Positions 1-44,395 of a DNA stretch of 44,395 nt are shown here, piece after piece. The stretch comes from a virus. The DNA is taken from positions 1-44,395 of the IMG/VR virus record IMGVR_UViG_3300046616_000606. The stretch is one strand, 5' to 3'. The notes beneath the pieces are model-generated. The model was not told the DNA's origin. It searched no databases and was given only the letters and a program-made list of their open reading frames with translations. Both the position numbers and the translations under genes were made by a program. The stretch's first letter is position 1. Each line of letters begins with the position of its first letter.

Positions 1-987
1 TTACTCGGGGTTATCCCCGCTGGCGGTTACGTGCGCTTGTAGCACGGAAACCGCTCGTTCACGCAACTGTCCAAGCCCCGGCGACGGCCAAGTGGAGTCA
101 GATTCGTACGCGTCGCGCAGCTTCGGCAAAACGACGAAGGCAGTATCGTCTACGAGCTTAGTGCCCTTGACAGTGCGTTCGAAGCGATCATCATAGTCGC
201 TACTTCCGACTATAATCTGGAAGCTTCCATCTGGATGCAGTTCGAGTTCGAGACTCAGATCAATTGAAGCGTCATAGATTCCAAATTGCGCAGGACCGAA
301 CTGATTCTCTCCCGAGACCAAGGCTGCTAAATCAGCCCGATCCATTTCAGCACCGGAAGTTAGGCTTGATCCACGCGCAAGTCGATCCTTCGACCTAACT
401 GAACGAATAATCTCTAAGTTCAAATCTTCGCTCAATTGAGATTCACCGTCATATCTGTAAAGCAACCACAGGTAGAAATCGCTCTGAAAAATCGAATCCA
501 ATACGTCGAACTGGACCAGAGCACTTGACTCGACCTCAGCAAATGATTGACGGAAACCTGGTTCGATGTACTGACTGAGTTCCTTTTCGACCCGCGTCGT
601 AACCACGCCGACGTACGATTTACCCTCTACCTCGGGGACTAGGATGAGGTCAACAGCATTCAGCATATGCGTACGACACTTATCTACGTCGGTTCCTAGG
701 ATCCGAGTAGCTCTGATATCAGCCGCATCCCAGTAATATCGAGCCTTTAGTCGAGGTTGGCGTATCGATTCAGATGGGGGGTACACCGCAGGCCGACCTG
801 GCGTTGGCCTGCTGTCGGTATGCAAACGAAGGGATGACGTATCGTCTGCGACGTTTCCCCATCCTGTCGCTGGAACATCACCCGAGTAGAGCTGTTCCCC
901 GAGAAGTCTGCTTACATCATCGATTGATTTCGTGCAGAGAATTCGTATCGGGCTACAGTGAAGCTGACCACCTGAGATCGTTGACAT
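1..987 (-). CDS. Hypothetical protein, 328 aa, last gene of an unrecognised operon
   Basis: I do not recognise this family. The start chosen is the ATG at 987, which has AGGAG eight bases upstream; the frame stays open further upstream but without a better ribosome site. The predicted product is soluble, with no signal peptide or membrane segment, and is rich in acidic and hydrophobic residues. Its second half alternates beta-like stretches (for example SFQIIVGSSDYDD). It begins four bases after the stop of the membrane-protein gene at 992-1639, so the two are very likely cotranscribed and may act together. Its base composition looks more AT-rich than the phage late genes, which hints at separate acquisition. 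The stop codon is at the first base of the window, so anything downstream is unseen. Confidence 0.7.
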   Translation of the reverse strand: MSTISGGQLHCSPIRILCTKSIDDVSRLLGEQLYSGDVPATGWGNVADDTSSLRLHTDSRPTPGRPAVYPPSESIRQPRLKARYYWDAADIRATRILGTDVDKCRTHMLNAVDLILVPEVEGKSYVGVVTTRVEKELSQYIEPGFRQSFAEVESSALVQFDVLDSIFQSDFYLWLLYRYDGESQLSEDLNLEIIRSVRSKDRLARGSSLTSGAEMDRADLAALVSGENQFGPAQFGIYDASIDLSLELELHPDGSFQIIVGSSDYDDRFERTVKGTKLVDDTAFVVLPKLRDAYESDSTWPSPGLGQLRERAVSVLQAHVTASGDNPE

Positions 988-991
988 CGAC

Positions 992-1639
992 CTAACTCCT
1001 GATCTCGAATTTTTTGATCGGCGACCCAACCGGCATCAATAACCCGGACATCCAGCTGGGCAACACCCATATCTTCACTGAGTAGTCACACGAGAGGGTC
1101 ACGACCGAGGGCCCACTGGCATGTTGCAAACTTATATTAATCCAACTCAGCGTCCCAGTTCGCAAAGAACCCGATAACTTAAACGCTATCGCGTCACTGG
1201 TGCAAGAAGCTGTTGGATGTGTCGACTGCATCTCGTCTACAAACACGACCGCATGACCAGGATCGAGGGACGCGGTGACCTTGGCGCCAAATTTGGCGCA
1301 AGCAAGCGCAAGCCCTGCTCCAAACAACGACATTCGATCCATCCGAATCTGCACGTCATACGCTTTGATAGCAGGCAAAGATGGCAGATATTGCAACTGA
1401 GTCACCGGACCCAGAGTCTCAAACCGGTCGTCAAGCCAATTCACAGTCAGCCGCGGTCTCGCCAAAAGCCTACCAGTAACGAAGAAGACCAACGCAGCGC
1501 TTGCGACTAATGCGACACAGTCGGCAATTAGGGGACCCCACGTAATCCACTCTTTAGTGAACTCGCCCAGCTTTGGTTTTAACCAATTGAAGATCCACAG
1601 TGCGACTGCAAGTTTCGCTATCCCATAGAGTTCGTTCAC
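992..1639 (-). CDS. Hypothetical membrane protein, 215 aa
   Basis: No family recognised. The frame is open from 1720, but the GTG at 1639 is preferred because it forms a GTGA overlap with the stop of the upstream gene (1638-1636), a usual translational coupling. From that start there are two clear hydrophobic segments: about residues 5-20 (YGIAKLAVALWIFNWL) and about 36-58 (ADCVALVASAALVFFVTG). A soluble domain of about 150 residues follows. The protein is probably anchored in the cytoplasmic membrane by an N-terminal hairpin. It lies between two soluble unknown proteins, coupled on both sides, so the three are likely one functional unit. Confidence 0.65.
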   Translation of the reverse strand: MNELYGIAKLAVALWIFNWLKPKLGEFTKEWITWGPLIADCVALVASAALVFFVTGRLLARPRLTVNWLDDRFETLGPVTQLQYLPSLPAIKAYDVQIRMDRMSLFGAGLALACAKFGAKVTASLDPGHAVVFVDEMQSTHPTASCTSDAIAFKLSGSLRTGTLSWINISLQHASGPSVVTLSCDYSVKIWVLPSWMSGLLMPVGSPIKKFEIRS

Positions 1640-2136
1640 ACGATCCCAGTTCGTCGACCCTGCTCTTGCAACGCCCGCTTGATTCGCTGCTTCAGCGAGG
1701 AGTTGTGCACGGTGACCCATCCGTCACGACGGATGGTCATCCGCCCGCCCCCTTTTTGTGCACGGGCCTCAATCGCAACCACATAGTATCCGCGCCCTTG
1801 ATTTCGAAAGAAGTCAAGTACTCGCTCAATGGACTCATTCCGAACGAGATCAAGCGCGATTTCCAGAACGAACTCGTACCCTTCGGGCTCGCTCTGAAAG
1901 TTGGAATTCGTCAATTCCAGGTGCGTCGTTCTGAAGCCGGCGTCGCGAAGCGCAACTGCCAATGTGAGCAGGCTTGCCGTACCCAACCGGATCGGTCGCC
2001 CGGGAGCTTTTTGCTCCAGCTCGCCATATGTCCGGACCGGAACCTGCGGCCCGGGGTCCATAAACTCCATGTCGCCATGCGCCACCTTTGGTGCGCGCGC
2101 GAGGAGCTGGGAGGGAGCCATGACACCATAATGCAC
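1636..2136 (-). CDS. Hypothetical protein, 166 aa
   Basis: No recognised family. The start is GTG at 2136, preceded by GAGG at about eight bases; an ATG at 2121 is in frame but has no ribosome site. The product is soluble, with a mixed alpha/beta look (RGYYVVAIEARAQKGGGRMTIRRDGWVTV) and a basic C-terminal tail (KQRIKRALQEQGRR). It starts four bases after the stop of the zinc-ribbon gene, and its stop overlaps the GTG of the next gene. It is therefore the second gene of a tightly packed leftward operon of four. Function unknown. Confidence 0.65.
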   Translation of the reverse strand: MHYGVMAPSQLLARAPKVAHGDMEFMDPGPQVPVRTYGELEQKAPGRPIRLGTASLLTLAVALRDAGFRTTHLELTNSNFQSEPEGYEFVLEIALDLVRNESIERVLDFFRNQGRGYYVVAIEARAQKGGGRMTIRRDGWVTVHNSSLKQRIKRALQEQGRRTGIV

Positions 2137-2139
2137 TAC

Positions 2140-2382
2140 TTACACCTCGCCAGCATCACTCTGTCGGATTGCGTTCCATGAATGCCACCGAGATTTTTGC
2201 GGGCTCGCGCCGGCGCACTCGGGAGTGCGGATTGTCTCGCCACAACGACGGCAGTAGTGCGTCCGGTGACCGCCGTTGCGTGCCGTCTCACAGCCGCAGA
2301 CCTCCCAGCCGACGAGGCATGTGTTCGCCGCCAGCGGGTGCCCGTTCGGGCAGCGTTGCGGGGATCGTTCAGTCGACGGCAT
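2140..2382 (-). CDS. Small zinc-ribbon-like protein, 80 aa
   Basis: The protein carries closely spaced metal-ligand candidates: C11-P-N-G-H15, C22, C29, C31, H39, H42, C44-x-x-C47 and C56. The block CPNGHPL...CLVGWEVCGC...HYCRRCGE resembles a family of short zinc-ribbon proteins of unknown role that I associate with actinobacteria and their phages; that family assignment is from memory. The start is the ATG at 2382, with a weak AGG just upstream; the frame is open further up, so a longer form cannot be excluded. It is the first gene of the leftward operon and is divergent from the lipoprotein gene at 2519, so the region between them should hold both promoters. Confidence 0.55.
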   Translation of the reverse strand: MPSTERSPQRCPNGHPLAANTCLVGWEVCGCETARNGGHRTHYCRRCGETIRTPECAGASPQKSRWHSWNAIRQSDAGEV

Positions 2383-2488
2383 ACCTAAAGATTCGCACAC
2401 CTGTTCGACGAGTGGTAGCGTCGGCTCCGCGGGGTCCGGAGGGTAAGGGAAGACCAGCCGGGCCTCGCAATTCTTGTTCGATAGCCGT

Positions 2489-2512
2489 CGCGAACAGTCG
2501 GTCTGGTTCGAT
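2489..2512 (+). promoter_or_regulatory. Candidate promoter/operator of the lipoprotein gene, shared with the glycosyltransferase gene
   Basis: A 24-base element here matches the element at 4672-4695 at 22 of 24 positions. It starts with CGCGAAC and ends with TTCGAT, which lies exactly six bases before the ATG at 2519. That spacing fits a -10 element for a leaderless mRNA, common in actinobacteria. Conservation well beyond the -10 suggests a bound regulator as well. The CGACCGTTC-like half-site (read on the other strand) recalls TetR-family operators, but this is only a resemblance. Confidence 0.5.
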
Positions 2513-2518
2513 CTGAGA

Positions 2519-2941
2519 ATGAGACGATTCCTGCTGGCGCTCACGATCCCGGCCGCGCTCATCCTGTCGGGATGCTCTACCAGCCCGACGGAGGGAGACC
2601 CAATGCCGTCGGCCACATCGACTTTCAACGTGCTGGATGGTCTCGCACTCCCGTCAGGGACGACAGTTCCGTCGTCGACCACCGTGATCGTGAAGCCGAC
2701 GCCCGAACCTGTTGAGCAGACGCCTGCGAGCGTGGCCACTGTGCAGAGCGAGTCGCAAATGTGTCGCGATCTCCTGGGAATGATGGAGCAGTTCCCGGGC
2801 ACTAGCGCCGAGGAGCGTAGAGAAGCTCTGACGAATCTTCGTACCGAGAGTGTCGCTTCGGAGGACTGGCAATCAAAGACAGCGAGTGAACAGGCAAGTA
2901 TGAATCGCGCATTTGAAGCCGCGATGAGCGGTGAATGCTGA
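2519..2941 (+). CDS. Small secreted lipoprotein, 140 aa
   Basis: The N-terminus is a lipoprotein signal: MRR, a hydrophobic core FLLALTIPAALI, then L-S-G-C with the lipidated cysteine at residue 19. A Ser/Thr/Pro-rich linker follows to about residue 75, then a small helical domain with two cysteines (MCRDLLGMM and the C-terminal GEC) that could pair. The ATG at 2519 has no Shine-Dalgarno but sits six bases after a -10-like TTCGAT, so it is probably translated from a leaderless transcript. Third codon positions are mostly G or C, as expected for a real gene here. The family is unknown; role at the cell surface is inferred only from the signal. Confidence 0.7.
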   Translation: MRRFLLALTIPAALILSGCSTSPTEGDPMPSATSTFNVLDGLALPSGTTVPSSTTVIVKPTPEPVEQTPASVATVQSESQMCRDLLGMMEQFPGTSAEERREALTNLRTESVASEDWQSKTASEQASMNRAFEAAMSGEC

Positions 2942-3238
2942 CCAGTTTGTCGGTGCCGCGACCCACGGTCTGTCGCGCGGGTCGGGGTGGACCTTCCCCC
3001 ACAAGGCTGAGAGCGGCCTCCATACACCCCCGCGGGTTGGGGGCCACCTTCGTACGTTTGGTGGATTTCTGTCCGATTCGTGCGTTTACCTGATGCCTGC
3101 CGAATACGTTCGACGGGTCGGATTCAATCGAGGGGTCGGATCCGGCATGTGGTTGGTCATTCGCGTTGTGTGCTCGACGCGGGTGGCGTTCGACGGGACC
3201 CGACCGCACCTGGCCAGGCCGGGTCCCCAGAAAAACGA
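2942..3238. other. Intergenic stretch with no supported gene
   Basis: About 300 bases between the lipoprotein stop and the terminator. The open frames here lack ribosome sites and have compositions unlike protein. GGGTCGGAT occurs twice (3116 and 3134), too little to interpret. Nothing else seen. Confidence 0.5.
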
Positions 3239-3241
3239 CGA

Positions 3242-3272
3242 AAGCCCCCACTCCACCAGGAGATGGGGGCTT
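3242..3272. terminator. Intrinsic-type hairpin terminator between convergent genes
   Basis: Arms 3242-3250 (AAGCCCCCA) and 3264-3272 (TGGGGGCTT) pair perfectly over nine bases. The stem is extended inward by CTCC/GGAG. It sits between the rightward lipoprotein gene and the leftward HTH gene (stop at 3283), so it can serve both. Confidence 0.75.
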
Positions 3273-3282
3273 AGTCATGCAG

Positions 3283-3447
3283 CTACGTCTTGCGGGACTT
3301 GACCCACTCGTCGACGGTTTCTTTCGTCCAGCCTTGGTTGCGGCCGATCATCGCGTCGGGCGGTGGAAATGTCTTGTACTGCTTGACGGTGGCGAGAGTG
3401 ACGCCGAGGTAGTCGGCGATTTCGCCGCGCGACATGAAGCGGATCAC
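3283..3447 (-). CDS. Small helix-turn-helix DNA-binding protein (excisionase/AlpA-like), 54 aa
   Basis: Short winged-helix type protein of the MerR/excisionase style. MSRGEIADYLGVTLATVKQYKT forms the HTH (about residues 5-26), then a phage-typical PPPDAMIGRNQGWTKETVDEWVKSRK. The GTG at 3447 is the start because AGGAGG lies just upstream; the ATG at 3435 is too far from it. Such proteins act as directionality factors or small repressors in actinobacterial mobile elements. It faces two tiny membrane-protein genes across a region with a perfect palindrome and a related site near its own promoter. It is therefore a good candidate for the regulator of that region. Confidence 0.75.
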   Translation of the reverse strand: MIRFMSRGEIADYLGVTLATVKQYKTFPPPDAMIGRNQGWTKETVDEWVKSRKT

Positions 3448-3477
3448 GGTCCCTCCTTGGTTCGGGTACCCCTCACA

Positions 3478-3497
3478 GTAGCACCCTTAAAGATGGT
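3478..3497. promoter_or_regulatory. Candidate operator upstream of the HTH gene
   Basis: Contains GTAGCACCCTTAA, the same 13 bases found (inverted) in the palindromic site at 3547-3565. Read on the minus strand, the site runs into TACTGT, a -10-like hexamer about 30 bases before the GTG of the HTH gene. A factor bound here could block that promoter. The -35 region on this side is weak. Confidence 0.45.
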
Positions 3498-3539
3498 CAG
3501 GGAATCTTTCCAGATCGACAAACAAACAACTTTCACGCC

Positions 3540-3568
3540 TTGCGAGCCACCCTTAAGGGTGCTACAGT
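3540..3568 (+). promoter_or_regulatory. Promoter with palindromic operator in its spacer
   Basis: TTGCGA (3540-3545), a 17-base spacer, then TACAGT (3563-3568) make a good SigA-type promoter pointing right to the gene at 3600. The spacer contains the perfect 14-base palindrome CACCCTTAAGGGTG (3548-3561). This is the expected arrangement for repression by a dimeric regulator, plausibly the divergent HTH protein. Confidence 0.6.
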
Positions 3569-3599
3569 TGTGGAACAACAACAGAGAGGAGGTGAGTGA

Positions 3600-3719
3600 A
3601 TGACCGAAAGCCGAATCGCCCTGATCGTCGGGATTGCAACACTGATCACGAACATCTGGATGGCAATCCAGAATCGGGGAACGAGGAAGCGAGGCAAACA
3701 CCGGAAGCGGAAACGCTGA
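3600..3719 (+). CDS. Tiny single-span membrane protein, 39 aa
   Basis: AGGAGG lies seven bases before the ATG, a strong ribosome site. The product has one hydrophobic segment (ALIVGIATLITNIWMAI, about residues 6-22) and a very basic tail (RGTRKRGKHRKRKR). That shape would give an inner-membrane protein with a positively charged cytoplasmic end. The function is not known; small basic single-span proteins include holin-like and toxin-like peptides, but nothing in the sequence decides. Its promoter carries the palindromic operator, and a perfect hairpin follows directly, then a second tiny membrane-protein gene. Confidence 0.6.
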   Translation: MTESRIALIVGIATLITNIWMAIQNRGTRKRGKHRKRKR

Positions 3720-3727
3720 CCTGAGAC

Positions 3728-3758
3728 GGGACCGGGGTGAAGGAGTCACCCCGGTCCC
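3728..3758. terminator. Perfect 13-bp hairpin between two tiny genes
   Basis: Arms 3728-3740 and 3746-3758 (GGGACCGGGGTGA and its complement) pair without mismatch around a five-base loop AGGAG. There is no T-run, which is common for actinobacterial terminators. It may end or attenuate transcription between the 39-aa and 51-aa genes. Confidence 0.6.
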
Positions 3759-3803
3759 ACCTCAAGGGTCCATCATAGAAGACAACACAGCAAGGAGACC
3801 GAG

Positions 3804-3959
3804 ATGCTCAAACGCAACTACGACATCCTGGGAACAATCAGCACAGGTGCAGTCCTGGCGCTCTTGTCGGCCCCCTGGCCGCTCTGGCTCGTCTGGGGCG
3901 GGATCGTCGCCTATCAGGTACAGAATCGGGTGAGGTTCAGTAAGCCCGTCGACGCATAA
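3804..3959 (+). CDS. Tiny membrane protein, 51 aa
   Basis: AAGGAG precedes the ATG at about seven bases. A hydrophobic stretch spans about residues 13-37 (STGAVLALLSAPWPLWLVWGGIVAY), interrupted by the prolines of APWP, so it may be one long or two short membrane segments. The C-terminus is short and basic (QNRVRFSKPVDA). No family recognised. It lies 45 bases after the hairpin at 3728-3758 and just before the inverted-repeat array, and may be cotranscribed with the 39-aa gene by readthrough. Confidence 0.6.
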   Translation: MLKRNYDILGTISTGAVLALLSAPWPLWLVWGGIVAYQVQNRVRFSKPVDA

Positions 3960-4015
3960 GCGGAGTCTCGCCCCCGCCGGGAAACGTGCACCGACCTAGC
4001 CAAGTAATATCGCCG

Positions 4016-4656
4016 GTGCGCGTCGCACCCCCCCGTGACGCGCACTCGGCCCGCTCGACGAGTCCCCCCGATTTAGCTCGAGCGGGCCACCTATGGACTG
4101 TGCGCCTTTACTTTAGTCGGATTTGGGCGCACACGGCCCGCCCGGTTGTTACTGACGAGCGATCGGGCGGGCTACCGAGAACTGCGTGTCGAGACTGGGG
4201 AGCGGTACGACACGCGCGCCCACCGAGTACGGCACAAAGAAATGCTCGGTGGGCACCTCCTCGATGATCAGCAGGCTCGCCGCTCCTTCGGTAAAGTCAG
4301 AACGGCATTCGGCCTCCAACGTCGATGCACGCCTCACCCACAATGTGGTCACGCGCAGGTCGAGTGAGGCAACCAATCTGGTCCGCCCGTTCGTTGCTGA
4401 CTAGCGAACGGGCGGACCGCCTATGTTTGCAAAGCGAACGGCCGGGGCACCTCCGGTTTGGTCCGCCGGAACGAACCCCACCTGATCTCCGGCGGACCAC
4501 TGATCTGCGTGTCGAACTTTCATCGGTCCCGACACGCATGGTCCGCCGACTGGATGTTCACAGCTACCGTCGGCGGACCACCAAGACCGCGCGCCCGTCC
4601 CCGACAGTTCGAGCGCGCCGCCCACCGAGCTGCGGTCACGCTCAGCATCGGTGGGC
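4016..4656. repeat. Tandem array of about twelve non-identical inverted repeats (non-coding)
   Basis: Arms (left/right) are: 4016-4024/4037-4045; 4048-4058/4078-4088; 4099-4106/4126-4133; 4136-4144/4164-4172; 4184-4191/4208-4215; 4218-4227/4245-4254; 4331-4337/4364-4370; 4380-4393/4405-4418; 4459-4470/4488-4499; 4506-4514/4530-4538; 4539-4550/4569-4580; 4620-4628/4648-4656. A weak 6-bp pair lies at 4589-4594/4613-4618. Each pair is perfectly complementary, with loops of 11-19 bases (26 in one). Arms differ between units, yet some recur: GCGTGTCG in two units, GCCCACCGA in two, GGTCCGCC in three. The last three diverge after eight bases, with matched changes in the partner arm, so pairing itself seems selected. 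Frames crossing the array have no coding character. The role is unknown; a structured RNA, a terminator block, a protein-binding array or a replication/recombination site are all possible. Confidence 0.85.
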
Positions 4657-4671
4657 ACCTTGGCTGTACGG

Positions 4672-4695
4672 CGCGAACGGTCGGTCTGGTTTGAT
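4672..4695 (+). promoter_or_regulatory. Candidate promoter/operator of the glycosyltransferase gene
   Basis: Second copy (22 of 24 identical) of the element at 2489-2512. It ends in TTTGAT exactly six bases before the ATG at 4702, so transcription would start at or next to the start codon. It begins only 16 bases after the last hairpin arm of the array. Confidence 0.5.
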
Positions 4696-4701
4696 AGAGG
4701 C

Positions 4702-5601
4702 ATGAGCGCCCACCCTCCACGGACGATCACCCTCCTCTCCGTCGTAATTCCCACTTTCAATGCCGTCGATCTCATCGGTGAGCAACTCATGGCCCTCGAC
4801 GCCCAGAAATATGACGGCGCGTTCGAGGTCATTGTCAGCGACAACGGCTCGACGGACGGCCTACGCAGCTACATCGAGAGTCACCCTCTCAGCGAAGCGC
4901 TCCGATTGCGATGGGTCGACTCGTCATCGGTGCGCGGCGTCTCGCATGCACGCAACGTCGGGGTCGACCATGCGGCAGGCGAATTCGTCGCCTTCTGCGA
5001 TGCTGACGACCGCGTCCATCCAGGGTGGCTGCAACACATGGCGGCGGCCGCTCAAACCGCCGATGTCGTTGGCGGAGGGCTGGAGACGGCGTCGATTAAC
5101 ACTCCCCTGGTCAACAGCTGGAGAGAGTTCGTCCCCAGCGAAACTCCGCACTCCTACGGCTCATTCTTGCCGTACGCATTTGGGGCGAACTTCGGGGCAT
5201 GGAAAACCCAGTACCAATCGATTGGCGGATGTGACGAGTCCATGACCGCAGCTGGCGACGATGTCGACTTCAGTTGGCGAGCACAGATGGCGGGAATGAC
5301 TTTCGCGCACGAGCCCAAAGCTGTCGTGGCATATCGGCTCAGATCAGAAATCGCCAGTACATGGCAGCAGATGCGTAGGTACGGCAGCGCTGCGGCGATG
5401 CTGCACAAGAAGTACAAGGCACATGGGTTCAAGAAGCCTTCCGGCCGTGCGCTCCTTACCGAGATCGCGGCGCTCACCCTTCTGAATCCGGCTTTGCCGC
5501 AATCAGTCACGAAGATGCCACGTGGCAAATGGGCGACGCATGCCGGATTCTTCGCAGGCAAAGTGCAAGGCAGCATTCGAGAGAGGACGTTGTTCGTCTA
5601 G
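4702..5601 (+). CDS. Family 2 glycosyltransferase, 299 aa
   Basis: GT-A fold, GT2 family: SVVIPTFNAVDLI near the N-terminus, SDNGSTDG (residues 46-53), HARNVGVDHAAGEFVAF, then the metal/nucleotide-sugar motif D100-A-D-D103. The later GANFGAWKTQYQSIGGCDE and AGDDVDFSWRAQMAG are the acceptor-side and catalytic-base regions of this family. It should transfer a sugar from a nucleotide donor to a lipid or polysaccharide acceptor at the inner face of the membrane; the acceptor cannot be told. The ATG at 4702 is chosen because the promoter-like element ends six bases upstream. It could be a host gene beside the prophage, or a surface-modifying accessory gene that alters phage receptors. Confidence 0.85.
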   Translation: MSAHPPRTITLLSVVIPTFNAVDLIGEQLMALDAQKYDGAFEVIVSDNGSTDGLRSYIESHPLSEALRLRWVDSSSVRGVSHARNVGVDHAAGEFVAFCDADDRVHPGWLQHMAAAAQTADVVGGGLETASINTPLVNSWREFVPSETPHSYGSFLPYAFGANFGAWKTQYQSIGGCDESMTAAGDDVDFSWRAQMAGMTFAHEPKAVVAYRLRSEIASTWQQMRRYGSAAAMLHKKYKAHGFKKPSGRALLTEIAALTLLNPALPQSVTKMPRGKWATHAGFFAGKVQGSIRERTLFV

Positions 5602-5950
5602 GTGGCGCACCCCCGACAATCTTCGTATCGGCTGGATCAGCATCTTTCCGGCGAAGTTTGGGCAACTCAACATACTGCACCTTGGAACGTGTAATACGTT
5701 CTATTTTTATCTGAACTGATTCAGATATTCGACTCACAGTAATCTCACAGCACAGGTGTAGTAATCTTTCAACCCGCTGCGGCAATCTGTGATTGTCGGG
5801 ACGTTGTGAGTGGAGGATCCTTGAAGAAGTTTGCAATATATTCCGTCTCGTTACTAGGTGGGGCACTTTTGCTCAGGCGTGCAGTCATCGCTCAGTTGCT
5901 GCATCCACCGTTTGGCGTTCCACTTGGCCATCGGCGCATTCGGTAGAAAC
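5602..5950. other. AT-richer intergenic stretch, possible site of the left prophage boundary
   Basis: Holds the palindrome ATCTGAA-CTGA-TTCAGAT (5708-5725), AGTAATCT twice, and a possible short gene at 5821-5946. In a prophage with integrase at the far right end, the other attachment site should lie beyond the tail-fibre end of the late operon, so it may be here. No tRNA 3' end and no copy of a core site can be identified because the right attachment site is outside the window. Confidence 0.35.
5821..5946 (+). CDS. Possible 41-aa membrane peptide
   Basis: A TTG start with GGAGG about five bases upstream opens a 41-residue frame beginning MKKFAIYSVSLLGGALLL, a plausible signal or membrane segment, followed by a basic tail. 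It ends just before the terminator at 5951. It may be a real small protein, the truncated 5' end of a gene cut by prophage insertion, or chance. Confidence 0.3.
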   Translation: MKKFAIYSVSLLGGALLLRRAVIAQLLHPPFGVPLGHRRIR

Positions 5951-5990
5951 CAAAAATGCCCCCCACCTCGGAAGATGGGGGGCATTTTTG
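5951..5990. terminator. Strong bidirectional terminator at the end of the late operon
   Basis: Arms 5951-5965 and 5976-5990 are perfectly complementary over 15 bases (CAAAAATGCCCCCCA), giving a G+C stem with a T-run on each strand. It lies eight bases after the last stop of the leftward late operon (5998) and also faces rightward transcription from the glycosyltransferase side. Confidence 0.9.
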
Positions 5991-5997
5991 AGCAAGG

Positions 5998-6504
5998 TCA
6001 GGCTGGTGCCTGCGCATTGAGCCACGCGAGCGCAGCGGTCTGCTCGTCTGGTGTGAGTGCTCGATTCCAGACGGCGACCGCTTTCAGCTGTGCAAGGTCT
6101 GACCGGACCGTGACATTCGCAGTCACAGGACTCTCGGTTCGTCCAGAAACACTGGCAGTGACGCCGTTCAAGCTCGCCCATGCGCCAGCAAGGGTTCGCG
6201 AAACGATCAACTGATTCCGTGCTTGGTTGACGCCGTCCTTCTCGAGGAACCACGGAAAGAAGCTCGAGCCGTTACCCGCTGCAGCTCGGGGTATGGACCA
6301 GGCTTTCTGATCAAGGAGGATCCAGTTCTCTGATCCGATGATCTGCCGATCAGCGTGTCCGGTGTTGTAGATCGCTGCGATTGTCATCGCAGACCAACCT
6401 CCGGACGGTGGAGTGACCGACAGCGACGTCGTGATATTCGGGTAGTAGCGCACCCAATCCGGCATTGCCATGGAAGATCCACCCCGGACAAATATGTGCG
6501 GCAT
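5998..6504 (-). CDS. Minor tail / receptor-binding tip protein, 168 aa
   Basis: The start is the ATG at 6504, overlapping the stop of the upstream fibre gene (ATGA). The sequence looks like a LamG/concanavalin-type beta-sandwich: GWSAMTIAAIYNTGH, SFFPWFLEKDG, and the typical ending LAQLKAVAVWNRALTPDEQTAALAWL. Such domains at the end of tail fibres bind host surface glycans. It is the last gene of the late operon, where receptor-binding modules are often found. The family call is by pattern only; the exact ligand is unknown. Confidence 0.65.
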   Translation of the reverse strand: MPHIFVRGGSSMAMPDWVRYYPNITTSLSVTPPSGGWSAMTIAAIYNTGHADRQIIGSENWILLDQKAWSIPRAAAGNGSSFFPWFLEKDGVNQARNQLIVSRTLAGAWASLNGVTASVSGRTESPVTANVTVRSDLAQLKAVAVWNRALTPDEQTAALAWLNAQAPA

Positions 6505-8213
6505 CAGGCCAGCCCCTTCAGATCTACGACGAGACCTTTGCCCGGTGTCACACCGATCGATGCGACGTACACCGTCAAGACATCGCCAGCGGCGAAGGCC
6601 CAAGTGCCCGTACTAGTGGCACCTGCCACCTGATTGGCGGCGGCAATCGTTGTCGATGTTCCGGATACCGACGCCCCGTTCTTTCGGAGCTCGACGACGA
6701 GATTTCCGGAAGTGTCGGCAGTGAGGCATCGGAACGTAGCGGAAGTAAACGTGACTGCCCGTTGCAGTTTGATGCCGAGCGCACAATCGTTGTAACCGAC
6801 TGCACGAGCCGATGTCTCGCCAGCACCAGGCAGAGTCGTGTCGTACGGGACTGTTCCTGCCGTCGGTGTGCGCGTGTCCGAAAACCTTGAGTCGTTGGAC
6901 GCAGGCGCTCCGATCGCTGTACGCGCAGCAGCAGCATCGGCGGCCTTCATGACGGTGCGGCCCACGGTCGTGGCGTCGGTGATGTCGGCGGCTACATGGG
7001 AATGACCAGTGTTCGACTTGCCGTCGAGTGCATTCTGCAGACCCGTGACATTTGCGATGTCGTGAGTGTGCGCCGTCGGAGTACGTGCATCTGACAGCCT
7101 GGCATCAGTGCCCTGAACTGCGCTGTCGGCCTTGTCAAGTGACGCCTGCACTGACCCACCAAGTTTCGGTTTGGTGACCGCGCCATCTTGGATCTTGATC
7201 GTCGAGATCGCATTGTCTGCGACCGCACCAGTAGCGATTTCGTCGGCCGCGGCTTCTGCTCGGTCCGCCTCGGCAGCCGATCGATCGGCGTGGATCGAGG
7301 ATGCGTTCGCAGACGTAGCTGAAGATGTCGCACTCAGGTTTGCCGCGCCTGCCTGCGCACTGGCAGTGCTCGCGAATCCTTCGGCCTGTGTCTTCGCGGA
7401 TAGCGTCGCATCACGAGCTGCGATCGTTGTCGCCTTGTCCGCTGCAACCGTGGTGACGCTCGCATCGACAGAGTCCTTCGCCTCGAGCGTGTCCGCGCGC
7501 GCGGTGTCGACTTGCCCCTTCGCTGTGAGTGTCGCGTCGCGTGCCGCGAACGTGTCCGCCTTGGCTTCGTCTACAGCGGTTCGAGAGGACGAGGCCGACG
7601 CCGCGTCTGCCGACGCCTGCGAGAGCGCGGGAACTGTGACCTTGGGCAGCGCAGTGCTGTCTTCGAGTCCGAACTGCAGCTGATTCCCGACGACCGCAAC
7701 GGAATTGACGGACAGGCCTCGTTCACCCCGGAACGCTGCGCCGTCGCCGTCGGCCGGCCATCCAGTCATGCCATAGATGTAGAGAAGACCATCCGCATTG
7801 ACGACGAACGCTGCACCTAGATCCCACGGCCCAGGGCCTAGATCCGCGTACGTCGGCACCGATCCGGACAGGGTGACACCGGCACCGGTGTCACCCTTCT
7901 CGCCCTTGGTGATGACCTTACGGTCGGAGATCACGATCTGCTCGAGCTCTGATAGGCGGTGGCTCCCAGAGTCAGGAATCATGAAATCGTAGGTCGCTTG
8001 CCAGTTCTGGGTTGCGATCGTGACGCGTCCAGGCCCAGGGTCGAGATCCGGGGACGTGACACGCCCCGACGCGTCGGCGTAGACCTGGATATCGGTCGGG
8101 GTGATCATGCCGTCGCCGTCGGCCTTGATGCGATACGGGACGCCGTGGAAGGTTGCGGTTACCTTGTCCGGCCGGAGCGCGAGATCCTGAAAGTCCTCGA
8201 AGATGATTGTCAC
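6504..8213 (-). CDS. Tail fibre / baseplate protein with Ala-rich coiled coil, 569 aa
   Basis: The GTG at 8213 is the likely start, four bases past the upstream stop; the frame extends further up but overlaps that gene. Order of parts: an N-terminal tail-attachment domain (IIFEDFQDLALRPDKVTATF), a collagen-like GEKGDTGAG segment, and GPGPWDLGAAFVVNADGLLYIY. A long Ala/Asp/Thr-rich heptad region follows (about residues 200-330; SADAASASSSRTAVDEAKADTFAARDATLTAKG style), then phage-tail repeats with HTHDIANVTGLQNAL and HSHVAADI. It ends in a beta-rich tip. This is a trimeric fibre architecture. It is coupled to the next gene by ATGA. Confidence 0.8.
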   Translation of the reverse strand: MTIIFEDFQDLALRPDKVTATFHGVPYRIKADGDGMITPTDIQVYADASGRVTSPDLDPGPGRVTIATQNWQATYDFMIPDSGSHRLSELEQIVISDRKVITKGEKGDTGAGVTLSGSVPTYADLGPGPWDLGAAFVVNADGLLYIYGMTGWPADGDGAAFRGERGLSVNSVAVVGNQLQFGLEDSTALPKVTVPALSQASADAASASSSRTAVDEAKADTFAARDATLTAKGQVDTARADTLEAKDSVDASVTTVAADKATTIAARDATLSAKTQAEGFASTASAQAGAANLSATSSATSANASSIHADRSAAEADRAEAAADEIATGAVADNAISTIKIQDGAVTKPKLGGSVQASLDKADSAVQGTDARLSDARTPTAHTHDIANVTGLQNALDGKSNTGHSHVAADITDATTVGRTVMKAADAAAARTAIGAPASNDSRFSDTRTPTAGTVPYDTTLPGAGETSARAVGYNDCALGIKLQRAVTFTSATFRCLTADTSGNLVVELRKNGASVSGTSTTIAAANQVAGATSTGTWAFAAGDVLTVYVASIGVTPGKGLVVDLKGLA

Positions 8214-8217
8214 GTCA

Positions 8218-8805
8218 TTACCCCTGTCCCGTATCGCCTTCGTTAATCTTTCGGCTGATGTGTTGCACGGAGAGGCGATTGAATGCCGGCCCTCCGAGCG
8301 CACCTCGCCCAGGTGCCATTTCGGTGATGTAGATCTGCACCTGATAGCCGGGCGTAGGAACGACAACCGATGTGATGTTGGTGGACGAGAACGGTTCTTG
8401 GTCGTCCATCCTTGTTTTTTGACGTGAGAAGACTTGCCCGGCTGTGTCGAGCACTCGAATCTCCCACTCGACCATGCCGGAAAGCACCTTGATGTAGTCG
8501 ATCCAAAGCTGACACCTGATGTCCCACAGACCTTGGTCGTCAAAGACGATTCGTCCGGCCGCGAGATGACAGCCCTGCATCGGTCCGACTTTGTTGGTGA
8601 ATCCCACTTGCCCTTTGTTGAACAGGCCGGCAACGGTGTTCGCGTACGCGGATCCGTAGTCGAGAAGCGGGGATAGTAGATCTGTTCGCTCGTTCAAATC
8701 CTCTTGTCCGTCGCGCATTCCGGTTCCGAGGAGTTCGGCGATGTCTTTCGTGTCTTGCGCGCCCGAGCCTGATGGTGGTGGCACAAAATGATCGGGTGAG
8801 GTCAT
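8218..8805 (-). CDS. Minor tail protein, 195 aa
   Basis: A strong GGAGGAGG site precedes the ATG at 8805. The protein has a short polar N-terminus (DHFVPPPSGSGAQ), a helical segment around residues 20-60, and a beta-rich remainder (LWDIRCQLWIDYIKVLSGMVEWEIRVLD; GYQVQIYITEMAPGRGALGGPAFNRLSVQHIS). The last part resembles baseplate-adjacent proteins of actinophages as I remember them. It lies between the small membrane-protein genes and the fibre gene and is probably part of the tail tip. No enzymatic motif is visible. Confidence 0.6.
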   Translation of the reverse strand: MTSPDHFVPPPSGSGAQDTKDIAELLGTGMRDGQEDLNERTDLLSPLLDYGSAYANTVAGLFNKGQVGFTNKVGPMQGCHLAAGRIVFDDQGLWDIRCQLWIDYIKVLSGMVEWEIRVLDTAGQVFSRQKTRMDDQEPFSSTNITSVVVPTPGYQVQIYITEMAPGRGALGGPAFNRLSVQHISRKINEGDTGQG

Positions 8806-8806
8806 T

Positions 8807-9172
8807 TCACACCTCCTCCTTCAGTGACTCGGGAACTTCGGGTGGCTGCTGACCGGGTACGTGATGTTCGATCCAACGCAACAGCTCGCGAATGAATGTG
8901 ATCGCCAGGCGAAACCGCTTCTGCTCGTCACGCAACATCCGCTCAAGACGGTTAACTCGCTCGCCTTGATTTGTGAGCTCAGTACCTTGGCGCCGAACTG
9001 TCTCTTCGAGATTTGCGGTGGCGATCTTCTGGGCTTCTGCGAAGGCGGTCCAGTCGGCGGTGATGTTCGCTTCGCGCGTTGAGCGTCGGGCGAGTAGGTG
9101 TCCGATGTATGCCGAAAGGGCTGCGACCACGGCGCTTACGACGCTGACGAGCGCTATGGCAGCGGGCGACAT
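8807..9172 (-). CDS. Membrane-anchored coiled-coil protein, holin-like, 121 aa
   Basis: One N-terminal membrane span (about residues 4-28, AIALVSVVSAVVAALSAYIGHLLA). A long charged helix follows (REANITADWTAFAEAQKIATANLEETVRRQGTELTNQGERVNRLERMLRDEQKRF) and a proline-rich tail. AAGGAGGGG lies just before the ATG. Such single-span plus coiled-coil proteins sit in actinophage lysis cassettes and are often called holins or spanin-like. It overlaps the preceding membrane-protein gene by 19 bases. The lysis role is inferred from position; it may instead anchor or regulate the holin. Confidence 0.6.
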   Translation of the reverse strand: MSPAAIALVSVVSAVVAALSAYIGHLLARRSTREANITADWTAFAEAQKIATANLEETVRRQGTELTNQGERVNRLERMLRDEQKRFRLAITFIRELLRWIEHHVPGQQPPEVPESLKEEV

Positions 9173-9582
9173 TCATCCCCTCCTTCTAAGTCTGGAGGCT
9201 CGACGCCGGGAAGGGCATGCGACTGCTCGTAGAGCGCAGCCACGCACATCGCCAGGATTGCGATCGTGAAATAGCTGATGGCTGAGACGTCCGCTCGCGG
9301 CACGTCCAGGAACTTCCACGACAGCATGAAGCTCCCACCCCAGAGCAGATTGAAGAATATGGCTGTCGAGATTCCAAGTGGCTGAAGGCGTTTCCAGAAG
9401 ACCGCAACGAGAGCTATTGCACCTGTCGTAATCCAGCCGACTGCATACCAGGACAGCGGAACGACCTGGTCAACGAAGGCCAATTGAGCGGGGGCCGAGT
9501 CGGGAGAGCGGGGGCCGACATACGACGACCCCCGCCAGACCGAGGACACTCCCAGCGCCGCGAGGGCGATTCTGCGGACCAT
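9154..9582 (-). CDS. Polytopic membrane protein in the lysis cassette, 142 aa
   Basis: Three clear hydrophobic segments: about 44-63 (SWYAVGWITTGAIALVAVFW), 70-90 (LGISTAIFFNLLWGGSFMLSW) and 100-118 (SAISYFTIAILAMCVAALY). There is also a hydrophobic N-terminus and an acidic, proline-rich C-terminus. The ATG at 9582 is preferred over GTG at 9585 for spacing from GGGGG. Size and position between amidase/holin and tail-tip genes suggest a second holin or a holin regulator; no family is certain. Confidence 0.6.
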   Translation of the reverse strand: MVRRIALAALGVSSVWRGSSYVGPRSPDSAPAQLAFVDQVVPLSWYAVGWITTGAIALVAVFWKRLQPLGISTAIFFNLLWGGSFMLSWKFLDVPRADVSAISYFTIAILAMCVAALYEQSHALPGVEPPDLEGGDECRPLP

Positions 9583-9609
9583 CACCGGCCCCCTTACTGG
9601 GTCGGTGGG

Positions 9610-9903
9610 TCAGTTGCCTGCGCGATGCTTGCCGACATAGTCCTCGATCTCAGCGACCTGCTTTTCTGTCACACCATTCGGGGTGAGCTTGATCCCGACG
9701 ACAGTGAAAACACTGACAAGGAGCAGGACCCCCGTCGTTACTTGTGACGGCAGGTCGACGCCAGCGGAGATGAGTGTCCACACAACAGCCACAAGGAGGC
9801 CTACGGCGGACGTGACCGTGTTCGCATACCGCTTCACGATCGGTTGGTCGGCGACCTTCTCTCGGAGGATGTTTCCGAGGATGTCGAGATTCGGATTCGT
9901 CAT
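9610..9903 (-). CDS. Holin, 97 aa
   Basis: Begins at the ATG at 9903, which overlaps the amidase stop (ATGA). Two membrane spans with a short turn: about residues 28-48 (ANTVTSAVGLLVAVVWTLISAG) and 55-73 (VTTGVLLLVSVFTVVGIKL). The polar C-terminal tail (VTEKQVAEIEDYVGKHRAGN) is of the kind seen in actinophage holins. It would form the membrane lesions that let the endolysin reach the wall. Its direct coupling to the amidase gene supports the call. Confidence 0.75.
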   Translation of the reverse strand: MTNPNLDILGNILREKVADQPIVKRYANTVTSAVGLLVAVVWTLISAGVDLPSQVTTGVLLLVSVFTVVGIKLTPNGVTEKQVAEIEDYVGKHRAGN

Positions 9904-10640
9904 CACTGGCCCGCCTTCTTGTCGACGAACCCGGCGATTCCCAGCTTGGCGCCGATGGCACCGAGGGCATCGACGACGGTGCGGTTGCCGAGCTGCGGCC
10001 ACCCGGGGTACTTGCCCAGTTCGGGAGATCCGGTGAGCTGCGCGTTGGTGTCCTGTTCGTACGACATGGTGCCTCCTGGAGTTGACGGGCTGGTGGGGTT
10101 GAGAATTGTTTGCGCGTAGCCAATGACTACGTCGTAGGGAAACCCGGTTCCGGGGTCCCAATGGTCAGAGCCGCCGAACGCTTGTGAGCACTCGTTGTGC
10201 CCCGCGATGCCCTTGACGCCCGCCTTCAGGTCAGCGGACGAACGCCGAACCAGTGGAATGCCGTAGTCCTTCGACCACTTCGCGACGACCTCCGCGGACT
10301 TGCGCAGTGCTTTGTCGTAATCGCGAAGCCACACCTCTCGGGATTGTGCGGCCTGGCCGACAACCGAGATGTGCAGTCCGCCGATGTTGGCAGCATTCGA
10401 GCCGGCCGCCCACGGAACGTAGTTGTCGTCGTTCGATCGGACCGAAGTGCCGAACTTGTCGGTCAGCACGTTGTACGAGCCGCCGGCGGACGGGTTCTGC
10501 TGATATCGAGCAACATCCTGCGCAGTCGTGGCGCCGCTGTTCTCGGTGGTGTGGAAAATAATCCACTTCAGCGCGCCTGTGTTGCGCGGACCTGAATCGT
10601 TCGATGTGTAGATATCGACGTCAGCTTTGTACTGAGCCAT
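9903..10640 (-). CDS. Endolysin, N-acetylmuramoyl-L-alanine amidase, 245 aa
   Basis: Amidase_2/PGRP-type catalytic domain covering about residues 20-180. Zinc ligand candidates are H30 in WIIFHTTEN, H148 in GIAGHNEC, and the third site in S-D-H160-W-D162-P-G. YVPWAAGSNAANIGGLHISVVGQA is the typical central part. It cleaves the bond between muramic acid and the stem peptide at lysis. The C-terminal 60 residues (PGWPQLGNRTVVDALGAIGAKLGI) look like a small wall-binding domain. The start is the second ATG, at 10640, nine bases after GAGGAG; the ATG at 10646 is too close to it. Coupled to the holin gene by ATGA. Confidence 0.88.
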   Translation of the reverse strand: MAQYKADVDIYTSNDSGPRNTGALKWIIFHTTENSGATTAQDVARYQQNPSAGGSYNVLTDKFGTSVRSNDDNYVPWAAGSNAANIGGLHISVVGQAAQSREVWLRDYDKALRKSAEVVAKWSKDYGIPLVRRSSADLKAGVKGIAGHNECSQAFGGSDHWDPGTGFPYDVVIGYAQTILNPTSPSTPGGTMSYEQDTNAQLTGSPELGKYPGWPQLGNRTVVDALGAIGAKLGIAGFVDKKAGQ

Positions 10641-11280
10641 TGTCATACTCCTCGTGAGGTGGTCGATGTTTCGGGCGCATGGCGTCGTATCTCGCCAGCG
10701 CCGTGCGGACCTTCTCGATCTCTTTCTCGGGAAGGTCTTCGAGGGGAAGATCGTCGAGTTCCGGTGTGCGAATTTGGCGCTCGATGGGCTTGTCGATGTC
10801 GACCCACTGGCCAAGGTTGTTCGGGCCGATCTCACCGACGAGCGGCGGCTGGTAATGAACAAGCGGGCCGACGTGAATTCGAACAATCCATGACCCGGTC
10901 TGACTCGGCCGGCCGACGATCAGTCCCCCATGCTTGTCGAGCCCAAGTCCGGGCGGAACCCGACTGCCAGCGACGATGCGCCAGGCTGTCTTGTCGGCGT
11001 CCGGCACTGGAATGGTCAGCGGGTGATCGAGTAAATACTCGTCCTCCGCGCCCGAGAGCTGCTCGACGATTCGTATCCGCAACGTGATCGATCGCGGAGC
11101 GATGTTCGGCAACTTCACTCCGAGGTCTTCGAGAAACTTCCCGAGTGAGTTCAATTGCGGAGTCTCGAAAGAAACTCCCGCTGAGCCATTTTCGTCGAAC
11201 GGCGGATGCAGGAAAATGAAGCTGTAGGGGTGCATCGACTCGGGCCAGGTGTACGGAAATGCAGGGTGGTGCTCCGCCAT
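10621..11280 (-). CDS. Minor tail protein with Ig-like segment, 219 aa
   Basis: AGGAG precedes the ATG at 11280. The centre contains AGSRVPPGLGLDKHGGLIVGRPSQTGSWIVRIHV, the signature of a putative Ig-like (He_PIG) domain in which a polar beta strand ends a small cadherin-like fold. The N-terminal part (FPYTWPESMHPYSFIFLHPPFDENG) is tail-tip-like and the C-terminal 60 residues are charged and helical. Between the Gp37-like protein and the amidase, it is most likely a baseplate or tip component that contacts the host surface. Overlaps the amidase gene by 20 bases. Confidence 0.65.
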   Translation of the reverse strand: MAEHHPAFPYTWPESMHPYSFIFLHPPFDENGSAGVSFETPQLNSLGKFLEDLGVKLPNIAPRSITLRIRIVEQLSGAEDEYLLDHPLTIPVPDADKTAWRIVAGSRVPPGLGLDKHGGLIVGRPSQTGSWIVRIHVGPLVHYQPPLVGEIGPNNLGQWVDIDKPIERQIRTPELDDLPLEDLPEKEIEKVRTALARYDAMRPKHRPPHEEYDNGSVQS

Positions 11281-11292
11281 AGTCGATCGCTC

Positions 11293-12873
11293 CTAGATGA
11301 GGTTCTGATATCTGGTCGATTCCGCGTGCAGGGTTTCGATCAGTCGGAGTGCAGACGAGCCGGGGAGTTCGTCCTCGCGTGAATCGCCGATCGTGATCTC
11401 CCATATCGGTGGCTGTGTCCGTGACCATTTGCGGCGCTTTTTCACCACGTACGAGAGCCAGATTCGTTTGCCGATCTCGAATCCGCAGCGATGACCGAGA
11501 TCTACGTCTTGGCCGATTCGGTATGGCACGCCGTCGATCACGCCCGCGGTGAACGAGATGAACCCGCGTTTCTCGTGCAGGGCAACTCGGCCGCCCTGTA
11601 GACCGGATAGTGACCAGGCGTCACCCGGCGCGTACGTCTGTCGATACGAGTGTGAGCCCATCGACTGTTTGCGCTTGAAGTTCGTGAACCGCTGCCACGC
11701 GAGAATGACGTCTTCGACAGCTCGGTCGAATATGCCGAGTCCGGCCGCTGGCAGGCCTATGAGTAGTCCGATGTACGCCAATGCAGAGTTCAGCAAGAGC
11801 TTGACCGAATTATTGACCCACTGAGGACTTTTCCCGCCGATGATCACGGTGTGACCGGTCGCGTGATGTATCCCCATTTTCGAGTTCACGAGGCCTTGGT
11901 GTTGCGATCTTCGCCAGATCACCACCGGAGGATTGACCCCGTCCGGAGGCATCTGGCCGGAGTTCGGATCCGCGATCGTGACCGTCTCCGACGTGCCGTC
12001 GGGGAAGACTATGCGCACGAGGTCGAGGATCGGGTCCAGGATCGTTCCCGTCGCACCACTGACGAATGATGCTTCGACGACGTCGATGATCAGCGTCGCC
12101 TCGGTGAGAATGCAGTAGTCGGGGAACGGTTGTGAGTCGCCGGGCATCCACCGCTGAGTCGTGAGCATCAGGCCGGCGTCTTCGAGAGTGGCCTTGATCA
12201 GATCCCACAGGTTATCGAACCGTGCTGCGAGAACAGTCCACTCGGATGTGTCCGGACCGATCTGCGGGGCGATCAGTACCTTCCACTTTGACGGATCGAT
12301 GTTGTTCTTCCAATAGGACTTGTCCCACAGGTTGAACGGGTGAGGAAGCCAACTCGATTGGTACTCGCGGAGGAAGTTCCGGAAGAGATACGAGCGAACC
12401 GCGGTCTTCGCGCGTTTGGCCTGGACGTCGGACTTCGGAAACTGAAACTCCAACGGTGCGAGCGTGTTTGCCCACGCCAAGTTGTTCTTGAGGTGCTCGA
12501 TGTCTTCGAGACCGATTACTGTGACGCGTTCGTATCCGTCGTCAGCGTTGAACTCCACCTCGATGTCGATCACCTTGTACCCGATGCGTTTCTCGGGATT
12601 GTCGATCGGCTCGACGTAGAAGTGAATGTCTTCCTCGACCGTGTTCTGATAGACGAGCCAGTCATTCCACGGATGGTCACCGGGGAGAACGAACCGCCCT
12701 TCCTCGGTGTCGTTGATCATCTTGCCGAAGTCGACTTCTTCTTCTCCGACGATCTCGGTGATCAGCCGCCACTCTTTGTCACACAGCCCGATTCGGTCGC
12801 GCGCGTTGTGATCGCGTTCTTCCTTCTCGCGCCGAGCGGTGATCTTTTCCGAGACTGCGCTGAGTACGCTCAC
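11293..12873 (-). CDS. Minor tail protein, Siphovirus ReqiPepy6 Gp37-like, 526 aa
   Basis: Matches my recollection of the Sipho_Gp37 family, named after Rhodococcus phage ReqiPepy6. The N-terminal CDKEWRLITEIVGEEEVDFGKMINDTEEGRFVLPGDHPWNDWLV and ERVTVIGLEDIEHLKNNLAWANTLAPLEFQFPK are characteristic, as is the mid-region with VIIGGKSPQWVNNSVKLLLNSALAYIGLLIGLPAAG. It is a tail-tip/baseplate hub-like protein downstream of the tape measure. The start is GTG at 12873 with GGGGG upstream, close to the preceding stop. The family suggests a Rhodococcus-related host. Confidence 0.8.
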   Translation of the reverse strand: MSVLSAVSEKITARREKEERDHNARDRIGLCDKEWRLITEIVGEEEVDFGKMINDTEEGRFVLPGDHPWNDWLVYQNTVEEDIHFYVEPIDNPEKRIGYKVIDIEVEFNADDGYERVTVIGLEDIEHLKNNLAWANTLAPLEFQFPKSDVQAKRAKTAVRSYLFRNFLREYQSSWLPHPFNLWDKSYWKNNIDPSKWKVLIAPQIGPDTSEWTVLAARFDNLWDLIKATLEDAGLMLTTQRWMPGDSQPFPDYCILTEATLIIDVVEASFVSGATGTILDPILDLVRIVFPDGTSETVTIADPNSGQMPPDGVNPPVVIWRRSQHQGLVNSKMGIHHATGHTVIIGGKSPQWVNNSVKLLLNSALAYIGLLIGLPAAGLGIFDRAVEDVILAWQRFTNFKRKQSMGSHSYRQTYAPGDAWSLSGLQGGRVALHEKRGFISFTAGVIDGVPYRIGQDVDLGHRCGFEIGKRIWLSYVVKKRRKWSRTQPPIWEITIGDSREDELPGSSALRLIETLHAESTRYQNLI

Positions 12874-12877
12874 CGGA

Positions 12878-13687
12878 TCACCCCCACGGCTTCGAGTACT
12901 GGTCGATCAATTCGATGCGAATGTCGCCAGTGCCCTTGATCTTGAACTGAATCGGATAGATGGTTCGCGGCGGAATCGGATCAGTGAACGTGACGCCGCG
13001 CATCGCTTCCGGCCACACGGCCGGCCCGTTTTCGACTTCGAGCGTTCGAACCTGCGGATCCGTGTACAGCTTCCAGTTCTGATTGAGCGCCGGCATCTTC
13101 ACCATCCGCGATGTCGTGCCGTCTTGGATTTCCCAAGTCGATCCGGGCGTGCCGAGAATGATCGGCCACAACGGCCGGTCCGTCGGATTGGTGAGTTCGA
13201 AGATTCGCTGACCTGAGACGACTTGCTCGTCTTCACGCATCCCCGCTTGCCATGCCGGATTGCACGCGACCAACTCCATGTCGTGCTCCATGAAGTTGTT
13301 CACGTCGGGCGCGATCGACCACTCCGATGGAGGGTTCTTGCTCTTGCGGATATCGAGCCAGCGGTACGGGCCGCTGCCTTTGCTCGCCGTGAAGCGGCCG
13401 GCCTTCTCTGTCGACCAGCCGTCCCACCAAGCACTCTCGACTTCGTCGTGAATGTCCTCGGTCGCACCTCGGGTGCCGATGAGAAGTCCGACCTTGCGCT
13501 CGTCCTCGATCGTTTTACGGGGCGTCGAACCGATCTGCCACGCGCCCGACGACGTTACGAGTTCTTCCGGTGGCAGATACAGTCCCGACGCCTTGTCGAG
13601 AATCGCAACATTCTCCGCGGCCTCCATGAACCCGTAGAGGTGCCACGGACGGCCGAGAATATCTATGTATCCGAAATTCTTTGCCAT
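12878..13687 (-). CDS. Minor tail protein, distal-tail-like, 269 aa
   Basis: The start is the ATG at 13687, eight bases after AGGAGG; the GTG at 13696 overlaps the ribosome site. It is the first gene after the tape measure, where distal tail proteins sit. Residues 10-110 are beta-rich (FGYIDILGRPWHLYGFMEAAENVAIL; VGLLIGTRGATEDIHDE). The later half has typical tail-protein text (ELTNPTDRPLWPIILGTPGSTWEIQDG; IYPIQFKIKGTGDIRIELIDQYSKPWG). It probably forms the ring that joins tail tube and tip. Family assigned by position and pattern. Confidence 0.7.
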   Translation of the reverse strand: MAKNFGYIDILGRPWHLYGFMEAAENVAILDKASGLYLPPEELVTSSGAWQIGSTPRKTIEDERKVGLLIGTRGATEDIHDEVESAWWDGWSTEKAGRFTASKGSGPYRWLDIRKSKNPPSEWSIAPDVNNFMEHDMELVACNPAWQAGMREDEQVVSGQRIFELTNPTDRPLWPIILGTPGSTWEIQDGTTSRMVKMPALNQNWKLYTDPQVRTLEVENGPAVWPEAMRGVTFTDPIPPRTIYPIQFKIKGTGDIRIELIDQYSKPWG

Positions 13688-13712
13688 GCGCGGCACCTCC
13701 TACGAATCGTTG

Positions 13713-16700
13713 TCACCGGCGACGGGAACGGTGAGCGACAGTCCTCTGGCCACCGCCGGTTTGGGTCCGGCGCTGCCAGCGTTCGAACATCGAAAACATC
13801 TGCTCCTCGTCGAGCAGCCCGGTGAACGTGGGGGCATATGTCGTGCTCCCCCCATCGCGCTGGTTGCCGGATTCGAAGTCGTTCAGAACGTCTCCTCGGT
13901 CGAGAACCCCGACGAGACGGTTGAAGTCCTGCGTGGTCCGCGGCGATAGAACCCGCTCGGGCTCGAGGATCGCCTTGGGCATGAATCCCAAGCCCGATGC
14001 CTCGCCGCCCTGATCGAACGCACTCAACTTCTTGAGCGTCCCGAGTGGGTCATTCCAGTCCGGCGTGAACGGGAGCTGAGTCATCGCTTCCGACAAGCTG
14101 ATGGTCATCGTCGGTGGAGCAACGATTTCCGTCGCGGGAGTTTCACCCAACGGCTTCGGCTTCTTGAGTGGTTCCGTCGTGCGCGCACCGGTGGGTCCGG
14201 TGTTGTCCGCGAAGAACTTGTTCGGATCCGCAAGAAGTGAATCCTGCAGTCCGAACGTCTCAAGCAACCCGTTAGCCAAGATGCCGCCGAGGTCGGAACC
14301 GATCTCTGCGAACGTCTTCAGCCGCGACTTGTCGCCGGACTTGCCCCCTTCCTCGAGCAACTTCTTCTGAGTCTCCGACAAGCGGTTACGCGCTGCATAG
14401 ACGGCCATATCGGCCTTCTCTTTGTCGATGCTCGTGGAATCCGACTCGCCGTATGCCCGGTCGCGTGCGAGTTCAGCCTCGGTGACAGCGATCTCCGCGT
14501 TGCGAAGCTCCATCGCCTCATCCGTCATCTCGCCCGGTAGATCCGGGGCAGGGCCGTAGGACTTGGCACTGCCGGCGCCCTCGCGCTTCGCTTCCAGGTC
14601 GATGACCCGTTGCTCCGCACGCTGCACCCTGATGTCAGCCTGTTGCCGGTCAGCCGCGGACTTCTTCTCGTTGGCGTAGACCTTGTCTCGGGCCTCTTTT
14701 GCCTGCTGAATCGAGACACGAGCCGATTCGAGTGCCAGATCGTCCTTTTCGGTCCACGTCGATTCGCCGCTCGAATACTGATTGGCCGATGTGCCCGATC
14801 CCGGCGAGTATCCCCCGGCGATCTTGTCGAGCGGCAGGTGGAACTTGTACGGGAACTGTCCGTCATTCGCTCCAACGGCGGGCGCACCGATCCGTGAATC
14901 ACCGTGCGAACCGCCGGATTCGACGGGCTGACCGTCGAGAGTCGCGGCCATATGCTCTTCCGAGACACCCACGTTGAACGGCGAGGCCGAGTTCAGCCCC
15001 TTCGCGAGACCTGCTGTCGCGCCGCCGATCAGGCTGTAGGTCGTGTAAATCCGACTCGTGGCTTTGCCGAATCCCATGAGGATCTGCTGCAGCCATCCGA
15101 CGAATCCGGAGCAGTCGAACCCGTCAGGGCCGACGCCGCCCCACTTGTACTTGACTCCAGTGACACTTCGGGCTGCGTCGACAGCCTCACCAACCGCGCC
15201 ACCGGCCGCGAATTTGCCGACCTTGCCCTGCGCGAGCGCGGCCCGGAAACGGTACGCACCAGCTTGGCCGCCAAGTCGGTCGACATCGGCCGTGGTGAGA
15301 ACGTGCTCACCAGGCATCGCCAGGATAGGTACAGAATCCTTGCCCGGAATGCCGCCGGTGATTGGGCCGCCCTCTGCCCTACCTGCGGGAACCCCGTACA
15401 TCCCCTCCAGGCTCGTAGGCATCGCGGGGCCAGCGGGCTGGGTGTAGACGTTCTGCATGATGTCTACGGACTTGCCGGTGTTATTTCTGATGAAGTTGTC
15501 GATCGCAGCCTGAGCTTCAGCCGCGCCCGTTAGCGATATGTGGGTGGGAAGCTCTTTCGGGAACAGTCGATACTGATCCGCCAGAGCAGTTGCCTGAGCG
15601 AGCGTGTCGCCTGCTTCCATGCGCTGACGAATGAACTCGTCACGCACTCTCTGCCCAGCCGCCTCTACGGCTGCAGCCGTGTCGAACGTATTCAGCTTCT
15701 GATCCTGCGCAGACTGGGCAGCAGAGGCGCCTGCCATGTCGAACGCATTGGCCACCGACTGCATTTGGCTGTGTAGGCCAGCGCCCGCTGCAGTCGTCAG
15801 ATCGAGTTCACCCGACGCCGTGCGCGCAGAACCACCCGCGGTTGCGGCAGCCTGGGCAAACTGGCTCAAAGCCAGCGTGACCTTCGCCTGAGATTCCTCT
15901 GCAGTCATGAGGTCGCCGCGCCAGGTCGACATCGCACTCGTCAGGCCATCGATGCCAGCGGAGGCGCCGACCGCACCGGAAGCAATGTCCTTCAGTGCGT
16001 CATTGACCTTGCTGGCAGATGTCTGAGATGCAACGAACTCCTCGCGCATCTTCGTGTACTTCGCAGTCAGCTCCGCGCCAGCCTCACCCGACTGGTCTAT
16101 CCGGAACTTCAACCGCTCCCACTCGGCCTGAGAACCCGTAATCCCCTTGTTTACGTCGGCAGTTTCAACGCCGAGAGCTGCATACGCTTCCTGCGCTTCC
16201 TTTGCGGCAGAAGCGACTTCCCTGACCGAGTTGACTTCGCCGATGCCCTCAAGAGTCAGGTGACCGACAATATTGTCCCAGGCGCTCGGCATACTCTTGG
16301 CGGCCGAATCCAGATCTCCTTGAATGGAATCGATCTGGCTCTTCACGGCAGCCTTCACGCCACCATCGACGTTGCCACCTGACGATGCGAAAGCCTCATC
16401 CAGGCTCGCGCGGTACTCCCTGAAGGAATCCGCCGATCGAGAAGCGGAGGTTCGTATGGAGTCGAGCGCGGCCTCGGTCTTGTTGCTTGACGAGTTGACT
16501 GCCCACAGGGCAGCCCCGGCCGCCACGGCAGCCGCTACGAACGGGCCGCCGATCATCGCGGATGCCGCCGAAACCCCGGACTTCAAGCCCGACATTGCCG
16601 CGCCACCCAGTGCCCCGACACGCGCACCGGCCATGGCTGTCGACGCTGCGGTTTGCCGCAATCCGCCCACAAACACGCCAGACGATGCCGCTGCCGCACG

Positions 16701-18374
16701 CTGAGCAGCTGCATAAGCAGCGAGCGAGGACGTGGCGGAGACCGTCGCTGCATTGCTGACACTTGTCGCTGCAGCCCTGATCCGCTGAGCTGCAGCACCG
16801 CGGAGCGTGGTCGCCGTCGCGGCGGTATCCACACCCATATGCCGGCCAAGCGCAGCGGTATGCGCCACCAGTGCCGCAGTGAGTTGGCGCTGAACCAACA
16901 TCTGCGCTGGCATCATGATTGCGTTTGCTACGCGCGAGAGATGGAAGGCCGTCTGAGCTGTCTGCGAGATCGCAAACGCTGCTGCGAGGCCTGCCAGGGC
17001 TGCGGTTGCAAGACCGGTGTGATCGGCGAAGTAGCCCATCACGGAGCCAAGAGCTTTGATTCCGACGACCGCGACTGTTGCCGTATCGCCACCCAAACTC
17101 ACGAGCGCGGTTGCACCGCCGGCGGCAGCGGAGCCTATCGACTTCAACGCCTCGGTAAGAGTGTTGGCGCCGGACTCGACCTTGCCCATCGAGTTCGCAG
17201 CCTCGCCACCGGTGCCCTTGACGGTCTCGAGGAAGGTTGTGAACTTCTCACCCGAAGGGGACTTGACGACATCCCAGAGTGCCTGTGCGCCTTCGCGAAT
17301 CTTGAACAGGATGTCGACAGTCTTCGAGTCCTCTTCGAGGCCGAAGGTCATCTTGGCCCCTGCGAACTCGCCCTTCGACAGGATGGACCAGACGCCCTTG
17401 ATGCCGTCTACTACCTCGCGGGCCTTGACGCCGAAGCGTTCCATCTTCGTCGCCGGGCCCTCGATGGAGTCTCCCGACGACATGAATGCGCGACCCATGT
17501 CAGTCAGTCCTGAGGCAGCCTTCTCGGCGCCAGCCTTCAGGTGGGGTGTCACCTTGTCGGTGAACTCCATAACCTTTCCGAGGCCTGCCTTCATCATCGG
17601 CAGGAACGGCTCGATCACTGCAGCACCGGCGCGGCCGAGCGCAGCCTTCATGTTCGCGAATGAACCGCGAAGCGTTTTGCCGGATTCGAGCGCGGCGCCG
17701 CCGATGTTCTCCTGGATGACCTTGTTGAAGGTCTCGGCGTCGACCTTGCCTTCCTTGACCATCTTGGACAGCTCTTCGGCGGTGACGCCGTACTCGTCCT
17801 GGAGCCACTGGAAGATCGGGATGCCACGGTCGGCAAGCTGATTCAGGTTGTCGGTGTACGCCTTGCCGGACGTTTGGACCTTGTTGAAGATCGAGCCCAT
17901 TTCCTCGAGTGAGGATCCGGCAATGGTCGCTGCGTCACCGGTGAGGGTGAGGTACTTCGTCAGTTCCTCGCCGGGCTTGATCCCTGCGGCGACTGCCGAT
18001 GCTGCGATGCCGGCAGCATCGCCCAGGCCGAAGGCGGTCCCCTTCACGGAAGCCAAAGCGGAATCCATGATGGTGGTGACACCTTCGGCCGTATGGCCGA
18101 GTCCCGCGAGCTTGCCCTTGGCATCGTCGATCGCAACGACTCGGGCCATACCCTGGGTCAGTGCCGTACCGATGACGCCGGCGGCGGCAGCTCCTGCAGT
18201 GGCGGCACCGAACTTGAGTGTGGTGCCGATGCCACCGGCGATCTTGCTGCCCATCCCCTGGCCAGCCCGGTCAGCATTGGCCTGGGCACCGGTGAGCGCC
18301 TTGTCGATACCAGGGATGACTTTGGAGGTCTCCGGGACGATCGACAGGTATCCAACGCCGAGTTCGGTTGCCAC
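13713..18374 (-). CDS. Tape measure protein with embedded NlpC/P60-like domain, 1553 aa
   Basis: By far the longest gene, in the standard place after the frameshifted chaperones. The N-terminal 250 residues fit the tape-measure N-terminal domain (LALTGDAATIAGSSLEEMGSIFNKVQTSGKAYTDNLNQLADRGIPIFQWL in part). Hydrophobic and Ala-rich helical regions follow (about 420-650). About residues 1075-1180 hold an NlpC/P60-like fold: YKWGGVGPDGFDCSGFVGW with C1088, and EEHMAATLDG with H1141, fitting a peptidoglycan peptidase used during DNA entry. The C-terminal third is charged coiled coil. At roughly 0.15 nm per residue the tail would be near 230 nm. Start GTG at 18374 after GGAGG. Confidence 0.92.
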   Translation of the reverse strand: MATELGVGYLSIVPETSKVIPGIDKALTGAQANADRAGQGMGSKIAGGIGTTLKFGAATAGAAAAGVIGTALTQGMARVVAIDDAKGKLAGLGHTAEGVTTIMDSALASVKGTAFGLGDAAGIAASAVAAGIKPGEELTKYLTLTGDAATIAGSSLEEMGSIFNKVQTSGKAYTDNLNQLADRGIPIFQWLQDEYGVTAEELSKMVKEGKVDAETFNKVIQENIGGAALESGKTLRGSFANMKAALGRAGAAVIEPFLPMMKAGLGKVMEFTDKVTPHLKAGAEKAASGLTDMGRAFMSSGDSIEGPATKMERFGVKAREVVDGIKGVWSILSKGEFAGAKMTFGLEEDSKTVDILFKIREGAQALWDVVKSPSGEKFTTFLETVKGTGGEAANSMGKVESGANTLTEALKSIGSAAAGGATALVSLGGDTATVAVVGIKALGSVMGYFADHTGLATAALAGLAAAFAISQTAQTAFHLSRVANAIMMPAQMLVQRQLTAALVAHTAALGRHMGVDTAATATTLRGAAAQRIRAAATSVSNAATVSATSSLAAYAAAQRAAAASSGVFVGGLRQTAASTAMAGARVGALGGAAMSGLKSGVSAASAMIGGPFVAAAVAAGAALWAVNSSSNKTEAALDSIRTSASRSADSFREYRASLDEAFASSGGNVDGGVKAAVKSQIDSIQGDLDSAAKSMPSAWDNIVGHLTLEGIGEVNSVREVASAAKEAQEAYAALGVETADVNKGITGSQAEWERLKFRIDQSGEAGAELTAKYTKMREEFVASQTSASKVNDALKDIASGAVGASAGIDGLTSAMSTWRGDLMTAEESQAKVTLALSQFAQAAATAGGSARTASGELDLTTAAGAGLHSQMQSVANAFDMAGASAAQSAQDQKLNTFDTAAAVEAAGQRVRDEFIRQRMEAGDTLAQATALADQYRLFPKELPTHISLTGAAEAQAAIDNFIRNNTGKSVDIMQNVYTQPAGPAMPTSLEGMYGVPAGRAEGGPITGGIPGKDSVPILAMPGEHVLTTADVDRLGGQAGAYRFRAALAQGKVGKFAAGGAVGEAVDAARSVTGVKYKWGGVGPDGFDCSGFVGWLQQILMGFGKATSRIYTTYSLIGGATAGLAKGLNSASPFNVGVSEEHMAATLDGQPVESGGSHGDSRIGAPAVGANDGQFPYKFHLPLDKIAGGYSPGSGTSANQYSSGESTWTEKDDLALESARVSIQQAKEARDKVYANEKKSAADRQQADIRVQRAEQRVIDLEAKREGAGSAKSYGPAPDLPGEMTDEAMELRNAEIAVTEAELARDRAYGESDSTSIDKEKADMAVYAARNRLSETQKKLLEEGGKSGDKSRLKTFAEIGSDLGGILANGLLETFGLQDSLLADPNKFFADNTGPTGARTTEPLKKPKPLGETPATEIVAPPTMTISLSEAMTQLPFTPDWNDPLGTLKKLSAFDQGGEASGLGFMPKAILEPERVLSPRTTQDFNRLVGVLDRGDVLNDFESGNQRDGGSTTYAPTFTGLLDEEQMFSMFERWQRRTQTGGGQRTVAHRSRRR

Positions 18375-18397
18375 GGAGCACCTCCACTATTGAGTTG

Positions 18398-19137
18398 TCA
18401 CACGGCCTCCGCCGCCTTCTGTGCGGCGAACTGGGCCTGACGTTTCTTGATCTCTGCGCGTGCATCTATGACGACGCCAGACTTCTTGGGCGGCTCGGGC
18501 CTACTTGCCGGATCTGAGACCAGGAGCTTGAAGAGCGCGTTCGTGCCGCGCGCGCCATCTGCGGCGAGAATCGCGATCATGTTCTCCGGCGTCCGGTAGA
18601 TAGCATCCGGATCCAGGTAGCGCGAGTACGCCGACGACGCAGGCAAGTTCTCGATGATGCACGCCAGGTCCCACCAGGAGAGGGTGTCGCCCAAGTCTTC
18701 GAGCGACCGCCCTCTGTCCAGTAGGTCGGCCTGTATGGCCCCCTCAGCTTTCCTGTCTTCTAGGATTCTGAGGAGGCTTCCGATTCCCCCTCAGAGATCG
18801 GCACCTCCCCCGACCAGACCTGCCAGATCTCGTGCTGCTCCCCCATCGACAGTCCGTCGACGAGCGGCTTCAATTCGGGCTGCACGAGTCCGACCGTGAA
18901 GATCATCAGCTCGAGTGCGGTGACTTCATCGTCCTTGGACTTCTTGCGGTCGGCGTTCTCCTTTTCGAGCCACTTCTTGGACTCAAGGACAACAGCTTTC
19001 GGCCGGTAGTGCCACTTCGGCACGTTCAGAGTGTGAAGAATCGGATCGGCGTTTTCATCGGCTGGATCGACAGTCTCGAATTCGATCTTGAGCTTCGACT
19101 TTTCAGCGTGTGCGGAGGTAATGCGATGGGTTGCCAT
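18398..19137 (-). CDS. Tail assembly chaperone, -1 frameshift fusion (about 246 aa)
   Basis: The downstream open frame (to 18398) has no proper start of its own. It is continuous with the upstream chaperone frame after a -1 shift at GGGGGAA (18790-18784). The fused sequence continues GSLLRILEDRKAEGAIQADLLDRGRSLEDLGDTLSWWDLACIIENLP, a typical second chaperone domain. This is the conserved G/GT arrangement of long-tailed phages: both products bind the tape measure during tail assembly. The fusion has about 117 residues from the first frame and 129 from the second. The segment after the shift reads as uninterrupted coding sequence, which supports frameshifting over a separate gene. Confidence 0.85.
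18760..19137 (-). CDS. Tail assembly chaperone, short form, 125 aa
   Basis: The unshifted product of the chaperone gene. Its text (KSKLKIEFETVDPADENADPILHTLNVPKWHYRPKAVVLESKKWLEKEN; ALELMIFTVGLVQPELKPLVDGLSMGEQHEIWQVWSG) matches the first tail chaperone of actinobacterial siphophages. It ends in an acidic/serine tail (SEGESEASSES) that overlaps the slippery site. In this family the short form is made in excess over the fusion. It lies just before the tape measure gene in transcription order. Confidence 0.85.
   Translation of the reverse strand: MATHRITSAHAEKSKLKIEFETVDPADENADPILHTLNVPKWHYRPKAVVLESKKWLEKENADRKKSKDDEVTALELMIFTVGLVQPELKPLVDGLSMGEQHEIWQVWSGEVPISEGESEASSES
18784..18790 (-). promoter_or_regulatory. 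-1 programmed frameshift slippery site GGGGGAA
   Basis: On the minus strand the codons are GAG GGG GAA in the zero frame. Slipping back one base gives GGA ATC and an open frame to 18398, while the zero frame stops at TAG 18 bases later. G-rich slippery heptamers of this type are used in actinophage tail chaperone genes. Confidence 0.8.
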
Positions 19138-19194
19138 GTTGCACCAGGCCTTTCGTTGTGTTTCTTATGGGAGATATGCGACCGGGCATTGAGG

Positions 19195-19250
19195 CCACCC
19201 GGCAAGGGCGGCCCGGTGCAGTGGGGTGTCAATCAACCCCTGCCGGGTGG
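19195..19250 (-). terminator. Inverted repeat between tail genes, possible attenuator
   Basis: Outer arms 19195-19204 and 19241-19250 (CCACCCGGCA and complement) are perfect. An inner pair GGGGT/ACCCC lies at 19223-19227/19236-19240. It sits in the 124-base gap between the 97-aa gene and the chaperone gene, with no T-run. It may lower expression after the very abundant major tail protein. Confidence 0.45.
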
Positions 19251-19261
19251 GTTCAGCGCCG

Positions 19262-19555
19262 TTACGGCGCGATGGCAGCGATCTGCCGTGCAATCTCGTC
19301 GTGAATCAGCTTGGGACTCACCAAACGCGACGTTGTGACTGTTCCTGCCTGTAATTCGACAGCTGTCGCCAGCACCGGCAAGGTGGGAATGGTCGGCTTG
19401 CCGGAAAGGTCGCCGTACGCGCCAGAGAATGGCGCAGGCAGCTCGTCGATCGAATCGTGGGCACCCTTCACGCCCTCTTCAATGTGACGGAGTCGCGAAG
19501 CGGACAGTGGGGTGGACGGATCGTTGTCGGTCCAGGTCTGTTCGGCGTACGTCAT
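19262..19555 (-). CDS. Small structural protein following the major tail gene, 97 aa
   Basis: The start has AGGAGG just upstream. The N-terminal MTYAEQTWTDNDPSTPLSASRLRHIEEGVKGAHDSID is a short trimerisation-like module I have seen at the beginning of tail fibre and decoration proteins of actinophages. The middle (FSGAYGDLSGKPTIPTLPVL) is a phage-tail beta repeat. It is probably a tail-associated or decoration protein. The gap after it contains an inverted repeat. No enzymatic motif. Confidence 0.6.
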   Translation of the reverse strand: MTYAEQTWTDNDPSTPLSASRLRHIEEGVKGAHDSIDELPAPFSGAYGDLSGKPTIPTLPVLATAVELQAGTVTTSRLVSPKLIHDEIARQIAAIAP

Positions 19556-19613
19556 CAGTTACCTCCTGGGAGTAGCGCCGTGCTCGGCAAGGTGGCTGGG
19601 CCCGGCACGGCGA

Positions 19614-20207
19614 CTAAGGGGTCAGGACTCCGTCGTCGCGGTACTCGACCACGTTTCCGCCCTTGAGCTCGACCGAAGTCGGCGCGTAGGTCTTGATGGT
19701 CAGCGTGCGGCTCGTGACGTTGTTGTGAACGTCCTTCACTTCACCGACCGTGACAACCTGGCCGTTCTCGACGACGTAGCGCTTCGTCTTCTTTCCGGAG
19801 ATCGCCTCGACGACAAAGGAACTGATCGGCAGCGGATCGGCAGTGTGGTAGATCGTCTTCTGCACACCATGCAGCGCGGTCGCAGGAGTCGTGATGACAT
19901 TGGCATCACCGAACGAGGTCTTGAGCACTGCCACGAGATCGTCCTCGAGCAGCGTGATGGTGATCGTCTCGTCGTAGTTGGTCTGGACGTTGATGAACGT
20001 CTTACCACCGAACATCTTGATGTCGGTGTTGTCGCGAGTCTGGGCGACAGTCATACCGTCCTCGCCCACGGCACCGTGATCGAGAAACAGCGGATCGAGC
20101 GCGGACAGTGCATCGGTGGGAAGTTCGGTTCCCACCGGAGCGCGGAAGAACACGCCTCCATCGATGGGAGGAGTGCCGACGAACGCGTTGTTAACATTGA
20201 CAGTCAT
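19614..20207 (-). CDS. Major tail protein, 197 aa
   Basis: In the expected place between the tail terminator and the chaperones, with a good ribosome site (GAGAGGGG). The sequence is beta-rich and of tail-tube type: AFVGTPPIDGGVFFRAPVGTELPTDALSALDPLFLDHGAVGEDGMTVAQTRDNTDIKMFGGK, then LLEDDLVAVLKTSFGDANV and an ending with repeated beta strands (TSRTLTIKTYAPTSVELKGG). Hexameric rings of this protein would stack to form the tail tube. Confidence 0.85.
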   Translation of the reverse strand: MTVNVNNAFVGTPPIDGGVFFRAPVGTELPTDALSALDPLFLDHGAVGEDGMTVAQTRDNTDIKMFGGKTFINVQTNYDETITITLLEDDLVAVLKTSFGDANVITTPATALHGVQKTIYHTADPLPISSFVVEAISGKKTKRYVVENGQVVTVGEVKDVHNNVTSRTLTIKTYAPTSVELKGGNVVEYRDDGVLTP

Positions 20208-20261
20208 GATTTGCCCCTCTCAGGCATCGTTGCACCGGGCCAGAGGGTCGAGCGAAATCTG

Positions 20262-20675
20262 TTACAGCAAGCCGATGGTCAGCTCACCGGTGAATTGAAA
20301 ACGGGCCGACGACGTGCCGGGATCGGGAAAATTGACGGGAAGTGAGGTCGCTTTGGATCCGTGAATGAACGCCCCGGCGAACCGCTGCCCCCGGCACTGT
20401 TTCAGGAGCCGACGCACCTTGTTCACCAACTGCTCGGCAGCCAATTCACTAGGGTCCCAACACTCGATCAGAAACCGCGCCGAATCAGTGGCGAAGGTTT
20501 CACTTCCACCGGCGATGCGAGAGACGCGGATCCGGCGAGCGCTCGGGTTTTCCGTGTCTCTCGGCGCCTTCGTTCCAACGTGCGTGGTGTCGCCCTCGGC
20601 AGCCAGTCCGGCTTTGAGCGCTACGACCATGACCGCCTGTGACGGAGGGGCTTCGCCCCAGTTGTCGGCCATCAT
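20262..20675 (-). CDS. Tail terminator protein, 137 aa
   Basis: Follows the gp10-like connector gene with an ATGATG start overlapping its stop; GGAG lies upstream, and either 20675 or 20672 may be used. The text is typical of tail completion/terminator proteins: PPSQAVMVVALKAGLAAEGDTTHVG, RIRVSRIAGGSETFATDSARFLIECWD, EQLVNKVRRLLKQCRGQ, then SARFQFTGELTIGL at the end. It caps the tail tube and joins it to the head. Confidence 0.75.
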   Translation of the reverse strand: MMADNWGEAPPSQAVMVVALKAGLAAEGDTTHVGTKAPRDTENPSARRIRVSRIAGGSETFATDSARFLIECWDPSELAAEQLVNKVRRLLKQCRGQRFAGAFIHGSKATSLPVNFPDPGTSSARFQFTGELTIGLL

Positions 20676-20902
20676 CCACTCCCGAATCGTCGGACCATCG
20701 TGTTGTTCGTAGCGTTGTCCATGCGAGCCGCCCACGTCTTTGGGTAGACGCTTGCGCGCCAGCGCTTCTGACCTTGCCTGGACGACCAGCCGTATCCGGC
20801 GCCGAACGATCCGGCGATGCGCGCCGCGGTCGATTCGACCAATGGTCGCGCGAGCACGCTGCGGATGTGAAAGAAGGCTTGTTCATTCGGTTCGAACTTC
20901 AC
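20672..20902 (-). CDS. Head-tail connector, HK97 gp10-like, 76 aa
   Basis: Starts at GTG 20902, six bases after GGAGG. Short and basic, with AGYGWSSRQGQKRWRASVYPKTWAARMDNATNN, a pattern of the HK97 gp10-like family but shorter than most members. It overlaps the preceding small gene by 20 bases and is coupled to the tail terminator by stop-start overlap. The position in the connector cluster supports the call more than the sequence does. Confidence 0.6.
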   Translation of the reverse strand: MKFEPNEQAFFHIRSVLARPLVESTAARIAGSFGAGYGWSSRQGQKRWRASVYPKTWAARMDNATNNTMVRRFGSG

Positions 20903-21074
20903 CGTCCACCTCCACGAACTCGGCGAAGGCCCACACCTCGCGGTTATAAGCCTTGATCAGTACGGTCTTCGTCTGGTCGGTGAAGACGAGGAGAATACCC
21001 TCTTCCACACTCACCGCGACCTCACCGAGAATGTCGACACCCTCGGCGTGGGTTACCTTCATCCGCTTGGCCAT
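20883..21074 (-). CDS. Small head-tail region protein, 63 aa
   Basis: The ATG at 21074 shares a base with the upstream stop (TGATG) and has GAGGG just before. The product is a compact beta-rich protein (VDILGEVAVSVEEGILLVFTDQTKTVLIKAYNREVWAFAEF). No family is recognised. It lies inside the connector gene cluster, so it is probably a minor assembly protein. Confidence 0.6.
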   Translation of the reverse strand: MAKRMKVTHAEGVDILGEVAVSVEEGILLVFTDQTKTVLIKAYNREVWAFAEFVEVDGEVRTE

Positions 21075-21412
21075 CAACCCTCGATTCTTCGTAGATTGAC
21101 CGACACGAGACCGGGGCTCCAGATGCCGTTGTCATTCGGATCCTCGGGCCAGCCGATCACTTCGAAGCGTTTGCCACCAACCATCACGTAGTCAGCAGGC
21201 TTGGCGCCCATGGACTGTGGCGCATACAGCTTCAAGTCGACGACAACGCGATCGTGGCCGGCCAAGGCAGGCTCATTCGATCGCGGCGGCTCCCAGCCGA
21301 ATACGCGAACCGTGACTGGCAAGGCGTAGCTGGCGATTTCGTTGCCCAGCTCGTCTTCGCCAGCTGCGACATACGCGGCATGCTCCACAGAACGAGTCAG
21401 AGAGAATGTCAC
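21074..21412 (-). CDS. Head-tail stopper-like protein, 112 aa
   Basis: A beta-barrel type sequence of the head closure family: MTFSLTRSVEHAAYVAAGEDELGNEIASYALPVTVRVFGWEPPRSNEP, then DYVMVGGKRFEVIGWPEDPNDNGIWSPGLVSVNLRRIEG. The closing 'vGG..fEViGwpeDp' motif is common in phage head-tail joining proteins. It would plug the connector until tail attachment. ATGA-coupled to the adaptor gene upstream. Confidence 0.7.
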   Translation of the reverse strand: MTFSLTRSVEHAAYVAAGEDELGNEIASYALPVTVRVFGWEPPRSNEPALAGHDRVVVDLKLYAPQSMGAKPADYVMVGGKRFEVIGWPEDPNDNGIWSPGLVSVNLRRIEG

Positions 21413-21783
21413 TGGGGATCATCCCCGAAGTACCACCGCGGCGAAGCGCCTCCCGGAAGGTCGAACAGGGCGCGCTGATCCTTGGTGAATACGAGCGTCG
21501 CCGAGGGGTTCAGCAAGGTAGCCGATTCCTGAAAACTTCCGGCAGCCAGCGAGTACGACGACTTCCCTCGGTGCTGCCCGGGAATCAGCGCATCGATCAC
21601 CATGTCGATCGACACTTGCTTGGCGATCTCCAGCAGGTCATCGCCCGCTTGTGCTCCACTGAAGTCGACGTGCTTTCGCAGCATGCGCTCGGCCATGTCC
21701 AACAGTGCGGTCGCCCGCGCCTGTTGGATCGAATCGAGGGGGCCCCATTGCGCCGCAAGCTCGTCAGGTGTTGCGAATGCCAT
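21409..21783 (-). CDS. Head-tail adaptor protein, 124 aa
   Basis: A helical protein of the connector/adaptor type: MAFATPDELAAQWGPLDSIQQARATALLDMAERMLRKHVDFSGAQ, followed by VSIDMVIDALIPGQHRGKSSYSLAAGSFQESATL. The order after capsid genes is as expected for the gp15/gp6-like ring that docks under the portal. Coupled by ATGA to the stopper gene. Confidence 0.75.
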   Translation of the reverse strand: MAFATPDELAAQWGPLDSIQQARATALLDMAERMLRKHVDFSGAQAGDDLLEIAKQVSIDMVIDALIPGQHRGKSSYSLAAGSFQESATLLNPSATLVFTKDQRALFDLPGGASPRWYFGDDPQ

Positions 21784-21797
21784 GAAGCCCCCTCATC

Positions 21798-22202
21798 TCA
21801 CTGTGCGTCGAGCGCGTTGACTGCGGCGACGAGCTCGTCCTTGCTCATTTCCTCGACACCGTCGACACCCCGCCAGGCTGCGTACTCGACCCATTCAGGC
21901 TTCGGCGCCGCATTCTTCGGGCGCTCGAGCTTGACGTCGGAAGCCGGTGGAGTGTCCGAGGTTGCCGTGCCAGGATCCGCCGGAGTAGCAGGTTGTTCTG
22001 CAGGCACTTCCGCTTTGGTCGACGGATCAGGCTGATTAGCGAGATCCGAGAGCGTCAGATCTGCGCCGAAAGCCTCGACCTGCTCACCGCGCTCGATCTC
22101 CGAATCCGGCAGATCGACAACGTCACCGAAGTAGGCGAACCGTCGCTTACCTTCGTGGTTGAGGTACTCCCATACCGCAACTCGTATCGTCTTCTCGGTC
22201 AT
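21798..22202 (-). CDS. Head-region protein with C-terminal SAP/HeH-like motif, 134 aa
   Basis: Three parts are visible. A beta-rich N-terminus (IRVAVWEYLNHEGKRRFAYFGDVVDLPDSEIERGEQVEAFG), a low-complexity Pro/Ala/Thr linker (about residues 57-95), and a C-terminal helix pair (GVEEMSKDELVAAVNALDAQ) like the HeH/LEM or Rho-N motif. Proteins of this layout sit between capsid and connector genes in many actinophages. The DNA-related role of the C-terminal motif is an inference. Confidence 0.6.
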   Translation of the reverse strand: MTEKTIRVAVWEYLNHEGKRRFAYFGDVVDLPDSEIERGEQVEAFGADLTLSDLANQPDPSTKAEVPAEQPATPADPGTATSDTPPASDVKLERPKNAAPKPEWVEYAAWRGVDGVEEMSKDELVAAVNALDAQ

Positions 22203-22203
22203 G

Positions 22204-23112
22204 TCAGCCCGCCAATCCGGTGACCTTCTTGATGGAGTACGGGTTCGTAACTCCGAAGATCGGCTGGACGTAGGACTGGACCCAGTTCTTGCGCGTCTTC
22301 TCTTCTCGCCACGTCTCGGTCGTCAGGCCGACTTCGTAGTCGAGGAAACCGACCTGGCCGCGCGCGACGGCGTAGGCGGTGCCGGCGGTCACGCGATTGG
22401 AATCGAAGATCTCGATCCCGGATGCCCGGAGGATGGCTTCATAGTCCTCGCCGTAAGCGATGACCAGGTTCGCCTTCTCCTGCGGGTTCACGATCCAGAG
22501 GTCGTAGACCACGCCGAGTTCTTCGCGGTCGGCGGCAAGCTGGACCTTGGCGAAGTCGGCGCCGGGGCGCTCCGCGTTGGGGGTCGGTGCGTTGCCCGAG
22601 AGGGTGACGTTCGACCAGTCGTGGCCAGGGACCACGCCCGCGCCGTTCAGACCGGCGATGGCGGACTCGAGAGTTGCGACTGCGCGCGCGTTGACCTTCC
22701 GCACAACCGTGTTGGCGAGCTGAGTCACCTGGTTGTCGAAGTACACGACGTCGTTTCGACTCTTCGCCTGGTCGGTGATGAAGAACTTGCCACCCCAGTC
22801 TTCGGCCGATGCGGTCTTGGGGTCCTGGCGCTCGCCGCCGACGATCGGGTACTCGTTGCCGGCCGCACGCTGCTCGATGTCACGAGCGGTGTAGAGCTCG
22901 TTTGCCACGACCTGGTCGTAGATCACGGCTCCGGACGCGACAGAGACGCCAGAGGACGAGAAGATCTTGTCCACGATGAACTTCTGAAGCGTGATGTCGG
23001 CGAGCCGCTTGGTGATGCGCTGCGGCTGCTTCAGGGCAGTGTCGACGGTGAGGACGCCGCCGACGAGGGTGGGCGCACCGAGCGGGTACGCCACGGGAGA
23101 GGGAGAAGGCAT
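22204..23112 (-). CDS. Major capsid protein, 302 aa
   Basis: The ATG at 23112 has AGGGG seven bases upstream; the frame is open to 23154 but without a site. Its place after protease and decoration genes, and its HK97-like text, fit a capsid subunit: YPLGAPTLVGGVLTVDTALKQPQRITKRLADITLQKFIVDKIFSSS, AEDWGGKFFITDQAKSRNDVVYFDNQVTQLANTVVRKVNARAVATLESAI, and a C-terminal GYAVARGQVGFLDYEVGLTTETWREEKTRKNWVQSYVQPIFGV. It assembles the icosahedral shell and is probably trimmed or matured with the upstream protease. Confidence 0.88.
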   Translation of the reverse strand: MPSPSPVAYPLGAPTLVGGVLTVDTALKQPQRITKRLADITLQKFIVDKIFSSSGVSVASGAVIYDQVVANELYTARDIEQRAAGNEYPIVGGERQDPKTASAEDWGGKFFITDQAKSRNDVVYFDNQVTQLANTVVRKVNARAVATLESAIAGLNGAGVVPGHDWSNVTLSGNAPTPNAERPGADFAKVQLAADREELGVVYDLWIVNPQEKANLVIAYGEDYEAILRASGIEIFDSNRVTAGTAYAVARGQVGFLDYEVGLTTETWREEKTRKNWVQSYVQPIFGVTNPYSIKKVTGLAG

Positions 23113-23125
23113 GATGCGTCCCCTT

Positions 23126-23500
23126 TCAGTAGAGGCTGATCTCAGCGTCGGCACCCGACGCTGCAGCGGTGACGGCGTAGCCCACGGCTACACCCGATGT
23201 CTTGGTGACTGCGACGCCAGCGGCGCCGACCTCCACCTCGGCGAAGGCGGCGATGGGTCCGGAGGCGGTCACGAAGGTGACGCGGTCCTTGCCTCGCTTG
23301 ATTCCGACGAGATCGCCTGCCGCGGTGTCGCGGTCCGAGACGCCGCATGTGCGACCGGCCGCCGTTGCGTGACCGACCGAGATGTTCCCGCCGTCGCGAT
23401 TGCCGACGATGGCGAGGAATCGCTTTCCGGTGACTGCAGTCTTTGCGCGACCGGAGATATCAGCTCCGGGTTCGTACACGCCGATGTTTTCGTTCGCCAT
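23126..23500 (-). CDS. Capsid decoration / DUF2190-like protein, 124 aa
   Basis: A small, Ala/Val/Gly-rich beta protein (EPGADISGRAKTAVTGKRFLAIVGNRDGGNISVGHATAAGRTCGVSDRDTAAGDLVGIKRGKDRVTFVTA). The ending GVAVGYAVTAAASGADAEISLY is typical of head decoration or DUF2190-type proteins encoded next to the capsid gene. It likely binds the outside of the capsid as trimers. Confidence 0.7.
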   Translation of the reverse strand: MANENIGVYEPGADISGRAKTAVTGKRFLAIVGNRDGGNISVGHATAAGRTCGVSDRDTAAGDLVGIKRGKDRVTFVTASGPIAAFAEVEVGAAGVAVTKTSGVAVGYAVTAAASGADAEISLY

Positions 23501-23502
23501 GA

Positions 23503-24906
23503 TCAGGCCTCCTTCGGGGTAGATGCACCGAACCAGCCGAGCTCGGCGGTCTCGGTCGAGGCGGCAACGCTGTGGCCTACCTCGGATACCGGGATCAGTC
23601 CCGGCGCGAGCGCTGCGAGTGATGCAGCTACGCCTTCGGGATCGGCTTCGAGAGCCTTGAGCCAGTGATCCTTTCGAGCGGTCGGGATCTTGCCGGCGTG
23701 GATGGCCTCGGAAACCAACTTCTCGCGGTCGGCGTTCTCCTGGCGATCGAGCGCCTTGGCGCCTCGCTCGGCCATTGCTCGGGTCTCCTCGTATCCGCTG
23801 GCCTCGACCAACACGAGTCCGTTCGCCTTAGCGACCTCGCTCAGCTTCGAGATCGACGCTGCGACTGGAGTGTTGGATTCCGACTCGTCCTCGGACTTGT
23901 CGGGGGCCGTCGCCTTGTCGAGCAGCGCATCGAAGAGCGTCTGCTCGGTTGCGGTGTCCGGGAGGTCGAGGGCCTCGCGGAGTTCCTTGATCTGCTCATC
24001 CGTGAATGCCACAGTCGAGCCTCCTTCTGTATCGGATGTGTTCGTGCCCGAGGTTGCGGCCACGGTCTTCTCTGGCACGCCGGCCCGAGAGGATTCCTTG
24101 TCGGCCCAGTGGGCCAGGGGTTCGCGGAGCCCGGAGGAAGCGGCGACGTACTCGCGCTTCACTTCCTGTGGCTCGCCCCACGTAATCTCGTCGCCTTCAA
24201 CGACAAACGGCACCCGATGCAGGGTGCCGTCCTCGTCGTTGATTGCCACCACTTCGGGTGGGTCCACGAAGATGTCTTCGATCCACCACCAACTGTTTGC
24301 CGCGGGCCCGTTGTAGAACGAGCTCTGCAGCTCCGCCACAGTCACTGACGCAGCGACCACAACAGCGGAAGCGTGCGGTGATCCGTCTTTGGATACTGGC
24401 ATCGTGAATGACTCCTTTCCGCTGGAAGTAGCCGCCACGCCGTACAGCTTGGCGACGTCGATGATGCTCCCGAGTGTCCCGACGCCAGGCGATGTGACGC
24501 CTAGTAGCGCAACCGCTTCGAGAACGAATGGATGAGTTCTGCCGGTTTGGTCGGTGACGTTGTACCGGCCTTCGATCGAGCGATCCGGGTAGGCGGACGC
24601 CATGATGTCGCCGAGCCAACCAGGAAGGCCGCAGTAGTCCCCGACGAGCGTGGTCCCGTTGTCCTCGACGCGCAGATTGTCGATGTAGCCGATCGTCGGC
24701 TCACCGTCGAACCTCGGATCGGTATGGCCGAGCTTGAGAGTGGGGCGTCGGATGGCCGGCGAACTCAGTGCAGCGACTGCGGCGTAGAGATCTTCCGACG
24801 TTGGATTCCATGTGCCCGTCGAGATTTCCCAGGATCCGGCTTTGATCAGCTCGACGTTGGGGATAGTCACGAGAATTGGGCGGTCGGGCGTCACCAGATC
24901 GGTCAT
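23503..24906 (-). CDS. Capsid maturation protease with scaffold region, Mu I-like, 467 aa
   Basis: The N-terminal 150 residues match Mu phage protein I type serine proteases: LKLGH61TDPR supplies a histidine and AYPDRS110IEGRYN the serine, followed by HPFVLEAVALLGVTSPGV. The middle has a DUF-like insert (WWWIEDIFVDPPEVVAINDEDGTLHRVPFVVEGDE). The C-terminal 170 residues are acidic and helical (TDEQIKELREALDLPDTATEQTLFDALLDKATAPDKSEDE), as expected for an internal scaffold that is degraded during head maturation. ATGA-coupled to the portal gene. Confidence 0.83.
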   Translation of the reverse strand: MTDLVTPDRPILVTIPNVELIKAGSWEISTGTWNPTSEDLYAAVAALSSPAIRRPTLKLGHTDPRFDGEPTIGYIDNLRVEDNGTTLVGDYCGLPGWLGDIMASAYPDRSIEGRYNVTDQTGRTHPFVLEAVALLGVTSPGVGTLGSIIDVAKLYGVAATSSGKESFTMPVSKDGSPHASAVVVAASVTVAELQSSFYNGPAANSWWWIEDIFVDPPEVVAINDEDGTLHRVPFVVEGDEITWGEPQEVKREYVAASSGLREPLAHWADKESSRAGVPEKTVAATSGTNTSDTEGGSTVAFTDEQIKELREALDLPDTATEQTLFDALLDKATAPDKSEDESESNTPVAASISKLSEVAKANGLVLVEASGYEETRAMAERGAKALDRQENADREKLVSEAIHAGKIPTARKDHWLKALEADPEGVAASLAALAPGLIPVSEVGHSVAASTETAELGWFGASTPKEA

Positions 24907-26162
24907 GTCGTCGACTCCTCAGCAGCCTTGGAGTTCGTCGGCAAGCCCAAGTTCTGCCGGACTGCGATCTTCAGCGCCTCGTCAGCCTCGAGAAGTCCGT
25001 TCTGTACCAGCAGCGCCAGAGATGCTGCGGTTGCGTCCTGACGAGAGCCGATCTCATCGAACACAATTCGCGGCGCCGCTTCGGATTCACCGAAGTTGAT
25101 GTCGACCAGATCTTCGATGATGTGCGCATTCGCCGTGTTGGCGATGGACTCTGCAACCGTCTGCACAGACTGGACGAACATGTCTTCCTGGACGGACGCG
25201 AGAGCGAAACTGCCACCCTTGTCGAGGTTGAGGAAGTGGGCGAGCGCGGCGAGCGCAATCTGCTTGTCGTGATACTCGATCGCCTGCCCCATGTCCGGCA
25301 GGTTTCCGTTCACGCCGAGTAGCTGCATCGTCTGGCCTTCTGCGAGACCTACACCCGCGTGCATACTTCCGCGGAAGCTCGACGCCAACTCCTGCATCTT
25401 GTCGACCTCGCCCTGATCGTTCGACGATGCGGTGCCGACCGGGACGCCCATGCCGTTGCGCTTGGCTGTGGCAGCTTGGATGCGCATGAATTCGTCTTTG
25501 AGAATCCAATGCTTGTAGGCCGGACGCAGCAATGAGGTACCGATCCATTCGCCCGGCTCCGGGTCGCGCACGTATGCGACAAGCCGCGAGACGTCGATGA
25601 CAAAACCGTCCGGCAACATCGATGCCACAGTCAGAGGTCCTGCCGGCGGGCTCTGCCTGATCGATTCGAGACCGCCATCGAGCGCGACATCGATCTTCGA
25701 GATCGTCTTCTGCGGACGCGGCGCGAGCTTGTGTAGCCAGGTCACGTCGTTCTCGTCGACACGGTAGACCTGCTCAAAGAAACTGTGACCGTACGGAAGC
25801 ATGAGGAGCACTGTTTGCAGATGCTCCTGCCACGAAAACCTTCCACGCGATCGGGCCTTCGAATCCGGCTCGGTTCCCACGATCGGCAGCCCGAGGTTCT
25901 GGGCGATGAACTCGACCACCTTGGGGTCAGCGCCATTCGGATCGATCCGCCAAGCAGTCCGACGAATCAGCAAGCCAATCGCCTGAAGGACCGATGCGAC
26001 TCGGCCGTCTTCCTTCATCATTCGCGAGTAGACGTGCACCGAGTCGGGCCACTGCAGTTCTGGGACCTTCTCGTCGTCGTCCCACTGATGCCAGTCATTG
26101 CCCTTGCCGTTGACGTAACCGACTTCAGCCGTAGAGGGCATCGCTCGCTTGGTTTCGACCAT
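24903..26162 (-). CDS. Portal protein, DUF935 (Mu gp29-like), 419 aa
   Basis: DUF935-type portal: LQWPDSVHVYSRMMKEDGRVASVLQAIGLLIRRTAWRIDPNG, then FSWQEHLQTVLLMLPYGHSFFEQVYRVDE, LRPAYKHWILKDEFMRIQAATAKRNGMGVPVGT and HDKQIALAALAHFLNLDKGGSFALASVQEDMFVQSVQTVAESIANTAN. It forms the dodecameric ring through which DNA is packaged. The ribosome site AAGGGGG is close to the ATG. It sits directly after the large terminase, the normal order. The Mu-type portal is paired with a Mu I-like protease, so the head module is of that lineage. Confidence 0.9.
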   Translation of the reverse strand: MVETKRAMPSTAEVGYVNGKGNDWHQWDDDEKVPELQWPDSVHVYSRMMKEDGRVASVLQAIGLLIRRTAWRIDPNGADPKVVEFIAQNLGLPIVGTEPDSKARSRGRFSWQEHLQTVLLMLPYGHSFFEQVYRVDENDVTWLHKLAPRPQKTISKIDVALDGGLESIRQSPPAGPLTVASMLPDGFVIDVSRLVAYVRDPEPGEWIGTSLLRPAYKHWILKDEFMRIQAATAKRNGMGVPVGTASSNDQGEVDKMQELASSFRGSMHAGVGLAEGQTMQLLGVNGNLPDMGQAIEYHDKQIALAALAHFLNLDKGGSFALASVQEDMFVQSVQTVAESIANTANAHIIEDLVDINFGESEAAPRIVFDEIGSRQDATAASLALLVQNGLLEADEALKIAVRQNLGLPTNSKAAEESTT

Positions 26163-26171
26163 CGTTCCCCC

Positions 26172-27698
26172 TTAGAAAGCAGCTGATAGAGCGTCGAATT
26201 CGTCGACTGAACGACTTGCTGACGGTGGCTTGAACGCAGGGCTGGCGGGCGGCGTCGATGCTCGGCTGCCGAATGTCAGCAATGCCCATCGCGCCAGACC
26301 CGCGGCGACCATCGGAGCGACGATCGTGTCGCCGCGCTTGTCGAGAGCCCAATCGCCCTGCGGCAAGAACCGTTTGACGGCACCCTCGACAGCGTCGTTG
26401 AGGACCGGCTGATCGCTGTGACTAAGAACCTTCGACTCGGCGTCGTCGTACAGGCCGCCGCACATCTGCACCGCTTGATTGCCAGTCGTCTTGATCAGTT
26501 CGATGCCCGCGGTAAGCAAGAGCGGCTCGAGCACCTTCGCCGGCGAGTTCGCATCAGTGGCCAGCGCGCATGGATCCCACGCTGTGACGATGTCAACCAG
26601 GAAGTCGACCACCTCCGCTTGAGCCGCCGATTGAAAGTAGCCGACTTCCACATGGATTCGACCTACGACAGTGCGCTGAGCGGCAGCGATCACCCACCAC
26701 TTGCGGTCGAGTGTTCGGTCCATGCCGAGAGCGATCGGCCCGGTGAGTTCTGGACGTTCGTCGACGAGGTCGGTCCACATCAGTTCTGGAATCACAGACC
26801 ATGAAGCATCTTCAGCTTCGACCGGCCAATCGCCACGACCCAACGCCTCGACGTCGAAGCCTTTTCGGCCCGCCTCAGTCGACAGACGCTTCATGATCTG
26901 CAGAATCTTCTCCGCAGTCTGAACAACGCCGTAAGACGGATTCGCGTACTTCCAAGTCTCCTCAGACTCGCGATCCATGTCATCGGGCGCCATGTACTCC
27001 GCGAAGTACAGACCTTCGTCGAGCTTGAGCCCGCGCTTCCGAATCGCTGCGAGCACAGCACCATTCGGATGTTGATCCTTGTTCACCGCCGACGACGCAT
27101 AGATCGTTTGTGGATTCTCAGCCGCCATCTGTACGAACGACATCGCCGAGAGTTCGCCGTCGGTGAGGTTGTATGCCTCGTCGTAGATGATCAGATCGAC
27201 CTTGGTCAATCCTCGGCCGGTGTCATTCGAGCGAGTGCCGAACGAGATCGTTATGTCGTCCTCGAGCTCGATAATCCCTTCGCCCTGCGAGCACGTCGAC
27301 CGCACAACTCGACTCCGCAGCCACGAGCGAGACTTGATGATCTGCATCATGCGCTTCCACGCATCGCGAGCAGTCTTCCAGCGCTGCGCCGTGTAGATGA
27401 TCGTCTCACCAAGCTTGAAAAGCCCGTACAAGCAGCGCTGAATCAGGATTTCCGACTTGCCGTTCTGCCGCGGAACAATCAAGCAGCAGTCAGGGTGAGT
27501 CCACCGACCCGCAGATGTCATCGACAGAATCGCGTGCTGTGATTCCCTCTGCCACGGCATTGACTTCATGCCGGCTCGACGCGACAACTCGATCGACTTC
27601 TCGCCGTGAGTGATGTCGCCGTCAGAGACGGATAGATTGTGCGGCTCTTGCCGACCCTCTAGCTGCGGAAAATCCTCACAGATCAGCGAGGCCGTCAT
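26172..27698 (-). CDS. terL: Terminase large subunit, 508 aa
   Basis: ATPase motor and nuclease for DNA packaging. Walker A-like VPRQNGKS is at about residues 75-82 and Walker B VDLIIYDEA at about 167-175. The nuclease half contains GPIALGMDRTLDRKWWVIAAAQRT, LATDANSPAKVLEPLL and a C-terminal basic/Pro tail. The start used is the ATG at 27698, with AGGGG nine bases upstream, overlapping the small-subunit gene by 23 bases. The frame stays open to 27830, but that part is antisense to coding sequence in another frame. Confidence 0.92.
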   Translation of the reverse strand: MTASLICEDFPQLEGRQEPHNLSVSDGDITHGEKSIELSRRAGMKSMPWQRESQHAILSMTSAGRWTHPDCCLIVPRQNGKSEILIQRCLYGLFKLGETIIYTAQRWKTARDAWKRMMQIIKSRSWLRSRVVRSTCSQGEGIIELEDDITISFGTRSNDTGRGLTKVDLIIYDEAYNLTDGELSAMSFVQMAAENPQTIYASSAVNKDQHPNGAVLAAIRKRGLKLDEGLYFAEYMAPDDMDRESEETWKYANPSYGVVQTAEKILQIMKRLSTEAGRKGFDVEALGRGDWPVEAEDASWSVIPELMWTDLVDERPELTGPIALGMDRTLDRKWWVIAAAQRTVVGRIHVEVGYFQSAAQAEVVDFLVDIVTAWDPCALATDANSPAKVLEPLLLTAGIELIKTTGNQAVQMCGGLYDDAESKVLSHSDQPVLNDAVEGAVKRFLPQGDWALDKRGDTIVAPMVAAGLARWALLTFGSRASTPPASPAFKPPSASRSVDEFDALSAAF

Positions 27699-28044
27699 AA
27701 TCGTCAGCCCCTGTCTTCGGGCTCTTCTGCCGGCCGATCTCAACGAGCATCTGCCGTAGGACCGCCGCCAACTGGCGCGCCTCCTGTAGTCCGGAATCGA
27801 TCTTGATCTCGAGAACGTCGCCGTCACCACGAGTCGGCGCCAGGTGGAACCACAGATCCTCGTCGCCAGAGTTCAGGCGATGAAGAAGATCGAGCCGATC
27901 CTTGATCCGCGACGCTTCGAGAATCAGCACCGTCAACGAATACGGATCGAGTGCGTCATACAAAGAGTCGAAAAGCTGGCGACCGGCACGAGAAAGGGTG
28001 TCCGTTTCATGAATCTCAGGATCGAACTCATCGAGATCGTCCAT
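27676..28044 (-). CDS. terS: Terminase small subunit-like protein, 122 aa
   Basis: A short acidic helical protein upstream of the large terminase: MDDLDEFDPEIHETDTLSRAGRQLFDSLYDALDPYSLTVLILEASRIKDRLDLLHRLNSGDEDLWFHLAPTR, typical of the small terminase of actinophages, ending in a linker with KSPKTGADDYDGLADL. It recognises the packaging site. ATG 28044 is preferred because AGGGGG is eight bases upstream; the GTG at 28053 overlaps that site. No obvious HTH is visible, so the call rests on position and pattern. Confidence 0.75.
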   Translation of the reverse strand: MDDLDEFDPEIHETDTLSRAGRQLFDSLYDALDPYSLTVLILEASRIKDRLDLLHRLNSGDEDLWFHLAPTRGDGDVLEIKIDSGLQEARQLAAVLRQMLVEIGRQKSPKTGADDYDGLADL

Positions 28045-28084
28045 GCTGGTCACCCCCTATTGCACGCAGCGTTTCAGAGCCCTG

Positions 28085-28119
28085 TAAAAAACGTCCTGAC
28101 TACCACATGGCCAGTCAGG
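28085..28119 (-). terminator. Rho-independent terminator just upstream of the terminase genes
   Basis: On the minus strand, CCTGACT (28119-28113) and AGTCAGG (28101-28095) form a 7-bp stem followed three bases later by TTTTTT (28091-28086). It lies between the HNH gene and the small terminase gene. Early or middle leftward transcription would stop here unless antiterminated, so the late genes need readthrough or their own promoter. Confidence 0.7.
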
Positions 28120-28152
28120 CACCCCCCTCCCTCGATAATTTCGGGGCGGGGG

Positions 28153-28479
28153 TCATGGCCAGGGCATTACGCGGACACCTAGGGCCGCCTGGTCGGCTTG
28201 AGCCTGCTCCAGGGGCTTTCCTGTAACCGCGGGTCGCAGATCATCTTTGGAGCCGTCTCCGCGTTGTTTGTTGCACAGCCCGTGCAGTAGCCGGTCGGCC
28301 TTGGTCCCACCGTGAGCCCTCGCGTGGGAGTGATCTGCGGCGAGACCCTGGGCGAGGTGCATCGGCTCGCCGCACCACCAGCATGGGGTTCCTTCTACGT
28401 GGGCCCTCAGTAACCTTTCGCGCTGCTTCTGGTGTTCCCAACCGAGTCCTCGTTGGGTCGTGGTCTTAGCGCTTGCCAT
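28153..28479 (-). CDS. HNH endonuclease, 108 aa
   Basis: A terminase-associated HNH nuclease. GLGWEHQKQRERLLRAH precedes a zinc-binding pair C33-x-x-C36, then AADH50SHARAHGG and LLHGLCNKQRGDG with the N and H residues of the fold. In HK97-like phages such an enzyme acts with the terminase to cut cos ends. The ATG at 28479 is used; it overlaps the preceding small gene by 14 bases. Its place next to the terminase suggests cos-type packaging with a cleavage site in the neighbouring intergenic sequence. Confidence 0.88.
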   Translation of the reverse strand: MASAKTTTQRGLGWEHQKQRERLLRAHVEGTPCWWCGEPMHLAQGLAADHSHARAHGGTKADRLLHGLCNKQRGDGSKDDLRPAVTGKPLEQAQADQAALGVRVMPWP

Positions 28480-28624
28480 GGTCTTGCAGTTGGCGGATCT
28501 GCAATTCCAGCGAATCTCGCCCATCTTTCAGGACTTTGAGCTGCGCCTTGTTGTGATGTGGGTCTGCGAGCATCCGACTGAGGTACGCCTCAATGTCGTA
28601 GAGCCGATCCTCGAGGCTGGGCAT
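28466..28624 (-). CDS. Small coiled-coil protein, 52 aa
   Basis: The ATG at 28624 has GGAGG seven bases upstream; the open frame beyond it overlaps a real rightward gene and is not used. The protein (MPSLEDRLYDIEAYLSRMLADPH, then KAQLKVLKDGRDSLELQIRQLQDHGKR) is almost entirely charged helix, likely an oligomer. No family known. Its overlap with the HNH gene suggests coexpression. Confidence 0.65.
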   Translation of the reverse strand: MPSLEDRLYDIEAYLSRMLADPHHNKAQLKVLKDGRDSLELQIRQLQDHGKR

Positions 28625-28718
28625 CTGCGTGCCTCCGTTCTTCCGATCGGGAATCCGGACGTCGCATCCGGTCTGAGGTGGCACGATGTATCCACCATCG
28701 AGAGAAGCGAGTTGATCC

Positions 28719-29045
28719 GTGAAGAACGACCAAGGTGCGAAGATCGCCAATGCGGCGATATCTGTCGCCGCACTGCTTGTCCTACTCCTGTTGGCCACAG
28801 GGCTGGACTGGGGTGGAGCTGGGCTGTTCTTCATCTTGTTGTCGTTCTCGGTGACAGGCGGCGTGATCACTTGGGTTGTGTTCGCCATTCGAGCGCTGGT
28901 CGTCAAGCCCGCTCCCCTGCCCTTGCGGCGACGCGCCCCGGGGGTACTCATGCCCGCGGGGTGGTATCCCGATCAGCAGGATCCGTCTCAGGTCCGCTGG
29001 TTCAACGGCAGTGAATGGACAGCAGCGACACTGCCCCGGCAATGA
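28719..29045 (+). CDS. Membrane protein with C-terminal DUF2510 domain, 108 aa
   Basis: A rightward gene among leftward ones. Starts with GTG at 28719. Two hydrophobic segments (about residues 10-29 ANAAISVAALLVLLLLATGL and 34-60 GLFFILLSFSVTGGVITWVVFAIRAL) precede a DUF2510 domain: PAGWYPDQQDPSQVRWFNGSEWTAATLP. DUF2510 is a short actinobacterial domain of unknown role in membrane proteins. Opposite orientation to its neighbours suggests an accessory gene expressed from the lysogen. Its leader region is antisense to the upstream frame of the 52-aa gene. Confidence 0.8.
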   Translation: MKNDQGAKIANAAISVAALLVLLLLATGLDWGGAGLFFILLSFSVTGGVITWVVFAIRALVVKPAPLPLRRRAPGVLMPAGWYPDQQDPSQVRWFNGSEWTAATLPRQ

Positions 29046-29121
29046 GCCGAGCTCAGCGACCAACCGCTAGATCACCCAGAACTCGATGAGCGCCCACACA
29101 ATTCGGACGAACTCGATCAGG

Positions 29122-29442
29122 TCACGCACTGGCTTCGAGAACCATGTCGAAGTTGTATCCGCGGATCCTGTCGAGTGTTCGCATGGAGGCGAAGAGCACT
29201 TCACCGCCACGCTCGAAGATGATGCGCGTATCGGCATAGCTTCGGTGGATGCGCTTGATGTGGTCGCCGAACCTGTGCTTGGCCAACTCGATTGCGGCAT
29301 CGAACTCTTCACGGCATCGCGCGCTATCTCCGTCATGAATGACGAGCACCCGGTGGTCCATGACTACGGCCGCAATGACTGCAGCTCGTGCCGCTGAGTT
29401 CCGCGCCTTCAGCGTGGGGGCGATGACCTGCATATCGAGCAT
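29122..29442 (-). CDS. Conserved-looking phage protein, 106 aa
   Basis: AGGAGG is five bases before the ATG at 29442. The sequence (SAARAAVIAAVVMDHRVLVIHDGDSARCREEFDAAIELAKHRFGDHIKRIHRSYADTRIIFERGGEVLFASMRTLDRIRGYNFDMVLEA) has the alpha/beta alternation of a P-loop-type core. The ending is like the strand before a Walker B in terminases or helicases, but it has no Walker A. It may be a fragment-like regulator or an inactive ATPase domain. Function unknown. Confidence 0.65.
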   Translation of the reverse strand: MLDMQVIAPTLKARNSAARAAVIAAVVMDHRVLVIHDGDSARCREEFDAAIELAKHRFGDHIKRIHRSYADTRIIFERGGEVLFASMRTLDRIRGYNFDMVLEASA

Positions 29443-29521
29443 TGCGACCTCCTGAAGTTGAGCCCCGCCCAACGCTGCCCAATTTTGGGGACAACGGCAG
29501 ACGGGGGTTGCTGCACCATCC

Positions 29522-29782
29522 TCAAAAGGGGCGCCGTCGTCTCACGGTCCGGCGCGGTGTGCAGCAAGCTGATTCCACCCAGGCAGAGGCCCGGCGATAG
29601 GCCGCCATGATGAGCCGCTTGGATTCCGTGATCCCGGCATCTGATGGCGGCCGGGCGGTGACTGCACCTGGATGGAAGATTGTGGCGTTGATTCCTGGAG
29701 CACCCACCGGTGATGTTTCGGCTAGTGCATCGACAGATCCAGACGCGCCCCTGGACGACAAAGGCGCGAGGCGGACTTTCAT
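29522..29782 (-). CDS. Possible small basic protein, 86 aa
   Basis: Fills most of a 400-base gap between leftward genes. The frame begins MKVRLAPLSSRG and ends with an Arg-rich tail (CCTPRRTVRRRRPF); the centre reads GINATIFHPGAVTARPPSDAGITESKRLIMAAYRRASAW. There is no clear ribosome site and other frames are also open, so support is weak. A 9-bp inverted repeat (GGCCGCCAT, 29601/29647 region) lies inside it. Confidence 0.35.
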   Translation of the reverse strand: MKVRLAPLSSRGASGSVDALAETSPVGAPGINATIFHPGAVTARPPSDAGITESKRLIMAAYRRASAWVESACCTPRRTVRRRRPF

Positions 29783-29846
29783 CCACTACTCGCGCCAACG
29801 CGCCTAGCGTAACACGCGAGGTGCCGCTAAGCCTGACCCGGAAACC

Positions 29847-30224
29847 TTAGTACCTAGGCGGTTTCCCATCCGGCCCCAAGTAGAACGCCCAGATCTCTTC
29901 CATCCGTTCATCAGTCACCACAGGACAGTCGTCCATGCCATCACTTCCGTAATGGATGACACACTGAGGAAATGCGACCTGCATCAGTCGTATGGCCCCG
30001 TAGATGATTGGCCAATTCCCTTTGGTGTACTCCAGATCGTAAAGTCGCTGTGTGTTGTGAAATTCGATCCGATCGTATTCAGGTGGGAACTCGCTCCTCA
30101 TCAGGTACTCGCCCTCGCAGTTTTCACCGAATCCGTTGTCTCGTCCGAGCATGTACTTGTTGGCTGCAACAAGTTCGTCATCGGCAACCGGACCGACTGC
30201 GTAGAGGTAAGCGTCCACTCCCAT
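29847..30224 (-). CDS. Hypothetical phage protein, 125 aa
   Basis: A well-formed globular protein (MGVDAYLYAVGPVADDELVAANKYMLGRDNGFGENCEGEYLMRSEFPPEYDRIEFHNTQRLYDLEY...). The 'MGVDaylya' start is reminiscent of a small family of unknown function in phages. The ending has IHYGSDGMDDCPVVTDERMEEIWAFYLGP. It follows the 256-aa gene with only one base between stop and start, so the two are cotranscribed. No catalytic motif recognised. Confidence 0.7.
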   Translation of the reverse strand: MGVDAYLYAVGPVADDELVAANKYMLGRDNGFGENCEGEYLMRSEFPPEYDRIEFHNTQRLYDLEYTKGNWPIIYGAIRLMQVAFPQCVIHYGSDGMDDCPVVTDERMEEIWAFYLGPDGKPPRY

Positions 30225-30225
30225 C

Positions 30226-30996
30226 TCAAGCTGCCTTTCGTTGTCTCGTTGCGTGCGCTAGGTGGGCATCCATCACGTCGCCAAGTCGGAACACCTCTGC
30301 GCGCGAAAGGACTCCGCAATATCGAGCCTGAATATGCCCTGATCGGCGGAGCGTGTCCACTCGTTTTCCGGTCAACCCGCGATACTCCGGATACTGACGC
30401 GCCAGCAGTTCGGCAACCTGAACGATGCCGGCACGGTGCAGCATCCGGGCCCGTACGCGCTCGAGCACTTCATCCTTCTCGTGGACAGGCACCGGATCTT
30501 CGGCCGGAATGTCGACAGTCGCCCAGCATCGATCCATCACCTTGCTGATGTCGACATATGCGGTGTCCGCACCTTCAGTCATCGCGAGCGAAATGATGTT
30601 CCGTCGCAGCCACCGCGCCAACCCGAGCACCGATTCCTGATATCCGTACGGCAAGCGGTTCTCCCTCTCACGGAGTGGACCCACGAAGTCGAAGTCGTGC
30701 GTGAACCCGGTCGGCATGTACGAGATCCCGCGGGAATCGCACACGTGCCGAGCCCAACCTGCCAACTCGTTGAACAGTACGTCGATCGCGTTACTTGCGC
30801 CGAGATTGAACGGCAAGGGCTGCTCATCGGTACCCGATGCGATCTTCATGCCGCCCTTGCCGATCCGATCCTGTCGGTACCTCGTGACTGCGAGATCCTC
30901 CGCGAGTGAAGGGATTTTCTTCAGCAGATCCAGTAGAGCTTTCTGATCAACCCTCGGCAGGTAGAAGTGATCCGCTTCGGTCGTCCCAACGCTCAT
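30226..30996 (-). CDS. Hypothetical phage protein with C-terminal HTH-like end, 256 aa
   Basis: The start is ATG 30996, with AAGG seven bases before; the GTG at 31002 is less well spaced. The N-terminal 180 residues are helical with conserved-looking text (IPSLAEDLAVTRYRQDRIGKGG; NAIDVLFNELAGWARHVCDSRGISYMPTGFTHDFDFVGPLRERENRLPYG; LGLARWLRRNIISLAMTEGA). The last 60 residues (VAELLARQYPEYRGLTGKRVDTLRRSGHIQARYCGVLSRAEVFRLGDVMDAHLA) look like a MerR-style DNA-binding module. It is the first gene of a leftward set starting from the promoter at about 31035. It may be a regulator of middle or late genes. Confidence 0.65.
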   Translation of the reverse strand: MSVGTTEADHFYLPRVDQKALLDLLKKIPSLAEDLAVTRYRQDRIGKGGMKIASGTDEQPLPFNLGASNAIDVLFNELAGWARHVCDSRGISYMPTGFTHDFDFVGPLRERENRLPYGYQESVLGLARWLRRNIISLAMTEGADTAYVDISKVMDRCWATVDIPAEDPVPVHEKDEVLERVRARMLHRAGIVQVAELLARQYPEYRGLTGKRVDTLRRSGHIQARYCGVLSRAEVFRLGDVMDAHLAHATRQRKAA

Positions 30997-31032
30997 GGTC
31001 ACACCTTCCCGACAGTCCGCAACTCTGGACTG

Positions 31033-31038
31033 ATTCTA
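31033..31038 (-). promoter_or_regulatory. Candidate leftward -10 element TAGAAT
   Basis: TAGAAT on the minus strand, about 37 bases before the ATG at 30996, in an AT-rich gap with no other gene. It is divergent from the lipoprotein promoter at 31296. No good -35 is visible at the usual spacing. Confidence 0.4.
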
Positions 31039-31295
31039 CCACAAATGGCAATCAATTATGTTGCACCACAACAGTTCTCAACCACTCACGTAGTCGACGT
31101 TGCCCTAACTCAATTGCCCGATGTGCCAATCTCCCTTACGACACAAAACATGAATTACTGTGCGGCCCAACTTGGTTCAGCGCGTCTTCTTCACGCTACT
31201 GGCGCCCACCGCCAGAACTCACAGGCCCCAGTGACCAAGCCTGCCCACAGTCAACGGTCATCCTGGAATTGAAAGTCGAGCGACTTTCTAGCTGA

Positions 31296-31301
31296 TACAT
31301 T
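31296..31301 (+). promoter_or_regulatory. Candidate -10 of the first lipoprotein gene (leaderless)
   Basis: TACATT lies exactly six bases before the ATG at 31308. The same spacing and a near-identical context occur at the second lipoprotein gene (TGATACATTTTCGCAATGCT here). A perfect palindrome GAAAGTCG-AG-CGACTTTC (31271-31288) lies where a -35 or operator would be. Confidence 0.5.
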
Positions 31302-31307
31302 TTCGCA

Positions 31308-31970
31308 ATGCTGAACAACCGTTTCGGAATCGCCGCTGGATTCGTCGTGGCGTGCACACTGTCGATGGCCGTCGCATGCGGCGTCAACGAAAGCCCGTCG
31401 GCTTCAGTCGAAACATCGACAGTCCCGCTCACCGAGAGGTTTGTGGACGGGAATCCGTATCTTTCATACGACCAAGTCATGACATTGCGGGACGCCCACG
31501 AACTTGGTGGCAGCAACGCCGAAACCAATGGCAATCATCACACGAGTTACTCCTACCGGTACCGCCTCGCAACCGACTTGGACGCCTACAAGTCTGACCA
31601 TCTGGACACCAACGGAGAACCACTGGGGAAGCCCGCCCCCGGAGGAAGCGCGTACATAGTTGTTCAAAAGAGATTCCCCGAGTCCACTCCGATCCGGATC
31701 ATCCGAGAGGGGCGTCATGGGAAAGTGTGCCTACCGGATTATTCCGACTGCATGCTCAGTTCCGAATATAGCGTCCAAGTGCGGCTTACAAACGACGGTG
31801 GGCCTGCTACTGGGTACCGCCGCATATCTAGCGGGAGCCCGATCGATCTCGAACCTCTGATCTTCCTCGTCCCGGAGGCTGACAGTTACAAACTCGAGAT
31901 CCAGGTCCTACGAAAAGACGGGCAGCCTGAGGTGGATTGGCAGCTTCCAATCAAGAAGACGCTCGAGTAA
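31308..31970 (+). CDS. Accessory lipoprotein A, 220 aa
   Basis: Signal MLNNRFGIAAGFVVACTLSMAVAC with lipobox A-V-A-C24. The mature part has a Ser/Thr linker, then a domain shared with the next gene: LDAYKSDHLDTNGEPLGKPAPGGSAYIVVQ and, near the end, LIFLVPEADSYKLEIQVLRKDGQPEVDWQL. The paralogue at 32264 matches both blocks. Two cysteines (VCLPDYSDC) could pair. Probably exported and attached to the outer leaflet of the membrane. Rightward orientation among leftward phage genes suggests expression in the lysogen, for example as a surface or superinfection-exclusion factor; that is a guess. Confidence 0.75.
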   Translation: MLNNRFGIAAGFVVACTLSMAVACGVNESPSASVETSTVPLTERFVDGNPYLSYDQVMTLRDAHELGGSNAETNGNHHTSYSYRYRLATDLDAYKSDHLDTNGEPLGKPAPGGSAYIVVQKRFPESTPIRIIREGRHGKVCLPDYSDCMLSSEYSVQVRLTNDGGPATGYRRISSGSPIDLEPLIFLVPEADSYKLEIQVLRKDGQPEVDWQLPIKKTLE

Positions 31971-32263
31971 GGCGTGCCCCAGCGACGACCAGCGAACCCG
32001 ACAAGGGCGTTAACCCCGACCGGGCGCGATTGCGACGAACCCTAGACCACGTCAGCAGCAAGTGGCGCCAAACGAACTCACCGACACGAGATGCCGAATA
32101 CTCGCCGCAGACGCAGGCGTCGATGCCGACCTACCCGCCACCGGTTCTCGTTACAGAGACCCTCTACGACAGCAATGTTGACCTCCCGCCTCGTTCACAG
32201 CTCTGGGAAGATTGAAGATCTTCTCGCTCATCTCCGTCAGACCTCTCCTGATATATTTCGCGA
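31971..32263 (+). other. Spacer between the paralogous lipoprotein genes
   Basis: About 290 bases. One rightward frame reads protein-like for some 60 codons (NELTDTRCRILAADAGVDADLP) but has no start signal and stops at 32182. It may be a decayed gene or chance. The palindrome GAAGATCTTC lies at 32214-32223. Confidence 0.3.
32252..32257 (+). promoter_or_regulatory. Candidate -10 of the second lipoprotein gene (leaderless)
   Basis: TATATT followed by six bases and the ATG at 32264. The local context TGATATATTTCGCGAATGCT closely copies that of the first lipoprotein gene, so the promoter seems to have been duplicated with the gene. Confidence 0.5.
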
Positions 32264-32896
32264 ATGCTCAGAAATAGTTCTCGACTCGCCACCGGACTCG
32301 TCGCTGCATGCATCGTTTCCGCGATCGTGGCGTGCGGCGACACAGAGGACTCAGGCGCATCCTCAAGCGAATCGACACAAATCGATGTCGGATCGCAGAC
32401 GGAACAGAACCCGCACCGAAAGCACGATCAAGAGCTTTCTATTGACAAAAGTAGCGACGTTTACGGCCGGTCCGCCTCCATGCAGGACTATTACCTGGAT
32501 GCAAACTTAGATGCATACAAATCGAAGCACCTCGACGAGACCGGTGCTCCGTTGAGGGAGTTACCCGCCCCCGATGGTTACACCTACGTCGTCATCCAAG
32601 AGCTCTACACGCCTGGGTACGATTCTTTTCTTATATATGATCACGGCGGAACAAAATCGTGCCTGCCGGATAAGTCAAATTGCCTGCCCGATGAGCGTAC
32701 GACGACTGACTTTCAACTCAAAGGTGCGGAACTGTACAGGCCGTTCCCAACGACCGAGCCTGCCGCAGCTCCCGGCCGGTTCAACCGTCTGGTTTTCTTG
32801 GTACCCGACGTAATAGATTACGAGCTTCAGATTCAGCTCCTGCGCAAGAAGGAAGTTCTCGGGCGATGGAGATTACATATTGAGAATCTCTTCTAG
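32264..32896 (+). CDS. Accessory lipoprotein B, paralogue of A, 210 aa
   Basis: Signal with lipobox V-A-C24 at the same position as in its neighbour (MLRNSSRLATGLVAACIVSAIVAC). Shared blocks are LDAYKSKHLDETGAPLRELPAPDGYTYVVIQ and LVFLVPDVIDYELQIQLLRKKEVLGRWRL. It also has a cysteine pair (SCLPDKSNC) at the same place as A. The linkers differ strongly, so the duplication is old or the linkers evolve fast. Preceded by the same leaderless promoter type. Function unknown; the pair may bind different partners at the cell surface. Confidence 0.75.
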   Translation: MLRNSSRLATGLVAACIVSAIVACGDTEDSGASSSESTQIDVGSQTEQNPHRKHDQELSIDKSSDVYGRSASMQDYYLDANLDAYKSKHLDETGAPLRELPAPDGYTYVVIQELYTPGYDSFLIYDHGGTKSCLPDKSNCLPDERTTTDFQLKGAELYRPFPTTEPAAAPGRFNRLVFLVPDVIDYELQIQLLRKKEVLGRWRLHIENLF

Positions 32897-33020
32897 ACCC
32901 ATCGAAGCCCAATCAAACACGACTTTCACCTGAATCCTCCGGCCTGGTTTTCGAGACAAATGAACTCGATCTGAATCCTTAAATGAGGAAAATCCGCGCC
33001 CCGATCTGCTAAGGAACCCA

Positions 33021-34337
33021 ATGCGCGCTGCATTCCCTGAGTGGTACCCCCTCAATAGCTCTGACCTACGAAAAACCGTCATCCAGGGAACCATTGCACT
33101 GGATGCAAACGTACTCCTTCAGCTATACCGCCTCGGTAAGGATGAACGTGAGGCGGTCCTGACGGTACTCCGAGACGATGAGGTTCGGTCTCGACTCTGG
33201 GTGCCATACCAGGCGGCATTCGAGTACCAACGAAATCGGCTCACTGTCGCGAGGGGCCAAGGCAGTGCGTACGGCACTGTCTCCAAACAGGTTTCAACTT
33301 CCAAAAATGCGTTGAACTCCGCAATTGAGCAGAATATAAGAGACAAAAAGGTTCGCGAGGAAATGAAGCAGGCCATCGACGCTGCGCTGAACCCGGTGTT
33401 GGATCTGGTAGAGAAGCTGCAGAAAGAGCATGTCGTAGACTACGACGAGGTGCGCTCGGCCGATCCGATTCGCGAGGAGATCGACCAACTCTTCCGCGAC
33501 GCTTCCCAGGTGGGCCCTCGCCCCACCGACAGCGACATTGAGCTCCGAGTCACCGAGGCGAAGGCCAGATACGCAAACCAAACGCCACCCGGCTACGCAG
33601 ACGCCCAGGGCAACAATGCAAAAGAGGATCCCGAGGGCGACTACCTCATATGGTGCGAAATCCTCGACCATGCCGAAAGGAGTGACAGGCCAACCCTCTT
33701 CGTTACCAACGACACTAAAGAAGATTGGTACCAATTGGACGGCAGGAACGCGATCGCACCACGCACGGAGCTCAAACTTGAGATCGCTACCAAAACCACG
33801 CACCCGTACCACCAGATGACACTTGAACAATTCCTCCGTCTCGCGAACGAGCACCTCGGCGCACAGACATCCGACGACACTCTCGCCAAAGTCAGACAAC
33901 TCATCGCACCGGCCCCGAACCCAGACCCGGCGCCCCTCTACCCCGACGGCGACATCATCACCACCCTTCGAGGCGCCATCACGATGAGCGACGTCCTCCA
34001 GGCCGACAAGCACGCCCTGGCCAGGATCCTCAAGGGAATCTTCGATTCCAGCACGGTTCATCCGAGGATGCGACGAGAAGCGCGAAGGATACTCCACGAC
34101 CTCAACAGCGACTGGCCATCCGCCAGCGAGCAACGCGCCTCAAGGTTGGACGCCGCCCGCTTCCTCCAAACAATCCTCACCGCCGATGATTCAGAGGTGC
34201 GCTACGACAGTCCCGACGAGTCCCGCCGAACGCGCACCGACCAATTCACCACCGATCACGAGAGTCGTCCCGTTGATATCGACTTATCGTGGATAGACGA
34301 CCATGACATCACGTGGCGGGGCAACACCGAAGAGTAG
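33021..34337 (+). CDS. PIN-like nuclease domain protein (PIN_8 type), 438 aa
   Basis: The N-terminal 260 residues fit the PIN-like domain family PF18476. TIALD28ANVLLQLYR gives the first acidic residue and VPYQAAFE68YQRNR the second. A long helical insert follows (about 70-200), then GD207YLIWCEILDHA and LFVTND231TKEDW supply the last acidic cluster. PIN domains are metal-dependent RNases. The remaining 180 residues are helical and charged, perhaps for sensing or oligomerisation. AAGGA precedes the ATG. Large PIN_8 proteins occur singly in defence and mobile regions, so this may be an anti-phage or abortive-infection gene carried by the prophage; no antitoxin is seen next to it. Confidence 0.75.
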   Translation: MRAAFPEWYPLNSSDLRKTVIQGTIALDANVLLQLYRLGKDEREAVLTVLRDDEVRSRLWVPYQAAFEYQRNRLTVARGQGSAYGTVSKQVSTSKNALNSAIEQNIRDKKVREEMKQAIDAALNPVLDLVEKLQKEHVVDYDEVRSADPIREEIDQLFRDASQVGPRPTDSDIELRVTEAKARYANQTPPGYADAQGNNAKEDPEGDYLIWCEILDHAERSDRPTLFVTNDTKEDWYQLDGRNAIAPRTELKLEIATKTTHPYHQMTLEQFLRLANEHLGAQTSDDTLAKVRQLIAPAPNPDPAPLYPDGDIITTLRGAITMSDVLQADKHALARILKGIFDSSTVHPRMRREARRILHDLNSDWPSASEQRASRLDAARFLQTILTADDSEVRYDSPDESRRTRTDQFTTDHESRPVDIDLSWIDDHDITWRGNTEE

Positions 34338-34513
34338 TGCATTCTCGGTTTACCGAAGGGCTCTTGCCTGACGCCTCGGGCAGCCAGCGCGAAGTCTGTG
34401 GCGAATGTGCCAGTTGTTGCGGCGAATCCGAATTCGGCGGGTGCGAATCCAAAGCGGGTGGTTGCCCACTTCGCGACGATGACGAGGCGGGGAATGTTGA
34501 ACCAGCGAGGCAT
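34256..34513 (-). CDS. Possible small protein after the methyltransferase, 85 aa
   Basis: Starts 20 bases after the methyltransferase stop. Third codon positions are strongly C-rich, which favours coding. The protein reads MPRWFNIPRLVIVAKWATTRFGFAPAEFGFAATTGTFATDFALAARG, with FGFA repeated; the last 25 residues are antisense to the end of the PIN gene. No ribosome site is clear. It might be a truncated leftover of a longer protein. Confidence 0.4.
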   Translation of the reverse strand: MPRWFNIPRLVIVAKWATTRFGFAPAEFGFAATTGTFATDFALAARGVRQEPFGKPRMHYSSVLPRHVMSWSSIHDKSISTGRLS

Positions 34514-34532
34514 CCCAAGGCTGTTCGCGTGC

Positions 34533-35483
34533 TCACGCCGCCAGCCCCCACGCAGCCTTGACGCGTCTGCCGATCCAGCGGGCAGCGTCGACAGAGACAG
34601 CGTTGCCGATCTGCTTCTTCACGTCCTTCGCGTTGCCCACGAACTCGTAGGAGTCCGGGAATCCCTGGCCGCGAGCGCATTCGCGATTGTTGAGCATGCG
34701 GAACCTTGGCCCTTCGTCGGTGAGTGTGGCGATGCCGTGGTGGTTGCCGCCGGCGGTGATCGTTGCGAGCGGGTGTGTGTCGGCTCGGCGGGCTTTCGCG
34801 TTGCGCCGGTACGTCACCAGGTGTGGCACGTCGTGGGTGGTGATCTGTTCGATCTGGTCGGAGACGTACAGCTTGCGGGTGACGAGCTTGCCAGGGTTCG
34901 GATCGAGGATGCTCAGCGCGTGGGTGCGTTTCGGTTCGCGGATGGTCAGGTCCACGTTGCCGTCGCGGGTGAATACGGCGAAGTAACGGACTCTGCGTTG
35001 CGCGGCCCCGACATCGCCCGCGTTCAGCAGTATCACCTGCTCGCGGTAGCCGAGTGCTCGCATCCCGTCGAGCCACCAGTTGTAGAGACTCCATGCCTGG
35101 AACTCGGGCACGTTTTCCACGATCACAGCGTCGTACTGGTGAACCTCGGAGGCTGCGATCACCGCGAACGCTGTTGCCCGATCGACAGATCCAGCATCAG
35201 CTCGGCGCATCTCTTCCTCGGCGGGCGGTTGCTTGCGCCCACCTGATCGGGCGTGCCACACACAGGACGGTGACGCCCACAGGATGTTCGACTTCGGGAA
35301 GCTTCGCCAGTCGACCTCGGACAGGTTCGCGGTGATGTGCGCGGTGTCGGGGTGGTTCTTCTGGTGCGTGGATATCGCTGTGTCCCAGTGGTTCGCCGCG
35401 ACCTGAACGTGAACGCCGGCCTGTGTCATGCCTTCCGAGCTGCCACCGCCACCGGAGAACAGGTCGGTCATTGTGAGGCTCAT
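34533..35483 (-). CDS. C5-cytosine DNA methyltransferase, 316 aa
   Basis: Motif I is MTDLFSGGGGSSEG (about residues 5-18). The catalytic-loop motif IV reads ASPSC74VWHA in place of the usual PCQ. Motif VI is E123NVPEF, motif VIII QRRVRYF, and the C-terminal GNAVSVDAARWIG is motif X. The target recognition region lies between about residues 190 and 260 (THDVPHLVTYRRNAKARRADTHPLATITAGGNHHGIATL). It should methylate cytosine at C5, most likely to protect phage DNA from host restriction. GAGGAGGGG precedes the ATG at 35483; the frame is open further up but overlaps another gene. No restriction enzyme gene is adjacent. Confidence 0.85.
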   Translation of the reverse strand: MSLTMTDLFSGGGGSSEGMTQAGVHVQVAANHWDTAISTHQKNHPDTAHITANLSEVDWRSFPKSNILWASPSCVWHARSGGRKQPPAEEEMRRADAGSVDRATAFAVIAASEVHQYDAVIVENVPEFQAWSLYNWWLDGMRALGYREQVILLNAGDVGAAQRRVRYFAVFTRDGNVDLTIREPKRTHALSILDPNPGKLVTRKLYVSDQIEQITTHDVPHLVTYRRNAKARRADTHPLATITAGGNHHGIATLTDEGPRFRMLNNRECARGQGFPDSYEFVGNAKDVKKQIGNAVSVDAARWIGRRVKAAWGLAA

Positions 35484-35485
35484 GC

Positions 35486-36271
35486 TCACCCCTCCTCGGC
35501 CGCAACGAACGGGGCGAACTCGTCCATGAAGCTGAGCGCCCCAAGGTGGACCGTCTCTCCGCACAAGTCGCCCTGACGCAACTCCTTGCGATGTCCGGTG
35601 GTGCGCTTGATCCACCACCACGAATTCGTCTCTCGCCTATCCCGTGACCAGAATGGCGTGTCGTCGGGCACTTCCTGCCATGTCTTCCACGGTCCGGTTT
35701 CGGTGGGGGCAGGGACAACCGGAGGGGAGAGGAGCGTAGCCAACTCGTGAGCCTTCTCCGGACTGCACAGGTCGTTCAGAGATACACCGACAACGAAGTC
35801 TCTCGGGACCTGCACACGCACGTAAGAATGCAGTTCGCCGGGTTCGCAGGTGCCGCCAGTGATTCGGGCCTCCGCTTTCGTCTCCTCCTCGGCGGGTTCC
35901 GCAGGGGCGGCGTTTGCTGCCTTCTGTGCCACATCCCCAAGTGGGCCATCGCATGTGCAGCCGACAGTTCCCCACGTGCATGAGAACTCCTCGGCGGGTT
36001 CGGTTGCCGGGAACAGGGCGCGGAGACGAGCGGCTGCCGCGTAGTGGAGTCCACGCTCCTTCGCGTCGTAGATTTCCATCGGGCTGTTGTTCACCACCGT
36101 CCGCACGTCTTCCACCCGTTCGGCGGTGAGTGCCATACCGCCGGCAGGGATGATGGTGCAGATCGCGACAGTTGCAGCGTTGCGGTGGTTCGCTCTCTCG
36201 GATTCGCTGAGGTAATCCCAGGAGTCGACGCCGATTTCGAGGGCGATCGCTTTGGCTAGTTCGTCGATCAT
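35486..36271 (-). CDS. Hypothetical early protein, 261 aa
   Basis: ATG 36271 follows GGAG by six bases and overlaps the RusA stop (ATGA). An N-terminal helical part (MIDELAKAIALEIGVDSWDYLSESERANHRNAATVAICTIIPAGG) looks like a short domain found in several actinophage early proteins. It is followed by a Pro/Glu/Ala-rich middle (about 95-140) and a C-terminal segment with SWWWIKRTTGHRKELRQGDLCGETVHLG. The C-terminal part may bind nucleic acid or act as a small beta fold. No definite family. Confidence 0.65.
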   Translation of the reverse strand: MIDELAKAIALEIGVDSWDYLSESERANHRNAATVAICTIIPAGGMALTAERVEDVRTVVNNSPMEIYDAKERGLHYAAAARLRALFPATEPAEEFSCTWGTVGCTCDGPLGDVAQKAANAAPAEPAEEETKAEARITGGTCEPGELHSYVRVQVPRDFVVGVSLNDLCSPEKAHELATLLSPPVVPAPTETGPWKTWQEVPDDTPFWSRDRRETNSWWWIKRTTGHRKELRQGDLCGETVHLGALSFMDEFAPFVAAEEG

Positions 36272-36639
36272 TTCGTGCTCCATTCGATTTCGAGCCAGAG
36301 TGCGGGCGGTTGACCTTTGACGGCTGGGTGGATGACGGGCATCGCTTTGGTCATGAGGTCTGGGGTGTCGTCGGCGGTGAGTCCGTGGTCGACGAGTCCG
36401 TCGCAGCAGGCTTTGAGAACGGGGACGAGGTTGTCGGCGTCTCGTTTGCGGTTTGCCTTCGGCCGGTAGCAGAGCGTGACGGTTGCGTGCGCTAGGCCTG
36501 TGGGCACGCTGGCGGCTTTTGCGAGCCGTGCGATACTCGTCCTAACCCCTGCCGTGATCCGAGCCTTCACGGCCCAATGCTGGCGATCATTCATCGACAG
36601 CGGCGGCTTCGCATACGGCAGAACGATGCGGGCGATCAT
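36268..36639 (-). CDS. RusA-like Holliday junction resolvase, 123 aa
   Basis: RusA family: MIARIVLPYAKPPLSMNDRQHWAVKARIT and VTLCYRPKANRKRDADNLVPVLKACCDGLVDHGLTADDTPD. The conserved R-x-x-D-x-D-N-L with later aspartates coordinates metal at the active site. It resolves four-way junctions formed during phage recombination and replication. Its start overlaps the preceding stop, and its stop overlaps the next start. Length is normal for the family. In the same operon as RecT and exonuclease genes, consistent with a recombination role. Confidence 0.88.
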   Translation of the reverse strand: MIARIVLPYAKPPLSMNDRQHWAVKARITAGVRTSIARLAKAASVPTGLAHATVTLCYRPKANRKRDADNLVPVLKACCDGLVDHGLTADDTPDLMTKAMPVIHPAVKGQPPALWLEIEWSTK

Positions 36640-36890
36640 GCGGGAACCCCTGTGGATAACCCGATTTCAGTTCCACGCCGGCCGCGCGAAGCAGCGGCAT
36701 CCACGTTCGATCCGCTCACATCCGAGGGAAATCGTCCTGCCCCCCTGTGCGCGTTGCTTACAGATACCGAACGAGATTTTGCTGTTATTGAATCTTCGTT
36801 AGTACCGTCCGTCCGTCCGTGCATATGCTCGGAGCAATGCTTGGGCGGGATGCTCGAGCATATGCTCGATGCATTGCTTGGCTGCGTCAT
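36636..36890 (-). CDS. Serine/asparagine-rich C-terminal tail, separate or fused by frameshift, 84 aa
   Basis: Linked by ATGA overlaps at both ends. The text MTQPSNASSICSSIPPKHCSEHMHGRTDGTNEDS is the sort of low-complexity tail that normally follows the AAARW segment of initiator-like proteins such as the one encoded at 36887-37228. A -1 slip on CAAAAATGA at the junction would join the two. So this may be the end of a single replication protein, made by frameshift or split by mutation, or a reinitiated small protein. The coding region contains short repeats (36825-36881). Confidence 0.5.
   Translation of the reverse strand: MTQPSNASSICSSIPPKHCSEHMHGRTDGTNEDSITAKSRSVSVSNAHRGAGRFPSDVSGSNVDAAASRGRRGTEIGLSTGVPA
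36805..36881. repeat. Cluster of short repeats inside the replication-protein region
   Basis: ATGCTCG occurs at 36825, 36850 and 36862; A(A/T)TGCTTGG at 36837 and 36873; CCGT four times in a row at 36805-36820. GAGCATATGCTC (36857-36868) is a perfect palindrome. Repeats of this kind within or beside an initiator gene may be iterons of a replication origin, as in lambda O; this is an inference. Confidence 0.4.
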
Positions 36891-37228
36891 TTTTGGTCCC
36901 ATCTCGCTGCTGCTGCCTTCTGTGCTTTCTCGCGTCGACGCTTGGCTTCCTCGTCGCTGACCTGGTATTCGTCCCATCCGTGAATGGCCCATCCGCCCGG
37001 CACGACCAGCCACAGGCCGACCTTCACGAGGCGGTCCGCATCCGCTTTTCGGGCGTGAATGAAGGCCAATGCGGTGCGAGGAATGAAGCCATCCGTGCCA
37101 TGTTTTCCGCAGTAGGTCATCGCCATCATGTGAGCGAACGCGGCCTGAAAAGCCTTGTCGTCCACGAGTTCGAGCACTTTCGGGTGGTCCGCAAGGGTTG
37201 TGTCGAGTCGAATCCATGGCAATCCCAC
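36887..37228 (-). CDS. Replication-initiator-like winged-helix protein, 113 aa
   Basis: Starts at GTG 37228 overlapping the WhiB stop (TAGTG). The text MGLPWIRLDTTLADHPKVLELVDDKAFQAAFAHMMAMTYCGKHGTDGFIPRTAL is the N-terminal DNA-binding domain of phage replication organisers or helicase-loader partners. GWAIHGWDEYQVSDEEAKRRREKAQKAAAARWDQK is the usual end of that domain. Full proteins of this type normally continue into a low-complexity tail. Here the frame stops and a matching tail is encoded -1 in the next frame. Likely role: recruitment of host helicase to phage DNA. Confidence 0.65.
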   Translation of the reverse strand: MGLPWIRLDTTLADHPKVLELVDDKAFQAAFAHMMAMTYCGKHGTDGFIPRTALAFIHARKADADRLVKVGLWLVVPGGWAIHGWDEYQVSDEEAKRRREKAQKAAAARWDQK

Positions 37229-37485
37229 TAGTTCGGACCCTTCGTGGCCGCATGTTTACTGCTGTGTGCGCCGAAGTCTCGGCCTCCCGCGATAGCCCAC
37301 CGCTCGTCCGTTCTGATGGCCCACGCGAGGCACTCCTCGCGGACAGGGCATTCGAAGCAGATTGCGCGGGCGGGGAAGCTCGCTTCGCGACGCGCCTTCT
37401 TGTTGTGGACCTGGTTCGGGAACCACAGCTCAGGATCGTGATCGCGACACTTGGCACGTGCGCGCCAATCGATGTCGTCACTCAT
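37228..37485 (-). CDS. WhiB-family iron-sulfur transcription factor, 85 aa
   Basis: Four conserved cysteines: C13, C43-x-x-C46 and C52 (ARAICFECPVREECLAWAIRTDERWAIAGG). This is the pattern that binds a 4Fe-4S cluster and the sigma factor SigA region 4. The usual GVWGG turn is replaced by RWAIAGG. The C-terminal basic region is short. AGGAG lies eight bases before the ATG. Phage WhiB proteins can redirect host transcription or block host WhiB2; its place in the early operon fits a takeover role. Coupled to the initiator-like gene downstream. Confidence 0.9.
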   Translation of the reverse strand: MSDDIDWRARAKCRDHDPELWFPNQVHNKKARREASFPARAICFECPVREECLAWAIRTDERWAIAGGRDFGAHSSKHAATKGPN

Positions 37486-37507
37486 GTGAATAGCTCCTGT
37501 GCATAAG

Positions 37508-37538
37508 CCGGGCCGCCACCACCTCGATGGCGGCCCGG
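37508..37538 (-). terminator. Hairpin between recT and whiB
   Basis: Arms 37508-37518 and 37528-37538 (CCGGGCCGCCA and complement) pair over 11 bases with a nine-base loop. It is in the only sizeable gap of this part of the early operon. No T-run; it may be a leaky terminator or mRNA end protecting the recT message. Confidence 0.55.
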
Positions 37539-37558
37539 ATCTGTTGCGGGGTTTGGGA

Positions 37559-38449
37559 TTACTGGGCGGGTTCGCCGTTGGTCATGAAGTCCAGGACCGC
37601 GGCCACCTCGGCACTGGTGAGGTCTTTCGACTTCTGGATCTCGGGGCGAGTGCGTCCACGAAGGAAGGCGATCGCCTCTTCGGGATCGGTGATCCCACCC
37701 TCAGCCAGTCCGGCGACGAGCCGCGCGATCTCCGCCTCGGTCGCCGGCGTGTCAGTCGCCTCCACGGGATCCTCGGATACTCCCAACGCTGCAGCGAGGC
37801 CAGCGGTGCCACCCTTCGGCGCTGCGACGCGCTCGGACTTCACTTGCACTGGCTGCTGCAGATTCAGATCCTCGACCGAGTGGGACATGCCAAGAAGTAC
37901 GTCAGGGAACCCGGTTCGAGCAACCTCGGCCTGGCACTTCGCTCGGAGCATCTCGACGGGCAGTGACGCGTACAGCTTGTTCGTCAGGAATCCCGCGGCC
38001 TTTGCGCGCTCGATGGTCCAGGTCGACGTGACCTCGTCACCGGTGTCTGCGCGGCGACCCTTCCATGTGACCGACTCGGGTGTGGCTTCCACCTCCCACG
38101 CCCGGTGTCCGGCCGCGATGACCTGAGCGACCATGGCCCGGCTGTAAATTGCAGGCTTGCCGCGCACAATGAAGATGTTCTGCAGGGACTGGACCGCAGA
38201 GAAACCCAGTTCGGCGCCGTACAGGATTGCGGCGGTAGCGTTGTCCGCTGCGGCAGGGTTCTCCTTTTTGCCGTCCGGATACTGCTGGTAGGTCTCGGGG
38301 ACCATCGCCGTTGCCGCCAGTGCCTTGCCGAGTTGGTGTGCAGCAACCATCGCGCGGGCCTGCTTCTCGATGCGCTCGAGCGCACGATCTGACGGGTCGA
38401 TGGTCTCGACTGCGGACGGGGCGTTGTACGGAGCGAGTTCATTGCTCAT
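37559..38449 (-). CDS. recT: RecT-family single-strand annealing protein, 296 aa
   Basis: RecT signature in the central region: HQLGKALAATAMVPETYQQYPDGKKENPAAADNATAAILYGAELGFSAVQSLQNIFIVRGKPAIYSRAMVAQVIAAGH, followed by TWTIERAKAAGFLTNKLYASLPVEMLRAKCQAEVAR. It anneals complementary single strands made by the partner exonuclease. The start overlaps the stop of the exonuclease gene (ATGA), the standard pairing. The C-terminal 100 residues are a linker plus a small helical tail (LTSAEVAAVLDFMTNGEPAQ). Confidence 0.9.
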   Translation of the reverse strand: MSNELAPYNAPSAVETIDPSDRALERIEKQARAMVAAHQLGKALAATAMVPETYQQYPDGKKENPAAADNATAAILYGAELGFSAVQSLQNIFIVRGKPAIYSRAMVAQVIAAGHRAWEVEATPESVTWKGRRADTGDEVTSTWTIERAKAAGFLTNKLYASLPVEMLRAKCQAEVARTGFPDVLLGMSHSVEDLNLQQPVQVKSERVAAPKGGTAGLAAALGVSEDPVEATDTPATEAEIARLVAGLAEGGITDPEEAIAFLRGRTRPEIQKSKDLTSAEVAAVLDFMTNGEPAQ

Positions 38450-39354
38450 GCTGAGATTCCTTCGATCGTGGCCGGATCGGCCTTGGTGTTGGAGCGGAGT
38501 GAGATTGAGTCGCCGCGGCCAGGTGTCCGTGTGGCGATCTTGAGATCGATGACGACTGCGGTCTGGGCGTTGCCCATGACATCGAGGACGCGAGTCTTCA
38601 ATCCGCGCAGTCGCTTCGTGATCTCTTTGTCGTCAGCCACTGCGGTCAGATAGTCCGCGGCTAGGTCGGGATCGAGTTGGACCTCGCGGCCGTCGATCTC
38701 GGGGTGCAGCCGACGGACGGTCTCGTAAGTGCTGATCGTGTCGTCGAGTTCGGGTGGTTCACCGGCGGCCAGGCTGGCATTCCACTTCCGCACCGCTGCG
38801 ACGATCGCCGCGGCGAGTTGTGCGCTGTACTCGATGACGTAGATCTTCGGCTTGCCGTACTGCGGCCACAGAACGATGTTCGCGGGCGCAGTGAAACCGG
38901 TGACACGCTGCTGCCAGATCACCTGTGCGGCATAGTCAGCAGGCACTTCGCCCGATCCGTCGTCGCCCCACTCTGCGAGGTCACGCGCTGTCTTGATCTC
39001 AGCGATCCGGCGCAGTGATCCACGTGATGCTCGGCCGTCGATCGTTGCTGCGTTCCCGAACTCGAACCCGTCGTCGGTGTACTGAACCTCCCCGCGCGAG
39101 AGCCGCCAGCCGGGGTTCTTGAATCGCCAGTACTCCCCCGCTGCGAGCTCGACGGCGTGCCCGTAGTCGAAATCGTCCTGCTGTGCCGTGCCGATCGGTT
39201 CGGATGGCAGGTTGCCGGCCATCTCGTGCCATAGCGAGAATTGGGACTTGAACCGTGAGATGCCGAGGATCGACGGGATCTTCGACGCGGTGATCAGCTT
39301 GAGCCACTCGGGCGATCCGGGCTCAGCCTTGTCGGTGACGATGCGCGAGGTCAC
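38446..39354 (-). CDS. YqaJ-family (lambda exonuclease-like) recombination nuclease, 302 aa
   Basis: GTG start at 39354 forms GTGA with the glutaredoxin stop and has GGGGG seven bases upstream. Family marks: GSPEWLKLITASKIPSILGISRFKSQFSLWHEMAG near the N-terminus, RIAEIKTARDLAEWGDD with the acidic/lysine catalytic pair, and PADYAAQVIWQQRVTGF. It digests one strand from double-strand ends to give substrate for RecT. The C-terminal part (LAADYLTAVADDKEITKRLRGLKTRVLDVMG) is the usual helical extension. Confidence 0.9.
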   Translation of the reverse strand: MTSRIVTDKAEPGSPEWLKLITASKIPSILGISRFKSQFSLWHEMAGNLPSEPIGTAQQDDFDYGHAVELAAGEYWRFKNPGWRLSRGEVQYTDDGFEFGNAATIDGRASRGSLRRIAEIKTARDLAEWGDDGSGEVPADYAAQVIWQQRVTGFTAPANIVLWPQYGKPKIYVIEYSAQLAAAIVAAVRKWNASLAAGEPPELDDTISTYETVRRLHPEIDGREVQLDPDLAADYLTAVADDKEITKRLRGLKTRVLDVMGNAQTAVVIDLKIATRTPGRGDSISLRSNTKADPATIEGISA

Positions 39355-39605
39355 TGCGGCACCCCCGCTTCCGCGCCGAGCGCCTTGATCTCGTCCATCT
39401 TGAACCCCGACCAGTGCGCCGTTTCTTGCGTCGACTCGACGAGGACCACAGGCATTGACGAGTAGCCCAGATCGATGCACTTCTGTCGGCCGGAGTCATC
39501 GGCAGTGACGTCGACGATGACGTAATCGATTCCATGCTTGTCGAACTCACGCTTGGTGAAATCGCACTGCTTGCAATCGGGCTTCGAAAATAGGGTGACG
39601 TTCAT
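39351..39605 (-). CDS. NrdH-like glutaredoxin, 84 aa
   Basis: Thioredoxin fold with the redox motif K-P-D-C-K-Q-C (cysteines near residues 11 and 14) and TREFDKHGIDYVIVDVTADDSGRQKCIDLGYSSMPVVLVE, where S-M-P-V is the cis-proline loop. It probably donates electrons to ribonucleotide reductase so that dNTP supply meets phage replication. ATGA overlap with the gene upstream and GTGA overlap with the exonuclease downstream. Confidence 0.85.
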   Translation of the reverse strand: MNVTLFSKPDCKQCDFTKREFDKHGIDYVIVDVTADDSGRQKCIDLGYSSMPVVLVESTQETAHWSGFKMDEIKALGAEAGVPQ

Positions 39606-39793
39606 CGTCGGCTCCAATCGATCATCAGGTTGTCGGGGTGAGTGGCCCAGATGTTGGCGCCGTACTGGACGTTCACGAGTTGCCGGCCGTCTCTGTCGAC
39701 GCTGCGGATGATGCCGGGCTCGGTTTCGAGAGTTGCTGGGTGCGTGTAGATCACCGGCTTGCCGATGCACACGATGGCTTCGGTGAGTGTCAT
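39602..39793 (-). CDS. Small SH3-like early protein, 63 aa
   Basis: Beta-rich protein (AIVCIGKPVIYTHPATLETEPGIIRSVDRDGRQLVNVQYGANIWATHPDNLMIDW) of the KOW/SH3-like type, where a short barrel carries a glycine-rich turn. GGAGG lies very close to the ATG, and the ATG overlaps the upstream stop. Coupled to the glutaredoxin gene. Function not known. Confidence 0.7.
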   Translation of the reverse strand: MTLTEAIVCIGKPVIYTHPATLETEPGIIRSVDRDGRQLVNVQYGANIWATHPDNLMIDWSRR

Positions 39794-39942
39794 TCCTCCA
39801 CCGCCTGTGATCGGGCGTGCGCGTTGAGGTCTCGTCGGTCGAGGGTTTCGCCGAAGCAACCGGCGGGACGGCAGTTGGCGGATCGAGTCTTGGATGGGCA
39901 TGTAGACCTCGGGCAGATCCACGTATTGAGCGAGGAATTCAT
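39790..39942 (-). CDS. Small cysteine-rich protein, 50 aa
   Basis: ATGA overlaps at both ends show it belongs to the translated chain. The sequence MNSSLNTWICPRSTCPSKTRSANC... holds four regularly placed cysteines (WICPRSTC, ANC, AGC) that could bind zinc. It ends FGETLDRRDLNAHARSQAVEE. Similar short Cys-rich proteins occur in actinophage early regions as I recall. No role known. Confidence 0.65.
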   Translation of the reverse strand: MNSSLNTWICPRSTCPSKTRSANCRPAGCFGETLDRRDLNAHARSQAVEE

Positions 39943-40061
39943 TGGTGGTCCTGATCTTTTGCGATGTCGTAGTGGTGATCGGCGAGGTCGAACAGTCCCG
40001 GTTCGGTGTCGTACCAATCGTCTCGGGTGACGGGATCCTGCAGCGGGTCAAAGGGACTCAT
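39939..40061 (-). CDS. Tiny acidic protein, 40 aa
   Basis: MSPFDPLQDPVTRDDWYDTEPGLFDLADHHYDIAKDQDHQ. It is very acidic with many aromatic residues, a composition seen in phage inhibitors and DNA mimics, though nothing proves that. ATGA overlaps with both neighbours support that it is translated. Confidence 0.65.
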   Translation of the reverse strand: MSPFDPLQDPVTRDDWYDTEPGLFDLADHHYDIAKDQDHQ

Positions 40062-40261
40062 GCGTCGACCGCCCTCGACGCCAGAGCGAGTAGGCGCTCG
40101 AATGTGATGCGCCGGAACTCGTCACGAGCGTGCAGAGCAGGCCCGTCGTAGCTGTGCCAGTTCGAAAGTCGTTCGAGTTCGCGAGTCAGTTCCTCATCGC
40201 GCTTAGCGATTTCGCGGATTGCTTCGGCGATCGAGCCAACAGTGGACTTGGTGTCACTCAT
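40058..40261 (-). CDS. Small helical early protein, 67 aa
   Basis: A charged helical protein (SIAEAIREIAKRDEELTRELERLSNW, then DEFRRITFERLLALASRAVDA), probably an oligomer. The ATG at 40261 overlaps the upstream stop and its stop overlaps the next start (ATGA at both sides). No known family. Confidence 0.65.
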   Translation of the reverse strand: MSDTKSTVGSIAEAIREIAKRDEELTRELERLSNWHSYDGPALHARDEFRRITFERLLALASRAVDA

Positions 40262-40500
40262 CGGACACCACCGATAGGCGCGATGGAGTAGAGCCAGACG
40301 AGCGCAACAATCGTGGCGACAGTGCCGAGAATGCAGACCAGGTAGACCCACCACGCGACCTCCGGGGCCTCGATGATCGTCTGCTCAGCACGATGCTTGC
40401 CGACGTACTGAGGCTCGACACGCTGCGGCCGAAGCTCCCAGAAGTCGGCGGCCTTAGAGTCAGTTGCGTTGTCTGGCGCGGTGTTTTGGGTATGCGTCAT
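40258..40500 (-). CDS. Small membrane protein, 80 aa
   Basis: The polar N-terminal half contains WELRPQRVEPQYVGKHRAEQTIIEAPE. A single hydrophobic segment at about residues 52-75 (VAWWVYLVCILGTVATIVALVWLYSI) follows. It would sit in the cytoplasmic membrane with its N-terminus in the cytoplasm or outside. AAGGA lies about ten bases before the ATG. It follows the structured element at 40548-40609. Confidence 0.65.
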   Translation of the reverse strand: MTHTQNTAPDNATDSKAADFWELRPQRVEPQYVGKHRAEQTIIEAPEVAWWVYLVCILGTVATIVALVWLYSIAPIGGVR

Positions 40501-40547
40501 CGCAAAATGTCCTTCGCAGGAGAAATGGGGAGTGTGGGAAGTTTGGG

Positions 40548-40609
40548 CCGGTGGCGTCGGGTTGCCGGCCATCGGGACCGGCACGGTCCTACAGTGGTGA
40601 CGCCACCGG
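40548..40609 (-). other. Nested inverted repeat, possible structured RNA or terminator
   Basis: Outer arms 40548-40558 and 40599-40609 (CCGGTGGCGTC and complement) are perfect over 11 bases. They enclose a second stem GCCGG/CCGGC (40564-40568/40578-40582). It fills most of the 119-base gap between two early genes. The asymmetric inner loops look more like a folded RNA than a simple terminator. Confidence 0.5.
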
Positions 40610-40619
40610 AGTCATTGGG

Positions 40620-40838
40620 CTACATCGGGATAGCGGCTCGGAGGGCGCCGAGCGCGGAGATGAAGTCGTTGCCAGCTTCGATCAGTGCGAGCATCGCGGC
40701 CGTCTCCTCCTCGTCGGTACGCGGACCGGTCGGGCAATCGAGATTGTGTTGCGCTGCGAGTCGCGCGTCTTCGGCGTCGAACAGTGACCGGACCGCGGAC
40801 TCGGCGAGCTGACGCTGCATTGCGGTGGTGGAGATCAT
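40620..40838 (-). CDS. Small early protein, 72 aa
   Basis: ATG 40838 overlaps the antirepressor stop (ATGA). A mostly helical sequence (MISTTAMQRQLAESAVRSLFDAEDARLAAQHNLDCPTGPRTDEEETAAMLALIEAGNDFISALGALRAAIPM) with no recognised family. It ends 11 bases before the nested inverted repeat, which may close this translational unit. Confidence 0.65.
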   Translation of the reverse strand: MISTTAMQRQLAESAVRSLFDAEDARLAAQHNLDCPTGPRTDEEETAAMLALIEAGNDFISALGALRAAIPM

Positions 40839-41599
40839 GCTGCGTCTTCCTTCGTCCAGCGCGGCACCATCCGCGAGATTGCCTGCGCACCTTCGGCAGT
40901 GATCTTGAGTGTGTGCATGACCTCGCCTCGGAACCGCGGGGCTTCGTGGGTTTCGCATCGCTGGAAGTACGCCTTCTTGTCCGAGCGCTCCGAGTAACGG
41001 CGGACCGGAATCTTGCAGTCCTTCGAGTTGGACCAGCGAGACGTTTCCTCGACGTAGATCCATTTACGGTCGATCAGTTCTCGGCGAAGCCAGCCTTCGC
41101 TGATATCGAGCGTCGAAGCCACCGTGCGGAACGACATGACGTCACTGCCTGCCACGAAGATGTCGACGTACTCCGCCTTCGGCTCAAGCTCTGCCACGCG
41201 CTCAGTGAGTGCAGCCACGCGGGTGGCTGAGATCGAGAGCGCCTGATGGATCAGCTCGTCATCGGTTAGCGCCGGCGCCGTGGAGTAGGTGCCGGTGTCC
41301 CGAATTGCGGGCCACACCTCGTGAGTCAAGAAGCGACGGAAGCGGCGAGCTTCGGGCTTGCGGGAGTCGAGGACGAGATCTGTTGCGCCATCCTCGGACA
41401 CGACCCACATGTTGCGGTTCTGTCCGCCCGACCTGATTGGGGTTAGAACCCGATCAGCTTCGTCGAGTCGTTCGACCGCGGTTCGCACATCCTTGATGTC
41501 GAGCGCCTGACAGATGTCGAGGGCAACCGCCCAACGCTTGCCGTCGATGTCGGCGGTCCGGATCTCGGTGGACTCGTAGCTGAAGCGTTCGATGCTCAT
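40835..41599 (-). CDS. Phage antirepressor, BRO-N plus KilAC, 254 aa
   Basis: The N-terminal BRO/P22 Ant-like domain covers about residues 1-115 (IDGKRWAVALDICQALDIKDVRTAVERLDEADR; GATDLVLDSRKPEARRFRRFLTHEVWPAIRDTGTY). A short coiled coil follows, then a KilA-C type domain about 140-250 (FVAGSDVMSFRTVASTLDISEGWLRRELIDRKWIYVEET; GEVMHTLKITAEGAQAISRMV). Such proteins bind and inactivate phage repressors, favouring lytic growth. In the early operon below the Cro-like gene, this fits a lysis-lysogeny role. ATGA overlaps at both ends. Confidence 0.88.
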   Translation of the reverse strand: MSIERFSYESTEIRTADIDGKRWAVALDICQALDIKDVRTAVERLDEADRVLTPIRSGGQNRNMWVVSEDGATDLVLDSRKPEARRFRRFLTHEVWPAIRDTGTYSTAPALTDDELIHQALSISATRVAALTERVAELEPKAEYVDIFVAGSDVMSFRTVASTLDISEGWLRRELIDRKWIYVEETSRWSNSKDCKIPVRRYSERSDKKAYFQRCETHEAPRFRGEVMHTLKITAEGAQAISRMVPRWTKEDAA

Positions 41600-42099
41600 A
41601 CGAGGCCGCCATTCTTGGCCTGATCGTGGAGTGCTGCGCGCAGCTCGTCGATGAGAAGGAAAGTTGCGTCGCGGTCGAAGTAGAGGTCGTCGGAGCCGCC
41701 GACACTCATAGCGATTGCGTTGAGCGGTGCGTCATAGCGAGCCGAGATATGCGGGTCAGTGACCTCGGTCGCCGGGGTAGCCGAAGCGTCCCCGGCGCCG
41801 GGACCATCTCCTACGCTGTGAGCGCCAGCATCATCAGCCAAAGGAGAAGAACTGTGATCACCCTGCAATACGGAGGTTCGATCTACCCCCTGACCGTCCA
41901 GGGAGAGCACGAGATCAGAGACCTCGTCAGCAAGGGCGGCGGATGGTTTGACCTTGTCAGGGGTGGAGAGTCGCTGAGCCTCTGGATTGGCCCGGGCATC
42001 CCCCTCGTTATCAAGACCGTCGCGTAGCCGAGAAGCTTCGCAGATCGCGCAAGGAGCGATGCCTGTGGCGATCCGGGGTCGTGCGGTAATCTCAGTCAT
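41596..42099 (-). CDS. Hypothetical early protein, 167 aa (overlaps an antisense gene)
   Basis: ATG 42099 has AAGGA five bases upstream, and the stop overlaps the antirepressor ATG (ATGA). The N-terminus (RPRIATGIAPCAICEASRLRDGL) and the C-terminus (MSVGGSDDLYFDRDATFLLIDELRAALHDQ) look like real protein. The central 80 residues are low in complexity with weak codon bias. Just there, a rightward frame with better coding features lies antisense (41854-42027). So the middle may be relaxed linker, or the leftward gene may really be two smaller ones. No family known. Confidence 0.5.
   Translation of the reverse strand: MTEITARPRIATGIAPCAICEASRLRDGLDNEGDARANPEAQRLSTPDKVKPSAALADEVSDLVLSLDGQGVDRTSVLQGDHSSSPLADDAGAHSVGDGPGAGDASATPATEVTDPHISARYDAPLNAIAMSVGGSDDLYFDRDATFLLIDELRAALHDQAKNGGLV
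41854..42027 (+). CDS. 57-aa protein encoded antisense within the early operon
   Basis: GTG start seven bases after AAGGAG, an excellent ribosome site. The sequence (MITLQYGGSIYPLTVQGEHE, then IRDLVSKGGGWFDLVRGGESLSLWIGPGIPLVIKTVA) is compact and beta-rich, and its codons end mostly in G or C, more so than the opposite frame. A rightward terminator follows at 42129-42161. Together these suggest a real gene transcribed against the early operon, perhaps active in the lysogen. No family known. Confidence 0.55.
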   Translation: MITLQYGGSIYPLTVQGEHEIRDLVSKGGGWFDLVRGGESLSLWIGPGIPLVIKTVA

Positions 42100-42128
42100 T
42101 AGATTCCTTTTCCAGAGGTGATCGACGG

Positions 42129-42161
42129 GCCGTCATCTGTTCGCGCAGATGGCGGCTTTTT
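42129..42161 (+). terminator. Rightward rho-independent terminator inside the leftward operon
   Basis: Arms 42129-42139 and 42146-42156 (GCCGTCATCTG / CAGATGGCGGC) pair over 11 bases with one G-U, a six-base loop, then TTTTT (42157-42161). The T-run works only for rightward transcription; on the minus strand the stem has a mismatch and no T-run. It would end the message of the 57-aa gene. Confidence 0.7.
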
Positions 42162-42391
42162 CAAGCGGTGCGCCGGAGCCTTTGAGGTTTGACGCCAGAT
42201 CGCCAAGCGATCGCGTCGGACGGAAGAATCAGCCACCGACTCTTGCGACTGCCGGTCTGCCTGGCCTTGAGTTCGCCTCGCTGGCAAGCAATCACGACTG
42301 CGTCGTATGACGGACTGGTGTACGTGCCCGGCCCCTGCCAGCCGAGCAGGTGCGCAATCTGCTTCGGGGTCTGCGGAATCTCGGCGCTCAT
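42161..42391 (-). CDS. Small HTH protein, excisionase-like, 76 aa
   Basis: MSAEIPQTPKQIAHLLGW is the first helix pair, and VVIACQRGELKARQTGSRKSRWLILPSDAIAWRSG is the wing with the basic residues typical of Xis/MerR-like phage proteins. ATGA overlap with the Cro-like gene. It probably binds DNA either as an excisionase with the integrase at the right end or as an early regulator. A second protein of this general kind is encoded at 3283-3447. Confidence 0.7.
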   Translation of the reverse strand: MSAEIPQTPKQIAHLLGWQGPGTYTSPSYDAVVIACQRGELKARQTGSRKSRWLILPSDAIAWRSGVKPQRLRRTA

Positions 42392-42624
42392 GCCGCGCTC
42401 CGAGTGAGGGCGTCTGAAGTCGGGATGAGTTGTTCGAAAGGAACATCGAGTGCGATCGCGATCAGTACGATCTGATCGAGGCCAAACGAGACCTGCCCGT
42501 TCAGTCGGCGCTTCAGCGTCGACGGAGGGATTCCGGTGTCATCTGACAGAGATTCAATGGTCGCGCCGGCTGCCTTTTTGGCGTCGCGCACGGCCGCTGC
42601 GGTGAGTTCGTTGATTGGGACCAT
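42388..42624 (-). CDS. Cro-like HTH regulator, 78 aa
   Basis: First gene of the early operon. The ATG at 42624 is chosen because it lies seven bases after a near-consensus -10, so the message is essentially leaderless; upstream in-frame ATGs fall within promoter and operator. HTH of XRE/Cro type: AAVRDAKKAAGATIESLSDDTGIPPSTLKRRLNGQVSFGLDQIVLIAIALDVPFEQLI. It likely represses the divergent repressor gene at 42738 on induction. Confidence 0.8.
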   Translation of the reverse strand: MVPINELTAAAVRDAKKAAGATIESLSDDTGIPPSTLKRRLNGQVSFGLDQIVLIAIALDVPFEQLIPTSDALTRSAA

Positions 42625-42726
42625 GCGGACTAGATTAAGGACCATACGGACCAAATGTCAAGCATGGGATTCCGGCACTTGGTCCATACGGGACAAAGAA
42701 GTTTCTTTTCGGTCCTAAATGTGGTC
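42618..42726. promoter_or_regulatory. Operator repeats of the lysis-lysogeny switch
   Basis: The core CCAT(A/G)CGG occurs at 42621, 42642 and 42684, within GGACCATGCGGACT, GGACCATACGGACC and GGTCCATACGGGAC. A less similar GGTCCTAAATGTGGTC lies at 42711-42726. The first covers the Cro start, the second the spacer of its promoter, the others the repressor side. This is the layout of a phage immunity region with several operators. Confidence 0.65.
42632..42661 (-). promoter_or_regulatory. Early leftward promoter of the Cro-like gene
   Basis: TTGACA (42661-42656), an 18-base spacer, and TAATCT (42637-42632) on the minus strand. It is the best promoter match seen in the window. Seven bases later comes the ATG at 42624. 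An operator repeat sits within the spacer. Confidence 0.75.
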
Positions 42727-42732
42727 TAATAT
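42727..42732 (+). promoter_or_regulatory. Candidate -10 of the repressor gene
   Basis: TAATAT five bases before the ATG at 42738, suggesting a leaderless message. The -35 region is poor, as in many repressor-maintenance promoters. Confidence 0.5.
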
Positions 42733-42737
42733 GACCT

Positions 42738-42974
42738 ATGGATATAGAACAGCTGAACAGGATGATCGGCGACGAGATACGAGCAGCTCGCGCGCGAATG
42801 AACCTCAGCAGGGAAGCGTTGGCCACGAAGACGGGCCTGAGTTCGAAGACTATCCAGCGCCTTGAGAATGGTGAGCGTCCCGCGGACATGGCTCAAATGG
42901 GGGCGATCTGTGAAGTCTTCGGCGAGCAGATACCTGAGTTACTAGGTCGCGCTATTGCAAGACTGGATCAATAG
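42738..42974 (+). CDS. XRE-family repressor, 78 aa
   Basis: An HTH of the cI/XRE type fills most of the protein: LNRMIGDEIRAARARMNLSREALATKTGLSSKTIQRLENGERPADMAQMGAICEVFGEQIPELLG. It is divergent from the Cro-like gene with shared operators between them, so it is the likely immunity repressor, although it lacks the C-terminal peptidase domain of lambda cI. Without that domain, RecA-triggered self-cleavage is not expected, which leaves induction to the antirepressor or to LexA. Its 3' end overlaps the convergent HTH gene by 33 bases. Confidence 0.82.
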   Translation: MDIEQLNRMIGDEIRAARARMNLSREALATKTGLSSKTIQRLENGERPADMAQMGAICEVFGEQIPELLGRAIARLDQ

Positions 42975-43154
42975 CTTCCAGTCCAACTGGAGCGTGTGAG
43001 CGATCACCACGATCTCGGACACCGAGAACTCACGCTCTCCAAGGATCTGCTGCCGCACCTGTTGCGCCGATCGCTTTGTCAGCCCCGCTACACGCTCGAG
43101 ACTGATGGATCGATCAACAACTACTGCTCGGTGCAGCTCCGCCTCAATTGTCAT
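42942..43154 (-). CDS. Third small HTH protein, 70 aa
   Basis: An HTH-like sequence: SISLERVAGLTKRSAQQVRQQILGEREFSVSEIVVIAHTLQLDWKLLI, structurally similar to the Cro-like protein at 42388. It runs against the repressor gene, overlapping its end, and its upstream region holds an SOS box at 43201-43212. A LexA-controlled regulator that acts against the repressor at induction would fit, as in some temperate phages; not proven. No clear ribosome site. Confidence 0.6.
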   Translation of the reverse strand: MTIEAELHRAVVVDRSISLERVAGLTKRSAQQVRQQILGEREFSVSEIVVIAHTLQLDWKLLIQSCNSAT

Positions 43155-43200
43155 TTACGCCGCCTTCGGATCTTCCTACCATTCGAACCTCGAACAGTTC

Positions 43201-43212
43201 GAACATATGTTC
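43201..43212. promoter_or_regulatory. Actinobacterial SOS (LexA) box
   Basis: GAACATATGTTC is a perfect match to the core GAAC-N4-GTTC used by LexA in mycobacteria and relatives. Flanking TTCGAAC motifs lie at 43184-43190 and 43197-43203. It is 47 bases before the leftward HTH gene (43154) and 56 bases before the integrase start, so it can control either or both. Confidence 0.75.
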
Positions 43213-43267
43213 GCACATAACGGCGACATCGGTCCGCTATTGGTCCGGTTCTTGAAAGGAGTCGTCG

Positions 43268-44395
43268 ATGGCAACCATCAAGTCCTACGACACGAAATCG
43301 GGCCTGCGGTACAAGGTTCGGTATATGAAGCCAGACGGCTCCCAAGGGTCCAAAGCAGGGTTCCCGAGCAAGCCTGCGGCCGAGAGTTTCGCCAATCGTA
43401 TCGAGGTCAGGAAGCTCGACGGCGAGTTCGTGGACCCGAAGCACGGGAAGCTCACAGTCGAATCGTTGGCACAACCGTGGCTCGACACCAAGAAGGCGAA
43501 GCTGAAGGCCTCGGCCTACAAACCGCTCGAATCGGCGTGGAGAGTTCACGTAAAGCCCGAGTGGGGCACCGTGCGAATTGCGGACATCGAAGTCACGATG
43601 GTCGAGGACTGGATCACGGACCTAGTCACCGATCAGAAAGACCCAGCCAATCCGGAAGTGATCATCAAGAAGGCTGCGAGCGCGACAACGGTGATCCGTG
43701 CGCACGCCGTTCTCTCCGGGTTGCTCGACCGGGCCGTGCGAGACCGGAAGATCCTCGCGAACAAGGCTCGCGATGTAGACAACCTCCCGCGGAAAGTTGC
43801 GAAGCGGAAGATCTATCTGACACACGCTCAGGTCGCCTCGCTTGCCGATAGTGCCGGCGAATGGTCGACCCTCGTCTTGTTCCTGGCGTACTGCGGCCTC
43901 CGATGGGGCGAGGCAATCGGACTGCAAGTTGGCGACCTCGACCTTCTGCGCCGACGCGTGAGCGTCAACCGGAACGCCGTAGAGGTCGGATCGGAGATCG
44001 TCGTGGGGACGCCGAAGTCGAACAAGCCCCGCTCGATCCCCATCCCCGCATTCCTCGTCGACGAGCTCTCGAAGCAGTGCGTCGGAAAGGGCCGCGAATC
44101 GCTGGTCTTCTCGGGACCGGATGGCGACTTCATGCGTCGGCCGAAGACGCCACGCGGGTGGTTCATCCGGGCCGTAGAGGCTGCAGAGCTCCCGACGATC
44201 ACTCCACACGACCTTCGGCACACGGCGGCGTCACTGGCAATCTCAGCGGGCGCAAACGTGAAGGCTGTGCAAAGGATGCTCGGTCACGAGTCCGCGGCGC
44301 TCACCTTGGACGTGTACGCAGAACTGTTTGACGACGATCTGGACACCGTCGCGAGCGCGCTGGACCGGGCTCGACTGGCCGTCATCAATTCGTAG
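43268..44395 (+). CDS. int: Tyrosine integrase, 375 aa
   Basis: Arm-binding N-terminal domain (IKSYDTKSGLRYKVRYMKPDGSQGSKAGFPSK), core-binding SAM-like domain about 62-165 (LTVESLAQPWLDTKKAKLKASAYKPLESAWRVHVKP), then the catalytic domain. Active-site residues: R212 in CGLRWGEA, H314-x-x-R317 in HDLRHTAAS, H340 in LGHES, and nucleophile Y350 in TLDVYAEL. AAAGGAG precedes the ATG. It recombines attP with the bacterial attB site. The stop codon is at the last base of the window, so the right attachment site lies just outside or is not included. Confidence 0.95.
   Translation: MATIKSYDTKSGLRYKVRYMKPDGSQGSKAGFPSKPAAESFANRIEVRKLDGEFVDPKHGKLTVESLAQPWLDTKKAKLKASAYKPLESAWRVHVKPEWGTVRIADIEVTMVEDWITDLVTDQKDPANPEVIIKKAASATTVIRAHAVLSGLLDRAVRDRKILANKARDVDNLPRKVAKRKIYLTHAQVASLADSAGEWSTLVLFLAYCGLRWGEAIGLQVGDLDLLRRRVSVNRNAVEVGSEIVVGTPKSNKPRSIPIPAFLVDELSKQCVGKGRESLVFSGPDGDFMRRPKTPRGWFIRAVEAAELPTITPHDLRHTAASLAISAGANVKAVQRMLGHESAALTLDVYAELFDDDLDTVASALDRARLAVINS

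Follow-up and report, generated by a model that had tools for sequence, protein, structure and literature searches.

Tandem hairpin pairs in a Rhodococcus prophage belong to a repeat family shared with plasmids of the Rhodococcus erythropolis group

The array and its surroundings

The window, i.e., the whole stretch of DNA analysed, is an IMG/VR virus record of 44,395 bp; its structural genes are encoded on the minus strand, running from ~28 down to 6 kb, and an integrase lies at its right end. One of its minor tail proteins is 97% identical to the counterpart in Rhodococcus phage Sleepyhead; similarity of phage genes served to assign hosts to the IMG/VR prophages. In this Rhodococcus prophage, a non-coding array of ~650 bases (4016-4656) is flanked by short ORFs on one side and a glycosyltransferase gene on the other. 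It contains 11 local perfect inverted repeats with arms of 8-14 and loops of 11-19 bases, as well as two with shorter arms, of 7 bp at 4332-4371 and of 6 bp at 4589-4618, which agrees with the approximately twelve perfect inverted repeats counted in an earlier note on this DNA. Dinucleotide shuffles of 4013-4660 yielded a mean of only 0.44 (maximum 3) hairpins with arms of at least 8 bases, and of 0.05 with arms of at least 10, of which five were observed. The folding energy was −352 kcal/mol, compared with −268 ± 6 kcal/mol after shuffling (z ∼ −13), and perfect hairpins were much rarer across the remaining window than inside the array.

The array is composed of seven tandem dimers of ~80 nt, each consisting of hairpin X, one base, hairpin Y, and then ACC. 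The consensus of the unit is AC-[TGYGYGYC..loop..GRCRCGCA]-C-[GGCCCRCC..loop..GGYGGGCC]-ACC; folding and comparison gave TGYGYGYC/GRCRCGCA as the arms of X and GGYCCRCC/GGYGGRCC as those of Y. X and Y are two different hairpins repeated in the same direction, without inverted alternation. A covariance model (R1) made from an alignment of the second dimer with its homologues (A1; derived by blastn and nhmmer) recovered other dimers of the window, which are therefore relatives. A broader model (R2) listed all seven (starts at 4013, 4097, 4181, 4340, 4438, 4504, and 4586).

4005..4010, + strand: TAATAT, a possible −10 hexamer of the form TANNNT, six bases ahead of the first stem; suggestive only
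4013..4093, + strand: dimer 1; X 4016-4024/4037-4045, Y 4048-4058/4078-4088
4097..4178, + strand: dimer 2; X 4099-4106/4126-4133, Y 4135-4144/4164-4173
4181..4259, + strand: dimer 3; X 4184-4191/4208-4215, Y 4218-4227/4245-4254
4260..4339, + strand: insert without a dimer, in which a larger imperfect hairpin begins (GCCTCAC..GTGAGGC, 4332-4371)
4340..4423, + strand: dimer 4; X degenerate, Y 4379-4419 (18 pairs with G-T)
4438..4503, + strand: dimer 5; X weak, Y 4459-4470/4488-4499
4504..4584, + strand: dimer 6; X 4506-4514/4530-4538, Y 4539-4550/4569-4580
4586..4661, + strand: dimer 7; X 4589-4594/4613-4618, Y 4620-4628/4648-4656
4702..5601, + strand: accessory gene outside the repeat, encoding a family 2 glycosyltransferase (Pfam Glycos_transf_2)

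Dimer 2, in which the Y stem continues inwards to a 7-nt ACTGACG loop, is the unit best kept between replicons. The insert at ~4260-4339, which parts dimers 3 and 4, has a relative in NZ_CP011296 (L010) near a homologue of dimer 2. Two related phages (L157 and L158) carry one extra dimer after dimer 7. The recurrence of arm sequences noticed earlier was found again, GGTCCGCC standing at the start of three units (4380, 4460, and 4540), GCGTGTCG at 4184 and 4507, and GCCCACCGA at 4218 and 4620. The earlier remark that the loops are unlike each other is true of most pairs within the window, but not of those at 4145-4163 and 4394-4404, which are related, nor between replicons, where corresponding units keep their loops (e.g., unit 2 has ACTGACG in its hairpin Y, and unit 6 has ACTTTCATCGGT in its hairpin X).

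A TANNNT hexamer is present at the equivalent place in L157, L004, L158, L008, L035, and L009, i.e., with the window in four phages and three plasmids. A hexamer so placed in seven loci would be in keeping with transcription, though it is no proof of it, and a promoter scan detected no consensus sigma-70 promoter at the array. As separate observations, a common motif, CGGTCTGGTTYGAT.., stands a few bases upstream of the ATG in both the glycosyltransferase gene (4702) and a lipoprotein gene (start 2519) (4669-4704 versus 2486-2521; 89% identity over 27 nt), which is perhaps a common leaderless promoter for accessory genes expressed in the lysogen. A 15-bp hairpin, CAAAAATGCCCCCCA..TGGGGGGCATTTTTG (5951-5990), located where the glycosyltransferase gene and the late genes converge, looks like a two-way terminator. 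In the sister prophage L004, the glycosyltransferase gene is followed by an acyltransferase-like ORF of 451 aa (5955-7310), and in L158 and L176 an alpha/beta hydrolase occupies this slot, which may be a site where accessory genes are swapped.

Conservation of pairing and of one strand

In an alignment of 80 copies (A3; 74 of them distinct), which was partly fitted to the model and thereby favours pairing, 96.4% of the stem cells were paired, and double compensatory changes were found at 17 of the 18 pairs. Doubly changed cells numbered 238, as opposed to 65 after shuffling, and none of 500 shuffles reached the observed value; in controls where the alignment was slid, at most 50% were paired. 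In A1, pairing amounted to 97.2% with 10 pairs doubly changed, a level again not reached in any of 500 shuffles. Drift of the arms without compensation, which would have counted against the earlier claim that selection is on pairing and not on sequence, was looked for in the homologues, but their arms compensate. The claim was thus upheld across loci with shuffled and slid controls and, as far as can be judged from the aligned copies, selection is on pairing. The search for conserved coding frames returned none: the four phages differ by indels of 1, 3, and 4 nt, and because these shift the frame, a conserved reading frame is ruled out and coding sequence was rejected as an explanation.

The wobble pairs are distributed unevenly between the strands. 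Among 37 non-redundant dimers (less than 80% alike), 41 G-T and 10 A-C pairs were counted on the + strand (p = 1.5e-5). A1 contained 31 and 4, respectively, and a smaller set of orthologous arrays showed the same trend (20 versus 9). Transitions at unpaired positions were balanced (33 C/T versus 31 A/G). Because G-T exceeds A-C about fourfold on the + strand and the unpaired sites lack such a mutational bias, what is preserved is a folded single + strand, be it RNA or single-stranded DNA.

Distribution and exchange of neighbouring modules

A 1.6-kb block comprising the array and the glycosyltransferase gene is 93% identical between the window and prophage L004, and blastn retrieved pieces of 75-87% identity from unannotated DNA of Rhodococcus plasmids. 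A search for the array elsewhere, as the earlier note had suggested, was successful with the covariance models: six other prophages (L004, L052 (= L157), L051 (= L158), L176, L178, and L179) contain the unit, as do 13 plasmids of R. erythropolis, R. qingshengii, or unnamed Rhodococcus strains, either singly or in arrays. Between 1 and 12 dimers are found per plasmid, the maximum being on one megaplasmid, and scans of whole plasmids revealed more single copies, e.g., at eight separate places on NZ_CP077418. Five control replicons (R. jostii pRHL1 (1.12 Mb), R. erythropolis pREL1, Nocardia pNF1, Streptomyces SAP1, and phage Sleepyhead) gave no match to the model, nor did the viral records L173, L174, L175, and L177. 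As pREL1 is among them, the unit is missing from some plasmids even within the R. erythropolis group. Searching viral contigs for the pattern CTTTCATCGGTCCCGRC yielded 61 stretches, and of those scanned with R1 only L051 and L052 matched; another, L053, is the L004 contig, and the other stretches were read as chance. Matches to the pattern CTGGTACTGACGACCAG contained no model match, blastn against phages returned none, and searches of genome contigs by the glycosyltransferase and the minor tail protein found nothing.

The units thus constitute one repeat family which, within the replicons searched (plasmids and viral contigs), is restricted to one clade. On the plasmids of the R. erythropolis group, their placement is mostly intergenic: the array matches on the listed plasmids do not overlap annotated genes at all, and one single copy (NZ_CP077418, 443341-443419) overlaps the end of one. 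Tandem duplication is evident from L007, where a unit of two dimers is duplicated. The copies within one plasmid are old and diverse, and recent hopping was not seen.

Other conserved features were encountered in the same replicons. A second hairpin, GGGGTCGGGAGGGTAAGGGAAGACCAGCTCGGCCCC, is found in the window (2432-2466), L157 (4499-4535), L158 (6085-6121), L008 (3943-3979), and L007 (~4410-4444); it recurs beside arrays and elsewhere on plasmids, with up to 100% identity between phages. On several plasmids, single dimers of one class, whose TACTGACGA loop is conserved (L138, L140, L145, L132, and L146), lie upstream of, and antisense to, the gene for a 212-aa protein family, for which no significant Pfam family was found. 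Furthermore, a module of ~1.8 kb with two dimers ~700 nt apart (L134 2506-4271, L137 1492-3261, and L139 1785-3615) was found in two copies on NZ_CP077418 and in one on NZ_CP007257, in one copy with a helix-turn-helix gene between the dimers; it is possibly a mobile element.

In the four related prophages (window, L004, L157, and L158), the common array is bordered by two types of left flank and two types of right flank, and each of the four possible combinations occurs. The window shares its left flank with L157, and L004 shares the other type with L158; on the right, the window resembles L004 (the glycosyltransferase side), and L157 resembles L158, the glycosyltransferase gene being replaced in the latter two. 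Sites of the left type extend from 4011 to 4143 and those of the right type lie at 4488 and 4661 (one of a third type is at 4043), which indicates exchange within the array; this placement of the crossover derives mainly from the flanks, since the internal sites number only three of the left and one of the right type. In otherwise similar loci, homology is lost within ~10 nt of the 3′ end of Y in at least six cases, bearing in mind that the loci were chosen for holding a unit and that a break anywhere within a unit will appear at the unit edge because the units are alike.

Interpretation and comparison with known systems

With modest confidence, the best interpretation of the array is a tandem run of seven copies of a BIME-like repeat of the R. 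erythropolis group that is dispersed and conserved in structure, and at which flanking modules have been exchanged. Hairpin pairs between genes would have been copied to new places and multiplied in tandem, and would thus have become common to the replicons of one clade. An enzyme recognizing the folded single + strand may have spread them, and the arrays may now provide prophages and plasmids with common stretches of DNA at which they swap neighbouring gene modules. A search for a Y1 transposase (Y1_Tnp) on 15 plasmids was negative, and no mobilizing enzyme was found there. Rather improbable is the further notion that the X-Y units are folded-single-strand recognition sites of an undescribed actinobacterial copying or recombining enzyme, and as such portable joints for module exchange in the prophages and megaplasmids of one clade. 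Prophages and megaplasmids of the R. erythropolis group are connected by this repeat, whose covariation is strong and whose strand is clear; a part of it in module exchange could be tested directly on the four prophage mosaics, and a covariance model of the unit would allow others to annotate it.

The main rival to the BIME-like reading, possible although on the unlikely side, is that the array encodes a long structured non-coding RNA (or RNA sponge) of hairpin modules, transcribed from the + strand with a promoter at the left edge. Strong folding, loops and unit order kept between phages and plasmids over several units, and the TANNNT hexamer that four phages and three plasmids have directly ahead of the first stem would all fit such an RNA. 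It also explains the + strand bias of the wobbles equally well, which counts against preferring the BIME-like reading. On the other hand, single dimers occur in unrelated places, neither length nor gene neighbour is fixed, units are gained or lost between relatives, and neither a consensus promoter by scan nor an Rfam relative was found (no Rfam covariance model matched the array at the gathering threshold or E ≤ 1; a tRNA search was also negative). Large structured RNAs of phages and plasmids, of the ROOL and GOLLD type, are likewise long non-coding structures in prophages; the array differs from them by the absence of an Rfam match and by being a modular repeat of variable copy number that also exists as single copies.

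The likeness to terminator clusters, attC arrays, and telomere ends pointed out earlier proved weak when tested. That the units are terminators, insulators, or mRNA-stability hairpins is improbable: their strong stems and their position between genes, beside variable accessory genes, would suit such a function, yet a T-rich tail follows the stem in only 5 of the 37 non-redundant dimers (one weak terminator site was found in the array), the orientation to neighbouring genes is inconsistent, and conserved loops and an ACC foot are unnecessary for termination. It is very improbable that they are structure-recognized sites at which an unknown recombinase swaps modules, in the manner of integron attC. 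Both attC and the array keep the fold rather than the sequence, form arrays, and are strand-biased, and homology breaks at the 3′ edge of Y together with module exchange around the array are in line with recombination sites; however, the core pair RYYYAAC/GTTRRRY is present in only 2 of 37 dimers, the tandem units are a few bases apart with neither cassettes nor a conserved frame between them, and ordinary recombination between repeats can explain the breaks. Perfect arms can also arise by template switching at quasi-palindromes without any selection, but this explanation is disfavoured and hardly credible here, since repair should treat G-T and A-C equally, yet the former has been retained about four times more often, and loops and feet are conserved, too. 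Telomeres of linear replicons (Rhodococcus and Streptomyces) share runs of palindromes with the array but fit poorly, as the arrays are internal and not at replicon ends, the linear pREL1 and SAP1 have no model match anywhere, and the folded end of pREL1 looks different.

The earlier statement that no named element has this layout stands insofar as no Rfam family fits. It does not stand with respect to interspersed palindromic repeats (BIMEs), to which a single family of X-Y dimers dispersed on R. erythropolis-group plasmids is akin. Such repeats include the GTAG- and CGTC-tagged palindromes, of which the GTAG repeats are reported to form subfamilies with complementary stem changes and G-T pairing, the latter being taken as a hint of RNA function in a study that does not mention actinobacteria (PMC3733652); others are the RAYT-associated REPs (PMC2817692). 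None from actinobacteria is described in the REP literature consulted. In the partial open-access coverage of the literature, no description of a REP, MITE, or BIME from Rhodococcus was found, and the structured repeat family appears to be undescribed so far in actinobacteria. Unlike REP/BIME, the array is built from direct X-Y heterodimers of ~80 nt with loops of 11-19 nt, its stems diverge far more, and no RAYT was found on its replicons. No clear case of a free GTAG/CGTC tag was seen: GTAG was counted in 4 of 37 dimers, and GTAG, GTGG, or CGTC in 20 of 37, where GTGG may stem from unpaired GT plus paired GG on the bottom strand; it is no free head and sits on the strand disfavoured by the wobbles. 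On the plasmids searched, copies are few (1-12 dimers per plasmid, as opposed to ~100 or more REPs per genome). Because neighbouring hairpins do not alternate in inverted orientation, and other hallmarks are missing or unproven, the array was not classified as REP. What it has in common with REP/BIME are short, GC-rich hairpins dispersed between genes, their organization in dimers and tandem clusters, and compensated stems with G-T pairs.
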